DNA from: Pyramidobacter sp. C12-8
GTDB lineage: Bacteria > Synergistota > Synergistia > Synergistales > Dethiosulfovibrionaceae
Direction of reading: 5' to 3'
Length of the DNA: 54,660 nucleotides
Assembly: GCF_002007215.1 (NCBI RefSeq)
Contig: NZ_MUHX01000017.1
Location: 1 to 54,660 of the forward strand
In this document: positions 1 through 54,660 of the stretch, in pieces
How the letters are laid out: every line of letters begins with the position of its first letter
Numbering within the stretch: the stretch's first letter is position 1
Translations under genes and position numbers: made by a program
Notes under the pieces: generated by a model
The model's database searches: none
Seen by the model: the letters and a program-made list of their open reading frames with translations, nothing else
Told to the model about the DNA's origin: nothing

Positions 1-488
1 CGCCCGTTCCCCCTGCCAAACCATTCAAACGACGTGGCGTCAGTCTGCCACAACATCCCCGCGGCCACCTTCCGCGGTCGGGAACGGTGAAGCTTCGGCC
101 GCCGCCGCACACTCTTCTTGCTCCTGATCCCCTCGTCCTTCAGAATGCGGACGACACTCGAACGACTGATCCCGATCCCCTCCCGTTCGTTCAGGCATTC
201 CGCAAAGTGAGAGAAGTTGAAATCGTAATAGACCTCCTCATACGCCTTCAGCACCGACTCCCGAACCTCATCTCCGATCCTGCGCCGAGACGTTCTGCCG
301 CGGTTGCCGTGAACAAGCCCCGCCGCCCCTTGAGCGACGAACCTCTTCTTGATCCTGATGATTTGCCGTTGACAGAGCCCCAGCTTTTCCGCCGCCTCCC
401 TGTTCGTCATGCGTCCGTCGACAAGCGCTCCGATAATCCTGATACGATCCAGTTCCTTTTGTGACAATGTCATTCGCTCCTGTTTCAT
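1..488 (-). CDS. Transposase, ISNCY-type, N-terminal part (cut by window edge)
   Basis: This minus-strand frame is open from the window edge to an ATG at 488; a second ATG 15 bases in (MTLSQKEL) is the alternative start. The visible 162 residues hold a helix-turn-helix (MTNREAAEKLGLCQRQIIRI), a basic stretch (GNRGRTSRRRIG), a second helical segment and then WQTDATSFEWFG. The aspartate there is probably the first acidic residue of an RNase H-like (rve) catalytic core. HTH plus QTDATSFEWF matches my recollection of the ISNCY (IS1202-like) transposases. The rest of the catalytic domain lies outside the window, so intactness cannot be judged. The terminal inverted repeat of the element probably lies between 489 and about 560, but I could not define it from one end. 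Confidence 0.8.
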   Translation of the reverse strand, partial: MKQERMTLSQKELDRIRIIGALVDGRMTNREAAEKLGLCQRQIIRIKKRFVAQGAAGLVHGNRGRTSRRRIGDEVRESVLKAYEEVYYDFNFSHFAECLNEREGIGISRSSVVRILKDEGIRSKKSVRRRPKLHRSRPRKVAAGMLWQTDATSFEWFGRGNG

Positions 489-683
489 GAACGGTATTAT
501 CTCAGAGTGACATTTTCTTGGAACAGTTATGGGGGACTTTATCACTGAACAACGACACAGATTCCGGCGGATGGTTGAATTCTGAATCGGGTTTTGATAA
601 ACTGAAAGCAAATATATAAGAGTATATATGGAAGCTTATAGGCTCAGAATGTTCCTTCTCTAAAAATAAAAACAGGAGAAACA

Positions 684-1982
684 GTGATGTACCAATTCAG
701 AGACCCGATCCATGGTTTTATTGACATTTCCGACGATGAACTGAAAATTATAGATTCCGCTCCTTTTCAGCGTCTCCGAAACATACGCCAGTTGGCGACC
801 ACGTATTTGGTATATCATGGAGCCGAACATTCCCGTTTTGGACATTCTATCGGCGTGATGCACCTGACTTCGCGAGTTTTCGATTCCGTGACGCGAAAAG
901 TGCCGAATCTCTTTTCTGACGACGAAGAGGAAAACGCACATAAAACAGCATGGTACCGTCAGTTGCTGCGGCTTATCGGCTTGACCCACGATTTGGGGCA
1001 CGCACCCTTTTCTCACGTATCGGAAGAGCTGTTCGAGCCCGGCAAGGAGCATGAGGATTTTACAAAGCTTGTGATCTGTGGGACGGAAATTTCGGGGTAC
1101 ATCCGCGAGATCGGCGCGAAATTCAAAAAGCAGCACGGTGACCGTTATGATATAACACCGGAACTTGTGTGGATGATCTACGAGGGAAAAGATATTCTGA
1201 ACGAAGAATTCATTGTTCCGGATTTCTTTTTTTTGAAAAATTTCATGGACGGCGAACTCGATTGTGACAAGATGGATTACCTGCTGCGCGACTCTTTGTA
1301 TTGCGGCGTTACGTACGGCACTTACGATCTGGACAGGTTCATATCGACCCTGACGGCGTATAAACAGAATAATCAGCTTCAGCTCGCCATCGAAAGGGGC
1401 GGCGTTCAGGCTCTTGAAGAATTTATACTCGCCAGGTATTTCATGTTTATCCAGGTTTATTTCCATAAGACGCGCCGTTATTTGGACAAGGTTCTTGTTA
1501 AGAGTTTGAAAGCTGTCTTGCCGGGAGGAAAATATCCCGACGACGTTTCAGAATACCTGAGATGGAATGACGCGCGAATACTCGATCTGATTGCGAGATC
1601 GGAAGATAGCGACGTCGTGCCCTTTAAGAACCGGGGGATCATGACCTGTGTATTTGAATCCAAAACCCATGCCGACCAGGTCGATAAACAGAACACAAAG
1701 CTGATCTTTAATCAGCTAAAAAGGAAGTACGGCGGTCGCGTGCTCTATGACAGCGTCGATAAAGCGGCGCACAGACTAGCGCCGGCACTATTGGCCCCAC
1801 AGGATGACAGCGGTAGGGGAATCATGATCCTTGACGAGGGGACGGGAGATGTCAAAAACATTATGGAGGAGTCCATTATTTGGGAGTCCATTGTAAAACC
1901 GATCAGCATCAATCGGATCTATGCAGATAAAAATATAGCTGCTGAGGTTAGGAAGGAAATACAAAAGATTCGAAGCGAGTAA
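684..1982 (+). CDS. HD-domain phosphohydrolase (YwfO-like, predicted dNTPase)
   Basis: A 432-residue soluble protein of the HD superfamily. The N-terminus FRDPIHGFIDI is the usual opening of YwfO/SAMHD1-like triphosphohydrolases. Metal ligands are visible: H54 in EHSRFGHSIGV, H102-D103 in LTHDLGHAPFSH, and an aspartate in the later DKMDYLLRDS motif. Length matches Bacillus YwfO (about 433 residues). Homologues such as Enterococcus EF1143 hydrolyse dNTPs; that activity is inferred here. The start is one of two adjacent ATGs (684 or 687) behind AACAGGAGA. An AT-rich promoter-like stretch (TTGATA at 594, TATAAG near 615) lies upstream. The gene is followed after 24 bases by a YwgA-like gene and is preceded by an insertion sequence end. 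Confidence 0.88.
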   Translation: MMYQFRDPIHGFIDISDDELKIIDSAPFQRLRNIRQLATTYLVYHGAEHSRFGHSIGVMHLTSRVFDSVTRKVPNLFSDDEEENAHKTAWYRQLLRLIGLTHDLGHAPFSHVSEELFEPGKEHEDFTKLVICGTEISGYIREIGAKFKKQHGDRYDITPELVWMIYEGKDILNEEFIVPDFFFLKNFMDGELDCDKMDYLLRDSLYCGVTYGTYDLDRFISTLTAYKQNNQLQLAIERGGVQALEEFILARYFMFIQVYFHKTRRYLDKVLVKSLKAVLPGGKYPDDVSEYLRWNDARILDLIARSEDSDVVPFKNRGIMTCVFESKTHADQVDKQNTKLIFNQLKRKYGGRVLYDSVDKAAHRLAPALLAPQDDSGRGIMILDEGTGDVKNIMEESIIWESIVKPISINRIYADKNIAAEVRKEIQKIRSE

Positions 1983-2006
1983 ATAATGTGAAATGGAGGG
2001 GAGCCC

Positions 2007-2501
2007 ATGGTTAACGAAGCGGCTGTCGTAAAAATCATCGACAGGATTTCTTGTAAGAGCGAGAATCCCTGCAAAAAAAAGCTCCAGAAAATCGTATTCC
2101 TTGTTGAAATGAAAGGAATAGATGTCGGCTGTGATTACGGCATTCATTTCTATGGGCCTTACAGTGCGGATCTCGATTTTGCGGTCAGGGAACTGAGCGA
2201 TGAAGGTATTTTGAAGATCGACTATACGCCGACAGAGCACCGGATTTCCGTGAGAAAGAGTTCATTTGGCAACGACTATAACGATGAAACCGTTAACGAA
2301 ATCGTCGACGAGTTTGCTAAAGAAACGCCCAGCAGGCTTGAACTGATCGCAACGGCGCTTTATGTTTACCTTCAGGTACATAAAAATCCTCAAAAGATCT
2401 CGGCCGGCGTCAAAAAGATCAAGGGGAGCAAATATTCTGACGAGGAGATTGACGCCGCGATTGAACGGCTGAAATCCACGGGTTATATTACTGCGGCGTG
2501 A
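2007..2501 (+). CDS. YwgA-like protein, partner of the HD phosphohydrolase
   Basis: A 164-residue soluble protein starting at ATG 2007 behind GGAGGGGAG. The segment KKKLQKIVFLVEM, then HFYGPYSADLDFAVREL, resembles Bacillus YwgA and, more distantly, the Panacea/SocA (DUF4065) fold, in which KLQK...YGPYS is typical. The C-terminal third looks like a winged-helix-type segment (SDEEIDAAIERLKSTGYI). In Bacillus subtilis ywgA lies directly next to ywfO, and the same order occurs here with a 24-base gap, so the two products probably act together. Panacea-type proteins often serve as antitoxins or adaptors; that role is only a suggestion here. No terminator with a U-tract was seen after it. Confidence 0.7.
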   Translation: MVNEAAVVKIIDRISCKSENPCKKKLQKIVFLVEMKGIDVGCDYGIHFYGPYSADLDFAVRELSDEGILKIDYTPTEHRISVRKSSFGNDYNDETVNEIVDEFAKETPSRLELIATALYVYLQVHKNPQKISAGVKKIKGSKYSDEEIDAAIERLKSTGYITAA

Positions 2502-2594
2502 GAGGAAAAATACGCCGTCGGCGCAGTTTCGTTCCGGAGTGGCTGACGAAACCGAGCCGACGTTTTTTTGCGCCGGGCGGAAAAAAAGAGGCGC

Positions 2595-2631
2595 TTGACA
2601 GATCAAAAAAATAGAATTAGAATAATTCTAG
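2595..2631 (+). promoter_or_regulatory. perR promoter with overlapping Per-box-like palindrome
   Basis: TTGACA at 2595-2600 is followed by a 17-base spacer and TAGAAT at 2618-2623. The -10 element lies inside a palindrome, TAGAAT-A-ATTCTA (2618-2630), which fits the 7-1-7 architecture of Per/Fur boxes (TTATAATNATTATAA type) with flanking bases T and G. A bound repressor would cover the -10 element, so autoregulation of the downstream regulator is likely. The motif was read directly; binding is inferred. Confidence 0.7.
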
Positions 2632-2646
2632 AAAAGAGGCGAGGCC

Positions 2647-3024
2647 ATGACAAAATACGCTCGGGGAATTCTCGACATCGTGAACGCTTCGCGCAGCCAC
2701 CTGACGGCGGAACAGATTTTCTGGGAGCTGAAAAAGACGCAGCCGAAGGTCGTTCTGGCGACGGTGTACAACAATCTCAACGCGCTCTGCGCGCAAAAGC
2801 TGATCCGCCGCGTTCACGTCGAGGGGTCGCCAGAGCGTTACGACCGGATCGAGAAGCACGATCATCTGATCTGCCAGAAATGCGGCAAGCTGGCGGACGT
2901 GACGCTGGCCGACCTGACCGGGGGGCTGGAAGAGCAGCTGGGGGAACGTGTCACGTCCTATGACCTCAAAGTCTTTTACGTCTGCCCCGAATGCCGCCGC
3001 AAGGCGGAGGGGACGGCGCCGTAA
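2647..3024 (+). CDS. perR: Fur-family peroxide regulator, PerR type
   Basis: A 125-residue Fur-family repressor, short at the N-terminus compared with the usual 140-150 residues but complete in its domains. Residues 1-65 form the winged helix ([26 protein letters not shown] is the recognition helix). The C-terminal half is the metal-binding dimerisation domain: [17 protein letters not shown] and a later CPECRRK, giving the two CxxC pairs of the structural zinc site. The aspartate in RYDRI aligns with Asp85 of Bacillus PerR, where Fur has glutamate, favouring a peroxide sensor. The ATG at 2647 follows AAGAGGCGAGG. Rubrerythrin directly downstream supports a role in the oxidative stress response of an anaerobe. 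Confidence 0.85.
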
Positions 3025-3073
3025 GCGCGTGTGTGGGAAGGCTGGCGGTCCTGCCGGCAGCCAGGGGGAAATT

Positions 3074-3099
3074 TTCCTCCGTCCGGGGGGACGGAGGAA
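3074..3099 (+). other. Hairpin between perR and rubrerythrin
   Basis: A perfect 11-bp inverted repeat (TTCCTCCGTCC / GGACGGAGGAA) with a GGGG loop lies in the 110-base gap. No T-run follows directly, so it may be a processing or mRNA stability element rather than a terminator. Confidence 0.5.
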
Positions 3100-3134
3100 G
3101 ACATGTTTTGAAAAGATCAGGGGGATCATTGGAA

Positions 3135-3677
3135 ATGGCGCAGAACAAGTATGAAGGCACCCAGACGCTCAAGAACCTGCAGGCGGCGTTCGCCGGCGAA
3201 TCGCAGGCGCGCAACAAGTACACCTATTTCGCCTCGGTCGCCAGGAAGGAAGGTTACGAGCAGATCTCGGCGCTGTTCCAGAAGACGGCCGACAACGAGA
3301 AGGAGCACGCCAAGATGTGGTTCAAGGAGCTGGACGGCATCGGCGACACCAAGGCCAATCTGGCCGCGGCCGCCGCGGGGGAGAACTACGAGTGGACCGA
3401 CATGTACGACGGCTTCGCCAAGACCGCGGAGGAAGAGGGGTTCCCCGCGCTGGCCGCCAAGTTCCGCCTTGTCGCCGCCATCGAAAAGCATCACGAGGAG
3501 CGCTACCGCGCCCTGCTCAAGAACGTGGAAAGCGGCGAGGTCTTCCAGAGGGGGGAAGTGAAGATCTGGGAGTGCCGCAACTGCGGCCACATCGTCGTCG
3601 GCGTCAAGGCGCCCGCCGTGTGCCCCGCCTGCGCCCATCCGCAGAGCTACTTCGAGATCCACGCCGAGAACTACTAG
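3135..3677 (+). CDS. rbr: Rubrerythrin
   Basis: A 180-residue cytoplasmic non-haem iron peroxidase that reduces hydrogen peroxide in anaerobes, using electrons from rubredoxin or NADH. The N-terminal four-helix ferritin-like domain (about 1-140) carries diiron ligands in [20 protein letters not shown] and a third helix pair ending in [10 protein letters not shown]. The C-terminal rubredoxin-like domain shows CRNCGH and CPACAH. The longer frame runs further 5', but the family begins at [15 protein letters not shown], so ATG 3135 is chosen; its ribosome site is weak (GGGGGAT). It sits behind the PerR-type regulator, with an intergenic hairpin between them, and is probably in its regulon. A strong terminator follows. 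Confidence 0.95.
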
Positions 3678-3695
3678 GGAAAAGGCGGAAAAGTG

Positions 3696-3749
3696 AAAAC
3701 GGCCGGAAGCTGACGAACGCCCATTCGTCGGCTTCCGGCCGTTTTTTGT
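3696..3749. terminator. Bidirectional terminator between rbr and comB-like gene
   Basis: A long GC-rich stem (AACGGCCGGAAGC...GCTTCCGGCCGTT, extended by TGACGAA/TTCGTC) is flanked by AAAA on the left and TTTTTTG on the right. It can therefore end the plus-strand rubrerythrin mRNA and the convergent minus-strand mRNA. Confidence 0.85.
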
Positions 3750-3770
3750 TCCGCGTGGAACGCGGGTGTT

Positions 3771-4466
3771 TCAGCACGCGAGCGCGCTCATGCGGAACAG
3801 CCCGTCGCCGAGGCGCTGCGCGCGGATCACGAAGTCGAAGCGGTCCGCGTCGACGCACATCCAGAAGTCGTCCTCGGGGAACACGTCCTGCCGGGCGGGA
3901 TCGAAGAACTTCCGCCCCTCCGGGTCGGCGCGCACGGCGGCCAGTTCGCGTTCCATGTCCAGCGTTTCCCCCCTGAGCCGCGCCGCGATGCAGCGCGCGC
4001 ACAGGCGGTCTTCCGGCGTGCCGGAGACGCCCGCCAGGCCCATCGCCACCAGCGACACCCGCTCGGGATCGCGGCTGCGGATATAGCGCGCCGTGGCCGC
4101 GGCGTTGACGAGGCTGCCGGCCACGATCTCGGCCGCGCCGGAAGCGGCCGCCAGCCCCTGCGTGCCGGCGCTGGTGGTGTGGATCACGGTCTTTCCGCGA
4201 AAATCCGCGCCGCGCGTCTGCGACGGCGAGTTGCCGAAGTCGAACCCCGGCAGGATCGCGCCGCCGCGCTCGCCGATCAGCACGGCGCCGGGATGTTCTG
4301 CTTTGAGGCGCCGGGCTTCGGATTCCGCGCCGACGGCGAAGATCGACGCCGCGCCGCGCGCGAACAGCCAGGCTTCCAGCGAAAAAGCGCGGAACACGTC
4401 GATGACGACCGTCAGCCCGCGGGCCCGCCGCGCGCCGTCGAGCAGTTCGAGAATTTGTATGTCCAT
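3771..4466 (-). CDS. ComB-like 2-phosphosulfolactate phosphatase family protein
   Basis: A 231-residue protein of the ComB family, whose founding member dephosphorylates 2-phosphosulfolactate in coenzyme M synthesis; many bacterial homologues have unproven substrates. Recognisable segments are TVVIDVFRAFSLEA, IGERGGAILPGFDFGNSP, HTTSAGTQGL and GTPEDRLCARC, in the family order. The open frame extends 63 codons further upstream, but that part is arginine-rich and unlike the family. The ATG at 4466 (MDIQILELLDG) behind GGGGGATCC is chosen. Nothing else for coenzyme M or sulfonate metabolism was seen nearby, so the substrate is open. It is convergent with rubrerythrin and divergent from the PucR-type regulator. 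Confidence 0.8.
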   Translation of the reverse strand: MDIQILELLDGARRARGLTVVIDVFRAFSLEAWLFARGAASIFAVGAESEARRLKAEHPGAVLIGERGGAILPGFDFGNSPSQTRGADFRGKTVIHTTSAGTQGLAAASGAAEIVAGSLVNAAATARYIRSRDPERVSLVAMGLAGVSGTPEDRLCARCIAARLRGETLDMERELAAVRADPEGRKFFDPARQDVFPEDDFWMCVDADRFDFVIRAQRLGDGLFRMSALAC

Positions 4467-4749
4467 CGGATCCCCCGCTTTCGTGGGATTGCGCCGCGTG
4501 AATCTCTTCCGGGAGCGCTTCCCGTCCATTATATGATGAACGGCGCCGTCTGGGAATGGGGCTTTTGGGACGGGCGACGTACTCCGCGCCGAAAACCGTC
4601 CGGCGAAAACGCGGGCCGCCGCGTTTCTCGCTCTGGAGTAACGGCGCTGCGGCATAAAAACGGGGCAGGGCCTTTCAATTTCGTTGTTTTTTTGTATGAT
4701 GATGCTGAGACGCGGGCGAATTTGCCTTCAAGGAAAGGGGGAACATCAT

Positions 4750-6333
4750 GTGAAAACGCTTGGAGCTCCGCAGGCGGTGACGGTGCGGCAGATCGCGCGG
4801 CTGCACAATTTCAAGAAATACACGCGCCTTGTCGCCGGCGAGAAAGGGCTCGACCGCACGGTAGCATATACCACTGTCTGGGAATCGCCGGAACTGGCGA
4901 GCCGCCTCGAAGGGCAGGAGTTTGTCTTCAGCGTGGGCTATTTGGCGCGAACCAATCCGCCTCTGGCGCTGGAAGGTTTTCGGGCGTTGACGAACGTTGT
5001 ATCGGCGATGGGGTTCAAACTCGGGCCGCATATCGACAAAATCCCCGCTGAGTTCATCAAGATCGCCGACGAGAAAAACGTCCCTCTGTTCGAGATTCGC
5101 GCAGACTGTCAGTTCAGGTGGCTCATCCAGTCCATCATGGCCGAGATCAATCTCTACCAGGCCAGCGTTTTGATGGAGGTGAACCAGTATTTTCACGACC
5201 TCTACGAACTGGCGATGAAAGACAGCCGGGATTCCGTCCTTTTGTCGCAGCTCTCCGAGCGGATTCGCGCGCTCTGCTTTCTTCTTCCTCCCGACTTGCA
5301 GGGGCCCATATGGCCGCAAAAACGGCAGATCGGGCGAGCTGAAAACACGCTTTTGCAGGGAGCGCACGAAGTCTTTCGCAAGGCCTGCGTGACGCAGGGA
5401 GAGTTTCATGAACCTCCGTGGCATATCTTCCCGCTGACAGGCAAGAACTATTGTCTTGGTTATCTGGTCGTGCATCATAAGCCGGCTCTGGGCGACAAGG
5501 AACGTTTGATGATCCAACAGCTGCAGATGAGACTGACGATGAAGTGGAACGAGCGCTTCGAGGATACGCGCCGGACGCTGATGAGCCTGTGGAACAGCCT
5601 GCTCTACAATCCCAAAGATAAAAGAGAGTTCATCAGCCATACGCTGGAACGTTGCGGACTGGACGCCGAACAAGCGTTCCGCGTGCTGGTGTTCTCGGCC
5701 CGTCCGGGACTGGACGAGGCGTTTCGGCGGGGAGCGCAGTTTACCATGGGGAGCCTTGGACGTCTGATCCCGCATAAGATATTGCTCTGGGTGACCCCAT
5801 CGGAATGCGTGCTGCTGTGTTCGTCGACCGGCGGGCAGAAACTGCCTCAGTATATGATCAAGGCCAAAGAACTGCTGGCCCCCGATCCATCGGCCGTTTT
5901 ATCGGTCGGACCGTCGGTAAGGAGGATCGAAGAGATCCGCGACAGCTACCGTATGGCGAAAAACTGTTTCCGCGCGGTCTGCAGCCGATATGACAGGCCG
6001 GAATCGCTCCTTTGCTGTGACGATTGGCTCTTCGAACTGTCCCAGATCGAAGGGGCGGATACGCTGGAGAGCCGCCTGCTCGTGAAGAAAGTTCTTGATC
6101 CTCTGCTTCGGTATGACCGCGACCACGGCAATACCGCTTTTCAGGATACGTTGAGGGCAATGAACCGAACGGAGAACCTCAGCGAGGCTGCAGGGGTTCT
6201 TCACGTGCATGAAAACACGCTTCGTTACCGCGTGCAGCGCATGAAGGATTTGACGGGGCTCGATTTGTTCCGCTACAGAGACCGGGCGATGCTGGCCCGC
6301 GCGCTGTTCTGTTTTGAAATGAGCCGAGAATGA
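4750..6333 (+). CDS. PucR-family transcriptional regulator
   Basis: A 527-residue activator-type regulator. The N-terminal PucR domain (about 1-125: VTVRQIARLHNFKKYTRLVAG, DRTVAYTTVWESPE, then GFKLGPHIDKIPAEFIKIAD) is the ligand-sensing module of purine, amino-acid and GABA catabolic regulators. A central GGDEF-like/linker region follows. The C-terminal helix-turn-helix (LSEAAGVLHVHENTLRYRVQ) is the typical PucR/CdaR DNA-binding end. The GTG at 4750 is preferred: AAGGAAAGGGGGA lies nine bases upstream, and in-frame codons before it lack a ribosome site. It precedes the aminotransferase/TRAP/CoA-transferase island on the same strand and probably controls it in response to the imported substrate. 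A terminator follows, so the gene has its own transcript. Confidence 0.9.
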   Translation: MKTLGAPQAVTVRQIARLHNFKKYTRLVAGEKGLDRTVAYTTVWESPELASRLEGQEFVFSVGYLARTNPPLALEGFRALTNVVSAMGFKLGPHIDKIPAEFIKIADEKNVPLFEIRADCQFRWLIQSIMAEINLYQASVLMEVNQYFHDLYELAMKDSRDSVLLSQLSERIRALCFLLPPDLQGPIWPQKRQIGRAENTLLQGAHEVFRKACVTQGEFHEPPWHIFPLTGKNYCLGYLVVHHKPALGDKERLMIQQLQMRLTMKWNERFEDTRRTLMSLWNSLLYNPKDKREFISHTLERCGLDAEQAFRVLVFSARPGLDEAFRRGAQFTMGSLGRLIPHKILLWVTPSECVLLCSSTGGQKLPQYMIKAKELLAPDPSAVLSVGPSVRRIEEIRDSYRMAKNCFRAVCSRYDRPESLLCCDDWLFELSQIEGADTLESRLLVKKVLDPLLRYDRDHGNTAFQDTLRAMNRTENLSEAAGVLHVHENTLRYRVQRMKDLTGLDLFRYRDRAMLARALFCFEMSRE

Positions 6334-6437
6334 CCGACGTTCATTTCAGACGATGAAGACAGCCTTTGAAAACAGGAGAGATTACTTTCATTTTTTTACC
6401 TATGATGTGCGTCTGGTATTCTTGAGATGGTAATTAA

Positions 6438-6478
6438 AGAGGTCACTTCGGTTTATTCTCGAAGTGACCTCTTGTTGT
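6438..6478 (+). terminator. Terminator downstream of the pucR-like gene
   Basis: A perfect 13-bp inverted repeat (AGAGGTCACTTCG / CGAAGTGACCTCT) with a 9-base loop is followed by TGTTGTTTTC. Confidence 0.85.
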
Positions 6479-6896
6479 TTTCTACAAAATTTGTTTATTA
6501 TTTCTGTTTGTTTGAATAAAGACTGCAGTTGTGTTTTCTATTAATATTAAACCAGCTATCTAAGTAATGAAATGAGTATGGGTCATGTAGAAAGAAAGCG
6601 GTAAGCGTACCATAAAATTGTTTGTGGCTCTGCTTTGAGTATCTTGGAGAGAGAAAATGTTTGTCGGTTTTGTTGATTAAATATGAATTATAGTATTATT
6701 TGTAGCGCCAAGAAGTCTCTCTCGCTAAATGGCTGATTTCCCGATGACGATGAACAGCGAAGCTTTTGGTTTTGAAGGATGTCACGAGGTGTGAAAGAAC
6801 TCTCAAACGAGAGGCGAGTTTGTCCTGCATCACCATAAAGCGCATTCTTTGCAGGGGGCCATAAATCATAAGTCTTGGAAAGGAGTTGGAGCGAAG
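6479..6896 (+). other. AT-rich intergenic leader before the aminotransferase
   Basis: About 420 bases without a supportable gene, clearly richer in A and T than the flanking genes. It must hold the promoter of the aminotransferase transcript. Near 6797-6823 the string AACTCTC...GAGAGGCGAGTT can fold into a short stem, and GGTG/CACC pairs around it could close a larger structure. I recognise no known riboswitch. A PucR-type binding site is expected here but I could not assign one. Confidence 0.4.
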
Positions 6897-8234
6897 ATGA
6901 CTGGCAAGTTGTTTCCGCGGAGTTTTAAGACGGAATATCTCACGGCGGTCCAAGGCGAGGGTATTTATATTTATGACAAGGAAGGAAAGAAATATCTGGA
7001 TGGATGCAGCGGAGCTCTGATCTGCAATTTGGGACACTGCAACGAAGAAGTTATCGAAGCTGTAGTGGCGCAAATGCACAAAATAGAGTTCGCCCACACG
7101 TCACGCTGGCGTCTGGACAGCGTCTCGGAGGCGGCAGAAGAAATGGCTTCGCTGGCACCGGAGGGTATGGAGTATGTGTGGTTTACCTGCGGAGGTTCCG
7201 AGGCTATCGAGGCGGCAGTCAAGCTAGCGCGCCAATACTACATCGAACGGGACGGAGGGTACTCCAGCAAGTCGACGATAATATCTCGGTGGAACGCTTA
7301 TCACGGGAGTACTCTGGGCACTATGGCCATCGGCGGCTCAATTCCCAGGCGGCGCATCTACGCCCCTCTCTTCAAAGAGAATCCCCATATTGTGCCTCAC
7401 TATTGCTACCGCTGTCCTTTCGGTCTGGCGCATCCTTCCTGCGATATGCGCTGTGCCCGTCAGCTCGAGGAGGTCATCAAGCGCGTAGGCCCCGGCAATG
7501 TCATGGCGTTTATTGCTGAGCCTATCGTGGGCTCCTCTGTGGGGGCCTTGGTGCCGCCGGGCGAATATTGGCCTTTGGTGCGCGAGATCTGTACCAAATA
7601 TGACATTTTGCTTATTGCCGACGAAGTGATGACGGGCATGGGACGCACGGGGAAAAATTTCTGCGTCAATCACTGGGGAGTGAAGCCCGACATCATTGCG
7701 ACCGCAAAAGGCATGGCGGCAGGTTACATTCCTACCGGCGGCGTGATTGCCTCGAACTGGATTGCTGAAGAGATCCAGAAAGGTACCGGGGCTTTTACTC
7801 ATGGACACACCTACACGGGTAATCCGTTGAGCGGAGCTGCCACTGCGGCCGTGATCAAGTACATGAAGAAACATAAGCTTGTGGAGAACGTAGCTACATT
7901 GGGGATCAAATTTGGCGAGGGGCTCAAGAAAATTGGCGAAAGCAATCCTATCGTGGGCGATGTCCGCGGCAAAGGTTTCATGTGGGGCTTTGAACTGGTT
8001 CAGGACAAGGCTGCAAAGACGCCGTTTGCAAAGAATGTCGGCGCTGCTAACGTGGCAATGAAAGAATGCCTTGCCCGCGGGCTGGTCATCTATCCCGGCG
8101 GTGGCATGGTCGACTACATTGACGGCGACAATTTCCTGGTAGCTCCGCCGCTGATCACCACGTCAGAGCAGATTGACGAGCTGCTTGAAAAACTTGAAAT
8201 GGGACTTGCGGCCGCCGCAGCGAAGCTGGCATAG
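6897..8234 (+). CDS. Class III PLP aminotransferase
   Basis: A 445-residue fold-type I, class III (omega/subgroup II) aminotransferase that moves an amino group from a terminal or beta/gamma amino compound to a 2-oxoacid. Visible motifs: YLDGCSGALICNLGH, FTCGGSEAIEAAVKLARQY (PLP phosphate binding), AFIAEPIVGSS, LLIADEVMTGMGRTGK (aspartate to the PLP ring nitrogen) and TAKGMAAGYIPTGG with the Schiff-base lysine K271. A cysteine-rich insert (CYRCPFGLAHPSCDMRCA) is present, as in a subset of this family. ATG 6897 follows GGAAAGGAG at 11 bases. Between the PucR regulator and a TAXI/TRAP transporter, it probably acts on the imported compound. The substrate cannot be read from sequence alone; a beta- or gamma-amino acid is a guess from the neighbours. 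Confidence 0.9.
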   Translation: MTGKLFPRSFKTEYLTAVQGEGIYIYDKEGKKYLDGCSGALICNLGHCNEEVIEAVVAQMHKIEFAHTSRWRLDSVSEAAEEMASLAPEGMEYVWFTCGGSEAIEAAVKLARQYYIERDGGYSSKSTIISRWNAYHGSTLGTMAIGGSIPRRRIYAPLFKENPHIVPHYCYRCPFGLAHPSCDMRCARQLEEVIKRVGPGNVMAFIAEPIVGSSVGALVPPGEYWPLVREICTKYDILLIADEVMTGMGRTGKNFCVNHWGVKPDIIATAKGMAAGYIPTGGVIASNWIAEEIQKGTGAFTHGHTYTGNPLSGAATAAVIKYMKKHKLVENVATLGIKFGEGLKKIGESNPIVGDVRGKGFMWGFELVQDKAAKTPFAKNVGAANVAMKECLARGLVIYPGGGMVDYIDGDNFLVAPPLITTSEQIDELLEKLEMGLAAAAAKLA

Positions 8235-8278
8235 CTAAAGTCTTTCCCAGCGCCGAAAGGAATCGGGGAAGATGTCTT

Positions 8279-8425
8279 ATACTATTTCTCAATTAAAATG
8301 CCGAATACAGAGGCGCTGCGGGGGAGATTCACAAAGCGAGCTGCGGTCGAAATAGTCCTGAGCGACTGAACTCCCCCGCAGCGCCCAGAAAACTATGCTA
8401 ATACTTTCTATCAAGGATTAGTCTT
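8279..8425. repeat. MITE-like structured repeat, copy 1
   Basis: About 147 bases closely related to the sequence at 15586-15745. The left end reads ATACTATTTCT. Inner arms GGCGCTGCGGGGGAG (8312-8326) and CTCCCCCGCAGCGCC (8371-8385) are perfect inverted repeats. The right terminal repeat is degenerate here (ATCAAGGATTAGTCTT against ATCGAGAAATAGTATG in copy 2). It lies between the aminotransferase and the TAXI receptor genes and may act as a hairpin between the two mRNA segments. Confidence 0.8.
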
Positions 8426-8521
8426 ATGCACAAGAGACAAGAGGCATTTTTTTGCGCTTGATGGTCCATGAGTTCGAGAGTATCGTCCATTTATTCCATT
8501 TTTGAAGGAGGCATACTATCC

Positions 8522-9475
8522 ATGAGAAAGACGAAGATTACGTTGATGGCGTGTGCATTGTTTTTTGCCATCGTAAATTCTGCCCTCGCTCTTGACTTCG
8601 TCACCATTGGCTCCGGCGGCGTGGGCGGCACGTATTATCCACTGGGCGGTTCCATGGCGGAGATCTTGAACAACGCCAAAATTGACGTAAAAGCGACTTC
8701 CCGGGCCACTTCAGCCTCTCGCGAAAACTGCCGCCTGCTGGCTCGCGACGCCGTGCAGATAGGTATGGTTATGGGCTCCACGCTGTGGCAGGCCTATACG
8801 GGCACTGAAGCCTTCGAAAAGGATGGCAAGCTGGATCTCTACATCCTCATGAATATGTACGCGGCCCCCCAGCATATTGTTACTACCGGCAGGACGGGCA
8901 TCAAAACCTTCGAAGACCTGAGAGGCAAGAGGGTCTCTGTAGGTGCCCCCGGCGGCGGAGATCAGGTGTTGACCAACCTCATTCTTGCAGCGGCTGGATG
9001 GGATCCAGAGAAGGATATCAAGCGGGAGCAGCTGACCCAACCCGAGGGCGCTACCGCTTTGGTAGATGGCAACATCGATGCGGTATTCTGGAACTTCGCG
9101 GCTCCCGGTTCGGCGGTGCTCGAAGTGGCAGCGGTACGCGACGTAGTATTGATTCCGATTCCTGAGGACGTGGTCAAGAAAGTATGCGAGGCGAATCCTT
9201 TCCTGTTTTCTTACACTATTGACAAGAATATATACAATCAGGCAGAAGACTGCCTGACCGTGGCAGATGGCAACTTCCTGGTGGTCAACGGCAAAATGAA
9301 GGAAGACCTCTCCTATCGTCTCGTCAAGACCATCGTGGAAAACCGCGAGGCTTTTAAAAAGGTAACGACCCAGGCGGAGCACTTCAATCCCAAAGAGGCC
9401 AGCGTGGGTATCATTCGCTTCGCTTCTGGCGCCGTAAAGTATTTCAAAGAGCAGGGGTTTGACACTCTCAAATAA
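8522..9475 (+). CDS. TAXI-family TRAP transporter solute receptor
   Basis: A 317-residue secreted binding protein of the TRAP-associated extracytoplasmic immunogenic (TAXI) family. A signal peptide (MRKTKITLMACALFFAIV, cleavage after NSALA) is followed by FVTIGSGGVGGTYYPLGGSMAEIL, the family hallmark. Further typical parts are DLRGKRVSVGAPGGGDQ and LVDGNIDAVFWNFAAPGSAV. It should capture the substrate in the periplasm and hand it to the fused permease encoded next. ATG 8522 lies behind GAAGGAGG; an in-frame ATG upstream at 8468 would bury the signal peptide. TAXI ligands are mostly amino acids or dicarboxylates, and an amino compound fits the aminotransferase upstream. A terminator-like hairpin separates it from the permease. 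Confidence 0.93.
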   Translation: MRKTKITLMACALFFAIVNSALALDFVTIGSGGVGGTYYPLGGSMAEILNNAKIDVKATSRATSASRENCRLLARDAVQIGMVMGSTLWQAYTGTEAFEKDGKLDLYILMNMYAAPQHIVTTGRTGIKTFEDLRGKRVSVGAPGGGDQVLTNLILAAAGWDPEKDIKREQLTQPEGATALVDGNIDAVFWNFAAPGSAVLEVAAVRDVVLIPIPEDVVKKVCEANPFLFSYTIDKNIYNQAEDCLTVADGNFLVVNGKMKEDLSYRLVKTIVENREAFKKVTTQAEHFNPKEASVGIIRFASGAVKYFKEQGFDTLK

Positions 9476-9516
9476 AACGTGCCAGCCTTCGCAAGTGAGC
9501 AAGATTCGGTGTCCCG

Positions 9517-9558
9517 GAAGGGGGCTGGAAAACTCTCCCGGCCCCCTCTTAATTTTTT
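9517..9558 (+). terminator. Attenuating terminator between receptor and permease genes
   Basis: A stem AAGGGGGC-TGG / CC-GGCCCCCTCTT is followed by AATTTTTTAA. It overlaps the region just before the ribosome site of the permease gene. Partial termination here would give more receptor than permease mRNA, as is usual for binding-protein systems. Confidence 0.65.
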
Positions 9559-9571
9559 AAGGAGGCATTTC

Positions 9572-11530
9572 ATGGTAGAACCGCGTTTGCAGGAGAGGGA
9601 GTCTCAAATCGATCCTCCAAAGGCCGAGAGGGTAAAAATAGACAACCCCGAGGAAGCCAAGTTTCGAATTCTGTCGGGCTGGCAAAACTACTTGCTGTGC
9701 GGGTTAGCTCTTTGTGCGTCCTGTTTTCACCTTTATACGGCCTATTTTGGCCAGCTTTCGGCCATGTATCAACGAGGGTGGCACTGGATGTTCATCAGCG
9801 CCATGCTCTTTTTGCGCTATCCCTGTACGAAGAGTCGCCCCAAGAACAAGGTCGACCTTTGGGATTGGGTGCTGATCGCCCTTTCCATCGCAGGATGCCT
9901 CAATATCCTCCTCAATTTTGAGGATATCGCCATGCGCGAGGGAATGGCGATTCCTTCGGATATCTGGATAGGCACAATCATGACGCTGTTGGTGCTTGAT
10001 GGCGCTCGGCGTTCCATGGGCTGGCCTCTGCCCATCATGGCTGCTGTGGCTTTGGCCTATGCATTTTGGGGCCCCTATTTCCCGGGTATGCTGGCCCACG
10101 GGGGGTTTCCCCTGGAGGAAATAGCCCCCTTCCTCTATCTGAGAACCGATGGGATTTTTGGCACTCCCTTAGGCGTATCGGCCTCGTTCATCTTTCTGTT
10201 CGTGCTTTTCGGAGCGTTTTTGAACTTGTCCGGAGCCGGGCAATTCTTCATCGATTTGGCCGTAGCGGTAGCGGGACGCAGTCGTGGCGGTTCCGGCAAG
10301 GCCGCGGTAATTGCCTCCGGCCTTATGGGCATGGTATCGGGGAGTTCTTGCGCCAATACAGTGACCACCGGCGCTTTTACCATCCCTTTGATGAAACAGT
10401 CGGGCTATAAGTCTAATTTCGCAGGGGCTATCGTAGCGGCGGCCTCCACGGGAGGGCAAGTCATGCCACCGGTCATGGGCGCGGCTGCCTTCATCATGGC
10501 TCAATTTTTGGGAATCGCTTATTGGGATATCGTGGTGGCGGCAGCCATTCCTGCTACGCTTTACTTCATCTCCATCATTGCCATGGTGCACTTTCGTGCC
10601 GGCAAACAACGTATGGCAAGCCTTAATGCCGACGAAGTGCCCAGCATCCTGAAACCCCTTAAGGAAGGATGGTTTCTGCTGGCGCCCATCATCGTACTGG
10701 TCATGTTTCTTGGCAAGGGGTTCTCGCCTGTCAAGGCTGTGTTCTGGTCCATCGTGATGCTCATTGTCGTATCCTGGTTCGGCAAGCCTGAACACCGTCT
10801 GACGCCTGCCCGGATACTTCAGGCTCTCATTGCGGGAGGTCTCGGCGCAATCGAGGTGGCGGCGGCCTGTGCGTGTTCCGGCATTGTCATAGGCGTGATC
10901 TCCATTACTGGCGTGGGACTGGCTTTTTCGTCCTACGTGCTGAGTCTTTCCCGCGGTATCCTGCCGCTGGCGCTATTTCTTACCATGATAGGCTCCATCA
11001 TACTGGGCATGGGCATCCCAACCACGGCGCAGTATATCATCACCTCTACGTTGGCAGCTCCGGCGCTCTACGAGATGGGAGTTCCGATGATATCGGCCCA
11101 CTTGTTCTGTCTCTATTTTGGCGTTTTGGCCGATGTGTCGCCTCCTGTGGCGCTCGCTACCTACGCGGCAGCCGGCATAGCGAAGTCAAACCCCATGAAA
11201 ACGGGTTATACTGCCTTGGTGACTGCGGTGGCAGGTTTTTTGGTTCCCTATATGTTTGTCTACAATCCCTATTTACTGCTCCAGGGTGATATTTGGCACA
11301 TCATTATCGGTTGCGGTACCGCCTTGGTTGGCATTGTAGGACTTTCAGCGGGCGTCCAAGGTTTTTTGGTTGACGATCTGAACGTTTTGCAGCGAATGGC
11401 TCTTGTCTCCGTGCCGTTTTTTATCATCTATCCCACGCTGACCAGCAATGTCATAGGCTGCGCCATTATCGCCACCCTCTTCCTGTGGCAGAAGTACCGC
11501 CAGCGTGTAAATCTTGCAGTGGAAAAATAA
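9572..11530 (+). CDS. TRAP transporter permease, 4TM/12TM (DctQ-DctM) fusion
   Basis: A 652-residue inner-membrane protein uniting the small and large TRAP subunits, the form usually paired with TAXI receptors. Residues 1-45 are polar and cytoplasmic; about four helices (DctQ-like) follow, then a long DctM-like part with GLMGMVSGSSCANTVTTGAFTIPL and PPVMGAAAFIMAQFLGI, and a second half with MGIPTTAQYIITSTLAAPAL and DVSPPVALATYAAAGIAKSNP, all typical of the family. Transport would be driven by a sodium or proton gradient. ATG 9572 follows TAAGGAGG. Codon choice here is visibly less G/C-ending than in the downstream CoA-transferase and thiolase genes, which hints at separate histories. Confidence 0.95.
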   Translation: MVEPRLQERESQIDPPKAERVKIDNPEEAKFRILSGWQNYLLCGLALCASCFHLYTAYFGQLSAMYQRGWHWMFISAMLFLRYPCTKSRPKNKVDLWDWVLIALSIAGCLNILLNFEDIAMREGMAIPSDIWIGTIMTLLVLDGARRSMGWPLPIMAAVALAYAFWGPYFPGMLAHGGFPLEEIAPFLYLRTDGIFGTPLGVSASFIFLFVLFGAFLNLSGAGQFFIDLAVAVAGRSRGGSGKAAVIASGLMGMVSGSSCANTVTTGAFTIPLMKQSGYKSNFAGAIVAAASTGGQVMPPVMGAAAFIMAQFLGIAYWDIVVAAAIPATLYFISIIAMVHFRAGKQRMASLNADEVPSILKPLKEGWFLLAPIIVLVMFLGKGFSPVKAVFWSIVMLIVVSWFGKPEHRLTPARILQALIAGGLGAIEVAAACACSGIVIGVISITGVGLAFSSYVLSLSRGILPLALFLTMIGSIILGMGIPTTAQYIITSTLAAPALYEMGVPMISAHLFCLYFGVLADVSPPVALATYAAAGIAKSNPMKTGYTALVTAVAGFLVPYMFVYNPYLLLQGDIWHIIIGCGTALVGIVGLSAGVQGFLVDDLNVLQRMALVSVPFFIIYPTLTSNVIGCAIIATLFLWQKYRQRVNLAVEK

Positions 11531-11564
11531 GGGGTTCTCAAAGATCGGACTAAGGAGGAAGAAT

Positions 11565-12254
11565 ATGGCACGAAATGTGATCAAGCCGGTCATGTCGGCC
11601 AATGAAGCCGTTAAAAACGTCAAAGACGGCATGTCCGTCATGATCGGAGGATTCAACTTCGGCGGCGTTCCTTACACGCTCGTCGAAGCGCTTGAAAAAG
11701 CCGGCACCGGCGGATTGACCATGATCTCCAACGACACGAGTTACGCCGACGTCGGCCACGGCCGGCTCGTGGCCGCGGGGCAGATCAAAAAAGTCATCGC
11801 CTCGCATATCGGCATCAACAAGAAGACCGGCGAGCAGTACAACGCCGGCACGCTCGAACTGGAACTCGTTCCCCAGGGGACTTTCGTCGAGCGCATCCGC
11901 GCCGGCGGCTTCGGTCTGGGCGGATTCCTGACGCCTACCGGCGTCGGCACCAAAGTGGAGGAGGGCAAGCAAGTCATTGAAGTGAACGGCAAAAAATATC
12001 TGCTCGAACTGCCGCTGCGCGCCGACGTGGCGTTGATCCGGGGCCACAGGGCCGATCGCATGGGCAACCTGACCTATTTCGGCACGAACCGCAACTTCAA
12101 TCCCACCATGGCCACCGCGGCCGATCTGGTGATTGCCGAAGTCGATTCGATCGTCGACGTGGGCGAGCTCGACCCCGACAACGTCGTGACCCCCGGCATC
12201 CTGGTGGATATTCTGGTCGTGAAGGGAGACAACTACTATGCTGCCCGTACTTAA
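11565..12254 (+). CDS. atoD: 3-oxoacid/acetate CoA-transferase, alpha subunit
   Basis: A 229-residue family I CoA-transferase alpha subunit. Motifs are VKDGMSVMIGGFNFGGVP near the N-terminus (CoA loop), TMISNDTS, VPQGTFVERIRAGGFGLGGFLTPTGVGT and ELPLRADVALIRGHRADRMGNLTY. With the beta subunit it moves CoA from acyl-CoA donors to acetoacetate or related acids. The ATG at 11565 lies behind TAAGGAGGAAGA, 34 bases after the permease stop, so the two may be cotranscribed. The 3' end overlaps the beta subunit by 17 bases. Butyrate:acetoacetate CoA-transferase (CtfA) is an equally possible name. Confidence 0.9.
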   Translation: MARNVIKPVMSANEAVKNVKDGMSVMIGGFNFGGVPYTLVEALEKAGTGGLTMISNDTSYADVGHGRLVAAGQIKKVIASHIGINKKTGEQYNAGTLELELVPQGTFVERIRAGGFGLGGFLTPTGVGTKVEEGKQVIEVNGKKYLLELPLRADVALIRGHRADRMGNLTYFGTNRNFNPTMATAADLVIAEVDSIVDVGELDPDNVVTPGILVDILVVKGDNYYAART

Positions 12255-12936
12255 CGAAGACGTCGTCCGCAATCGCATCGCCAAACGCATCGCGCTGGAG
12301 TTTGAAGACGGCGACGTGGTCAATCTCGGCATCGGCATCCCCACGCTGGTTTCCAACTTTGTGCCCGAAGGGCGCCGCCTCGTCATCCAGACCGAAAACG
12401 GCTGTCTCGGCGCCGGCCCCGAACCCGAGCAGAAAGATTACCGCTTCATCGGCGCCGGCGGACGTTTTATCACGCCGCTGCCCGGCTGCTCGTTCTTCGG
12501 CAGCGACATGAGCTTCGGCCTGATCCGCGGCGGACACGTCGATGCCACCGTGCTCGGCACGCTGGAAGTCGATCAGGAAGGCAATCTCGCCAACTGGATC
12601 ATCCCCGGCAAACTGCTGCCCGGCATGGGCGGCGCGATGGATCTCGTCGTCGGCGCCAAACGCGTTATCGTCGCCACCACCCACTGCGATAAAAAAGGCC
12701 ATCCCAAGATCCTCAAAAAGTGCCGCCTGCCCCTGACGGCAGTAGGCGTGGTTTCCCTGATCGTCACGGAGTTCGCCGTGTTCTCCATCGAGGACGGCAC
12801 GATGACCTTGCTGGAGATCGCGCCCGAAGTGACCAAGGAAGACGTTCGCTCTCACACCGAAGCGAACTATGTCGAGGCTGAAAATATCACGCAGATGAAA
12901 GGCACGGAAGTGTCAGAAACGGAGGCGGTGAAATAA
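12238..12936 (+). CDS. atoA: 3-oxoacid/acetate CoA-transferase, beta subunit
   Basis: A 232-residue partner of the alpha subunit. The catalytic glutamate is E53 in IQTENGCLGAGP, preceded by VNLGIGIPTLVSNFVPEG. The later segments GSDMSFGLIRGGHVDATVLG and PGKLLPGMGGAMDLVVGAKR are characteristic. E53 forms the covalent glutamyl-CoA thioester in the ping-pong reaction. The start overlaps atoD by 17 bases, indicating translational coupling, and the thiolase starts one base after the stop. The product acetoacetyl-CoA (or a homologue) would go straight to the thiolase. Confidence 0.92.
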   Translation: MLPVLNEDVVRNRIAKRIALEFEDGDVVNLGIGIPTLVSNFVPEGRRLVIQTENGCLGAGPEPEQKDYRFIGAGGRFITPLPGCSFFGSDMSFGLIRGGHVDATVLGTLEVDQEGNLANWIIPGKLLPGMGGAMDLVVGAKRVIVATTHCDKKGHPKILKKCRLPLTAVGVVSLIVTEFAVFSIEDGTMTLLEIAPEVTKEDVRSHTEANYVEAENITQMKGTEVSETEAVK

Positions 12937-12937
12937 A

Positions 12938-14122
12938 ATGAGCAACCCTGTCATTATCAGCGCAGCGCGTACGGCCGGGGGAAAGTTCGGCGGCACGCTT
13001 TCCAAGCTGAGCGGCCCCGAGTTGGGAGCCGTCGCACTGAAAGCGGCCGTTCAGCGTGCCGGCGTCAAAGGCGAGGACGTCGACGAGGTGATCCTCGGCA
13101 CCGGCTGGCAGGCCGGCGTCGGCGCCAACCCCGCCCGTATCGCCATGTACGGCGCCGGCATCCCCAGCTCCGTTCCCGCGTTCACCGTGAACATCCGCTG
13201 CGGTTCCGGCCTGCGCGCCATCATGCTGGCGGCCGACCGCATCCGCCTCGGCGACGCCAAAGTCATCGTCGCCGGCGGCATGGAGAGCGCCTCGAACGTC
13301 CCCTACCTTTTGCCCAAGGCGCGCTGGGGCTATCGCATGGGCGAACAGAAAGTCCTCGACGCCCTGCACAAAGACGGCTTCTTCTGCCCCGTCGCTCAGC
13401 ACCTGATGGGAGAACTCTGCGAAGAAATCGCCGCCGAGTACGAAATCTCGCGCCGGGAACAGGACGAGTTCGCGCTCGCCTCTCATCAAAAGGCCGCCGC
13501 CGCGACGGCAGCCGGGCTTTTCAAGAACGAGATCGTCCCCGTCGCCGTCAAGGACAAAAAGATGGGCGAGATCGTCTGCGACACCGACGAGATCTTCCGC
13601 ACCGATACCTCGCTGGAGAAACTCGCCAAACTCCCTCCCATCTACAAAAAAGACGGCGGCACCATCACCGCCGGCAGCAGTTCGGCCCTGTGCGACAACG
13701 GCGCGATCGTCATCGTTGCCGACCGCGAATGGGCGAAAGAACGCGGGCTCAAGCCGCTGGCCGAGATCCTTGGCTACAGCGCCGCAGCGCTCGACGCCGA
13801 GCGTTTCCCGCTTGGCCCCGTCGTCGCCATGCCCAAGGCGCTGTCCAAAGCCGGACTGAAACTGAGCGACATGGAACTGATCGAGATCAACGAAGCGTTC
13901 GCGGCTCAGGTCATCGCCTGTCACCGCGAAATGCCGTTCGACATGGAAAAGCTGAACGTCCACGGCGGCGCGATCGCCCTCGGTCACCCCATCGGCGCGA
14001 CCGGCGCCAAGATCGCGACCACGCTGATCAACGCGCTCGGTCAGCGGGGCAAGGAGCTCGGCATCGCTTCCGCCTGCATCGGCGGCGGCCAGGGCGTGGC
14101 TATGGTGGTGCGCAAACTGTAA
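12938..14122 (+). CDS. atoB: Acetyl-CoA acetyltransferase (thiolase)
   Basis: A 394-residue thiolase of normal family length. The acyl-accepting cysteine is C88 (NIRCGSGLRAI), with EINEAFAAQ, GGAIALGHPIGATGA (catalytic histidine) and the second cysteine in SACIGGGQG near the C-terminus. It cleaves acetoacetyl-CoA to two acetyl-CoA or works in reverse. The family usually has VN(Q/K)VCGSG around the first cysteine; the arginine just before it (RCGSG) is a small departure. It directly follows atoA by one base, with no ribosome site beyond the end of atoA, so translation is probably coupled. Its GC-ending codons match atoDA, not the TRAP genes. Confidence 0.93.
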   Translation: MSNPVIISAARTAGGKFGGTLSKLSGPELGAVALKAAVQRAGVKGEDVDEVILGTGWQAGVGANPARIAMYGAGIPSSVPAFTVNIRCGSGLRAIMLAADRIRLGDAKVIVAGGMESASNVPYLLPKARWGYRMGEQKVLDALHKDGFFCPVAQHLMGELCEEIAAEYEISRREQDEFALASHQKAAAATAAGLFKNEIVPVAVKDKKMGEIVCDTDEIFRTDTSLEKLAKLPPIYKKDGGTITAGSSSALCDNGAIVIVADREWAKERGLKPLAEILGYSAAALDAERFPLGPVVAMPKALSKAGLKLSDMELIEINEAFAAQVIACHREMPFDMEKLNVHGGAIALGHPIGATGAKIATTLINALGQRGKELGIASACIGGGQGVAMVVRKL

Positions 14123-14132
14123 GATGCTCTTT

Positions 14133-14161
14133 TCTGATGCCGTCTTTGTGACGGCATCAGA
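14133..14161 (+). other. Hairpin after the thiolase gene
   Basis: A perfect 12-bp inverted repeat (TCTGATGCCGTC / GACGGCATCAGA) with loop TTTGT. The following bases are ATAAAAATTG rather than a T-run, so termination would be partial at best. Confidence 0.55.
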
Positions 14162-14203
14162 ATAAAAATTGTTTCGGTTCCCCCACAGAAGGAGAAAACA
14201 ATA

Positions 14204-15565
14204 GTGAGAAAGTTTCTGCAGGCAATGACCAATGTGTTTATTAGCTTAGTCCAGCGCTGGCTTCCCCGCCCATTTACCCTTTCCATTATCCTCAGCGGAC
14301 TTGTCGGCGTGCTGGGGATGATGATTTGCGGCAAGTCCGCAGCTGATATGGTAAATTACTGGGGTAAGGGCTTTTTTGGACTGTTCCCCTTTACTATGCA
14401 GATGGTGCTGATCGTCGTAACAGGGCACGCACTGGCAAGCGCGCCGGTTGTGCAGAGTATGCTTGGCGCTCTCGCCTCCGTACCGCGCGGGCCAAAATCT
14501 GCAATCTTCATTGTCGGTTTTATTTCCTGCCTTGTCAGTTATATCAACTGGGGTTTCGGACTGGTGATTGGAGCTCTTATCGCTAAGGAAGTGGCAATCA
14601 AGAAACGCGGCATGGGCATCCATTATCCGCTTATGATCGCTGCGGTCTACGGCGGCAATGTGCTTCGCGGCCCCTCATCGGCAATCCCCCTGTCGATCGC
14701 GACACCTGGACATTTCCTGGAGAAAGTGTGCGGCATCATCCCTGTTTCCGATACGTTGTTCAGCAGCTGGAACATGTTTATTACGGTAGTGCTGTTTTTC
14801 ATCATCCCCGGGCTGTGTGCCCTGTTGTCTCCGAGCAAAAATGACAAGTATCCGCCTGTGGAACTCGATTCCGCCATCATTGAGGCAGAGTTAAAACGCC
14901 AGGAAAAAGAGCGGGCTGGGCGTATCAAGAAAGCGGACAGAAGTCCGGCCGAACGTCTTGATAATAGTGTCATTATCATGATTCTTCTTGTCGCTGCAGG
15001 CTTCTGGTATCTGTATAATTTCTTTGCCGGCCAGCAGAAATTCAATCTCAACCTGAATACCATCAACTTTGCGTTCATGATGCTCGGACTGCTGGTGCAC
15101 GGTTCGCCCGCGAGATATTCCGAAGCAGTCGGCGAAGCGGTGAAAAGCGTCGGCGGCATCATCCTGCAGTTCCCGTTTTATGCGGGCATGATGGGAATGA
15201 TGAGAGATTCCGGTCTGACAGTAGCGATCGCCAATTTCTTTGTGAGTATCTCTTCGGCTAAGACGCTTCCGTTATTTACGTTCTGGAGCGGCGGTCTGAT
15301 CAACGTCTTTATCCCGTCCGGCGGCGGTCAATGGGCTGTTCAGGGGCCGATCATGATGGAGGCGGCACGGGCACTGAACGCCGACGGAGCAAAAGTCGCG
15401 ATGGCTCTGTGCTGGGGAGACAGCTGGACGAACCAGATTCAGCCGTTCTGGGCTTTGACAATCCTTGCCATTGCGGGATTGGGCGTACGGGATATCATGG
15501 GATATTGCTTGTCGATCGCATTGTTGGTAGGAATTTTTATCTCGGCGGCTTTTATTCTGTTATAG
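14204..15565 (+). CDS. atoE: Short-chain fatty acid transporter, AtoE family
   Basis: A 453-residue polytopic membrane protein of the AtoE (short-chain fatty acid carrier) family, about a dozen helices. Typical parts are VSYINWGFGLVIGALIAKEVA, HYPLMIAAVYGGNVLRGPSSAIPL, the cytoplasmic charged loop around residues 210-250, and FWSGGLINVFIPSGGGQWAVQGP plus CWGDSWTNQIQPFWALTIL in the C-terminal half. The start is GTG 14204 behind AGAAGGAGAAA. In E. coli AtoE belongs to the acetoacetate/butyrate operon with AtoDAB, and the same grouping is seen here. It may import acetoacetate or butyrate, or export fermentation acids. It is the last gene of the island; the second MITE-like repeat follows 20 bases later. 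Confidence 0.9.
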   Translation: MRKFLQAMTNVFISLVQRWLPRPFTLSIILSGLVGVLGMMICGKSAADMVNYWGKGFFGLFPFTMQMVLIVVTGHALASAPVVQSMLGALASVPRGPKSAIFIVGFISCLVSYINWGFGLVIGALIAKEVAIKKRGMGIHYPLMIAAVYGGNVLRGPSSAIPLSIATPGHFLEKVCGIIPVSDTLFSSWNMFITVVLFFIIPGLCALLSPSKNDKYPPVELDSAIIEAELKRQEKERAGRIKKADRSPAERLDNSVIIMILLVAAGFWYLYNFFAGQQKFNLNLNTINFAFMMLGLLVHGSPARYSEAVGEAVKSVGGIILQFPFYAGMMGMMRDSGLTVAIANFFVSISSAKTLPLFTFWSGGLINVFIPSGGGQWAVQGPIMMEAARALNADGAKVAMALCWGDSWTNQIQPFWALTILAIAGLGVRDIMGYCLSIALLVGIFISAAFILL

Positions 15566-15585
15566 CTATAGATTTAACGATTGTT

Positions 15586-15745
15586 ATACTATTTCTTAAT
15601 TAAAATACCGAACACAGAGGCGCTGCGAGGGAGATTCACAAAGCGAGGTGCGCAGACTGCGCAGCAGTCGAAGTAGCTCTGAGCGGCTGAACTCCCTCGC
15701 AGCGCCTTGCAAATTATGTTAGTGCTTTTTATCGAGAAATAGTAT
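15586..15745. repeat. MITE-like structured repeat, copy 2
   Basis: A 160-base element with perfect 11-bp terminal inverted repeats ATACTATTTCT (15586-15596) and AGAAATAGTAT (15735-15745). The inner arms are GGCGCTGCGAGGGAG (15619-15633) and CTCCCTCGCAGCGCC (15692-15706). Compared with copy 1 at 8279-8425, one stem base pair has changed on both sides (G:C to A:T), so pairing is preserved. A small additional self-complementary stretch (TGCGCAG-ACTGCGCA) is present in the loop. No transposase gene lies inside. Confidence 0.85.
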
Positions 15746-15785
15746 GATATTGTCATCTCTTTTAGGTGAAGATTTCCGAGCGAAA

Positions 15786-15838
15786 CGTGAAAACCGGCCG
15801 GAAACCGACGAGCATCCCTCGTCGGTTTCCGGCCGGTT
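15786..15838 (-). terminator. Terminator of the UroD/amino-acid ABC operon
   Basis: A perfect 21-bp stem (15792-15812 with 15818-15838) with a 5-base loop. Reading the minus strand it ends in TTTTCAC. It is nearly the same hairpin core as the one at 3696-3749 (CCGGCCGGAA type). Confidence 0.85.
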
Positions 15839-15852
15839 CTTATCTGGAAAAA

Positions 15853-16956
15853 TTACTGGTACAGCTTAAACGTTTCGCTTCCCTGTCCCGTTGTTCTCAG
15901 TTCCTCCATGACTTCCCGCCAAATGTAAAAGCGGTGGCTCGCGCCGATCGTCCAGTCGCATCCGCCGGAGACGATGAGGTCCCGCCCCGCCTGCTCCGTC
16001 GCGCGGCGGATTTTTTCCAGCAGGCGGGTTTTGATTTCTTCGCGGGACGCGCCCGCGAGGTCTCGGAAACGATCCAGACCGCCAACGAGGATCTTTTCGG
16101 TTGCCGCTCTGACGTCGGCCAGCGAAGGATTGCCCGGCTGCCGGTCGTCCCAGTTGAAGGCGTCGACGGGATAGTCAAGCACCCAGTCCATGCGGAGTTT
16201 GCCGACGCCGCACACGTGGAGGATGTTGAACAGCGAGTCCTTGCGCACGGAATCCAGGATCCGAAGGTCGTACCTTTTCTCGAAATCTTCGAAAACGGTT
16301 CGGTCGGTCCACAGATCCCTGGCGTACTCGGTACAGTAGAAAAATCCCGAAACGCCGTCGGACAGCAGCGCCTCCATGTATCGTTGGTTGAGCTCCGCAA
16401 AGCGGTCAAGCGCGGGGCGAACGTGGCGTTCATGACCCGTCAGATATCGTTCCAAAAGCGGGATATAGGAACCGAACTGATCCATATCCTCGCTCCGCAG
16501 CGACGAGTACGCGATCCACATGGCGGGAGTGAAGATGGTCGCGAGGACGGGGACCGTGCCTTGATAATGCCCGATCACGCGGCGGATCGCTTCCCTCTCC
16601 CGCGCCAGGCTGCCGGCGTTCACGTCCGGAAATGCGATGGTCCCCCAGTCTTTCGGAGAAGGGACAAGCAGCCGGTTCGAACGTGTGACGCACTGGTCGT
16701 AGCGCTCTGGGGCATTCAGAAGAATCCCCATGTCCTCCAGCAGGTAATAGGGGTTTGACATGATTTTGATGAAGTCGAAATCGTTGGCGTCTTGAAAGTC
16801 AATCGTCGCCTTGGCAAAATCTTTGGCGTTTCGGTCGCAGAAGTTCATTACGTGTCCCCACGCGGAAAAGAGCGGGCGATCCAACGATTTTCCGTGCAGC
16901 AGATTTTGCAGCCGTTCCGTATGTGTTGCCGGAGCGTCGTCAGTCGAGCTCTTCAC
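15853..16956 (-). CDS. UroD/MtaA-like methyltransferase family protein
   Basis: A 367-residue protein of the uroporphyrinogen decarboxylase superfamily. It starts at GTG 16956, placed 11 bases after GGAGG inside the end of the ATPase gene, overlapping it by 17 bases. Motifs: RLQNLLHGKSLDRPLFSAWGH at the N-terminus, ILHVCGVGKL with an HxC pair, and IVSGGCDWTIGAS near the C-terminus. HxC plus a distal cysteine is the zinc site of the MtaA/CmuA methyltransferase branch, so true HemE function is unlikely. Its partner corrinoid protein is not in the window. It is the last gene of an amino-acid ABC transporter operon, so it may act on the imported compound, for example by demethylation. That is inference. 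Confidence 0.75.
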   Translation of the reverse strand: MKSSTDDAPATHTERLQNLLHGKSLDRPLFSAWGHVMNFCDRNAKDFAKATIDFQDANDFDFIKIMSNPYYLLEDMGILLNAPERYDQCVTRSNRLLVPSPKDWGTIAFPDVNAGSLAREREAIRRVIGHYQGTVPVLATIFTPAMWIAYSSLRSEDMDQFGSYIPLLERYLTGHERHVRPALDRFAELNQRYMEALLSDGVSGFFYCTEYARDLWTDRTVFEDFEKRYDLRILDSVRKDSLFNILHVCGVGKLRMDWVLDYPVDAFNWDDRQPGNPSLADVRAATEKILVGGLDRFRDLAGASREEIKTRLLEKIRRATEQAGRDLIVSGGCDWTIGASHRFYIWREVMEELRTTGQGSETFKLYQ

Positions 16957-17710
16957 AGCGTTCACCGCCTCCCGTTCCCCGATAGTATTGCAGGAACTGA
17001 CGCGTTCGCGCGTCTTCCGGACAATGAAAAAGTTTCTTCGGAGGCGCGTCTTCCACGATGATCCCGTCGTCCATATAAAGAACTCTGTCCGCCACGTCGC
17101 GTGCAAACTGCATCTCGTGAGTGACGATCAGCATGGCGACGCTGTGCTTCATGGCGAGGCGTTTGATGACGGCGAGGACTTCTTCCACCAAACAGGGATC
17201 CAGAGCGGAGGTCGGCTCGTCGAAGAGCATCACTTTCGTGCCCAGCGCCATTGCCCGTCCGATGGCGGCCCGCTGCTGCTGACCGCCGGAGAGCGTCGAG
17301 GGATAGCTGTCCCTCTTGCCGCTTAGGCCGACCTGGCCCAGAACGTCTTCCGCGCGCCGGATCGCCTGATCGCGGCCGAGCTTCTGAACGACCTTCAGCG
17401 CCAGCGTGATATTTTGCAGGACCGTCATGTTGCTGAACAAATTGAAGTTTTGGAAAATCATGGCGGCGCGCTTCCGCAGTTCATAGACTTGCTGGCGGGT
17501 ATGGTCTCCGGCTTGGAGCTCCAGGCCGTCGATGGCGACGGAACCGGCCGTCGGCTCGTCCAGAAAGTTGATGCACCGCAGAAGCGTGGTCTTGCCCGTT
17601 CCCGATGGGCCGATGATCGCGATGACTTCGCCTTTCGCGACGTCCAGATCGATCCCCTTCAGGATCTCCAACGGGCCAAACTGCTTGCGAAGCCCTCGGA
17701 TGCTGATCAT
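16940..17710 (-). CDS. Polar amino acid ABC transporter, ATPase
   Basis: A 256-residue ATPase of the GlnQ/HisP class. Walker A is GPSGTGKTT, the Q-loop is in MIFQNFNLFSNMTV, the signature is LSGGQQQR, Walker B is VMLFDEPTSALDP and the switch histidine is in IVTHEM. The start ATG at 17710 overlaps the permease stop by one base (TGATG arrangement), so the two are translationally coupled. The longer upstream open frame is a shadow of the permease gene. Together with the receptor and permease it should import a polar amino acid or a derivative. Confidence 0.95.
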   Translation of the reverse strand: MISIRGLRKQFGPLEILKGIDLDVAKGEVIAIIGPSGTGKTTLLRCINFLDEPTAGSVAIDGLELQAGDHTRQQVYELRKRAAMIFQNFNLFSNMTVLQNITLALKVVQKLGRDQAIRRAEDVLGQVGLSGKRDSYPSTLSGGQQQRAAIGRAMALGTKVMLFDEPTSALDPCLVEEVLAVIKRLAMKHSVAMLIVTHEMQFARDVADRVLYMDDGIIVEDAPPKKLFHCPEDARTRQFLQYYRGTGGGERCEELD

Positions 17711-18384
17711 CACACGCCGCCTCTCTGCCTGTTCAGACGCCTTTCCAGCCTTTTCTGCGCGAGGGAAATCAGCTTGCACAGAATGAAGTAGATGATGAAG
17801 GCGTCCATATAGGTCTCCATGTAACGACTGCTGGAAGTGCCCAGCAGCGAGGCTTCGGCCATGATTTCCCGCACGCCGAGGGTAAAGGCCATCGACGAGT
17901 TTTTCACGAGGGAAACGAACTCGTTGCCCAGGACGGGAAGGGCGACTTTGGCGGCCTGCGGCAAGATGATATGGCGCATTACTTGCAGATCTGTCATGCC
18001 GACGGAAAGCCCGCCGTCGATCTGGCCCTGTGGTACGGACTCGAGCGCGCCGCGCATGTCTTCGGTCATGTACGACGCCGCGTTCAGCGTCAGGCCGATA
18101 ACGGCCGCCGTATAACCGGAGAGCTTCACGAAGACTGGGAAGATCTGCGGGAGGCCATAATAGATGAAAAACAGCTGCACTAAAAGCGGCGTGTCGCGGA
18201 ACAGATCGACGTAAACGTCGACGACGGTGCACCATCCCCGAATTCGATAATAACGGACGAGGGTGATCACCAGTGAAAGCGCCAGAGTACACAGCATGGA
18301 GACAACGGCAATCTTGAACGTCATGCCTGCGTATTTGAAGATGGTCGGGAATTGTCGAATGGCATAAGCCGAATTAAAATTCAT
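17710..18384 (-). CDS. Polar amino acid ABC transporter, permease
   Basis: A 224-residue HisM/GlnP-type membrane subunit with about five helices. The amino-acid permease loop near the C-terminal half reads IDGGLSVGMTDLQVMRHIILPQA, the EAA-like coupling region to the ATPase; DLFRDTPLLVQLFFIYYGLP is the family's N-terminal hallmark. Only one permease gene is present, so a homodimer is expected. The ATG at 18384 follows AGGAGAATTG. An attenuator-type hairpin separates it from the receptor gene upstream. Confidence 0.94.
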   Translation of the reverse strand: MNFNSAYAIRQFPTIFKYAGMTFKIAVVSMLCTLALSLVITLVRYYRIRGWCTVVDVYVDLFRDTPLLVQLFFIYYGLPQIFPVFVKLSGYTAAVIGLTLNAASYMTEDMRGALESVPQGQIDGGLSVGMTDLQVMRHIILPQAAKVALPVLGNEFVSLVKNSSMAFTLGVREIMAEASLLGTSSSRYMETYMDAFIIYFILCKLISLAQKRLERRLNRQRGGV

Positions 18385-18416
18385 GATTTATCAATTCTCC
18401 TGAATCTCTGGTCCCG

Positions 18417-18446
18417 TAAAAAAGCGGGACTCCTCGGAGCCCCGCT
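18417..18446 (-). terminator. Attenuating terminator between receptor and permease genes (minus)
   Basis: Read on the minus strand, GCGGGGCTCC pairs with GGAGTCCCGC and is followed by TTTTTTAC. It lies in the 106-base gap between receptor and permease, so it probably lowers permease and ATPase expression relative to the receptor. Confidence 0.7.
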
Positions 18447-18490
18447 GTACGTTGTACCTTCCTGCGGCGTACGATACGCGATACGTCCTT

Positions 18491-19291
18491 CTATTCGACG
18501 CGGGAGATGTCGACGCCGAGCCACTTGACGCACAGCGCTTTCAGCGTGCCGTCTTTGGCCATCTCCGCCAGAGTGTCCGAAAAAATCTGCGCCAGCAGCC
18601 GACCGCGCTCCGTATCCTTGCGGAAGGGGTAGGCGCATCGAGCCGCCATAAAGGCGGGGCAAGACGCGACGGCGAGGTTCATGTTGCCCTTATTGCTCAT
18701 ATCCATGCCGGCGACGGGATTCATGTAAGACGCGTCAATTCTCCCAATAGAAACGTCGTAGGCGTTGGTAGACGTTTCGTAGGGCGCGATCTCAAACTGC
18801 ACGCCCTGTTCCTTCTGAATGGCCAGCAGCTGATTGTAAGCGGACTGGCCGCTGGCAACGCCGATTTTCTTTCCCGCCAGATCCTTGAAGGAAGAGATGG
18901 AATCCTCTTTTCCCGCCCTGACCAGGAAGCGGTTGCTATCCTCGATATAGCTTTTCGAAAAAACGTATTTCGCCTGCCTCTCCTCGGTGATCGTGATCGT
19001 TTCGGCGACGGTATCGATGCGTCCCGAGTCCAGCTGGCCGAACATGCTGTTCCATGCGGTGACCTGGCACTGGATGTCGAGACCGTTTCTTTTGGCGATT
19101 TCTTTCATGACGGCGACTTCAAAACCGTCCACTTCGTCTTTGTTGTTCAGGTAGCAATACGGGGGATACGCTCCGTCGATGCCGGCCCGGACGATACCGA
19201 GATCCTTTTTCGCCAAAGCGGCTTCCGCGTTTTCGCACACGAGGGCTCCCATTAACAGAGCCAGCACCGCGACCATTTTTTTGCGACCCAT
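18491..19291 (-). CDS. Amino acid ABC transporter substrate-binding protein
   Basis: A 266-residue periplasmic binding protein (SBP_bac_3 family). A short signal peptide (MGRKKMVAVLALLMG..., cleavage near NAEA-A) is followed by IVRAGIDGAYPPYCYLN, VDGFEVAVMKEIAKR and LDSGRIDTVAETITITEERQ, the classical start of polar amino-acid receptors. GKKIGVASGQSAYNQLL marks the second lobe. It is the first gene of the minus-strand operon; ATG 19291 lies behind AAGGAGGAAATCC. The ligand is not predictable from these motifs. Confidence 0.94.
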   Translation of the reverse strand: MGRKKMVAVLALLMGALVCENAEAALAKKDLGIVRAGIDGAYPPYCYLNNKDEVDGFEVAVMKEIAKRNGLDIQCQVTAWNSMFGQLDSGRIDTVAETITITEERQAKYVFSKSYIEDSNRFLVRAGKEDSISSFKDLAGKKIGVASGQSAYNQLLAIQKEQGVQFEIAPYETSTNAYDVSIGRIDASYMNPVAGMDMSNKGNMNLAVASCPAFMAARCAYPFRKDTERGRLLAQIFSDTLAEMAKDGTLKALCVKWLGVDISRVE

Positions 19292-19443
19292 TTGGATTTC
19301 CTCCTTGATGATCGATCAATACAAAACTAGCGGCTGCCGTTCGATGACGGCGGCGCTTCCGAGCCGTCCGAGGCGCTGGCCAGCGAGGGAAAAGCGTTCA
19401 CCTCCTCTTGCGAGCCTTTCTGAAAACGTCGTCCGGCCGTTTT

Positions 19444-21003
19444 TTATCTGGAAAAATACCGGTACAGCACTTTGGTGAACGAAGGAATGTTGGTCTGGGG
19501 CGCTGCGGCGCCGTTGGCGGCGGTGTAGGCGCTCTCCGCGGCGAGGCAGTTCGCGGCATCGGCGATCAGTGTTGCGCCAGTGACGCCGGAAAGCCCCGTT
19601 TTGCAACGGAAGAGGCGGGCCAGCAGCTCGACGGCTTCCATGCTGCTCACGAGGGCGAAGGCGGCGAACATGCAGATGCCGAGGTTCTCGAGGACGAAGA
19701 TCTGACGGTACATCAGTGTCATGTCGTCGACTCCGGTGAGTTCTTCGTAGGCGAGGTCCATTTTCACGGTGAAGCTTTTCTCGTCGGTGATGGCCGGCCG
19801 ATCCGTCAGCTTGCGCAGCGCCGGGTTATCGGGAAAGGCGGCGGCGATACCTTCCGTGCGGGAACCGATTAGACGCCCGGCTTTGCTGCCGCGTTCGATC
19901 TCGTCGACGAGCGCGAGCAGCGCCGGCTGGCTGGGAGCGAGTCCCTTGGCGGCGAAGTAGCTTCTGGCGGCCGTAACGAACTCGGGAAGCACTAGGCACA
20001 GGCTGCGGAGCCGTCGCTGGAGCCGCCGCGTGAAATCTTCGTCGTCGATCCCGAAGCAGTTTTTGAGGGCGGCGACGAGTTCGCTCTGATCCGGCGCGTC
20101 GTAGGTCGCGCCGTCGGCAGCGCTGTGCCGGTTGAGGCAGCCGATCACGCACATGGGGGCGCAGCAGTAATTTTTCTTTCGGGACGACGGGCGCTTTTCA
20201 GACGCGGCGACGCGCGGCGGGGGAGGCGATTTCTCCATCGCGCCGCCGCTTTTGAGCAGGCGCAGCAGCGTGATTGAACCGTGTGCGGGTAGAGCGGAAC
20301 CGCAGATTTCGTTGCGGACGATGAGCGAAGCCAACTCTTTTCCGGTGCGGGCGAACTCCTCCGGCGCGGCGCATTCGCGCGAAAAGTAGGCGCTGCCGGT
20401 GACGACGACCGCGCGCAGTCCCTTGCTTCCCGGGATGTCTCCGAAGCCGCTGCGCGGGCAGCTGTACTCGGGTTCACCGTCGGGGTACGTGCAGAAAAAG
20501 GTGGAAAGCGGCATTCTCATGTCACCGGCCATTCCCGTGCCGACGATGGCCGCTTCGCGGCCGAAACGGGATTTGAGCGCGGTGACGAGGTCGTCGGTGT
20601 AGAGAGCACCAAGCTCGGGCATATGAAGCAGTTCTGCCCCGTCTTCGCCGATGTGCAGCACGGCATTGCCGTCGCGGTCCGCGCCCTTGATGACTACCGC
20701 GCAGACATTCAGCGAGCCAAGTTTCTGCGGCATGTTGCCCGTCACGTTGCAGACCTGGATCGAGGTCTCGCCGCCTTTGGCGAGAACGGTCATCCGCCCG
20801 GCGCTGGGGGCGCGGCAGCCGGCGAACAGCCCCGGCGCGAAAACCAGCGCATTCTCCGGCGCATAGCGGCCCGTTTTCAGCGGTGTCTCCGCGGCCAGCA
20901 GTGCCACTGCCAGCCCGCGGCCGTAGAGCTTTTCCCTGCGGATGTCGTATTCTCTGTGTTCGATGCGTCCCGTCGAGAGGTCTACGGTATAGATTTTTTC
21001 CAC
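19444..21003 (-). CDS. Aldehyde:ferredoxin oxidoreductase family protein (short, divergent)
   Basis: A 519-residue member of the tungsten-dependent AOR family, which oxidises aldehydes to acids with ferredoxin. The N-terminal domain is clear: YTVDLSTGRIEHREYD, YGRGLAVALLA, CRAPSAGRMTVLAKGG, then GFGDIPGSKGLRAVVVTG. The iron-sulfur ligands are less regular: CCAPMCVIGC around residues 280-289 has one extra base of spacing compared with the usual CxxCxxxC. The fourth cysteine is likely in ENLGICMF (usually DxxGxC). It is about 80-100 residues shorter than typical AORs. The start is GTG 21003, six bases after the ATPase stop, so it closes the transporter operon. Activity may differ from classical AOR. 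Confidence 0.82.
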   Translation of the reverse strand: MEKIYTVDLSTGRIEHREYDIRREKLYGRGLAVALLAAETPLKTGRYAPENALVFAPGLFAGCRAPSAGRMTVLAKGGETSIQVCNVTGNMPQKLGSLNVCAVVIKGADRDGNAVLHIGEDGAELLHMPELGALYTDDLVTALKSRFGREAAIVGTGMAGDMRMPLSTFFCTYPDGEPEYSCPRSGFGDIPGSKGLRAVVVTGSAYFSRECAAPEEFARTGKELASLIVRNEICGSALPAHGSITLLRLLKSGGAMEKSPPPPRVAASEKRPSSRKKNYCCAPMCVIGCLNRHSAADGATYDAPDQSELVAALKNCFGIDDEDFTRRLQRRLRSLCLVLPEFVTAARSYFAAKGLAPSQPALLALVDEIERGSKAGRLIGSRTEGIAAAFPDNPALRKLTDRPAITDEKSFTVKMDLAYEELTGVDDMTLMYRQIFVLENLGICMFAAFALVSSMEAVELLARLFRCKTGLSGVTGATLIADAANCLAAESAYTAANGAAAPQTNIPSFTKVLYRYFSR

Positions 21004-21009
21004 GGACGT

Positions 21010-21798
21010 TCACTCTTTTCGTGTGGTATTGGGGGCCATGAAGAAGCCGTGGCTGCAGGGGAACAGCTCAATGTCTCCGTAGACGAGGGACAGTTTTTCT
21101 CTGAGTTCCTCGCGCGAAGCGTCCTTCATGGTGATCTCGCCGGTCAGAGCGCCCGCTTTGAGCAGCAGCAAGCGGTCGCAGTAGCGCATGGCGAAGTTGG
21201 GGTCGTGTAGGGTGATCAGTCCCGCTTTGCGTTCGCTGTGGATGACCGATCGGATCTTTTCCAGTACCATCTGGCGGTTCAGAAAGTCCAGAGCGCTGTC
21301 GGGTTCGTCCATGAGCATCACCGGCGTGTTCTGAACGAGGCAGCGGGCGAGGATTACGATCTGCCGCTGTCCCTGGCTCAGCGCGGCGAAATCCCGGCGC
21401 GCGAACGCGGCGCAGCCGAGACGGTCCAGAGTGACTAGCGCGGCCTGCTTCTGTGCTTTCGAGGGAGATTCGAACAGTCCCAGCTGCGTGTTAAAACCCA
21501 TCATGACGATTTCGAGCGCCGTTTTGCCGGCCATGACGCCGCAGTTCTGCGGGATAAAGGCGATCAGCCGCGCGCGTTCTCTCTCGTTCATGGCGGAGCA
21601 ATCCTGCCCGTTCACAGCGCAGCTTCCGGACATCGGCAGTAGGCCGCAGGAAGCGTGCAGGATCGTCGTCTTGCCGCTGCCGTTGAGTCCGAGCAGCGCG
21701 CAGAACTCGCCGGCGCGAATGTCGAAGCTCACGCTGTGGATGATCTCGTCGCGGGCGTAGGCGATGCGCAGCCCGCGCAGGGAAAAGATCCTGCTCAC
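21010..21798 (-). CDS. FecE/BtuD-type ABC transporter ATPase
   Basis: A 262-residue ATPase of the siderophore/cobalamin/molybdate (FecCD) transporter class. Walker A is GLNGSGKTT, the Q-loop is in IAFIPQNCGVMAGKT, the signature is LSQGQRQ, Walker B is PVMLMDEPDSALD and the H-loop is LITLHDPN. The start is GTG 21798, overlapping the permease stop by four bases (GTGA). The signature LSQGQRQ instead of LSGGQ is common in this class. It works with the permease and receptor upstream; see the AOR-like gene downstream for the cargo hypothesis. Confidence 0.93.
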   Translation of the reverse strand: MSRIFSLRGLRIAYARDEIIHSVSFDIRAGEFCALLGLNGSGKTTILHASCGLLPMSGSCAVNGQDCSAMNERERARLIAFIPQNCGVMAGKTALEIVMMGFNTQLGLFESPSKAQKQAALVTLDRLGCAAFARRDFAALSQGQRQIVILARCLVQNTPVMLMDEPDSALDFLNRQMVLEKIRSVIHSERKAGLITLHDPNFAMRYCDRLLLLKAGALTGEITMKDASREELREKLSLVYGDIELFPCSHGFFMAPNTTRKE

Positions 21799-22814
21799 AG
21801 CAGACGCTCTCTTCCGATGCACATGAAGTAGAGCAGCAGCGGCACGCCGATTACCGTGGTGAGGATGGAGATGGGCAGCTCGGCACTGTAGAGCACGCGC
21901 GCGAGGATGTCCGCGGCGAGTACGATGAAAGCGCCCGTTGCGCCGCTCATGCAGAGCGTCGTCGAGTTGTTCCGCCTGAGCATAAGCCGCGCGGTGTGCG
22001 GCGCGATCAGCCCGGCGAAAGCGACCAGTCCCGTCACGCTGACGATCGACGCCACCAGCAGTGTGGAGAGGATCAGTACGGCGATTCGCGTGGGCTTCAG
22101 GCGCACACCCAGCGCGCGGCATTCGTCCTCGCTCAGTCCCATCAGGTCGATCTGACGCCGCAGCAGGATCAGCCCGGCGAGCCCGGCCGCGAACATCGGC
22201 AGCACTGCCAGCAGCTTGGCGCGGGTGATGTTGCCGAAGGTCCCCATCTCCCAGTACTCCATGGCTGCCAGCTCGTTTTCCGGGTCGGCGAAGTATTTCA
22301 GCGCCATGATCATGGCGCGCGACAGAGCGTTGATCACGATGCCCGCGAGAACGTAGGTGGAGGTGGAGTGCGAGCGCGTCACCCTGACCAGCAGCATGAC
22401 GCCCGCGACGGCGGCAAATCCGCCGGTGAACGCGCCGACGGCGATGGCGGGCACGCTGAGGGCCGACATGGCGACAATGGCCGCCGCAGCGCCGAGATTC
22501 GCGCCGCCGGCCACGCCGATGATGTCGGGCGAGGCCAGCGGGTTTTTGAAAATCGTCTGGTAGACGCTGCCGGCGAAGCCGAGCCCGACTCCGGCCAGCA
22601 TGGCCATCAGCGTCCGCGGCAGGCGCAGCGTGAAAAACACCTTGCGGGTCATCGCGGGTACGTCGGCGCTGCCACGGAACATGGCGAGTATCTCGCCGGG
22701 AAAGATGCGGTATTTCCCCACGCAGATCGAGGTCGCCGCCGCGACCAGAATCGCCAGAAGCGTCAGGATGAAGAATGGCGCGACCGGCCTTTCCAGAGGT
22801 TCGGAAGCGTTCAT
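21795..22814 (-). CDS. FecCD/BtuC-type ABC transporter permease
   Basis: A 339-residue permease of the FecCD family with about ten helices. Motifs include RLPRTLMAMLAGVGLGFAGS, YQTIFKNPLASPDIIGVAGG, the cytoplasmic MGLSEDECRALG loop and VTGLVAFAGLIAPHTARL. ATG 22814 overlaps the receptor stop (TGATG); an alternative TTG one codon earlier is unlikely. Its length and motifs fit BtuC, FhuB-type and MolB-type importers alike, so the cargo (siderophore iron, cobalamin, molybdate or tungstate) is not decided by this protein. Confidence 0.93.
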   Translation of the reverse strand: MNASEPLERPVAPFFILTLLAILVAAATSICVGKYRIFPGEILAMFRGSADVPAMTRKVFFTLRLPRTLMAMLAGVGLGFAGSVYQTIFKNPLASPDIIGVAGGANLGAAAAIVAMSALSVPAIAVGAFTGGFAAVAGVMLLVRVTRSHSTSTYVLAGIVINALSRAMIMALKYFADPENELAAMEYWEMGTFGNITRAKLLAVLPMFAAGLAGLILLRRQIDLMGLSEDECRALGVRLKPTRIAVLILSTLLVASIVSVTGLVAFAGLIAPHTARLMLRRNNSTTLCMSGATGAFIVLAADILARVLYSAELPISILTTVIGVPLLLYFMCIGRERLL

Positions 22815-23911
22815 CAAGCGACGTTGCGCCCTGCGCCCCGCATGCCGAGGAAGGCGACGGGTGCGTCCTGTTTTCGGGGCGCGAGGTTCGAGGCGTCCAT
22901 GTCGAAGCCGTAGAAGGTCTTGTAGAAATTGGCCGCGTCCGCCGCAAACTCAGCCGCGGAATAAAGCTTGGGGTGCAGCGCCGAAACCATCCAGAGCATG
23001 CCAAGCACGCCCGACGGTACAGGCGAGTCCCAGGCCTCGAAGCCTGTCGGCATGTTGTACACCATGCCGTTCTTGACGGCCTTGACCTCGGCGAGGTGTT
23101 CGTCCGCGGAAATCTCTGCGGCCGTGAAGCCAGGCTGTCCGCTGGCCATGTTGTTGGTCGGGATGATAATGACATCGGGATTCATAGCGAGGATCTGCTC
23201 GTAGGACACTTTGGTCCACGAGTCGCCGTCGAGGACGCTGCCTGCGTTTTTCCCGCCAGCCGAGGCGATCAGCGAAGCCTGGTACATGTCGCGCGGGGCG
23301 GTGCTCAGGTACGAAGCGGGGCTGCAGAGATAGACCGAGGGTTTCTGGCCGTCGGGAATCGCGGCGGTCAGCTTCTTGACCTTGGCGCTGATCTCGTCGT
23401 AACGGGCGATCAGCTTTTTGGCTGCATCGGCGGTTCCGGTCGCCCGGCCGATGAGCGTGATCATCTCGACGAGGCGGCGGTGGTTCTCGGGATTGACGAC
23501 GAGCACGGGGACGTCCATCTCCGCAAGGGTGGCGGCGTAATCCTTGCCCCGCTTGGGCAGGATGACGAGGTCGGGTTTGGCGGCGATGCAGGCCTCCAGG
23601 TCAAAGTTTTTGGCGGATCCAACGTTGCCCACGGTTCCGATCAGCTCGGGCGCGGCCAGTTTGTAAATAGGGCGCACCTCAATCTTCTCCTCAAGGGCGG
23701 CCAGGCGGAGTTTGAGTCCGAGCGCCAGACAGGCGGAAGAAGAAATGTAATAGCCGGAAACGATGCGTTTCGGAAGCGCTTTCAGCGTGACCGTCCTTCC
23801 GATTTGATCCGTGACTGTGAGCGGAAATTCCGAAACGTTTGGCTGCGCGACCGCCGCACTCGCGCCGAAAAACGCCAGCGTTGCCAAGAGCTGTACCGCG
23901 ATTCTTTTCAT
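22814..23911 (-). CDS. Class III substrate-binding protein (FecB/BtuF/MolA-like)
   Basis: A 365-residue periplasmic receptor. A signal peptide (MKRIAVQLLATLAFFGASA) precedes VTDQIGRTVTLKALPKRIVSG, the family opening. FDLEACIAAKPDLVILPKRG and EQILAMNPDVIIIPTNN are typical of the two lobes joined by a long helix. ATG 23911 follows AAAGGAGAATTC; the longer frame upstream has no ribosome site. It heads a four-gene operon ending in the AOR-like gene. No TonB-dependent receptor or siderophore gene is near, which makes siderophore uptake less compelling than a metal oxoanion. Confidence 0.92.
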   Translation of the reverse strand: MKRIAVQLLATLAFFGASAAVAQPNVSEFPLTVTDQIGRTVTLKALPKRIVSGYYISSSACLALGLKLRLAALEEKIEVRPIYKLAAPELIGTVGNVGSAKNFDLEACIAAKPDLVILPKRGKDYAATLAEMDVPVLVVNPENHRRLVEMITLIGRATGTADAAKKLIARYDEISAKVKKLTAAIPDGQKPSVYLCSPASYLSTAPRDMYQASLIASAGGKNAGSVLDGDSWTKVSYEQILAMNPDVIIIPTNNMASGQPGFTAAEISADEHLAEVKAVKNGMVYNMPTGFEAWDSPVPSGVLGMLWMVSALHPKLYSAAEFAADAANFYKTFYGFDMDASNLAPRKQDAPVAFLGMRGAGRNVA

Positions 23912-24108
23912 GGTGCCGAATTCTCCTTTTCTTGTTTCTCGGAGCGCGTGTTTCGTTCGCCCCGGGGATCCCTTTTGAATAACGCGTTTCAATGAATTTA
24001 TCCGCGTTGGTCGAGCGGCATGTTTAAAATTATTTTCAGTAGTGAGTATAACGTAAAGGAATCTTAAGCGCAAGGTGGAAAGACTCTCTTGAAAAAGCTC
24101 TTCACTCT

Positions 24109-24160
24109 AAAAAACGGCGGCCGGAACCGATAATTTTTTATCGGATTCCGACCGCCGTTT
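24109..24160 (-). terminator. Terminator after the DUF2207 gene
   Basis: A long stem (AAACGGCGG-CCGGAA-CGATAA with TTATCG-TTCCG-CCGCCGTTT) with a T-rich loop; on the minus strand it is followed by TTTTTTAGAG. Confidence 0.8.
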
Positions 24161-24196
24161 CGCGTCGTCTTTCCTGGCGTTTTTATATGAAACGCA

Positions 24197-26179
24197 TTAC
24201 CACCCGCGCCCCCCGCCGCCGCCTCCGCCTCCGCCGGAAAAGCCGCCGCCGGACGAGCCTTCGAAGCTGCCGCCGGAGGAGGAGCCGGGGGCGCGCGAGG
24301 CGGCGCCGAGGCTGGACGAGAAGCCTTTGGAGAAGTCGTTCAGCCCGCGGGAGATATCGCTCGTTCCTCCCCATAAGGTGCCTGCGGCGCCCGAGCGCCA
24401 GGCGGGACCGTCGCTCCACGAAGGCTGCCAGGCCGCGGCGGCGAGGACTTTCTCGAAGCGGTTCGCCCACGTTTGGGCGCAGTCCATGGCGACGGCGTAG
24501 GGGAGCAGTTCCTCGAAGAGCTGCGGCGTGTCGTCGGGGGCGTTCAGCATCTCCAGGCGCTCCTTTTCCGCGGCCGTGATGAACATTTTCAGTCCCAGCG
24601 CCTGTTCGAACTGTTTTCGTCCTTTGTCCGTCCAGAAGATCAGCTTTTTACCCAGCGGCAGTCCCAGCAGCGCCAGCGCTGCGCCCGCGAAGATCAAGGG
24701 ACGGTCGCTGCTGTGCGCCGCGGCCATCGCCAGCAATGCCGCAACGAGGACGCCCGCCTGCGCCGCAAAGAAGCCCTTCAGGCCGAAGGCGTTCCGCAGC
24801 GAGCGCGCGAAGCTTCGCGGCGCGAGCGTGGGCTCTCGCCGCGCATGCCGCAGCGACAGGAGCGCCAGCGCGCCCAAGAGCAGGGCGACGGCTCCCCACT
24901 CGGCGGAGACGGCCTCGGTCAGCAGGAACAACGCCCCCGCCGCCGCGCCGGCCAGCAAAGTCGAATAAGCGCGGCGCAGCGGCGTGCGCCGGTCGAGAAA
25001 GTTGCCTTCGGCGCGTTTTTGGGCGTCGCCCTTGATCAGTTCGAGCGACTTTTCGAAACGTTTGCGATAGGCGTTGGTCACGTTCAGCGCCTCTTGGGAG
25101 GAAGAAGGGAAGAGCGTGTCCATCAGCGCGGCGGGCAATCCGTCGGACGGCGCGCCGCCGGTCTTTTCGAGGCGGTAGCCGCTGCGCCGGTCGCCGCTGA
25201 TTTTCAGCGCGCCGTTTACCGCTAGGGCGATCAGCTCGGCGCCGAGGCTGGCAAAGTCGTCGGTCCCGCGCGTGAGGCGCCGCGCCAGCGAGGGCGTCAT
25301 GTCCCTGGGCGCGTGAAAGAGCGGGATCACGGTGATCTCGCCGCTGTGCTCGCCGCGGGCGCGCAGCGCGCCCCAGACGAGGCAGATGGCGGCCAGCGCC
25401 GTGCCGGCCCACATCAGCCCTCTGGCAATGGCGTCGCCGTGGGCGGAGACGAAATCCCCGAAGCGCTCGCCGAAGGAAGGCTGCGGCGGCGCGACGACGC
25501 CTTTCGGCCACGAATAGACGACGGTCAGTCCTTCGCCGGGCTGCAACGCCCGTGTGGTGACGACAGCGCGGGAATCGTCGAGGCGCGCGCCGTCGCTCGA
25601 CGTGCTGCCGTAGTGTCCCGCGTACCAGGCGACGCGGTTGAATCCCTCGCCCGCGGTCTTGCCCGGCAGGGCGAGGCGGAATGAGGCGTTCTGAATGGGC
25701 AGGTCCCAGTCGTTGCCGGTCACGTTCCAGTACAGTTCGTCGTGGTCGGCGAAAAACCCCAGCTGCTTTGTGGTGCGGTAGGTCAGCGACAGACGGTGGA
25801 CGCCGGGTGAAAGCGTCCGTTTGGGGTCGCCGATGCGGATAAAACGGCCGCGCCCTTCGTTCGATTCTTTCCACGGCAGTTCGACCCCGTCGACGGAGGT
25901 GGACAGCACCTTCAGCCCCAAGGCGACGGGACGGCCGTTCTCGTCGCGATAGCGGACGGGGATGCCGCGAATGATGCCGCGGCTGATCTTGACTCCCATG
26001 GCGATGAACTCGAGGTCTTCGCGCACGGTCAGCGAAGCGTCTTCGTTGACCGTGGCGCCGACGTCGAAGCGGAGGATGCGCTCGCGCCGCGGCTCGCCTG
26101 CCGCCTGCGCCGCGCCGCCGAGACAGAGCGCGCCAAGCAGCGCGAGAAGCCGCACAAAGGAGGAACGGCGGGCGCTCAT
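24197..26179 (-). CDS. DUF2207 membrane protein
   Basis: A 660-residue protein of the DUF2207 (YciQ-like) family, function unknown. A signal peptide (LLALLGALCLGGAAQA) is followed by an extracytoplasmic beta-rich domain (ILRFDVGATVNEDASLTVREDLEF; RGIIRGIPVRYRDENG; LTYRTTKQLGFFADHDELYWNVTGNDW), then a helix near 250, a cytoplasmic region, two or more helices around residues 400-500 and a low-complexity glycine/serine tail ending GGGGGGGGGRGW. This layout is typical of the family. It starts three bases after the stop of the EEP-family gene on the same strand, so the two are cotranscribed. A role in envelope biology is often guessed but unproven. Confidence 0.88.
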   Translation of the reverse strand: MSARRSSFVRLLALLGALCLGGAAQAAGEPRRERILRFDVGATVNEDASLTVREDLEFIAMGVKISRGIIRGIPVRYRDENGRPVALGLKVLSTSVDGVELPWKESNEGRGRFIRIGDPKRTLSPGVHRLSLTYRTTKQLGFFADHDELYWNVTGNDWDLPIQNASFRLALPGKTAGEGFNRVAWYAGHYGSTSSDGARLDDSRAVVTTRALQPGEGLTVVYSWPKGVVAPPQPSFGERFGDFVSAHGDAIARGLMWAGTALAAICLVWGALRARGEHSGEITVIPLFHAPRDMTPSLARRLTRGTDDFASLGAELIALAVNGALKISGDRRSGYRLEKTGGAPSDGLPAALMDTLFPSSSQEALNVTNAYRKRFEKSLELIKGDAQKRAEGNFLDRRTPLRRAYSTLLAGAAAGALFLLTEAVSAEWGAVALLLGALALLSLRHARREPTLAPRSFARSLRNAFGLKGFFAAQAGVLVAALLAMAAAHSSDRPLIFAGAALALLGLPLGKKLIFWTDKGRKQFEQALGLKMFITAAEKERLEMLNAPDDTPQLFEELLPYAVAMDCAQTWANRFEKVLAAAAWQPSWSDGPAWRSGAAGTLWGGTSDISRGLNDFSKGFSSSLGAASRAPGSSSGGSFEGSSGGGFSGGGGGGGGGRGW

Positions 26180-26182
26180 GGC

Positions 26183-27031
26183 CTAATCCCGGATCTCGAC
26201 GGCGATAATGTCGTGGTCTGGATGATCCTTGCGCCTTGTGGAGCGGTGGCGGATGCGCGTCTCGGTCTCCTTCACCTCGCCCAGCTTGTCGCGGCCGATG
26301 CCGACATAGCCGATGTAGTCGAGATTGTTGTTCCAGTTGTCGAAGCTGTAGCCGTGCCGCAGCCCCAGCAGCGGGAAGCTCACTTCCTTCTGCGGATCGG
26401 GGCTGTTGTAGTCGCCGAGGATGAACAGCGGTCCTTCCATGCGGGCGGCAAGCTCGTTGAGTTTTTCCGTCTGCGCGGCGCGCTTGGCAAGGTTGTAGCG
26501 CTGGGCGGCTTCGGCGTCGCTCTTGCCGACGGTGGTCATGCTCTTGAGATGGACGGCCGCGAGCGTGTAGATCCTGCCCGAGGCGTTGTCCTTGAAGCGC
26601 GCTACCAGCGGCGGGCGGTCGAAGAGCTTGAACTTGCGCCCTTCGAAAATCCCCGTGCGGTTGGCGTAATACAGCTGGGGCGTCCCGACCAGCGTGACCT
26701 TGGCCGGGTTCCAGAGGAAGAACAGGTCCTGCGTGCCGTCGGTGTCGTTGCCGAAATATTTCCAGCCCGGCAGCGCCGTGGCGGTGAAAAAGCGCATCGT
26801 GGCGTTGCCCTCGATCTCCTGCAGCGCCAGCACGTCGGCGCCGCTGCGGCAGATCGAATCCGCCAGCTCGCGCATGTCCGCGGGCGTGTAGGGGTGGGAG
26901 CGGTCTTCGCTGGAACCGCTCATGGTGAAGAATTCGATGTTGAACGTGCCGATCGTCATGGCGAAAACCGGCGTGGCGCTCAGAAGCATGGCGAACGCGG
27001 CGGCCAGAGCGCGGCGGAACGTTTTGTTCAC
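26183..27031 (-). CDS. Secreted endonuclease/exonuclease/phosphatase family protein
   Basis: A 282-residue EEP-superfamily protein (DNase I-like fold) with a signal peptide (AAAFAMLLSATPVFA). Motifs are MTIGTFNIEFF, DVLALQEIEG (metal-binding glutamate), LAAVHLKS, FILGDYNSPD and the C-terminal DHPDHDII (catalytic histidine). It should hydrolyse phosphodiesters, such as extracellular DNA, or a phospholipid head group; the substrate is not evident. The start is GTG 27031 behind AAGGAGGAATCACC. A -10-like TAGAAT on the minus strand lies at 27065-27070. It heads a two-gene unit with the DUF2207 protein. Confidence 0.88.
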   Translation of the reverse strand: MNKTFRRALAAAFAMLLSATPVFAMTIGTFNIEFFTMSGSSEDRSHPYTPADMRELADSICRSGADVLALQEIEGNATMRFFTATALPGWKYFGNDTDGTQDLFFLWNPAKVTLVGTPQLYYANRTGIFEGRKFKLFDRPPLVARFKDNASGRIYTLAAVHLKSMTTVGKSDAEAAQRYNLAKRAAQTEKLNELAARMEGPLFILGDYNSPDPQKEVSFPLLGLRHGYSFDNWNNNLDYIGYVGIGRDKLGEVKETETRIRHRSTRRKDHPDHDIIAVEIRD

Positions 27032-27106
27032 GGTGATTCCTCCTTGTGGAAAATTCTGGAATCTATTCTAGCACAGACGGCGTCCGCGGAAGCGTCCGCC
27101 TGGAAT

Positions 27107-27135
27107 TTGCCTTAACGCGCGCGGATGGGTATAAT
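27107..27135 (+). promoter_or_regulatory. Promoter of ridA
   Basis: TTGCCT (27107-27112), a 17-base spacer and TATAAT (27130-27135), 66 bases upstream of the ATG. Confidence 0.65.
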
Positions 27136-27200
27136 TAAAAAAGGTTCCGGGATTTTTCCCGTGAAGTTCATATTGGTTATTCCAAGGAGGCAGCATCACA

Positions 27201-27572
27201 ATGAAAAGCGCAGTCGCAACGACAAAAGCTCCCGGCGCTATCGGTCCCTATTCGCAGGGCATCGCCACCGATTGCATGGTTTACACATCCGGCCAGCTCG
27301 GCCTGACGCCCGACGGCAAACTGCCCGAGACGATCGAAGAGCAGGCCAGGCAGTCGCTCGAAAACGTCAAGGCCGTGCTCGAAGCCGCCGGCAGTTCGAT
27401 GGACAAGGTCGTCAAGACCACCGTCTTCCTCAAGGACATGAACGACTTCGCCGTCATGAACGGCATTTACGCCCAGTACTTCAAGGAGCCGTTCCCCGCC
27501 CGCAGCGCCGTGCAGGTCGCCAAACTGCCCAAGGACGGCAAGGTCGAGATCGAGGTCGTGGCCGTCAAGTAA
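27201..27572 (+). CDS. ridA: RidA-family enamine/imine deaminase
   Basis: A 123-residue YjgF/YER057c/UK114 protein that hydrolyses reactive 2-aminoacrylate and related imines from PLP enzymes. The key arginine is in FPARSAVQVAKLPKD; GAIGPYSQGI, YTSGQLGL and VVKTTVFLKDMNDFAVMN are the standard motifs, and the length is exact for the family. ATG 27201 is behind CCAAGGAGG. It is a single gene with its own promoter and terminator. It fits a cell with heavy amino acid catabolism. Confidence 0.96.
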   Translation: MKSAVATTKAPGAIGPYSQGIATDCMVYTSGQLGLTPDGKLPETIEEQARQSLENVKAVLEAAGSSMDKVVKTTVFLKDMNDFAVMNGIYAQYFKEPFPARSAVQVAKLPKDGKVEIEVVAVK

Positions 27573-27632
27573 CGTCGTGTCGCACGGCTTTGAAACAAAG
27601 GGCACAGAGACGCGGAGGAAATTTTTTAACAG

Positions 27633-27685
27633 AAAGCGCGAGTCTCGACGTCGGCGTGTATTTCGACGTTGAGACTCGCGCTTTT
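27633..27685. terminator. Terminator between ridA and the LUD-domain gene
   Basis: A stem of about 20 bp (AAAGCGCGAGTCTCGACGTCG paired with its near-complement at 27664-27684, one mismatch) is followed by TTTATTTG. It serves ridA and may also end the convergent minus-strand transcript. Confidence 0.8.
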
Positions 27686-27757
27686 ATTTGTCGATATCGA
27701 TGGTCTTTTGCCTTTTTTTCGTGTTTTGGCGCTTCCGTGGTGGAATTTGTTCCGAAT

Positions 27758-28357
27758 TCAGTACCCCAGTTTTTCGCCGACGATCACCGCCTCCATGTCC
27801 ATCGACTTCTCCTTTTTCATGTACACGACCAGCGTGTTGCAGATGCGGTCGGGCGACGAGCAGTCGTAACATCTGTCTCCTCTGGCGGCGCACGGCGTCT
27901 TGAAGCCGAAGCGCGAGGCGTTGATCACCGCCGCCGTGTTGCGGGCGCGGAAGATCGCCGCTTCCAGCGTCGGCTCGATCTTGTCGGCGCTGAAGACGAA
28001 ATAGACTTTTTCGTGCCCCCACAGCGAGCCGGCGACGCGGTTGCCTGAACTGTCGATGTTGACCAGTTCACCCGTTTCCGCGGCGGCGTTGACCGACAGC
28101 ATGAAGACGTCCGCCGTCATGGCCCGGTCCGCCGCGGCCTTGAATTCGGCGCCGGAAAGCGGCGTGGGATCGTAAACGACGTTGTGCTCGCGCAGCCGTT
28201 CGGCCAGCCCCATCTCCAGCAGCGTGTGCGAGTCGCCGAAGCCGACGGTCTTGTTCCGCACCCGAGAAGCCAGATAGTCGGCGGCCTCGGCGGCGGCGAA
28301 ATAAACGGCCTGAAAACGGTTGCGGCGCAGATTGGCGATGAATTCTTCACAGGGCAT
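27758..28357 (-). CDS. LUD-domain protein (LutC/YkgG-like)
   Basis: A 199-residue protein of the LUD (lactate utilisation, DUF162) family. Typical segments are NRFQAVYFAAAEAADYL, NKTVGFGDSHTLLEMGL, MTADVFMLSVNAAAETGELVNID and GHEKVYFVFSADKIEPTLEAA. A C-terminal cysteine cluster (CAARGDRCYDCSSPDRIC) is present, as in a subset that may bind a metal or Fe-S cluster. No LutA or LutB partner is nearby, so participation in lactate oxidation is unproven. ATG 28357 follows CGGAGGTGAG. It is convergent with ridA and divergent from the YitT gene. Confidence 0.88.
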   Translation of the reverse strand: MPCEEFIANLRRNRFQAVYFAAAEAADYLASRVRNKTVGFGDSHTLLEMGLAERLREHNVVYDPTPLSGAEFKAAADRAMTADVFMLSVNAAAETGELVNIDSSGNRVAGSLWGHEKVYFVFSADKIEPTLEAAIFRARNTAAVINASRFGFKTPCAARGDRCYDCSSPDRICNTLVVYMKKEKSMDMEAVIVGEKLGY

Positions 28358-28569
28358 GGGCTCACCTCCGAAAGTTTTTTTTGCGGCAGCGCCGACGGTG
28401 CCTCATTATAAAAGGATTCGGCCGCGAGGCAAGCCGGTTTTGCCTCGGTGCGAAAAAAATGAACCGACGCGTCGAGCGCGGTTGAATAATTTCTCCGCGC
28501 GCCGTTTTTATGCTATCATATCCCGGTTGACTCGTTAAAATTATTTTCGCTCTGCAAGGGGGCATGTCC

Positions 28570-29454
28570 ATGGATAAACGGTTGAAAATCGGCGGGCTGG
28601 CGCTTCGGGCGGCCTGCCGGCGGGAGCTGGGGACGTTTTTGAACGTTACCGTCGGCACGCTGCTTATCTGTCTCTGCATCGCCGCGCTGATCGAACCCTA
28701 TCAGTTCGCCAGCACCGGCGTGACCGGCATCGGCCTGATCACCAACTACCTCTGGGGAATTTCGCCCGTCTGGGTGCTCACGGGCGGCAACGCGCTGCTG
28801 CTTGCCTGGGGCTGGAAAGCCCTGTCGCCGCGCTTCGCTCTCTGGACGCTGTACAACACCCTGCTCACCTCGCTGGCGCTGCCGCTGTTCGAGATGTTCC
28901 GTTATCCGCTGATCAGCAACACGATCCTGGCCGCGCTGTTCGGCGGCGTCGTCGGCGGCCTCGGCATGGGCATCCTCTTTCGCGAGGGCGCTTCGTCCGG
29001 CGGCATGGACGTGGCGGCTGCCGTGGCGAAAAAACGCTGGGGCGTGGACGTCGGCTCGGCGTCGTTCTTCGTCAACGTCGGCATCCTCGTGCTGTCCTTC
29101 GTGGCCGTCGATTTCGAGCGCATCCTCATGGGCGCTTTCAGCCTCTATGTGGAGTCAGTCGTCATCGACTGGGTGATCAAGTCGTTCGACCGCCGCACGC
29201 AGGTCATGGTCATCAGCGGCAAGACCGACGAGATCACCCGTTTCATCATGGACTCGCTGGAACGCACGGCCACGCTCGTGGCCGCCAAAGGAGCGTATCG
29301 CCGCGCTCCCATGGAGATGGTCATGGTCATCCTCACGCGCCGTCAGGCCGTGGAACTGAAGCGCTTCGTGCGCTCCATCGACCCGGCCGCGTTCCTGATC
29401 CTCAGCGACGTCTCCGAAGTCGTCGGCGAAGGTTTCAAGAAGTGGGAGTCGTAG
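28570..29454 (+). CDS. YitT-family membrane protein
   Basis: A 294-residue protein with about five membrane helices (DUF161) and a cytoplasmic C-terminal DUF2179 domain. Motifs are GTLLICLCIAALIEPYQFAS, STGVTGIGLI, LFREGASSGGMDVAA and, in the C-terminal domain, TDEITRFIMDSLERTATLVAAKG. ATG 28570 has AAGGGGG at seven bases; the ATG at 28564 is only one base from it and less likely. The family's transport or regulatory role is unproven. It is followed by a terminator and the parS-like palindrome. Confidence 0.9.
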   Translation: MDKRLKIGGLALRAACRRELGTFLNVTVGTLLICLCIAALIEPYQFASTGVTGIGLITNYLWGISPVWVLTGGNALLLAWGWKALSPRFALWTLYNTLLTSLALPLFEMFRYPLISNTILAALFGGVVGGLGMGILFREGASSGGMDVAAAVAKKRWGVDVGSASFFVNVGILVLSFVAVDFERILMGAFSLYVESVVIDWVIKSFDRRTQVMVISGKTDEITRFIMDSLERTATLVAAKGAYRRAPMEMVMVILTRRQAVELKRFVRSIDPAAFLILSDVSEVVGEGFKKWES

Positions 29455-29513
29455 CGCCGCCGTTTTCAAAAAAACGACGGCAGACAAAAAACGCGAATAT
29501 CCGAACATAAGGC

Positions 29514-29548
29514 AACGCCCGACAGCCGCTGAGCTGCCGGGCGTTTTT
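29514..29548 (+). terminator. Terminator after the YitT-family gene
   Basis: AACGCCCGACAGC pairs with GCTGCCGGGCGTT (one mismatch) and is followed by TTTTT. Confidence 0.8.
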
Positions 29549-29580
29549 CGCGCCGATGTTCCACGTGGAACATCGGCGCG
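29549..29580. promoter_or_regulatory. Candidate parS (ParB/Spo0J binding) palindrome
   Basis: A perfect 32-bp palindrome centred on TGTTCCACGTGGAACA (29557-29572). The 16-bp core fits the bacterial parS consensus TGTTNCACGTGNAACA at every position. Outside the core the symmetry continues for eight bases per side (CGCGCCGA/TCGGCGCG), so it could also form a hairpin ending the minus-strand trkH mRNA. ParB genes are not in the window. Confidence 0.65.
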
Positions 29581-29648
29581 GTCATTTTTATAAGGAAAAG
29601 TTTTCCGCCCCGATCAGGAACGGAGACGGGCGGAAGCGCCGTGGCGTC

Positions 29649-31115
29649 TCAGCGTCTCCACGTGTCGGGCACGAACAGCAGCAGCACGGTGGTGAGTTCC
29701 AGGCGGCCGACGAGCATGGCGAAGGCCAGGACCCATTTGCCGGCGGCGGGGACGGAGGCGTAGTTGCTGGCGGGGCCGAAGGCGCCCAGCCCGGGGCCGA
29801 CGTTGCTGACGCAGGCCAGCGCGCCTGAAAAGGACGAAAGCAGGTCGATGCCGAGAGCGGCCAAAAACAGGCTGACGGCGATGAGGATAACGATGTAGCA
29901 CACGAAAAACGAGAGCACTGTGCTGACCACTCGGCTCTCCTGCGGCTTGCCGTTGACGCGCACGCAGAGCACGCGGTGCGGCTGGAGCGAGCGGATCATG
30001 TCGTTTTTGGCGTGGCGCGCGGCGATCATGAAGCGCACGACCTTGATGCCGCCCGAGGTGGATCCGGCGCAGCCGCCGACGAGCATGATCGCCAGCAGCG
30101 CCATCTGGGCGAAGTACGGCCACTGCAGCGTGTCGGTGACCATGAAACCGGTCGTGGTCATCAGCGTTGTGGTCTGGAACGCGGCGTGGCGCAGCGCCTG
30201 GCCGAAGGGCATGTCCATGCCGCTTTTCAGCGCCGAGCAGGCGACGGCCGCGGCGACGATCAGGATGATGCGGACGTACCAGCGGAACTCGTCGTCCTTG
30301 AAATAGGCGCCGAAGCAGCCGCGCAGGAACAGATAGTGCAGCGAAAAATTCACGCCGGCCAGAAACGTGAACGCGGTGACGACCCACTCGACGGCGGGGC
30401 TGCGAAAGTGGGCGATGCTGTCGTTGTAGATGGAGAAGCCGCCGGTGGCGACGGTGGCGAACGCGTGGGTGACGCCCTCGTAGAACGAAGTGCCGCACAG
30501 CATCAGCGCGCCGACCTCCAGCGCGGTGAGAAAGATGTAGATCTCCCACAGGATCGCGGCCGTCTGCTGCAGGCGGGGGGTGAGCTTTTCCGGCAGCGGC
30601 CCCGGCGATTCGGCCTTGAAAAGCTGCATACCGCCGCCGCCGATGAAGGGCAGGATGGTGAGGCTGAGGACGATGATGCCCATGCCGCCGAGCCAGTGCG
30701 TGAGCGCGCGCCAGAGCAGGATGCCGCGGGGATTTCCCTCGATGTTGACGAGGATGGACGCCCCTGTGGTCGTGAAGCCCGACATGGCCTCGAAGAACGC
30801 GTCGGTGAAGTTCGCCGTCGTGCCGTGGAGCACGTAAGGCAGCGCGCCGATGACGGAAGCCACGACCCACGAGAAGGAGACGATGGCGAACGCCTCGCGC
30901 ACGCCGATGTCGCTACGGCCGGGAGCGCTTTTGCGCGAAGGGCGCGTGACCAGCGCCAGCGCGACGCAGGCGGCCAGCGAAAAGACCGCGCAGCGCAGCA
31001 GCACGGCGGCGTCGGGCGTGCCGTCGAACCACGCCCAGGCGGCGGGCAGGAACATGCTGCCGGAGACGATCGAACCGATCAGCGAAAGCACGAAAAGGAC
31101 GACGCGGAAATTCAT
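29649..31115 (-). CDS. trkH: Potassium uptake protein TrkH
   Basis: A 488-residue potassium channel-like subunit. The filter regions are visible: FEAMSGFTTTGASIL, FATVATGGFS, TTTLMTTTGF and ACVSNVGPGLGAFGP, each with the filter glycine, plus MLVGGCAGSTSGGIKVVRF. ATG 31115 overlaps the stop of trkA by four bases (ATGA), so the pair is translationally coupled. TrkH conducts potassium under control of the TrkA ring. Length is the usual one. A frame upstream is a shadow of trkA. Confidence 0.95.
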   Translation of the reverse strand: MNFRVVLFVLSLIGSIVSGSMFLPAAWAWFDGTPDAAVLLRCAVFSLAACVALALVTRPSRKSAPGRSDIGVREAFAIVSFSWVVASVIGALPYVLHGTTANFTDAFFEAMSGFTTTGASILVNIEGNPRGILLWRALTHWLGGMGIIVLSLTILPFIGGGGMQLFKAESPGPLPEKLTPRLQQTAAILWEIYIFLTALEVGALMLCGTSFYEGVTHAFATVATGGFSIYNDSIAHFRSPAVEWVVTAFTFLAGVNFSLHYLFLRGCFGAYFKDDEFRWYVRIILIVAAAVACSALKSGMDMPFGQALRHAAFQTTTLMTTTGFMVTDTLQWPYFAQMALLAIMLVGGCAGSTSGGIKVVRFMIAARHAKNDMIRSLQPHRVLCVRVNGKPQESRVVSTVLSFFVCYIVILIAVSLFLAALGIDLLSSFSGALACVSNVGPGLGAFGPASNYASVPAAGKWVLAFAMLVGRLELTTVLLLFVPDTWRR

Positions 31116-32482
31116 GCCTGATCGACCTTGAAGAAGCGCATCGCTTCGGGCATCATCTCGGCCATGGCGAAGACGGAGATCACGTCGCCCTCCAGCAGCA
31201 CCTCCGCGCCGCCGGGCACGAGGTACTTGCCGCCGCGCTTGATGATGGCGATCAGGATCCCCTTGCGCAGATTCAAATCCATGATGCGTTTGCCGACGGC
31301 GGGATTGCCGGGGCGCAGCAGGAACTCGAGCATCTCCGCGCCGATGCGGTCGATCAGCGAGAGCATGCCGGCCGAATTGGGATAGCGGATGTAGCGCAGG
31401 AACGTGGACGCCAGCGTCTTGTTGGGATTGACCAGCACGTCCACGGGCAGCTTGTCCTCCAGATCCTCGTACACGTCCTTGCGCACGACGGCGATGGTCT
31501 TCACGTCTTCCTGCACGTTGGCCAGCGCGGCGATGATCACGTTCATCTCGTCGTTGGACGTGGCGGCCACGACTCCGTTGGCCTTGTCCACGCCGAGCTG
31601 GAGCATCAGATCCTTGTCCATGCCGTCGCCGTTGATGACCTTCACGTCGGGGAACTCGCGGGCCAGACGCGCGCATTTTTCCAGATCCTTTTCGACCAGC
31701 GTCGTCTCCACGCGCGGCACGTTGGAGCTGAGACGGTGCGCCAGATTGGTCCCCAGCTTGCCGCCGCCGACGATGATGACGCGCGACAGCCGTTTGTGAT
31801 GCTCCACGTCGAACAGCCGCATCAGCGACGGCACGCGCTCGTGCAGCGTCACGGCGAAGCACAGGTCGCCCGCGCGCGCCGTCCAGTCGCCGGAGGGCAC
31901 GAAGCCGTCGTCGCCGCGTTCCACGTAGACGATGATGGCCCCCAGCCCCGGATACTTGACGCCCAGCTCGCGCAGGCTCATGCCGCAGATCGGCGAATCG
32001 GCCTCGACGCGGAACGCGAAGCTGCCGGCGCGGCCGTTGAATAGCTCCGACGAATGGACGGCGGCGTTGAAGCGCAGCAGCGACGCGATCTCGCGCGACA
32101 GCGAACGTTCCGGCGAAGCCAGCACGTCGATGCCGAGGTCTTCGGCCCAGTCGGGCGTGTCGGTGAATTCCAAATCCCTGACGCGCGCCAGCACCTGCCG
32201 CACGCCGGCGCGTTTGCCCAGCCAGCAGGCCATCAGGTTCGTCTCGTCGCGATCGGTGCAGGCGATCAGCGCGTCCACATCGCCGCCTTTGACGACGCCG
32301 GCCTTTTCCAGCACGGCGGGACGCGCGCCGTTGCCGCGGACGACGCTGACGTCCTGTTCCTCTTCGAGACGGGCGGCGGTCTCGGCGTCGCGCTCGATGA
32401 TCACCACGTCCCGCCCTTCGGCGGACAGGGTGCGCGCCACCGTATACCCCACGTTGCCCGCGCCTACGACCACTATCTTCAT
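31112..32482 (-). CDS. trkA: Trk system potassium uptake protein TrkA
   Basis: A 456-residue cytoplasmic regulator with two tandem RCK units. Each has an N-terminal Rossmann domain (MKIVVVGAGNVGYTVARTL; later VIIVGGGKLGTNLAHRL) and a C-terminal RCK_C domain (around FRVEADSPICGMSLRELG and NPAVGKRIMDLNLRKG). It gates TrkH in response to ATP/ADP or NAD(H). ATG 32482 starts the trkAH operon. A TATAAT-like -10 on the minus strand lies at 32573-32578. Confidence 0.95.
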   Translation of the reverse strand: MKIVVVGAGNVGYTVARTLSAEGRDVVIIERDAETAARLEEEQDVSVVRGNGARPAVLEKAGVVKGGDVDALIACTDRDETNLMACWLGKRAGVRQVLARVRDLEFTDTPDWAEDLGIDVLASPERSLSREIASLLRFNAAVHSSELFNGRAGSFAFRVEADSPICGMSLRELGVKYPGLGAIIVYVERGDDGFVPSGDWTARAGDLCFAVTLHERVPSLMRLFDVEHHKRLSRVIIVGGGKLGTNLAHRLSSNVPRVETTLVEKDLEKCARLAREFPDVKVINGDGMDKDLMLQLGVDKANGVVAATSNDEMNVIIAALANVQEDVKTIAVVRKDVYEDLEDKLPVDVLVNPNKTLASTFLRYIRYPNSAGMLSLIDRIGAEMLEFLLRPGNPAVGKRIMDLNLRKGILIAIIKRGGKYLVPGGAEVLLEGDVISVFAMAEMMPEAMRFFKVDQA

Positions 32483-32631
32483 GATCTCACGCTCCTGCGC
32501 CGCAGCGGAAAAAACCGCTTCGCGGCGTTCTTTTCTTTGTAATATCAGACAGTTCGGGAACTCCGGTTCAGATTATAGCATAGAGCGACTGCGCCGACGA
32601 AGAGGCGGCGCTTGAAGCGGAAAAATTTTTG

Positions 32632-32668
32632 TAAAAAAATCCCCTCGCCGCGGCGAGAGGATTTTTTT
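32632..32668. terminator. Terminator after tctA
   Basis: CCTCGCC-GC-GGCGAGAGG within a stem flanked by AAAAAAAT on the left and TTTTTTTT on the right. It ends the minus-strand tct transcript and could work in both directions. Confidence 0.75.
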
Positions 32669-32676
32669 TGCGCGAA

Positions 32677-34143
32677 TCAAGCCGTTTTCTTTTTTGTGCG
32701 GAACGCGGGCAGCAGAAGCAGGACGATCAGCGCCCACAGCACGATACAGAGCGGGCGCGTGAAGAAGATCGCCGGCGAGCCGTTGGAGATCGCCAGCGCG
32801 CCGCCGAAGCCCTCCTCCGTGATGCGCCCGAGGATCAGCCCCAGAACCACTGCGCCGAGATCGAACCCCATGCGGTGCAGGAAGTAACCGCCGACGCCGA
32901 AAGCCAGCATCGTCCAGACGTCGAACATCATGTTGCGCATCGCGAAGCTGCCCACCACCGAGAGCACGGCGATCGCCGGCACCAGCAGCGAGTTGGGCGC
33001 CGTGGAGATGCGCGCGAAAAACGGCGCCAGATAGATGCCGAGGAACAGGAACACGACGTTGGCGAGAAACAGCGAGAGAATGAAGCCGTAGGTGATCGTG
33101 CCGTACTTGGTGAACAGCTCCGGCCCCGGGATCAGGTTGTTGATCGTCAGGCCGCCCATCAGACAGGCCGCCACCGAGTTGCCGGGAATGCCCAGCGTCA
33201 GCATCGGCACCAGCGAGCCGCCGACGCAGCCGTTGTTGGCGCTCTCCGACGCGGCCACGCCCTTCGGGTTGCCGTGGCCGAACGTCTCCGGTTCCCTGTC
33301 GAGCGACTTGGCCGTGTTGTAGGAGATGAAGGCCGAGATCGTCGCGCCCGCGCCGGGGAGCATGCCGACGATCGTGCCGATGACGCCGCCGCGCGCGATC
33401 GTCGGCGCCAGCCCCTTGGGCAGCTTGTTGTCCTTCAGCGTCGAAACGTCGGCCGCCAGCTCCTGCACGATGCTGGCCTCGCCGGTCAGGTCGAGCAGCT
33501 GGCTGACCGAGAACAGGCCGATCAGCGCGGGGATGTCCTTGACGCCGTCGAACAGCTCCGGCACGCTGCCGGCGAAGCGCGGATAGGCGTCCATCGGATC
33601 CATGCCGATCGAAGCGATCAGCAGACCGATCACGCCCGAGATCAGCCCCTTGATCAGATTGCCGCTCGTCAGCGTGACGATACTCGTCAGCCCCATGACG
33701 GCGAGCAGGAAGTTCTCCGGCGGCCCGAAGCGCAGCGAGAACTTGGCCAGCACCGGCGCCACCAGCAGCAGCGCCAGCGTAGAGATGATGCCGCCCCAGA
33801 AGCTGGCCACCGTGGCGATCGTGATCGCCACGCCGCCTTTGCCCTTGCGGGTCATCGGGTAGCCGTCGAGCGCCGTGGCCGCCGCGGCCGGAGTGCCGGG
33901 CGTGGACAGCAGGATCGACGAGATCGCGCCGCCGAACATGCCGCCGGAATAGACGCCGCCCATCAGCGCCAGGCCGACGACGGGATTCATGCCGAACGTG
34001 ACGGGGATCAGCAGCGCCACGGCCATCGTCGCCGTCAGACCGGGAATGGCGCCGATGATGACGCCTCCCAGCGTGCCCGCGACGATGGCGAGCAGCGGCG
34101 CGGGAGCGAACAGGCTCAGCGCCGCCTCAATGATCATTTCCAT
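32677..34143 (-). CDS. tctA: Tripartite tricarboxylate transporter, large permease TctA
   Basis: A 488-residue membrane protein with about 11-12 helices. The motifs GTLGGVIIGAIPGLTATMAVALLIPVT (first half) and GGVIGTIVGMLPGAGATISAFISY (second half) are the two family signature loops; GNPKGVAASESANNGCVGGSLVP is also typical. With TctB and the periplasmic TctC it imports tricarboxylates or other organic acids using a sodium or proton gradient. The ATG at 34143 follows AAGGGGAGTGACGG. Last gene of the three-gene unit. Confidence 0.95.
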   Translation of the reverse strand: MEMIIEAALSLFAPAPLLAIVAGTLGGVIIGAIPGLTATMAVALLIPVTFGMNPVVGLALMGGVYSGGMFGGAISSILLSTPGTPAAAATALDGYPMTRKGKGGVAITIATVASFWGGIISTLALLLVAPVLAKFSLRFGPPENFLLAVMGLTSIVTLTSGNLIKGLISGVIGLLIASIGMDPMDAYPRFAGSVPELFDGVKDIPALIGLFSVSQLLDLTGEASIVQELAADVSTLKDNKLPKGLAPTIARGGVIGTIVGMLPGAGATISAFISYNTAKSLDREPETFGHGNPKGVAASESANNGCVGGSLVPMLTLGIPGNSVAACLMGGLTINNLIPGPELFTKYGTITYGFILSLFLANVVFLFLGIYLAPFFARISTAPNSLLVPAIAVLSVVGSFAMRNMMFDVWTMLAFGVGGYFLHRMGFDLGAVVLGLILGRITEEGFGGALAISNGSPAIFFTRPLCIVLWALIVLLLLPAFRTKKKTA

Positions 34144-34159
34144 AGACCGTCACTCCCCT

Positions 34160-34663
34160 TCACAGAAGCGCCAGAGCCGCTCTGGCCTTGGCGAGCGAGC
34201 CGGGCACGTCGGCGAACGTGAATTCCTCGAAGATCCCCAGCGGCACCGGCACGCCGAGGAAGCGCACGAACACCCCGTACACCAGCGCCAGCAGCACGAC
34301 CGCGCTGACGATCAGCAGCAGCGGCCGGCGCAGCCCCAGCAGGAACGCCAAGACGAGCATGTAAACGGCGCTGGCAACGTAAAATCCCGCGTATTTGAGC
34401 GACAGCACATAAACGAGCGTCAGCGCCACCGTGGCGGTAAACGCTCCGGGAGCCTTCACCCACTGCGGTTTGCCGGGATCCGCGCCGCGCAGCGACGCGG
34501 CGATCAGCAGAGCGCAGAGGATCGCCATCACCGCCAGCAGGAATTTGACGTACTGCGAAGCGTGCACGGCGTACGCCGGAAATTTGAGAACTTCGGAATA
34601 GATGGCGCCGGCGAGGAAAATCCCCGCGGCGCCGGAAAGGATGCTGACCGTTTTCTTGTTCAT
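34160..34663 (-). CDS. tctB: Tripartite tricarboxylate transporter, small permease TctB
   Basis: A 167-residue protein with four predicted helices in the usual spacing for TctB: about 5-25, 38-58, 75-95 and 110-135. Sequence conservation in TctB is low; identification rests on size, topology and position between tctC and tctA, with gaps of 16 and 27 bases. ATG 34663 lies behind a weak ribosome site. Confidence 0.88.
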   Translation of the reverse strand: MNKKTVSILSGAAGIFLAGAIYSEVLKFPAYAVHASQYVKFLLAVMAILCALLIAASLRGADPGKPQWVKAPGAFTATVALTLVYVLSLKYAGFYVASAVYMLVLAFLLGLRRPLLLIVSAVVLLALVYGVFVRFLGVPVPLGIFEEFTFADVPGSLAKARAALALL

Positions 34664-34690
34664 AAGGATTCGGATGTCTGCGGCGAAAAT

Positions 34691-35635
34691 TTACCAGGGC
34701 GCGACTTCGTAGGCCTTGTCGGTCGCCGCCTGCAGCGCTTCGAGATACGCCTTGTACTCGTCGCCGTTCATCTCGTTGATCAGCAGCACGCCCTTGGCGG
34801 CTTCCTGGAACTCGGGATCGGCGATCGTCTTGGTGAACATCTCGCGGATCTTGGCGAGCGCCTCGGCGTCCATGCCGGCGGGAGCCGCGAAGCCGCGCGA
34901 AGAGTCGGAGACCATCGTCGGATAGCCGAGCTCGGCCGTGCAGGGCACGTCGGGCATCATGTCGCTGCGCTTGCCAGCCATCACGGCCAGACAGCGCATC
35001 TCGCCGGAGCGGACCTGCGCCTCAACTTGGGAGACGTTCATGAAACCCACCGTGACGTGCCCGCCCATGACGTTGGCCTTGGCCGCGGACGAACCCTTGG
35101 AGGGCACGGGGCGCAGCTTGATGTCGAGAGCGGCCTCCGTGGCCAGGCGGGCGAAATCGTCGTCGCCGCCGGGGCCGGACGTGGAGGCCGTGCAATTCTC
35201 GTTGTTCTTGACGTATTCAGCCAGCCCCTTCAGATCCATGATCGGGCTGTTGCCGGGCACGACGATCGCGCCCGGATCGGTGACGAGATTGCCGACGTAG
35301 TCGAAGCTTGCCAGCGTGTACTGCGCGCGCTTGGCGGAGACGTGGGCCGTCAGGTGCGGCGTGTAGAGACAGCCGAACGTGTAGCCGTCCTTCTTGGCGT
35401 TGGCGATGGCCTGGAATCCGATCTGGCCGCCGGCGCCCGGCAGGTTGTCGATCACCATCGGCGCGCCCAGATACTTCTCGCCGAACTTGGCCAGCAGGCG
35501 GGCCATCGTGTCGGTGCCGCCGCCCGCCTCGGAGGGGACGATCACGTGCACCGGCTTTTCGGGATAGGCGGCCGCGGCCGCGCCGGCGCAGCCCACCGCA
35601 GCGACGAAAGCGAGAACAGCAAACAGTTTCTTCAT
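34691..35635 (-). CDS. tctC: Tripartite tricarboxylate transporter receptor TctC (Bug family)
   Basis: A 314-residue periplasmic receptor. A signal peptide (MKKLFAVLAFVAAVGCAGA) precedes YPEKPVHVIVPSEAGGGTDTMARLL, the family hallmark (P-AGGGTD), and VIDNLPGAGGQIGFQAIANA. ATG 35635 follows a GGAGTGATCG site. It heads the tct operon and has a promoter with TTGAAA/TACAAT. Substrates of this family range from citrate to other carboxylates and nicotinate-like acids. A citrate-type ligand would make sense beside an aconitase-family gene, but that is speculation. Confidence 0.94.
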   Translation of the reverse strand: MKKLFAVLAFVAAVGCAGAAAAAYPEKPVHVIVPSEAGGGTDTMARLLAKFGEKYLGAPMVIDNLPGAGGQIGFQAIANAKKDGYTFGCLYTPHLTAHVSAKRAQYTLASFDYVGNLVTDPGAIVVPGNSPIMDLKGLAEYVKNNENCTASTSGPGGDDDFARLATEAALDIKLRPVPSKGSSAAKANVMGGHVTVGFMNVSQVEAQVRSGEMRCLAVMAGKRSDMMPDVPCTAELGYPTMVSDSSRGFAAPAGMDAEALAKIREMFTKTIADPEFQEAAKGVLLINEMNGDEYKAYLEALQAATDKAYEVAPW

Positions 35636-35967
35636 GAAACGATCACTCCGTTCTTTGGATATGATGTTGGTGAAACAAACCGCTTCTCTATTGTACAATT
35701 CAGAGAGTTTTTTTTCAAAGGAAAGTTGACGGAAAAAAGAATTTCTTTTGGAAATCGAAAAACGATCCCGCCGTCGGCGCCTTCGAGGCGGAAAAGCGGC
35801 GGCGCTTCGTCCGATGCAGAAGCGCCGCCGCTCTTTATATCGAAATTGTTTAGGGATGAATAATCAGCCCAAATACAACGAAGCAGAGGGAATATTTACA
35901 TGCGGTCCCTCTCGGGATCGGGTTTGGGTCGCGGTCTCAAAAGGCAGATGCGGGGAATGGCGTTTTT
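35636..35967 (-). other. Intergenic region with tctC promoter and fbpC-side terminator
   Basis: A 332-base gap without a supportable gene. On the minus strand TTGAAA (35718-35713), a 17-base spacer and TACAAT (35695-35690) form the tctC promoter, about 50 bases before the ATG. A 13-bp stem GCGGCGGCGCTTC/GAAGCGCCGCCGC (35796-35832) followed on the minus strand by CTTTTCC probably ends the ABC transporter mRNA arriving from the right. The remaining bases 35840-35967 show nothing further. Confidence 0.6.
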
Positions 35968-37074
35968 TCAGCGCGGCTCCGCTTCCACGGGCAGGACTTT
36001 GGCCGCCTCTTCGGAGATGGTCACGGCGCAGCGCTCGCCTTCGCGGTAGATCCTGTGCGCGTGCGGGTCGTCGATCTGCACGAGGATTTCCGCGCCCCGG
36101 TCGTCCTTCAGGTACGTCTCCATGCTGTGGCCGAGGTAAACGTTCGTGTTCACCGCGGCGTCGATAAAGCCCGCGCCCGGCTCGGCCACGCCCATCGACT
36201 CGGGGCGGCACATCACGGAACATTCGTCGCCGGCTTTCAGCTCTTTCGACCAGCGCGGGAACAGGCGTGTCTGCCCGCACACCTCGACGGCGCAGCCGTC
36301 CGCCTCGATCGCGTTCACGCGGCCGCGGAAGAACGTGACCTTGCCGCAGAACTCGGCCACGAACGCCGAAACGGGATCGAGATAGATCTCGTACGGCGTG
36401 CCGATCTGGGCGATCCGCCCCTTCCTCATGACGATGATGCGGTCAGACAGACTCATGGCCTCGACGCGGTCGTGCGTGACGTAGACGGCGGTGATGCCGA
36501 GGCCGCGCTGGATGCGGCGGATCTCGACGCGCATCTGTTCGCGCAGCAGCGCGTCGAGGTTGGAAAGCGGCTCGTCGAGCAGCAGCACGCCGGGATTGAC
36601 GATCAGCGAACGGGCCAGCGCCACGCGCTGCTGCTGGCCGCCGGACAGGCGGGACGGCGGGCGCAGCGCCAGCTCTTCCAGCCCGACGAGCTTCAGATAC
36701 TCGCCGACGCGCGAGGCGATCTCCGCGGCGGGGACTTTGCGCAGCCGCAGGCCGTAGGCCACGTTGTCGAACACGTTCATGTGCGGGAACAGGCCGTAGC
36801 TCTGAAACACCATGGCCGTGTCGCGCTGGTTGGGCGGCAGGGCCGTGACGTCGCCGCCGCCGATGAGGACGCGCCCCGTCGTGGGCAGCTCGAAACCGCC
36901 GATCATGCGCAGCATGGTGGTCTTGCCGCAGCCCGACGGACCCAGCAGCGTCACCAGTTCGCCCGGTTCGATCGTGAAATCGCAGGGGGCCACGGCGGCG
37001 ACGTCGCGCCCCGTCTGCGCGTCGTGAAAAACTTTCGAGACTCCTTCCAGAGTCACCGAGATGCTTCGTCTCAT
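35968..37074 (-). CDS. FbpC-like ABC transporter ATPase
   Basis: A 368-residue ATPase of the iron(III)/spermidine-putrescine/phosphonate class. Walker A is GPSGCGKTT, the Q-loop MVFQSYGLFPHM, the signature LSGGQQQR, Walker B VLLLDEPLSNLD and the H-loop YVTHDR. A C-terminal TOBE-like regulatory domain spans about residues 270-365. ATG 37074 follows GGAGGATTTCC; it is 30 bases after the permease stop. It energises the fused permease and FbpA-like receptor. Confidence 0.93.
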   Translation of the reverse strand: MRRSISVTLEGVSKVFHDAQTGRDVAAVAPCDFTIEPGELVTLLGPSGCGKTTMLRMIGGFELPTTGRVLIGGGDVTALPPNQRDTAMVFQSYGLFPHMNVFDNVAYGLRLRKVPAAEIASRVGEYLKLVGLEELALRPPSRLSGGQQQRVALARSLIVNPGVLLLDEPLSNLDALLREQMRVEIRRIQRGLGITAVYVTHDRVEAMSLSDRIIVMRKGRIAQIGTPYEIYLDPVSAFVAEFCGKVTFFRGRVNAIEADGCAVEVCGQTRLFPRWSKELKAGDECSVMCRPESMGVAEPGAGFIDAAVNTNVYLGHSMETYLKDDRGAEILVQIDDPHAHRIYREGERCAVTISEEAAKVLPVEAEPR

Positions 37075-37104
37075 GGAAATCCTCCGTTTACGGCTCAAAG
37101 GAAC

Positions 37105-39282
37105 CTAGACCAGGTTCTTTTCCAGGTTTTCGTTTTTGCGCACGATCACGCGCATCAGCCCGAAAGCCGCCAGCACGATGACGATCAGCACCGTGGAGAG
37201 CACGCTGGCGTAGCCGAAACGCAGGTTTTCGGAAAAGTTCAGGATCAGCACCGTAAGGTGGTTCCACCTGGCCGAGATCAGGAAGATGATGGCGCTGACG
37301 GCGGTCATGGCGCGCACGAAAGTGTAGGAAAGACTCGACAAAAAGGCGGGACGCAGCAGCGGCAGCACGACGGTCTTGAAGACCACGGCGCTGTTCGCGC
37401 CCAGATCCTGCGCGGCCTCCTCGATGGACGGGTCGATCTGGCGCAGCGAGGCCACGCCGCCTTCGATGCCCACGGGCAGTTCGCGCACCACGTAGTTGAC
37501 GACGATGATCGCCCCGGTGCCGACCAGCAGCAGCGGATGCTTGTTGAAGGCGAGGATGTAGCTGATGCCGATCAGAGTCCCCGGCAGCGCGAAGGGAGTC
37601 ATCAGCAGCGCTTCGAGCAGGCGCTTGCCGTGGAACTTCCGCCGCACGAGGATCACCGCCGCCAGCATCGCCAGCAGACCGGCGATCGGCGTGGCGCAGG
37701 ATGCCAGCGTCATCGTGTCGGCGAAGGCGTCCTTGGCGCGCGACAGCGCCTCGGCGATGTTGTCGAGCGAGAACGTGTAGTCGATGCCCCAGTTCTTGAC
37801 GAAGCAGCCGGCCACGATCGTGCCGTAGAGGGCGATCAGGAAGAACGAGATGGCCCACACGCCGGCCGTGAGCGCGCGCTTGCAGCCCGGCGACGTGATC
37901 TCGCGCAGGCGGCCCGAGGGCTTGCCCGTCACCGTTACGAACGACGTGCGCGCCACCCAGAAACGCTGCGCGAGAAAAGCCGTCAGCGTCGGCAGCAGAA
38001 GCAGCAGCGACAGCGCCGCGCCTTCGCCGAGGCGGTTCATGCCCGTCACCTCGAGATAGGCTTCGACCGACAGCACCTTGAGGCTGCCGGCGAGGATCAT
38101 CGGATTGGCGAAGTCGGCCAGCGAGTTGGTGAACACCAGCAGCCAGGCGCTGAGGATGCCCGGGGCCGAGAGCGGCAGCGTCACCGTGCGGAACGTCGTC
38201 CAGCGCGTGGCGCTGAGGTCGAGCGCCACGTCCTCCAGCGTCGAGTCGATCGCTTCGAGCACGCCCGACAGCGTTAAAAACGCGATCGGGAACATGCCCA
38301 TCGTCTGCACCACCGTCAGGCCGCCGAGGCCGTAGATGCTCGCGTTCGTCCAGCCCAGCGCCTTGGAGATCAGGCCGTTGTTGCCGAAGAGCAAAATGAT
38401 CGACAGCGTCAGCGAAAACGGCGGCGAGATCACCGGCAGCGTCGCCATCGCGCTGAGGAACCTGCGCCCCTTCACGTGCGTGCGCGTCAGCACGAAGGCG
38501 AAGAGAAAGCCGACCAGCGTCGACAGCGTCGCCGTGCAGACGCCAAGCTTCAGCGATCCGAACAGCGCCTCCAGCGAGCTTTTGCTGGAAAGGACCCCCC
38601 GCCACACGCGCAGGTCGAACCGGCCGTCGGGCATGAACGTCAGCCGCACGGCCGCATAAAGCGGATAGACGATAAAGACCAGCGCGATCAGCACCAGCCC
38701 AAGCACGGAAAAGCTCAGGAACGAATCGCGGCTGAGACGGCCGATGCACAGCAGCGCCGCGAACAGGCAGAAGCCGCCGACGGCGAACAGCGTCAGCAGA
38801 TGCTGGTATTTCGCGCCGGAGGCCACGTCGAAGCTGAACAGCGCCACGCCGGAAACGTAACGTTCGGCGTCGTACACGGGCGCGAACAGCAGCTGCCGCG
38901 GCGAACCGCCCACCTCGAAGCGCCCGGCGTCGAAGATCTCCTCGTATTCGGCGGACTCGAAACCGCGCCGGAAAAGCGGCGAATCCCTGCGCGTGCCGTA
39001 AAATTCCGCCAGTTCCGCGCTGCCGCTCTGCGCCTCGCCCGCGCCGAGCGGGACGTAGAGCAGGTCGAAGCCGCTTTTCTGCTCCTTGAGACGCGCGAGC
39101 CAGAGCGCGATCTCCTCCGGCTTTTCCGGCACGCCGGCCAGAGCGCTCTGGATCGCGCTCTTCTGCTGAGACGCCGTCAGCGAGGCGAACGAACCGGAAA
39201 GGCTGCTCCACACCCACCAGACGCAGCCGCCGAACAGGATCAGCGCGGCCAGAAGCGGCGGAAGCTTTTTCTTGTACGTCAC
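37105..39282 (-). CDS. FbpB-like fused ABC permease with extra N-terminal extracytoplasmic domain
   Basis: A 725-residue membrane protein holding two binding-protein-dependent permease units. The coupling loops are DSTLEDVALDLSATRWTTFR...LPLSAPG in the first half and PSIEEAAQDLGANSAVVFKTVVLPLLRP in the second. Unlike a standard FbpB (about 500-560 residues), it begins with one helix (about 8-28) followed by some 130-140 extracytoplasmic residues (for example SGFDLLYVPLGAGEAQ and FAPVYDAERYVSGVALFSFD) before the next helix. That part resembles a Cache-like sensory domain, though this is only an impression. The start is GTG 39282 behind AAGGAAG. It forms an operon with fbpA- and fbpC-like genes. 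Confidence 0.9.
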   Translation of the reverse strand: MTYKKKLPPLLAALILFGGCVWWVWSSLSGSFASLTASQQKSAIQSALAGVPEKPEEIALWLARLKEQKSGFDLLYVPLGAGEAQSGSAELAEFYGTRRDSPLFRRGFESAEYEEIFDAGRFEVGGSPRQLLFAPVYDAERYVSGVALFSFDVASGAKYQHLLTLFAVGGFCLFAALLCIGRLSRDSFLSFSVLGLVLIALVFIVYPLYAAVRLTFMPDGRFDLRVWRGVLSSKSSLEALFGSLKLGVCTATLSTLVGFLFAFVLTRTHVKGRRFLSAMATLPVISPPFSLTLSIILLFGNNGLISKALGWTNASIYGLGGLTVVQTMGMFPIAFLTLSGVLEAIDSTLEDVALDLSATRWTTFRTVTLPLSAPGILSAWLLVFTNSLADFANPMILAGSLKVLSVEAYLEVTGMNRLGEGAALSLLLLLPTLTAFLAQRFWVARTSFVTVTGKPSGRLREITSPGCKRALTAGVWAISFFLIALYGTIVAGCFVKNWGIDYTFSLDNIAEALSRAKDAFADTMTLASCATPIAGLLAMLAAVILVRRKFHGKRLLEALLMTPFALPGTLIGISYILAFNKHPLLLVGTGAIIVVNYVVRELPVGIEGGVASLRQIDPSIEEAAQDLGANSAVVFKTVVLPLLRPAFLSSLSYTFVRAMTAVSAIIFLISARWNHLTVLILNFSENLRFGYASVLSTVLIVIVLAAFGLMRVIVRKNENLEKNLV

Positions 39283-39381
39283 GGGATCACTTCCTTATTG
39301 TATAAAAGCGCGCGACGAACCCGAGATACGAAAGACGGGACAAAGGATTCGCCTTGTCCCGTCACAGCGGTTCGGATTCGA

Positions 39382-40380
39382 TTACTTCGCGTCGGGAACT
39401 TCGGCGTTCCAGCGGGCCAGCAGGCGATCCTTGTTGGCGGCGTCCCACACGTCGTCCTGATCGACGAACTTCAGCTCGGAGACTTTCTTGCCGAGCACCG
39501 GGATCTCCGCGTCCGCGCCGAGCGGGATCACGTACCAGCCGCCGATGATCTTCTGTCCCTTGGGGCTGAGCACCCAGTCGTAGAGCTTCTTGGCCTCGAC
39601 CGGTTCGGGCCCGTTCTTGAGCAGCGACATCGAGGCCGTCTCGTAGCCGGCGCCCTCTTCGGGCACGGCCAGCGTCATCGGCGCGCCGTTGACGACCAGC
39701 TTGATCAGGTCGTGCAGATAGCCGATGGCGATGGGCACCTCGCCGATCGCGCAGGACTTGCCGGGCGCGGAACCGGACTTGGTGTACTGATCCATGGCGG
39801 CGTTCATCTTCTTGAGGAACTCGAAGCCCTTGTCCTCGTCGTTGCCGTTGATGCGGATCACGTTGGTGACCACGTTGTAGCCCGTGCCGGAGGTGGCGGG
39901 ATTGGCGACGCGCACCATCCCGGCGTACTCGGGCTTGAGCAGGTCGGCCCACTTCGTGGGCGCGGCGACGTTCAGCGCCCTGGCGCGGTCGTTGTTGGTG
40001 GCGAAAGCGATGCAGCCGAGGTACAGCCCCGACCAGCAGTTGTCGGGATCGCGGAAACGCGCGGGCACGTTCTCGGCCGCTACGCGCGAGCGGTACGGCG
40101 CCGTCAGACCCTTGTTCTTGGCGTTGATGTGCAGCGTGCCGACGCCGCCCACCCAGACCGAAGCCTGCGGGTTCTCCTTCTCCGCCTCGATGCGGGCCAC
40201 GGCCTCGCCGCTGGCCAGACGCACCCACTCCACCTTGATGCCCGTGTCGGCCTCGAAGGCGTCGAAAATTTCCTTCGCGAAAACTTCTTCCAGCGTCGTG
40301 TAGGCGCGCACCTTGTCCGCCGCCAGAGCGGGAACGCAAAGCGCCGTCACGCACAGCAGCGCGGCCAAAAACTTTTTCAT
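39382..40380 (-). CDS. FbpA-like ABC transporter substrate-binding protein
   Basis: A 332-residue periplasmic binding protein (SBP_bac_6/8-type, FbpA/AfuA family). A signal peptide (MKKFLAALLCVTALCVPALA) precedes VRAYTTLEEVFAKEIFDAFEADTG. ASVWVGGVGTLHINAKNKGL and YVIPLGADAEIPV are further family segments. ATG 40380 follows AAAGGACGAGATCTC. Relatives bind ferric iron directly, thiamine or 2-aminoethylphosphonate; conserved tyrosines for iron were not confirmed by eye. It is first in the operon and divergent from the aconitase-family gene. Confidence 0.9.
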   Translation of the reverse strand: MKKFLAALLCVTALCVPALAADKVRAYTTLEEVFAKEIFDAFEADTGIKVEWVRLASGEAVARIEAEKENPQASVWVGGVGTLHINAKNKGLTAPYRSRVAAENVPARFRDPDNCWSGLYLGCIAFATNNDRARALNVAAPTKWADLLKPEYAGMVRVANPATSGTGYNVVTNVIRINGNDEDKGFEFLKKMNAAMDQYTKSGSAPGKSCAIGEVPIAIGYLHDLIKLVVNGAPMTLAVPEEGAGYETASMSLLKNGPEPVEAKKLYDWVLSPKGQKIIGGWYVIPLGADAEIPVLGKKVSELKFVDQDDVWDAANKDRLLARWNAEVPDAK

Positions 40381-40688
40381 GAGATCTCGTCCTTTCGAAA
40401 AACAGAAATGGTGTTTGCCCGAAGCGCGCCTCATGGCGGCGCTTCTTGAAACGGAAAACGTTTATCATCACAATGCAAACTAATATTACCATAAACGCGC
40501 TAAAAAAACAGGAGATTTTATCGTCGCTGGGCGAGAGATAATATCTCGCCGTAAAAATATTGTTTGTATACGCCTATTCATGCAAAACCATTATGATAAA
40601 ACATGAAAAATCGTGATTTAATTTTATCGATAAATGCGGTATCCTTGGCTCATCAAGTTCTTATTCTGCGGAGAAAGAGGGGATTCGC
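40381..40688. promoter_or_regulatory. AT-rich divergent promoter region with two inverted repeats
   Basis: A 308-base gap between divergent transcripts, much more AT-rich than its flanks. It contains GGCGAGA-N7-TCTCGCC (40530-40550) and an imperfect larger inverted repeat TTATGATAAAA (40591-40601) / TTTTATCGATAA (40622-40633), the latter 56 bases before the hydratase ATG. Both are candidates for operator sites of a shared regulator. No further gene was seen here. Confidence 0.5.
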
Positions 40689-43004
40689 ATGATTACTTTG
40701 ATCGACAGGCCGGTGACGCTGTTCGGGGGAACGGCGCTGGTGCCCGAGGCGGAAAAACTCGAGGCGCGGGAACTGAATGCGCGGCTCGCGGAAAAAGGAA
40801 TTCACTACGGAGGCGCGCTGCCTGTCGGAAGCGGCGAGGGCACGATGGCCCGCCGCATCGTCGCCGCGCACGATTCCGCTCGGGGCGACGGTCTGATGCA
40901 TTTGAAGTTCGACGCGCTGACTTCGCACGACATCACCTACGTGGCGGCGCTGCAGACGGCCGTCGCCTGCGGGCTGGAGAAGTTCCCCGTGCCCTACGTG
41001 CTCACCAACTGCCACAACAGCCTCTGCGCCGTGGGCGGCACGATCAACGAGGACGACCACATGTTCGGCCTTACGGCGGCGCGGAAGTTCGGCGGCATTT
41101 TCGTGCCCCGTCACCTGGCCGTGATCCACCAGTACATGCGCGAGGCCGTGGCCAAAAGCGGCGGCATGATCCTCGGCACCGACAGCCACACCCGCTACGG
41201 CGCGCTGGGGACGCTGGCCGTCGGCGAAGGCGGGCCGGAAATGGTCAAGCAGCTTCTCGGCCGCACCTACGACTTCGCCTGGCCGGGCGTGATCGCCGTC
41301 TATCTGACCGGCGCGCCCCGTCCCGGCGTGGGGCCTCACGACGTGGCGCTGGCGATTTGCGGCGCGGTGTTTAAAAACGGATTCGTGAAAAACAAAGCGA
41401 TGGAATTCGTCGGCCCCGGCGTCTCCAGCTTGAGCGCCGAGTTCCGCCTCGGCGTCGACGTGATGACCACGGAGACGGCCTGCTGGAGTTCGATCTGGCG
41501 CACCGACGAGAAGATCGCAGAATTCTTCCGCGTCCACGGCCGCCCTCAGGACTACGCCCCGCTCGAACCCGACGCGGCGGCCCGTTACGACGGCGCGCTC
41601 GTCGTCGACCTGAGCGCCGTCGAGCCGATGATCGCCGTGCCGTTCCATCCCAGCAACGCCTACACCATCGCCGACTTCAAGGCCAACGCCGGCGACATCC
41701 TGCGTCAGGCCGAACGGGACGCGCGCGAACTGATGGACAATCCCGAGCTGGACATCGACCTGACCGGCAAGCTGCGCGGCGGAACGTTTCACGTCGAACA
41801 GGGCGTGATCTGCGGCTGCGCCGGCGGCAACTTCGAAAACCTCGTCGCCGCGGCGCAGATCCTCGACGGCGGCAGCACCGGCTGCGGCAGCTTCGGCCTC
41901 AGCGTCTATCCGTCCAGCATGCCCGTCGGCGAGGCGCTGATGAACGGCGGCTGGATGCAGAAACTACTAAGCGCCGGAGCGGTCAACTATCCGGCCTTCT
42001 GCGGCCCCTGCTTCGGCGCCGGCGAAACGCCCTGCAACCAGGGCTTCAGCGTCAGACACACGACGCGCAACTTCCCCAATCGCGAAGGTTCCAAGCCCAA
42101 CGCCGGCCAGTGGTCGGCCGTGGCCCTCATGGACGCGCGCAGCATCGCCGCCACGGCGGCCAACGGCGGCGTGCTCACCAGCGCTTTCGAGTTCGCCGAC
42201 CGCCTCGCGGGACACGAGCCGTACGTCTTCGACGGCGAAATTTACGCCAAACGCGTCTATAACGGCTTCGGCAGGCCGCGGCCGGAGACGGCGCTCCGCT
42301 ACGGCCCCAACATCAAGCCGTGGCCCGAGATCGCCCCGCTGCCGGAGAACCAGCTGCTGCTGGTCGCCTCGGTGATCGACGATCCCGTCACCACCACCGA
42401 CGAGCTGATCCCTTCCGGCGAAACTTCGTCGCTGCGCAGCAACCCGCTCAAGCTGGCCGAGTTCACGCTGCAGCGCAAGGATCCAAATTACGTGCCCGCG
42501 GCCAAGAGGGCGAAAGCGCTCGAAGAAGCGCGCGCCGCGGCGGTGAAAGACGGCGGCGAGATGCCCGCGGAGCTGAAAAAACTGCTCGACCTCGCCGGGA
42601 TCGCCGCCGAACGCGTCGGCCTCGGCAGCCTCGTCTGCGCCGTCAAACCCGGCGACGGCTCGGCGCGCGAGCAGGCCGCCAGCAGCCAGAAAATGCTGGG
42701 CGGCCAGGCCAATGTGGCCCGCGAGTACGCCACCAAACGCTACCGCAGCAACCTCGTCAACTGGGGCATGGCCCCGTGGATCGTCGGCGACGCAGACCGC
42801 GCCAAGTTCAAAACCGGCGCCTGGCTTTTCGTCCCCGGCGTGAAGGCGTTCGTGAGCGGCGACGGCACGGAGATCGAAGCCGAACTGCTCGACGGCGGAA
42901 CGCGCCTCCCCGTGACGCTGTCGCTGCCCGGCGTCACGCGCGGCGAGCGGGACATGCTCCTCGCCGGCTGTCTGATGAACGCCTACCGCGCCGAGAAAAA
43001 ATAG
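40689..43004 (+). CDS. Aconitase-family hydratase
   Basis: A 771-residue member of the aconitase superfamily with a predicted [4Fe-4S] cluster. Residues 80-200 show YVLTNCHNSLCAVGGTINEDDH and GMILGTDSHTRYGALGTLAVGEGG (the GTDSHT motif of aconitases). The cluster ligands are probably the cysteines in VICGCAGGNFEN and in AFCGPCFGAGETPCNQG. A C-terminal swivel-like domain with RKDPNYVP and SSQKMLGGQANVAREYATKRYR follows. Size and motifs fit the YbhJ-type 'hydratase' branch rather than housekeeping aconitase A, so the substrate is uncertain. ATG 40689 follows GGAGAAAGAGGGG. It is monocistronic, with a strong terminator, and divergent from the FbpABC-like operon. Confidence 0.88.
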   Translation: MITLIDRPVTLFGGTALVPEAEKLEARELNARLAEKGIHYGGALPVGSGEGTMARRIVAAHDSARGDGLMHLKFDALTSHDITYVAALQTAVACGLEKFPVPYVLTNCHNSLCAVGGTINEDDHMFGLTAARKFGGIFVPRHLAVIHQYMREAVAKSGGMILGTDSHTRYGALGTLAVGEGGPEMVKQLLGRTYDFAWPGVIAVYLTGAPRPGVGPHDVALAICGAVFKNGFVKNKAMEFVGPGVSSLSAEFRLGVDVMTTETACWSSIWRTDEKIAEFFRVHGRPQDYAPLEPDAAARYDGALVVDLSAVEPMIAVPFHPSNAYTIADFKANAGDILRQAERDARELMDNPELDIDLTGKLRGGTFHVEQGVICGCAGGNFENLVAAAQILDGGSTGCGSFGLSVYPSSMPVGEALMNGGWMQKLLSAGAVNYPAFCGPCFGAGETPCNQGFSVRHTTRNFPNREGSKPNAGQWSAVALMDARSIAATAANGGVLTSAFEFADRLAGHEPYVFDGEIYAKRVYNGFGRPRPETALRYGPNIKPWPEIAPLPENQLLLVASVIDDPVTTTDELIPSGETSSLRSNPLKLAEFTLQRKDPNYVPAAKRAKALEEARAAAVKDGGEMPAELKKLLDLAGIAAERVGLGSLVCAVKPGDGSAREQAASSQKMLGGQANVAREYATKRYRSNLVNWGMAPWIVGDADRAKFKTGAWLFVPGVKAFVSGDGTEIEAELLDGGTRLPVTLSLPGVTRGERDMLLAGCLMNAYRAEKK

Positions 43005-43021
43005 CCAAACGAACAAAAACG

Positions 43022-43072
43022 AAAGGATCCGCGTGGACTCTTTGAATTAAGAAGTCCGTGCGGATCCTTTTC
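43022..43072 (+). terminator. Terminator after the aconitase-family gene
   Basis: A stem AAAGGATCCGC...GCGGATCCTTT with inner TGGACT/AGTCC pairing, followed by TCTC; the stem itself ends in TTTT. Confidence 0.8.
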
Positions 43073-43121
43073 TCGATCGGCCGTAGCCGATTTCAGGCGA
43101 AAACGTCCCTTTTCGACGTCA

Positions 43122-43161
43122 TAATATTAGCTTGACAAATATTAAATTCATATGCTAGGCT
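43122..43161 (+). promoter_or_regulatory. Promoter with inverted repeat over the -35 (methyltransferase-MarR gene)
   Basis: TTGACA (43132-43137), an 18-base spacer and TAGGCT (43156-43161) form a likely promoter. TAATATT (43122-43128) and AATATTA (43138-43144) are exact inverted repeats bracketing the -35. This is the kind of palindrome bound by MarR proteins, so the MarR domain encoded downstream may regulate its own gene. Confidence 0.55.
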
Positions 43162-43218
43162 TTTAATTGAAAATTTTCGACGAAGGAGCGTCCCTTCGGA
43201 AAGGAGGCGGAAGACGCC

Positions 43219-44658
43219 ATGGGACCTGCGAAAAGCGGATTGCTCCGGTATTACCGCATCCTGCGCGCCCATCAGGAAGCGCAGCTGCTCTTTGCGGCGC
43301 TGCGTCTGGACGTTTTTTCCCATCTCGACCAGCCGGCGGCGGCCGAAGCGGTCGCCAAAGAGCTGCGAGTTGAAACGGAGCGGATCGGGCCGCTGCTTCT
43401 GGCGCTGAGTTCCTGCGGTTTCGTCGCCAAGCAGGGGGAGTTCTACGTGAACGCGCCGGAAACGCGGGAGTTCCTATCCCGCGCCGGCCGGCTCTTTCTG
43501 GGCGACATATTGCTGTTTCGCGAAAAGATGACCTCTCTGGCCGATCTGGAAGAACGCGTGCGATCCGCCGCGCCGAAGCGCGGCGCGCCCTGCGATTTCG
43601 CGGAGCTGGCGAAACTGGCTGTTCCCGAAATGTACGCGACGGGGCGCGTGGAAGCCTTTCTCAAGAAGATGGACGCGCTCTATCCTGAGCGGAACCGGCC
43701 GCTGCGCCTGCTGGACCTGGGCGGCGGCGCGGGGATCATGGCCATAGAGTTCGCCAAGCGTTTCCCCCGCGGCAACGCCGTCGTTTTCGAGACGCCGCTC
43801 GTGGCGCCGCTGGCGGAAGAAACGATACGCCGGAGCGGCGCCGACGGGCGCGTCGGCGTCAGAAGCGGCGATTTTAATATAGATCCGCTGGGCGGCCCCT
43901 TTGACCTCGTCGTCGCCTCGGGCATCCTGAATTTCGTGGAAGGCCCTCTGCCCCGTTTTCTCGCCAGAGTCGCGGCGTCTCTGGCCGAAGGCGGACATCT
44001 GCTCGTCGTCGGGGCCTATGCGGAAAACGAAGGGGAAGCTCCGCCCAACGCGCTCGCCTGGCTGCCCGCTTTCCTTGGCGGCGCGCCGCTGCCGCCGAGC
44101 CGGAAGGAGATCGCGGCGGCAGCGCGGGAAGCGGGGCTCGAGCCGGCCGGTCTCTTCGACGGCGGCATGTTCGAAGGCCGTCTGTACCGCAAAGGCGGCG
44201 CAGAAACCGGCGTGCGTTCCGACGACGTGGTCCGCGCTTTTATCGAACTGACGGAGCGGATCGCCAACGGCAAGACGAACGTCCTTGATTTCGGCAGCGA
44301 GGAAATGACGTTCTACCGCGGCGAGATCCACATGATCAAGATGATCGGCGACGTCCCTGGCATCCACAGCGCCGAGCTGGCCCGCCGCTTCGGCATCACC
44401 CCGCCGGTCGTCCACAAGACGCTGCAGAAACTGAGCGAGCGCGGCCTGATCCGCAAAGAGGACGATCCCGACGACAAAAAGCGCTTCCTCCTCCATCTGA
44501 CGGGAAAAGGACAACGGGCCTACCGCGCCCACGAAAAGTACCACGACGAGAACGATCGGGCGCTTTTCGATTTCCTCGCCGAAATGCCGGAAGAACGGCT
44601 GGCCGACGTGAAAGGCTTTCTCGACCGCGCTATCGGTCTGATCAGGAACCACGCCTGA
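43219..44658 (+). CDS. O-methyltransferase-like domain fused to a MarR-family DNA-binding domain
   Basis: A 479-residue two-part protein. Residues 1-100 form a winged-helix dimerisation segment as in O-methyltransferases (LRLDVFSHLDQPAAAEAVAKEL; LLALSSCGFVAKQGEFYVN). About 155-310 is a class I SAM methyltransferase core: RLLDLGGGAGIMAIEFAKRF (motif I), VFETPLVAPLAE, GDFNIDPLGGPFDLVVASGIL and LAEGGHLLVVG. A linker leads to a MarR wing-helix at about 335-479 (FYRGEIHMIKMIGDVPGIHSAELARRFG, PPVVHKTLQKLSERGLIRKEDDPDDKKR, LTGKGQRAYRAHEKYHDENDRAL). ATG 43219 follows GAAAGGAGGCGG. Both halves are full length and in one frame with no sign of a sequencing join. It could be a SAM- or substrate-sensing repressor; the target is unknown. 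Confidence 0.88.
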   Translation: MGPAKSGLLRYYRILRAHQEAQLLFAALRLDVFSHLDQPAAAEAVAKELRVETERIGPLLLALSSCGFVAKQGEFYVNAPETREFLSRAGRLFLGDILLFREKMTSLADLEERVRSAAPKRGAPCDFAELAKLAVPEMYATGRVEAFLKKMDALYPERNRPLRLLDLGGGAGIMAIEFAKRFPRGNAVVFETPLVAPLAEETIRRSGADGRVGVRSGDFNIDPLGGPFDLVVASGILNFVEGPLPRFLARVAASLAEGGHLLVVGAYAENEGEAPPNALAWLPAFLGGAPLPPSRKEIAAAAREAGLEPAGLFDGGMFEGRLYRKGGAETGVRSDDVVRAFIELTERIANGKTNVLDFGSEEMTFYRGEIHMIKMIGDVPGIHSAELARRFGITPPVVHKTLQKLSERGLIRKEDDPDDKKRFLLHLTGKGQRAYRAHEKYHDENDRALFDFLAEMPEERLADVKGFLDRAIGLIRNHA

Positions 44659-44747
44659 GTCGCCGAACAAAAAACATTTACGGGACGCGAGGAAAACATG
44701 GAGACGCCGGAGACGGGAAAGTTTCCGCCGTCAAGAAGCCAGACGCC

Positions 44748-44802
44748 AAGACGCGGCGCTGATAAGACGTGCAAACGTTTTATCGCTGCCGTGTCTTTTT
44801 TT
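44748..44802 (+). terminator. Terminator after the methyltransferase-MarR gene
   Basis: A long imperfect stem (AAGACGCGGC...GATAAGACGT with ACGTTTTATC...GCTGCCGTGTCTT) followed by TTTTTTT. Confidence 0.85.
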
Positions 44803-45010
44803 CGATCTGGCCGGAAGGAGAATCGGCAATGGAAGGAGATTCGTTCGTCAGGAAAGTCAAACGGAAGAGCCGCGCGGACTGTGCTGGACCTGATCCCGCG
44901 TTTTTTGACCGTTTACACGGCTGGTCATAGCGGGGACTTTGGGGGGCGCTTTTGTCATTCGGCGTTTCAATCAAGAAACAGTATCAGGATATTGCGGCTG
45001 GACGGGAAAA
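44803..45010. other. Non-coding region; one weak small-ORF candidate
   Basis: With the terminator, this makes a 352-base gap between genes. The only coding hint is a 33-codon frame at 44829-44930 (MEGDSFVRKVKRKSRADC...) with AAGGAG eight bases upstream, basic and cysteine-containing but similar to nothing I know. No promoter or repeat was convincing. The frame may be chance. Confidence 0.3.
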
Positions 45011-45889
45011 TCAATTTTCGCTCCGCTGGCCCCGTTCGCGCAGAAAATCCCAGAAGGCTCTGACGGCGCGAAGCTGCAGCGAGGCGGCGCGGCAGTAAGC
45101 CCGCGTGTCGCGGCGCAGTTCGCGTTTGCCGGAAGCGAAAACGAGCCGCGCGCGGAACAGATCCGGGCAGTCCTGTACGTCGAGCCCGGAAAGCAGGCTG
45201 TAGCCCAGCCCGTGCCGCACCATCTGCACGCAGATGTCGGAACGGTCGACGACGGTGGAAACGCGCGGCGGCCGGCGGTAGCGCTCCGTCCACCAGCGGT
45301 GCAGTTCAGCTTCCAGCGGCGCGTCGGTGGTGATGCGGATCTGGGGCAGGTCGGGCAGGCGCTCCAGCTCGACGGGCGCGGCGCTGACGATATAATAGTA
45401 AGGATCGGCGTCGAGGGGCAAACTTTCTTCCGGCCAATCGAACGTTCCGCGCACGATGGCCACGTGGACTTCACCCGCGCTCAGTCGGCGCGCCTGAGCG
45501 GCGCTGTGTCCGGTGACGACGTGGACGTCCGCGCCGCGGCAGCGGGCGGAGAATTCTTTGAGGATCCCCGGCAGGCAGGCTCGCGCGTAGGCGTTGGCGC
45601 AGGCCAGGCGGATCGTGCCGCGCACGTCGGCGCCGCGGTTGTCGATGTATTCGCGCAGCGCCTGCAAACGCTGCAGTTCCTCGGCGGCGTAACGGGCCAG
45701 CGCTTCGCCTTCGGCGCTCAGCTCGACGCCGCGCGCTCCGCGGACGACGATAGCGCAGTTCAGCTCCCGCTCGATCTGCTGGATGCGCCGCGTCACGGCC
45801 GGCTGGGTGACGTACAGCCTCTGCGCCGCGCGCGTGAGATTTTTTTCCGCCGCCAGCGCCGTCAGCAGTGTCCAATCCTTCTCGTTCAT
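45011..45889 (-). CDS. LysR-family transcriptional regulator
   Basis: A 292-residue LysR regulator. The N-terminal helix-turn-helix is NLTRAAQRLYVTQPAVTRRI with the wing ELNCAIVVRGARGVELSAEG; the periplasmic-binding-like effector domain follows from about residue 90 (GTIRLACANAYARACLPGIL, GEVHVAIVRG, MVRHGLGYSLLSGLDV). ATG 45889 follows AGGAGGCGAGG. No transcribed partner on the opposite strand is close enough to be a clear classical divergent target; the GNAT gene begins 172 bases away and is the nearest candidate. Confidence 0.93.
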   Translation of the reverse strand: MNEKDWTLLTALAAEKNLTRAAQRLYVTQPAVTRRIQQIERELNCAIVVRGARGVELSAEGEALARYAAEELQRLQALREYIDNRGADVRGTIRLACANAYARACLPGILKEFSARCRGADVHVVTGHSAAQARRLSAGEVHVAIVRGTFDWPEESLPLDADPYYYIVSAAPVELERLPDLPQIRITTDAPLEAELHRWWTERYRRPPRVSTVVDRSDICVQMVRHGLGYSLLSGLDVQDCPDLFRARLVFASGKRELRRDTRAYCRAASLQLRAVRAFWDFLRERGQRSEN

Positions 45890-46061
45890 GCACCTCGCCT
45901 CCTTTTTTCCGCTTCATTGTAGCAGTCTTTCCTCCAAACGGCGCTATTGCGCCAAACGGAAAAGAAGAATGACGTCGGCATGGGGACGCGCCGCGCCCGG
46001 TTCCCTTCCGCGTCCTTTCGTGCTAAACTGGGCGCAGTCTGCGAAGGGGGGCGAGCTCCGC

Positions 46062-46652
46062 ATGATACGAAGAGCGACGGGACGCGACATCGACGCGGTG
46101 CAGCAGATCTACATGGAGCTGTTCGCCTGGGAGCGCCGTCACGAGGCGTACTCCAAATGGGTGTCGGGCGTTTATCCCGACCGCACGACGGTGCGCCGCG
46201 CCGTCGCCAAGCAGGAAATGTACGCGCTCTGGGACGAGAAGGGCGAGGGCAAAAAAATTTACGCGGCCATGGCGATCAGCCGGGAGCAGCCCGAGGACTA
46301 CGCCCGCGTGAACTGGAAGTTCCGCGCTCTGCCGCGGTCGGTTGTGGTTGTGCGGGCGCTGTGCGTTTCGCCGCTGCGCTTTCGCGAAGGGCTGGGCACG
46401 CAGATGATGCACTTCGTCATGGAGACGGCTTCCCGCATGCGCTGCCGTGCCGTGAGATTCGACGTGTGGTCGGGCAACGTGCCCGCCGTGAGTCTGTGCG
46501 AAAAGCTGGGCTTCCGTTGCGCCGGCAGAAAGAACGCGGTGCGCTTCGGAGCCGGAGCCGACGAGCGGGCCTATTACGAATGGGCGCCCGCGGGCGGCGA
46601 AGGAAACGGGACCGGAAGGGCCTCCTTCGTGGGTTCGCGGGGAAACGCCTGA
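46062..46652 (+). CDS. GNAT-family N-acetyltransferase
   Basis: A 196-residue GNAT protein. It starts at ATG 46062 (MIRRATGRDIDAVQQIYMEL) behind GAAGGGGGGCGAG. Acetyl-CoA binding is in VVVRALCVSPLRFREGLGTQMM (the R/Q-x-x-G-x-G/A loop appears as REGLGT), followed by RAVRFDVWSGNVPAVSLCEKLGF, the standard motif B. The last 25 residues are glycine-rich and poorly conserved. The substrate amine is unknown. It is divergent from the LysR gene and followed by a terminator. Confidence 0.88.
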   Translation: MIRRATGRDIDAVQQIYMELFAWERRHEAYSKWVSGVYPDRTTVRRAVAKQEMYALWDEKGEGKKIYAAMAISREQPEDYARVNWKFRALPRSVVVVRALCVSPLRFREGLGTQMMHFVMETASRMRCRAVRFDVWSGNVPAVSLCEKLGFRCAGRKNAVRFGAGADERAYYEWAPAGGEGNGTGRASFVGSRGNA

Positions 46653-46730
46653 AAAAGGCTCGCCATGCCATAACGTTCCGCATCGGGCGTTCGCCGGGGC
46701 GGATCGGGTGCTGGCTGCGACGAAAACGAC

Positions 46731-46773
46731 AAAACCGCGCTCCGAAATTTTGTTTTTCGGGGCGCGGTTTTTT
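46731..46773 (+). terminator. Terminator downstream of the GNAT gene
   Basis: AAAACCGCGCTCCGAAA pairs with TTTCGGGGCGCGGTTTT and is followed by TT. Confidence 0.8.
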
Positions 46774-46936
46774 GCGCGGCGGAACGGCCTCTGCCGCCGA
46801 TGAAGAACTCGGCGCCGGCATGGCTTTTTCGATTGCGGAATTGAAGGGGAGCGTGTAGAATAACGACACTGGGCTGAAACAAAAATTTAAATACGATCGG
46901 ATAATCTTTAAGAGTTTATTTTAAGGAGGCTGGGTG

Positions 46937-48121
46937 ATGGATCCGAAACAGAAAATTGCCGCTGCGGTGGAACGTCTTGCCCCCGAGCTGATCGCGCTGA
47001 GCCATGAGGTGCACGCTCATCCCGAGCTGGGCATGCGGGAACGCCAGGCCGTGGCCTGGCAGAAGACGCTGCTGGAAAAATACGGCTTCGTCGTCGAAAA
47101 TCCCTGCTGCGGGCTCGACACGGCATACCGCGCCGTTAAGGGCACGCCGGGCAAAGGGCCGCAGATCGGCTTTCTGTCCGAATACGACGCGCTCAACGGC
47201 CTTGGTCACGCCTGCGGACACAACATGATCTGCGCGGCCTCCTGCGGCGCGGCCATCGCGCTGGCCGAAGCGCTGGAAGGCAGGGAGGGCGCGGTCGTCC
47301 TCTTCGGCACGCCGGCCGAGGAGACGAGCGGCGGCAAGATCGCCATGGCCGACGCCGGGGCGTTCGACGGGCTCGACTGCGCCATGATGTTCCATCCCAG
47401 TCCCAGCGAAAATCTCGTCGGCGCCGGCAGCCTGGCCGTCACCGACGTGTTCGTCGAGTTTCACGGCACGTCGGCCCATTCCTCGCGTCCCGCTCTCGGC
47501 GTCAACGCGCTGACCTCGACGCTGCACCTGTTTGCGGCCGTCAACGCCCAGCTCCATCTCTGGCCCAACAAGAGCAAGATCAACGGCATCATCACCGCCG
47601 GCGGCACGGCCCCGAACATCATCCCCGAGTTCAGCGCCTGCGCGTTCTCCATTCGCGCCGAGAAGCTGAACCAGCTCAGGCCGATGTACGCCGATTTCGA
47701 GCGTCTGGCGCGGGCCGCTGCGGCCATGACCGGAGCGGAGCTGAAGATCGCCCATACGCCGTTCTGCTCCGAGCGCTATCCGAACCGGCCGCTGGACGAG
47801 ACTTTCAAGGCCAACATGGAAGCGCTGGGCGAGCCCATGTCATGGCCCGAGCCCGACCGCATGAGCGGCTCGTCGGACATCGGCAACGTGTCGGTGCGCA
47901 CGCCGTCGATCCATCCCTATCTGTCGCTGCACGCGCCTGGCGTCGGCGGCCACACGCCCGAGCTGCGCGAAGCCGCCGTGTCTCGCCGCGCCGACGAGGT
48001 GGTGCTGCTGGCCGCCAAGGGGCTGGCCATGACCGGCCTCGACGTGTTCCAGTCGCCGGAGCTGCGCGCCGCGATGAAGGCCGATTTCGAGCGGAACGCC
48101 CTGCCGAACAAGGCGTGCTGA
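46937..48121 (+). CDS. M20-family amidohydrolase (AbgB-like)
   Basis: A 394-residue zinc-dependent M20 peptidase/amidohydrolase. Motifs are LSHEVHAHPELGMRE, IGFLSEYDALNGLGHACGHN (metal histidine), LFGTPAEETSGGK (catalytic glutamate pair), FHGTSAHSSRP (dimerisation-domain histidine) and LHAPGVGGHTPELREAAV near the C-terminus. The EYDALxGLGHACGHN form is that of AbgB/p-aminobenzoyl-glutamate-type and related amidohydrolases. ATG 46937 has AAGGAGG at seven bases; a GTG one codon earlier is less likely. It probably removes an acyl or aminoacyl group from an imported compound. Confidence 0.92.
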   Translation: MDPKQKIAAAVERLAPELIALSHEVHAHPELGMRERQAVAWQKTLLEKYGFVVENPCCGLDTAYRAVKGTPGKGPQIGFLSEYDALNGLGHACGHNMICAASCGAAIALAEALEGREGAVVLFGTPAEETSGGKIAMADAGAFDGLDCAMMFHPSPSENLVGAGSLAVTDVFVEFHGTSAHSSRPALGVNALTSTLHLFAAVNAQLHLWPNKSKINGIITAGGTAPNIIPEFSACAFSIRAEKLNQLRPMYADFERLARAAAAMTGAELKIAHTPFCSERYPNRPLDETFKANMEALGEPMSWPEPDRMSGSSDIGNVSVRTPSIHPYLSLHAPGVGGHTPELREAAVSRRADEVVLLAAKGLAMTGLDVFQSPELRAAMKADFERNALPNKAC

Positions 48122-48214
48122 ATCTTTGAGAAGCGCGGCGATCTTGTGAGCGGCCAACATCGTCGCGACAGCGCCGGAAAATGATTTGCCGGCGCTGCCG
48201 TGACGATTTATAAT

Positions 48215-48778
48215 TCAATGGGTGAGGATTTCGTAAGCTTGGTCGATCTGCGCCAGCCGCCGTTCGCCGGTTCCGTCGGGGGCGGCGCCGGACGCGGGAC
48301 GATCGGCATGTTCCGCGGCGACGAGCTCGCGATAGCGCCTTTTGATGTCGCTTTGCGAAGCGTCGCTGCCGAGGCCGAAAATCCCCAGCGCCCACCGGCG
48401 CGAAGCGAAGCGCGGCGCCCCGGCGTCGAATTTTTCTTCGGGAGCGCGCGGCACTGGGGAGGCGCCGCCGCTTTTGCGGGGCGGCGAAGTTCCGGCGCAC
48501 GCGTTGAGCAGGGAGATGCCGACCCAAACGCCGGCGGCGGCGATGAGCAGCCACATGACGACGGTGCCGACGACGCCGAAAAGGGCGAAAAAGCCGCGGC
48601 AGAGCTTCCAGGCGAGTCCGAGCAGGCCGAAGAGCCCGTCGACGACGATCAGATGAAGCAGGCGGAACGGCAGCTTGACCAGGAACCAGACGAGGCTGAA
48701 AAAAACGCTCACGAGCGTGGGGATCAGCCAGAGAACGAAGAGCACGCCGACGATGCCGCCGAGGAGTCCAAGACGCAT
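48215..48778 (-). CDS. Membrane protein with C-terminal J-domain-like segment lacking HPD
   Basis: A 187-residue protein. The N-terminal 100 residues are hydrophobic, with three or four possible helices (GLLGGIVGVLFVLWLIPTLV, FRLLHLIVVDGLFGLLGLA, VVGTVVMWLLIAAAGVWVG). The C-terminal 60 residues (ALGIFGLGSDASQSDIKRRY, then a final RRLAQIDQAYEIL) follow the J-domain pattern, but the loop reads EHADRP where the obligatory HPD would be. ATG 48778 has AAGGAG 11 bases upstream; the GTG at 48790 overlaps that site. Without HPD it should not stimulate DnaK. Function unknown. Confidence 0.78.
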   Translation of the reverse strand: MRLGLLGGIVGVLFVLWLIPTLVSVFFSLVWFLVKLPFRLLHLIVVDGLFGLLGLAWKLCRGFFALFGVVGTVVMWLLIAAAGVWVGISLLNACAGTSPPRKSGGASPVPRAPEEKFDAGAPRFASRRWALGIFGLGSDASQSDIKRRYRELVAAEHADRPASGAAPDGTGERRLAQIDQAYEILTH

Positions 48779-48929
48779 CAAGGGAACCACTCCTTTGGAG
48801 GAGACTAAGGGAAACGGCCTCTATTGTAGCGTAAAGTGGAACGAAAAAGAATCTTTCCGGCCGGCGCAGCGGCGGTTTGCCGCCGCCCGCATCGGGATGA
48901 TGGCGCGTATCTGAACGGAGGATGCCCCG

Positions 48930-49694
48930 GTGAACAAAAGAGAGTTCCTCGCCCTGCTGCGGCGCAAGGCGGCGGGATTGGCGGCGGTGGTCGTGGCGGC
49001 TTGCGCGATCGCGGCGGCGATGTTCGCCGTGTATGAGGCGGCGTTGTGGCTGCTGCCCGAAGATGTTGCCGGGCGATGGCAGTCGTTCGTCGGGCAGTTT
49101 TTCGCCGATCCGCGGAGTTTTCGCGACCTGCTGCGGCGCAAGGGCGGGGCGGCGCCGTGGTTTTTTGTCGGCGTACAGGTGCTGCAAGTGTTGTTCGCGC
49201 CGATCCCCGGCCAGGCAGTGGCGCTGGCCGGCGGTTTCGTGTTCGGCTTCTGGAAAGGCTGGGCGCTGACGACGCTGGGACTGGCGCTGGGCAGTCTGCT
49301 CGCCATGCTGTTGGCGCGTCTGCTGGGAGAGAGATTCGTGCGCCGCCTTGTGCCCGACGGCGTGATGAAGCGTTTCGACTCGCTGCTGACGAAAGGCGGC
49401 TACACGATGTTCTTCATGATCTTCCTGCTGCCGGCGCTGCCCGACGACGCGGTGTGCTTCATCGCCGGCATGACGAAACTGAGACTGCTGCCGCTGTCGC
49501 TGGTCTGCCTGCTGGGGCGCGCTCCCGGCATGGCGGTGCTGTCGCTGCTGGGGTCCGAGCTGACCTCGGGGCTGACGGTGGGCGTGAAGGTCCTGTTCAC
49601 GGCGCTGATGGTCCTTTCGATCCCGCTGTGGATCTTCTGGGAGATCATCGAAGAAAAGATCCGCGCGTTGGTCATGAAGCCGCGCCGGAAGTAA
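48930..49694 (+). CDS. TVP38/TMEM64 (DedA-like VTT) family membrane protein
   Basis: A 254-residue inner-membrane protein. The VTT/SNARE-associated domain spans about 85-205: VQVLQVLFAPIPGQAVALAGGFVFG, FWKGWALTTLGLALGSLLAMLLARLLG and FLLPALPDDAVCFIAGMTKLRLLPL. The PIPGQ and F-LP-PDD motifs are those of the DedA superfamily, whose members are thought to flip lipids. The start is GTG 48930 behind CGGAGGATGCC. A single gene, divergent from the J-like gene and convergent with the AAA ATPase. Confidence 0.9.
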   Translation: MNKREFLALLRRKAAGLAAVVVAACAIAAAMFAVYEAALWLLPEDVAGRWQSFVGQFFADPRSFRDLLRRKGGAAPWFFVGVQVLQVLFAPIPGQAVALAGGFVFGFWKGWALTTLGLALGSLLAMLLARLLGERFVRRLVPDGVMKRFDSLLTKGGYTMFFMIFLLPALPDDAVCFIAGMTKLRLLPLSLVCLLGRAPGMAVLSLLGSELTSGLTVGVKVLFTALMVLSIPLWIFWEIIEEKIRALVMKPRRK

Positions 49695-49834
49695 CGCCTT
49701 GCGGAGCGATACTTCCGAGACAGACACGTCGGCTTCGCCCCTTGTCCGAAAACGGGGCTCGGTCAATCGCGCCGAGGTCGTTGCGCTCTGCGAGGAAACG
49801 CCGCTTTATCTCAGGCTGCACTCGACCGATTTTA

Positions 49835-49885
49835 AAACGACGTCGGACGCTGGCTGGCTCATGCAGCCGTCGTCCGACGTCGTTT
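49835..49885. terminator. Bidirectional hairpin between VTT and AAA/DUF4143 genes
   Basis: Exact 15-bp arms AAACGACGTCGGACG / CGTCCGACGTCGTTT with a 21-base loop that contains a smaller GGCTG/CAGCC pairing. TTTTAAA precedes it and TATTTA follows, so it can serve both convergent genes. Confidence 0.7.
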
Positions 49886-49908
49886 ATTTACGGCACTCTG
49901 GCTTTGCT

Positions 49909-51255
49909 TCAAAGGAAGATCGACATGTACAGAGGCGCATGGACGACGCCGTCTTTGACCATCACGTCTTTGGGATACAGCACGTAGCCCTGGCCGAGCC
50001 GGCCTCTGAATTTCTTCATGAATTTATCGAGCGAGGAGTGTTTGCGGTAGGCGGCGGACTTGACTTCAACGGGACAGATTTTCCGGTCGCGGCGAATCAG
50101 AAAATCGATTTCCATGTGGTTTTCGCGGTGATCCGTGTCCGCTCTCGAATAAAAGAACAGTTTGTGTCCGGCGCTGCGGAACGTTTGGGCGACGGCATTC
50201 TCCATGACCATGCCTTCATTGACGTTGATCTTGTCGAAAAGGATGTCCCGGTACAGCCGGTTGTCCGCGAAGGAGTCGTCCACGAAGGTCTGAGTCACCA
50301 GCAGTCCCGTGTCGGCCATGTAGCATTTCTGCGTCGTGTGATCGCGGCTCAGCGACAGTCCTACCGTCGGATCGGTGGCGTTGACGCACGTGTTGACGAT
50401 CATGGCTTCGCTGAGCCAGACGAACGCGTCTTCATATTCTCGGAAACGCGCCTTTTTGTTCAGCGACGTCAGACGGTATTTTTTGTCCTTTTTTGACAGC
50501 TGTCCGGGAATCTCGTCGAAAATGGCGTAGACTCGGCTTTCATAGCCTCGGGCGAATTTCGAGACGTCTTCGCGGTACAGATTGAGGATCCTTTTTTTGA
50601 TCCGGTCAGCCTGCGCGAAATCTTTGTTCCCTGCGTATGCGGCGACGGCTTGCGGCATCCCTCCGACCAGCATGTACTGGCGGAAATCGTTCATGATCTT
50701 GCGGTGCAGCGCCTGTCCTACCGGCGTCAGGGTGTCAAAACGCTCTTTCAGGAACGGGATGGTCGTTTCGTCTCCCAGCGCCCAGAGAAACTCCTCGAAG
50801 TCCAGCGGGAACATCTCGAGATGCTCCTCTTCCGAGGGGATGACGATGTCCCGCACGTTTTGTTTCAGCGTCAGCAGCGAACCGGTCTCGATGTAATCGT
50901 ATCGTCCGTCCTGCACGAGGTACTTGACGAGCTGGCGCGCGGACGGGCACATCTGCACTTCGTCGAAGATCAGCGCCGAATCGCGCTCGTGCAAAGGCGT
51001 TCCATAGTAGGCGGACAGCTTGCCGAACAACAGGTCCAGGTCGTCCGCGTCTTCGTCGAAGAGATCTTTGATCGTCTGCGGCGCTTTGGCGAAGTCGATG
51101 AGAATATACGAACGGTACTCGCTCCTCGCAAATTTTTCGGCGATATAGCTCTTGCCGACACGCCGGGCGCCGTCGATCAGAAGCGCGCTGGCGCCGCAGT
51201 CGCGGCGCTTCCACTCGAGCATCCGGTCATAAATTTTTCGTCTGATGTCCGCCAT
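49909..51255 (-). CDS. AAA-family ATPase with DUF4143 (AAA_14)
   Basis: A 448-residue protein. The N-terminal AAA_14 domain has Walker A in LLIDGARRVGKSYIAEKFA, Walker B in SALIFDEVQMCP, and TGSLL in the following strand. The C-terminal DUF4143 part ends with the PD-(D/E)XK-like features EIDFLIRRDRKICPVEVKSA. The family is widespread, patchily distributed and of unknown function. ATG 51255 (MADIRRKIYDRM) follows GGAAGGAGGAAATC. The reading frame stays open 71 codons further 5' only because the upstream repeats have an 11-codon period; those codons are unlikely to be translated. Three 33-bp-spaced repeats lie 51-135 bases upstream. Confidence 0.9.
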   Translation of the reverse strand: MADIRRKIYDRMLEWKRRDCGASALLIDGARRVGKSYIAEKFARSEYRSYILIDFAKAPQTIKDLFDEDADDLDLLFGKLSAYYGTPLHERDSALIFDEVQMCPSARQLVKYLVQDGRYDYIETGSLLTLKQNVRDIVIPSEEEHLEMFPLDFEEFLWALGDETTIPFLKERFDTLTPVGQALHRKIMNDFRQYMLVGGMPQAVAAYAGNKDFAQADRIKKRILNLYREDVSKFARGYESRVYAIFDEIPGQLSKKDKKYRLTSLNKKARFREYEDAFVWLSEAMIVNTCVNATDPTVGLSLSRDHTTQKCYMADTGLLVTQTFVDDSFADNRLYRDILFDKINVNEGMVMENAVAQTFRSAGHKLFFYSRADTDHRENHMEIDFLIRRDRKICPVEVKSAAYRKHSSLDKFMKKFRGRLGQGYVLYPKDVMVKDGVVHAPLYMSIFL

Positions 51256-51305
51256 GATTTCCTCCTTCCACACGTCGCTGTTTAAAAGCGAGCAGTCGTT
51301 GTGCA

Positions 51306-51390
51306 TCACGAAAAGGCACTTTGTTTGTTCCCATTTTATCACGAAAAGGCACTTTATAGATGGCAGTTTTCTCACGAAAAGGCAGGTAAC
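51306..51390. repeat. Three direct repeats with exact 33-bp spacing upstream of the AAA ATPase gene
   Basis: The motif TCACGAAAAGGCA occurs at 51306, 51339 and 51372. The first two copies extend the match to TCACGAAAAGGCACTTTRT, and the third ends after GGCA. The spacing is 33 bases both times, about three helical turns, so all sites face the same side of the DNA. Intervening bases differ. They lie in the promoter region of the minus-strand AAA/DUF4143 gene. I know of no described binding site with this sequence. Confidence 0.9.
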
Positions 51391-51407
51391 ACTATGGGAC
51401 GCACGGC

Positions 51408-51457
51408 GCGAGGCTGCCTTTTGACCCGCTTGAGAGCGGGAAAAAAGGCAGCCTCGC
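51408..51457. other. Nested inverted repeat between the AAA ATPase and M20 genes
   Basis: GCGAGGCTGCCTTTT (51408-51422) pairs with AAAAGGCAGCCTCGC (51443-51457); the loop contains a second hairpin CCCGCT-TGAG-AGCGGG. It is near the 3' end of the minus-strand M20 gene (15 bases away) and may end that transcript, but no clean T-run follows. Confidence 0.6.
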
Positions 51458-51471
51458 ACTGCATTCATGCT

Positions 51472-52674
51472 TTATTTCGTTTTCGCTTCCAGAAATTTGC
51501 ACGCCGTGGCGACGACGGCGGCGGCGCAGGTTTTGAGGATGGCGTCATTGGTGCGGAACTGGGGCGAGTGGTGGGCGGCGGCGTAGGGCGTGCCGGGGCC
51601 GCCCATGCCGACGTTGAAGTAGACGGACGGGCGTTCGGCGGAGTAGAAGTTGAAGTCGTCGGAGCCGGAGGAGATGGGGACGCGCTTCACTTTTTCGGCG
51701 CCGAGCAGTTCGCCGGCCGCCTCTTCGAGCAGCTGGCACATGGCTTCGTCGTTGACGATGCTGGGATAGACGGGGATGAAGCGGAAATCGGTGCGGCAGC
51801 GCATGGCCAGGCCGACGCCCTTGGCGATGCGTTCGATGCGTTCGGGCAGTGCGGCGCGGATATCGGGGTTGGTGGTGCGGATGTTGCCGGTGATCTCGCA
51901 CTTTTCGGGGATGACGTTGACGGCGCTGCCGCTTTTGAGCGTGCCGATGCTGACGACGACGCGCTCTCCGGGCGGGATCTCGCGGCTGACGACGGTCTGC
52001 AGGGCGCAGATGATCTGCGCGGCGGCGACGGTGGGGTCGACGGCGTCCTGCGGGCGGCTGCCGTGGCCGCCCTTGCCGATGACGTCGAGTTCCCAGATGT
52101 CGCCGGAAGTGGTGGCGGCCCCGGGCGTGAACTGGATCTCGCTTTCGGGCGCACCGGCGCGCACGTGATAGCCGATGACGGCGTCGACGCCGTCGAGCAT
52201 GCCTTCTGCGATGAGGGCTTTGGCGCCGGGCGCTGTGGCCTGCTCTTCCGAAGGCTGGAACATGAGGCGAACGCGGCCGGGCAGCTCTTTTTCGAGCGCC
52301 TTGAAGATTTTGGCCGCGCCCAGCAGCGAGGCGGCGTGGGCGTCGTGCCCGCAGGCGTGCATGACGCCGGGCACGGCGGAGGCGTATTCCAGATCGTTGT
52401 CTTCGCGCGCCACGGCCAGCGCGTCAATGTCGGCGCGGACGGCCACGCAGGGGCCGGGCGAGTCGGGGTTGACGTCGCAGACGATGCCGCACCGCGTGCC
52501 GGCGAAGCCGCGGCGGAAAACGGCGCAGCCGAGATTTTTCAGCTCGCGTTCGATCGCGTCGGTGGTGCGCACTTCCTGCCAGCCCAGTTCGGGGTGGCGG
52601 TGGAGCTCGCGGCGGAACGCGGTCATTTCGCCTTCGGCCTGAGCGGCCAGCGCGAGGATCTTCGCTTTGTCCAT
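51472..52674 (-). CDS. M20D-family amidohydrolase
   Basis: A 400-residue zinc amidohydrolase. Motifs are FRRELHRHPELGWQE, VAVRADIDALAV, GVMHACGHDAHAASLLGAA, MFQPSEEQ, IGKGGHGSRPQDAVDP and GSDDFNFYSAERPSVYF. It belongs to the IAA-amino acid hydrolase/N-acetyldiaminopimelate/hippurate hydrolase branch, which cleaves N-acyl amino acids. ATG 52674 follows AAAGGAAGAATAAAATC. It is 24 bases downstream of the transporter gene, so it probably hydrolyses what that carrier brings in. The window has a second M20 enzyme at 46937-48121, of a different subtype. Confidence 0.93.
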   Translation of the reverse strand: MDKAKILALAAQAEGEMTAFRRELHRHPELGWQEVRTTDAIERELKNLGCAVFRRGFAGTRCGIVCDVNPDSPGPCVAVRADIDALAVAREDNDLEYASAVPGVMHACGHDAHAASLLGAAKIFKALEKELPGRVRLMFQPSEEQATAPGAKALIAEGMLDGVDAVIGYHVRAGAPESEIQFTPGAATTSGDIWELDVIGKGGHGSRPQDAVDPTVAAAQIICALQTVVSREIPPGERVVVSIGTLKSGSAVNVIPEKCEITGNIRTTNPDIRAALPERIERIAKGVGLAMRCRTDFRFIPVYPSIVNDEAMCQLLEEAAGELLGAEKVKRVPISSGSDDFNFYSAERPSVYFNVGMGGPGTPYAAAHHSPQFRTNDAILKTCAAAVVATACKFLEAKTK

Positions 52675-52698
52675 GATTTTATTCTTCCTTTCTCGAGA

Positions 52699-53868
52699 TC
52701 ACATGAAGTTGACCAGGAACCCGGCCAGAAACACCGAGGCGATGGTCACGGTCGTGAAGCCGGAAACAAGCATCTGCGGCATGATACGGCTTTCGATGAA
52801 CTCCTTTTCCGCGGGCGTGTCGCCGAAGCTGCGCGACACTTCGTCGGCGACGATGTAGGTGCCGGGGAAGCCGATCAGGCAGCAGGCGCCGATGGCCAGC
52901 GTCATGTCGAACGAACTTTTCGCGAAACGGCTGATCAGGTACGCCGAGGCGACCAAACCGATCACGGCGGCGGCGAAGGACACGGCGATCGGGTAAAAGA
53001 GCGACAGCACCATCTGCGGCGTGGCCTTGCTGAGGTTGACGTACGTGGGCAAAAGCATGATGAACATGGAGAGGCCGCTGGAGGCGGCGATGTCGAGGAT
53101 GCGGCCCTCGAGGAAGCCCAGCTCGTACGCGGCGACGCCGAAGACGAGCGCCATCACGAAGGGATGGACGCGGTTGCCGGTCGCCTGCGCGGCGGCGACG
53201 GCCAGAGCGGCGACGAGAAAACTCTTGCACAGCAGCACGAACGGCGTGCGCAGCTTTTTCGGCAGTTCGGGGATCAGCTTTTTGCGCTCGCCCTTTTCAG
53301 CTTCGGTTTCCGCGACCTGCCCGCCGGCGGCGAAGGCGGCTTTGAGGCGGCGCGCTTCGCGGCGCAGGCAGAAACTGGCGATGGGCACGCCGATGAACCC
53401 TTGCAGGATCAAGAGCATCGTGATGAACACGAGGATGTCGTTCAGCCCTTTTGCCTGGGCGGCTTCGCTCATGATCAGCATGGCCACGTTGCCGCCGGAG
53501 ATGGGGCCCGTGGCGGTGAGAGCGAAGTTCATGCCGATCAGCGGACTTCCGATCAGGATCACGGCGGCCGAGGCGGCGCACATCGTCGCCAGCGCGATCA
53601 GCACGGTGCGGTACTGCGCCAGCATGGCCCGGCCGTCGATCATCGTGCCCATGTGCACCATCAGCACGGGAATGAACGTCATCGCCAGGCTCATCAGGCC
53701 CGTAGTCTTGAACAAGTCCGCGGGCATCCCCAGCCAGAAAGCGGCGAGGATCATGGCCGAGGAGACGAAACGCATGGAAACGAGCGCCCGGGTGCGCGAG
53801 GCGATCAGATCGCCGACGGTGAAGAAGCCGAGAACGACGAGAATCGACTGAAGCTGAGTGAACTGCAT
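52699..53868 (-). CDS. Predicted secondary transporter (about 10-11 helices)
   Basis: A 389-residue polytopic protein whose hydrophobic profile suggests 10-11 helices in two halves joined by a basic cytoplasmic loop near residue 185 (RREARRLKAAFAAGG...EAEKGERKKLIPELPKKL). Re-entrant-loop-like segments TATGPISGGNVAMLIMSEAA and IGFPGTYIVADEVSRSFG lie in equivalent positions of the two halves, reminiscent of GltS/2-hydroxycarboxylate-type sodium symporters. I cannot name the family with certainty. ATG 53868 follows CAGGGAGG. It precedes the M20D gene in the same operon, with a leader of about 350 bases containing a terminator. Confidence 0.75.
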   Translation of the reverse strand: MQFTQLQSILVVLGFFTVGDLIASRTRALVSMRFVSSAMILAAFWLGMPADLFKTTGLMSLAMTFIPVLMVHMGTMIDGRAMLAQYRTVLIALATMCAASAAVILIGSPLIGMNFALTATGPISGGNVAMLIMSEAAQAKGLNDILVFITMLLILQGFIGVPIASFCLRREARRLKAAFAAGGQVAETEAEKGERKKLIPELPKKLRTPFVLLCKSFLVAALAVAAAQATGNRVHPFVMALVFGVAAYELGFLEGRILDIAASSGLSMFIMLLPTYVNLSKATPQMVLSLFYPIAVSFAAAVIGLVASAYLISRFAKSSFDMTLAIGACCLIGFPGTYIVADEVSRSFGDTPAEKEFIESRIMPQMLVSGFTTVTIASVFLAGFLVNFM

Positions 53869-54020
53869 GACAAAAACCTCCCTGAGATGAACGGGATCCC
53901 GCGGGGATCCGTGAAGTCCGGCCGACGACGGCCGACGAGTTCCGCACGCTGCGCTGTTCGCTTTGTTTGAGCCGCCAACCGGGCTCCATGGACATCCCCC
54001 CTTTCCGGACGCCGAGCATA
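53869..54020 (-). other. Untranslated leader between attenuator and transporter gene
   Basis: About 150 bases between the leader terminator and the ATG of the transporter. GGGGGGATGTCCATGG near 53986-54003 looks like a second ribosome site and start, but the following frame is not protein-like. Nothing else was recognised. Confidence 0.4.
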
Positions 54021-54062
54021 AAATAAAAAGAGCCGGTCCCCGCGTGAATGGGAACCGGCTCT
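54021..54062 (-). terminator. Leader terminator (possible attenuator) of the transporter-M20D operon
   Basis: On the minus strand AGAGCCGGTTCCC (54062-54050) pairs with GGGACCGGCTCT (54040-54029) and is followed by TTTTATTT. It lies between the promoter and the transporter gene, so transcripts must read through it. Confidence 0.85.
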
Positions 54063-54078
54063 TCGTATCCGGACGGAT

Positions 54079-54186
54079 TTATTCAGACCGCAGCACGACA
54101 GCGCGTCGGTCCTCGTCGAAGAGAGTCCCCACGCTGCGCCACCACATGCCGTTGTCAAAGCTGTTTGGGATGGTTGCCGAGATCAT
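54079..54186 (-). CDS. Candidate leader peptide with tandem Trp codons
   Basis: A 35-codon frame from ATG 54186 to TAA 54079. It contains NGMWWRSVG: codons 15-16 are tandem TGG (54144-54139), and a second in-frame ATG sits just before them. The stop lies 16 bases ahead of the leader terminator. The ribosome site is weak (AAAGGCG). A start near a -35/-10 promoter, tandem Trp codons and a terminator are the ingredients of trpL-type attenuation (E. coli trpL has GWWRTS). This is a proposal; the frame could also be a chance open frame or a remnant. Confidence 0.4.
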   Translation of the reverse strand: MISATIPNSFDNGMWWRSVGTLFDEDRRAVVLRSE

Positions 54187-54230
54187 GAAAATCCACGCCT
54201 TTGCGAAAGATTGGAAATCGCTTGAGGCAT

Positions 54231-54259
54231 CTTATAGCACGGAAATTATTCGCTGTCAA
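54231..54259 (-). promoter_or_regulatory. Promoter of the transporter-M20D operon
   Basis: Minus strand: TTGACA (54259-54254), a 17-base spacer, TATAAG (54236-54231). Transcription would begin near 54225, about 40 bases before the leader frame. Confidence 0.75.
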
Positions 54260-54312
54260 GGACGAAATGAGACGAAAGCGGCGGAAAAGCGTTCGTGAAA
54301 TTCTTCAAGGTA

Positions 54313-54383
54313 AATGCAACGCAACATCCGGTACCCCGTTGCATTAAATCTGAATTAAAAGGAGCTTGCATTTAGTCTGAATT
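54313..54383. repeat. Putative left end of the IS30-family element: inverted and direct repeats
   Basis: AAATGCAACG (54313-54322) and CGTTGCATT (54338-54346) are inverted. TTGCATTAAATCTGAATT (54339-54356) recurs as TTGCATTTAGTCTGAATT (54366-54383) 27 bases later with two mismatches. They precede the transposase gene and probably include its terminal repeat and transposase-binding sites. The exact boundary and target duplication cannot be set from one end. Confidence 0.5.
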
Positions 54384-54435
54384 GATGAAAGACCTTTCTT
54401 ACGAGACAACAGATCTCGGAAAGGAGTTCATCATC

Positions 54436-54660
54436 ATGAACAAACATTTGACTCTGGCTGAAAGAAAAGCCATTGAAAGCGCCCTCAACCGGCGAGAATC
54501 TCTCAGAAGTATTGCCTCAACAGTTCTGAAGTCGCCGAGTACGATCTCCAGAGAGATCAGAAAACATGCAGAGACTGTCTTCAAAGGCTGTTATGGCCGG
54601 ACAGCAAACTGCTGCCTTCACCGGTATGACTGCTCCGTTACTTCCCTTTGTAACACCTCT
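54436..54660 (+). CDS. IS30-family transposase, N-terminal part (cut by window edge)
   Basis: Seventy-five codons from ATG 54436, behind GGAAAGGAG, to the window edge. The N-terminus LTLAERKAIESALNRRESLR, then SIASTVLKSPSTISREIRKH, is the helix-turn-helix that opens IS30 transposases (TISREI is the hallmark). A cysteine-containing segment (CCLHRYDCSVTSLC) follows, seen in a subset of IS30 members. The catalytic DDE domain lies beyond the window. Confidence 0.9.
   Translation, partial: MNKHLTLAERKAIESALNRRESLRSIASTVLKSPSTISREIRKHAETVFKGCYGRTANCCLHRYDCSVTSLCNTS

Follow-up and report, generated by a model that had tools for sequence, protein, structure and literature searches.

A 54,660-nucleotide stretch of DNA from Pyramidobacter sp. 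C12-8 (the window) contains a gene in which a SAM methyltransferase runs in one frame into a MarR repressor domain, raising the question of whether the two halves form a functional unit and, if so, what such a protein would regulate. The gene (43219–44658, plus strand) is a single intact frame of 479 codons with an ATG start, preceded at a distance of 11 nt by the Shine–Dalgarno sequence AAGGAGG (43201–43207, plus strand). Residues 1 to 325 of the encoded protein correspond to a class I SAM methyltransferase of the Methyltransf_2 type with its dimerisation domain, and residues 336 to 479 to a full MarR winged helix, with both halves scoring above the curated Pfam cut-offs. In the N-terminal half, the dimerisation domain (residues 20–87; 43276–43479, plus strand) matches PF08100 at 29.9 bits against a cut-off of 25.6, and the SAM-binding Rossmann core (residues 163–277; 43705–44049, plus strand) matches Methyltransf_2, PF00891, at 45 bits against 22.3; Methyltransf_23 also matches residues 146–308 above its curated cut-off. 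The MarR domain (44224–44655, plus strand) matches MarR_2, PF12802, at 44.9 bits over residues 373–422 (cut-off 27) and MarR, PF01047, at 33.6 bits (cut-off 24.6), and harbors the invariant residues His371, His438, His442, and His478. The MarR fold is present in an AF2 model; the AF2 model of the full-length protein has a low pTM of 0.56, too low for interpreting the mutual placement of the halves. The C-terminal half is a member of the MarR family by test, as originally predicted, while the N-terminal half falls within the Methyltransf_2 fold family but lacks that family's catalytic hallmark; the predicted complete O-methyltransferase-like unit is borne out in its fold and SAM motifs and not in its catalytic histidine. 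Searches of the open-licence literature returned no description of an architecture or module combining MarR with a SAM methyltransferase, which is weak evidence of absence and agrees with the expectation that the arrangement is undescribed.

The methyltransferase half contains motif I, LDLGGGAG, at residues 165–172, the acidic residue E191, and a GDF motif at residues 217–219. The SAM-binding residues D166, G168–G170, G172, E191, G217, and F219 are invariant in an alignment of 12 sequences, a pattern suggesting that this half still binds SAM, and outside the SAM core M104, D126, F127, P136, and Y139 are conserved. The catalytic histidine of the Methyltransf_2 LHDW motif is Leu237 here, and no aligned family member has histidine at this position. 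At the aligned position the histidine is also missing from DsyB, the solved relative nearest in sequence, so that its loss is not proof of inactivity, given that DsyB-type S-methyltransferases do without it. True catalysis by this half is possible, though we put it somewhat below even odds. The phenolic or thiol methyl acceptor that had been proposed is disfavored, both by the missing histidine and by the genomic context of the family, which is most commonly metal-chelate-type transport and not phenol metabolism.

Within the MarR half, His371, His438, and His442 align with the site-1 zinc ligands His42, His108, and His112 of ZitR/AdcR (ligands from PMC6372160). The fourth site-1 ligand, Glu24, is Asn354 in the fusion, the zinc site 2 residues (Cys30, Glu41, and Glu107) are not carried at the aligned positions, and the AdcR zinc-regulator profile NF038251 gives 22.7 bits against a cut-off of 175. 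ZitR is among the closest folds to the MarR model, with TM scores of 0.75–0.77. The best sequence-profile match and the top fold match is FabT, which carries the same three histidines and is acyl-ACP responsive; the aligned histidines therefore do not prove metal binding. Since the remaining AdcR ligands are also not kept, metal sensing is a suggestion only. A stand-alone MarR encoded in the same genome (L002; G000:C100:58819–59160) is 39% identical to the fusion and also has the EIHML and HxxxH histidines.

The same fused gene is present in seven genomes, that of the window and six others. Full-length homologues with 58–59% identity occur in Caproicibacter, Konateibacter, and Oscillibacter, and three further genomes have the fused frame; measured per half, the gene is 47–75% identical to the other fused members. 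When each half was treed separately, all seven fused proteins were monophyletic, with support of 100/99 in the methyltransferase tree and 98/96 in the MarR tree, which is most simply explained by a single fusion event. Both halves are under purifying selection, as judged from the two closest fused genes, L004 and L006 (dN/dS of about 0.14 and 0.09). In 11 genomes the methyltransferase and MarR are separate genes, and in 10 of these the methyltransferase directly precedes MarR, sometimes overlapping it; the one split locus without adjacency (L097:7213–9976) has a substrate-binding-protein gene between the two. Anaerotignum neopropionicum (L010) likewise makes the methyltransferase and MarR as separate proteins and has an importer. 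Because the same pair occurs as neighboring genes elsewhere and is fused here, the separate proteins are predicted to act as one unit. Neither half is strictly dependent on the other, however, since MarR also occurs on its own (L009), as does the methyltransferase (L077 and L079). A plasmid search yielded no full-length copies of the fusion.

In the host genome, the fusion gene lies on a 2.0-kb insert (42998–45004); in its place, a same-species genome and a congener have a conserved intergenic stretch of 382 bp. The two stretches share 98% identity, and the same-species genome, with the conserved empty site, lacks the fusion gene. Only one of 151 genomes of the host's class carries the fusion, and relatives have relaxase, serine recombinase, and Cys_rich_KTR genes in their vicinity; one of them (L072) adjoins both a MobA-type relaxase and a serine recombinase. 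The empty site, the rarity in the class, and the mobility genes near relatives indicate that the fusion gene here is on a horizontally acquired cassette. The intergenic site is a variable insertion site: at the same position, another congener (L027:2836–8077) has a different insert, with genes for an amidohydrolase-like and a YadA-like adhesin-type protein plus a further, partial copy of the amidohydrolase end. The GC3 of the fusion, 0.78, is close to that of neighboring host genes (0.83–0.89) and far from that of clostridial homologues (0.29–0.50), indicating that the transfer was not very recent or that the donor was GC rich.

Downstream of the fusion are two relics on the plus strand. What remains of a Cys_rich_KTR gene is its 3′ end (VKKPDAKTRR, then stop), which runs into a terminator-type hairpin (44730–44802), as it does downstream of the Oscillibacter and Caproicibacter fusions. 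It is followed by the frameshifted N terminus of an ABC half-transporter gene (44829–44925; a weak tblastx match), at the place where L004 and L006 have an intact gene; the order is the same as that of the intact Oscillibacter genes. For both ABC halves the genome has orthologues at another location, next to a TetR gene. The 66 bp conserved between the fusion and the ABC gene raised the possibility of an RNA switch, which was rejected because these bases are the Cys_rich_KTR gene end and terminator; an Rfam search gave no meaningful match.

Upstream, the 7-bp inverted repeat originally described as bracketing the −35 element is present as TAATATT-AGCTTGACA-AATATTA at 43122–43144 (plus strand; palindromic element over the −35, TAATATTAGCTTGACAAATATTA), so that positions 43122–44658 comprise exactly operator, promoter, and gene. 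The −35 element TTGACA (43132–43137, plus strand) forms the center of the candidate operator, at a position kept in homologues, and is followed after an 18-nt spacer by a probable −10 element, TAGGCT (43156–43161, plus strand), which aligns with TATACT or TATATT in the homologues. The weakness of this −10 explains why the −35 was not listed in a simple promoter scan. The candidate operator is unique within the window, and TAATATTNNNTTGACAAATATTA is unique genome-wide with up to three mismatches. By palindrome score within the window, the repeat does not rise above shuffled sequence, and in so AT-rich a promoter it could be due to chance. Its credibility comes from the homologues, whose promoters have a CTTGAC-centered site at the equivalent position, with near-perfect arms in several cases. 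Of the seven fused genes, six have such a site upstream, as do all split methyltransferase–MarR operons except L096; none was found upstream of L073 or L096. Evidence for an operator comes from the palindromic arms alone, since TTGACA also matches the −35 consensus. These arms are near-perfect (TTGTATGCTTGACATACAA) in several split members, such as L083, L087, L074, and L086, and degenerate in several members of the fused clade; several split members also have the motif a second time, over the −10, as GTATACTTGGCATAC. The retention of an element overlapping the −35 supports the predicted autoregulation of the fusion gene through the candidate operator, which would match the MarR-family feature of a palindromic operator in the regulator's own promoter. 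The stand-alone MarR of Enterococcus crotali (L009:5917–6435), 58% identical to the fusion C terminus, also has a CTTGAC palindrome shortly before its probable start, and a TauE-like permease gene adjoins it.

The commonest genomic context of the module is a metal-chelate-type ABC importer. Genes for a FecB-type binding protein, a FecCD permease, and an ATPase lie beside the module at eight loci (L072, L074, L078, L081, L083, L086, L087, and L096), and the binding protein is similar to iron-complex binders that include MolA (HI_1472) and 4ino, a nickel/iron binding protein from Helicobacter. The cargo varies among relatives: a saccharopine-dehydrogenase-like gene is found at L073, L084, L085, and L090, and ABC half-transporter genes at L004 and L006. 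The near-identical loci L075, L076, and L080 have a split pair with no adjacent transporter, and flavodoxin-like, NapH-like, and PadR-like genes upstream. At L099, a UbiE-type methyltransferase gene, unrelated to the Methyltransf_2 one, directly precedes the MarR orthologue in an importer operon, which suggests that it is important for this MarR to have methyltransferase activity nearby. The full gene run at this locus (L099:2621–11237) is an uncharacterised nitrogenase-like cluster holding an Oxidored_nitro pair (430 and 397 aa), a FecB/FecCD/FecE importer, the UbiE-type methyltransferase, the MarR orthologue, a second methyltransferase, and ABC permease genes. Elsewhere in the window, an aldehyde-ferredoxin-oxidoreductase-type gene is situated beside genes for an ABC ATPase, a FecCD-like permease, and a substrate-binding protein (19444–24073, minus strand); this region contains no copy of the candidate operator.

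The gene probably encodes a fused, autoregulated repressor, and we regard it as highly likely that the halves form one functional unit under autoregulation. As a whole, the observations are best explained by a one-component repressor that is autoregulated and has a ligand domain of the enzyme type, a reading to which we assign a probability of roughly 55%. A dimer of the C-terminal MarR domain would bind the palindrome over its own −35 and block its own promoter. In relatives, the same promoter would drive downstream cargo, mostly an importer consisting of substrate-binding protein, FecCD permease, and ATPase, and alternatively the ABC half-transporters or the saccharopine-dehydrogenase-like oxidoreductase. 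The N-terminal half, a dimeric class I methyltransferase, is predicted from its invariant motifs to bind SAM together with a small molecule, most likely a chelate or cofactor handled by the cargo, and binding or methylation of this molecule would gate repression. That both cargo and signal are related to metal chelates is an even bet. The two halves would once have been neighboring, cotranscribed genes with jointly acting products that were joined a single time; in the present host, the fusion would have arrived on the mobile cassette and the downstream ABC gene decayed, the sole operator found being the fusion's own.

Several parts of this evidence could be read differently. The methyltransferase fold might serve as a noncatalytic receptor that senses the level of SAM or SAH and controls the MarR half, as in SahR, which offers a precedent; the SAM motifs are invariant while the O-methyltransferase histidine is lost in all members. 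Yet the cargo comprises transporters and an oxidoreductase in place of SAM-cycle genes, residues beyond the SAM core are conserved, L099 has substituted an unrelated methyltransferase, and the DsyB-type enzymes show that loss of the histidine need not mean inactivity, so we consider such a sensor unlikely. Similarly unlikely, in our estimate, is a metal-dependent repressor of the AdcR/ZitR kind, whose MarR half would bind Zn, Fe, Ni, or Co via the three histidines, with the methyltransferase merely a coexpressed tailoring enzyme for a metallophore. The alignment of the histidines with ZitR site 1, the rank of ZitR among the best folds, the metal-chelate-type importers nearby, and the reported opine-zincophore clusters that have methyltransferases as well as FecCD importers (PMC7438024) argue for it. 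The same histidines in FabT, the replacement of Glu24 by Asn, the absent site 2, and the low AdcR profile score argue against it, as does a nonexhaustive search that recognized no metallophore synthesis genes adjoining the loci. If the methyltransferase half instead methylated the inducer sensed by the MarR half, the protein would reset itself and end its own signal. Fusion and gene order fix the proportion of enzyme to repressor, and autoregulation would raise the enzyme level when inducer is present; however, the catalytic histidine is absent, and in the split species the proteins are separate, whereas a tight reset would require them to form a complex. We judge this improbable, and give equally little credence to the related notion of an enzyme-repressor that both reads and rewrites its signal by methylating the metal chelate or cofactor that controls its MarR half.

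Two further accounts appear extremely improbable and were rejected. In Streptomyces, the regulator of trans-aconitate methyltransferase, TamR, acts as a repressor of the aconitase gene (PMC5487221), and the position of a MarR beside an aconitase-family gene (40689–43004) recalls it, suggesting control of that gene by aconitate. But the aconitase gene is present in congeners that lack the fusion, no homologue examined lies near a recognized aconitase, and the methyltransferase half belongs to Methyltransf_2 and matches trans-aconitate methyltransferase only marginally (E 0.007); the aconitase gene is an ancestral neighbor that predates the insert. The split relatives and the ABC relic downstream might raise the suspicion that two genes were joined by sequencing error or read-through, or that the gene is a pseudogene in decay. 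The gene is nevertheless intact, host-like in GC3, and matched by the same fused frame in six other genomes, and the single clade of fused proteins in seven genomes excludes an error. The original prediction had treated two separate genes in relatives as a sign of sequence error; split relatives do exist, but as an unfused related form.

Regulators whose input domain is a methyltransferase fold are few, and the proposed repressor would extend them to the MarR family; through the fusion the uncharacterised methyltransferase–MarR–importer module of other anaerobes becomes testable. Were the read-and-rewrite version true, a single polypeptide would contain its own timer and would have spread, as a mobile regulatory cassette, among distantly related bacteria. 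Compared with known systems, the methyltransferase half shares its dimerisation domain, SAM core, and fold with DsyB/DSYB, ASMT, DnrK, and RedM, none of which has a MarR domain; the ASMT-type O-methyltransferases have the catalytic histidine that the fusion and, at the aligned position, DsyB lack. TamR together with trans-aconitate methyltransferase likewise links a MarR regulator to a methyltransferase, but in Streptomyces these are separate genes with a different methyltransferase family and different targets. FabT responds to acyl-ACP, regulates fatty acid synthesis, and has no methyltransferase partner. ZitR and AdcR resemble the fusion in fold, in the three aligned site-1 histidines, and in the metal-transport context, but differ in having no methyltransferase domain and in the zinc ligands and profile that the fusion does not share. 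SahR is a two-domain protein with a winged helix–turn–helix (HTH) and a SAM methyltransferase-like domain, although its methyltransferase family differs from that of the fusion and its HTH comes first. It is an SAH-responsive repressor of the ArsR family (PMC4239095), and the Ensifer sahR gene has a listed length of 1023 bp (PMC8877191), more than a bare ArsR protein would be expected to need. Both SahR and the fusion are winged-helix repressors with autoregulation by a palindrome, predicted in the case of the fusion. The HTH of SahR is of the ArsR type and regulates SAM-cycle genes, whereas that of the fusion is MarR and has other neighbors, and the generic ArsR/SmtB profile NF033788 gives the fusion only 16 bits against a cut-off of 55. 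Among known systems, the fusion may work most like SahR, yet it is not a SahR member.
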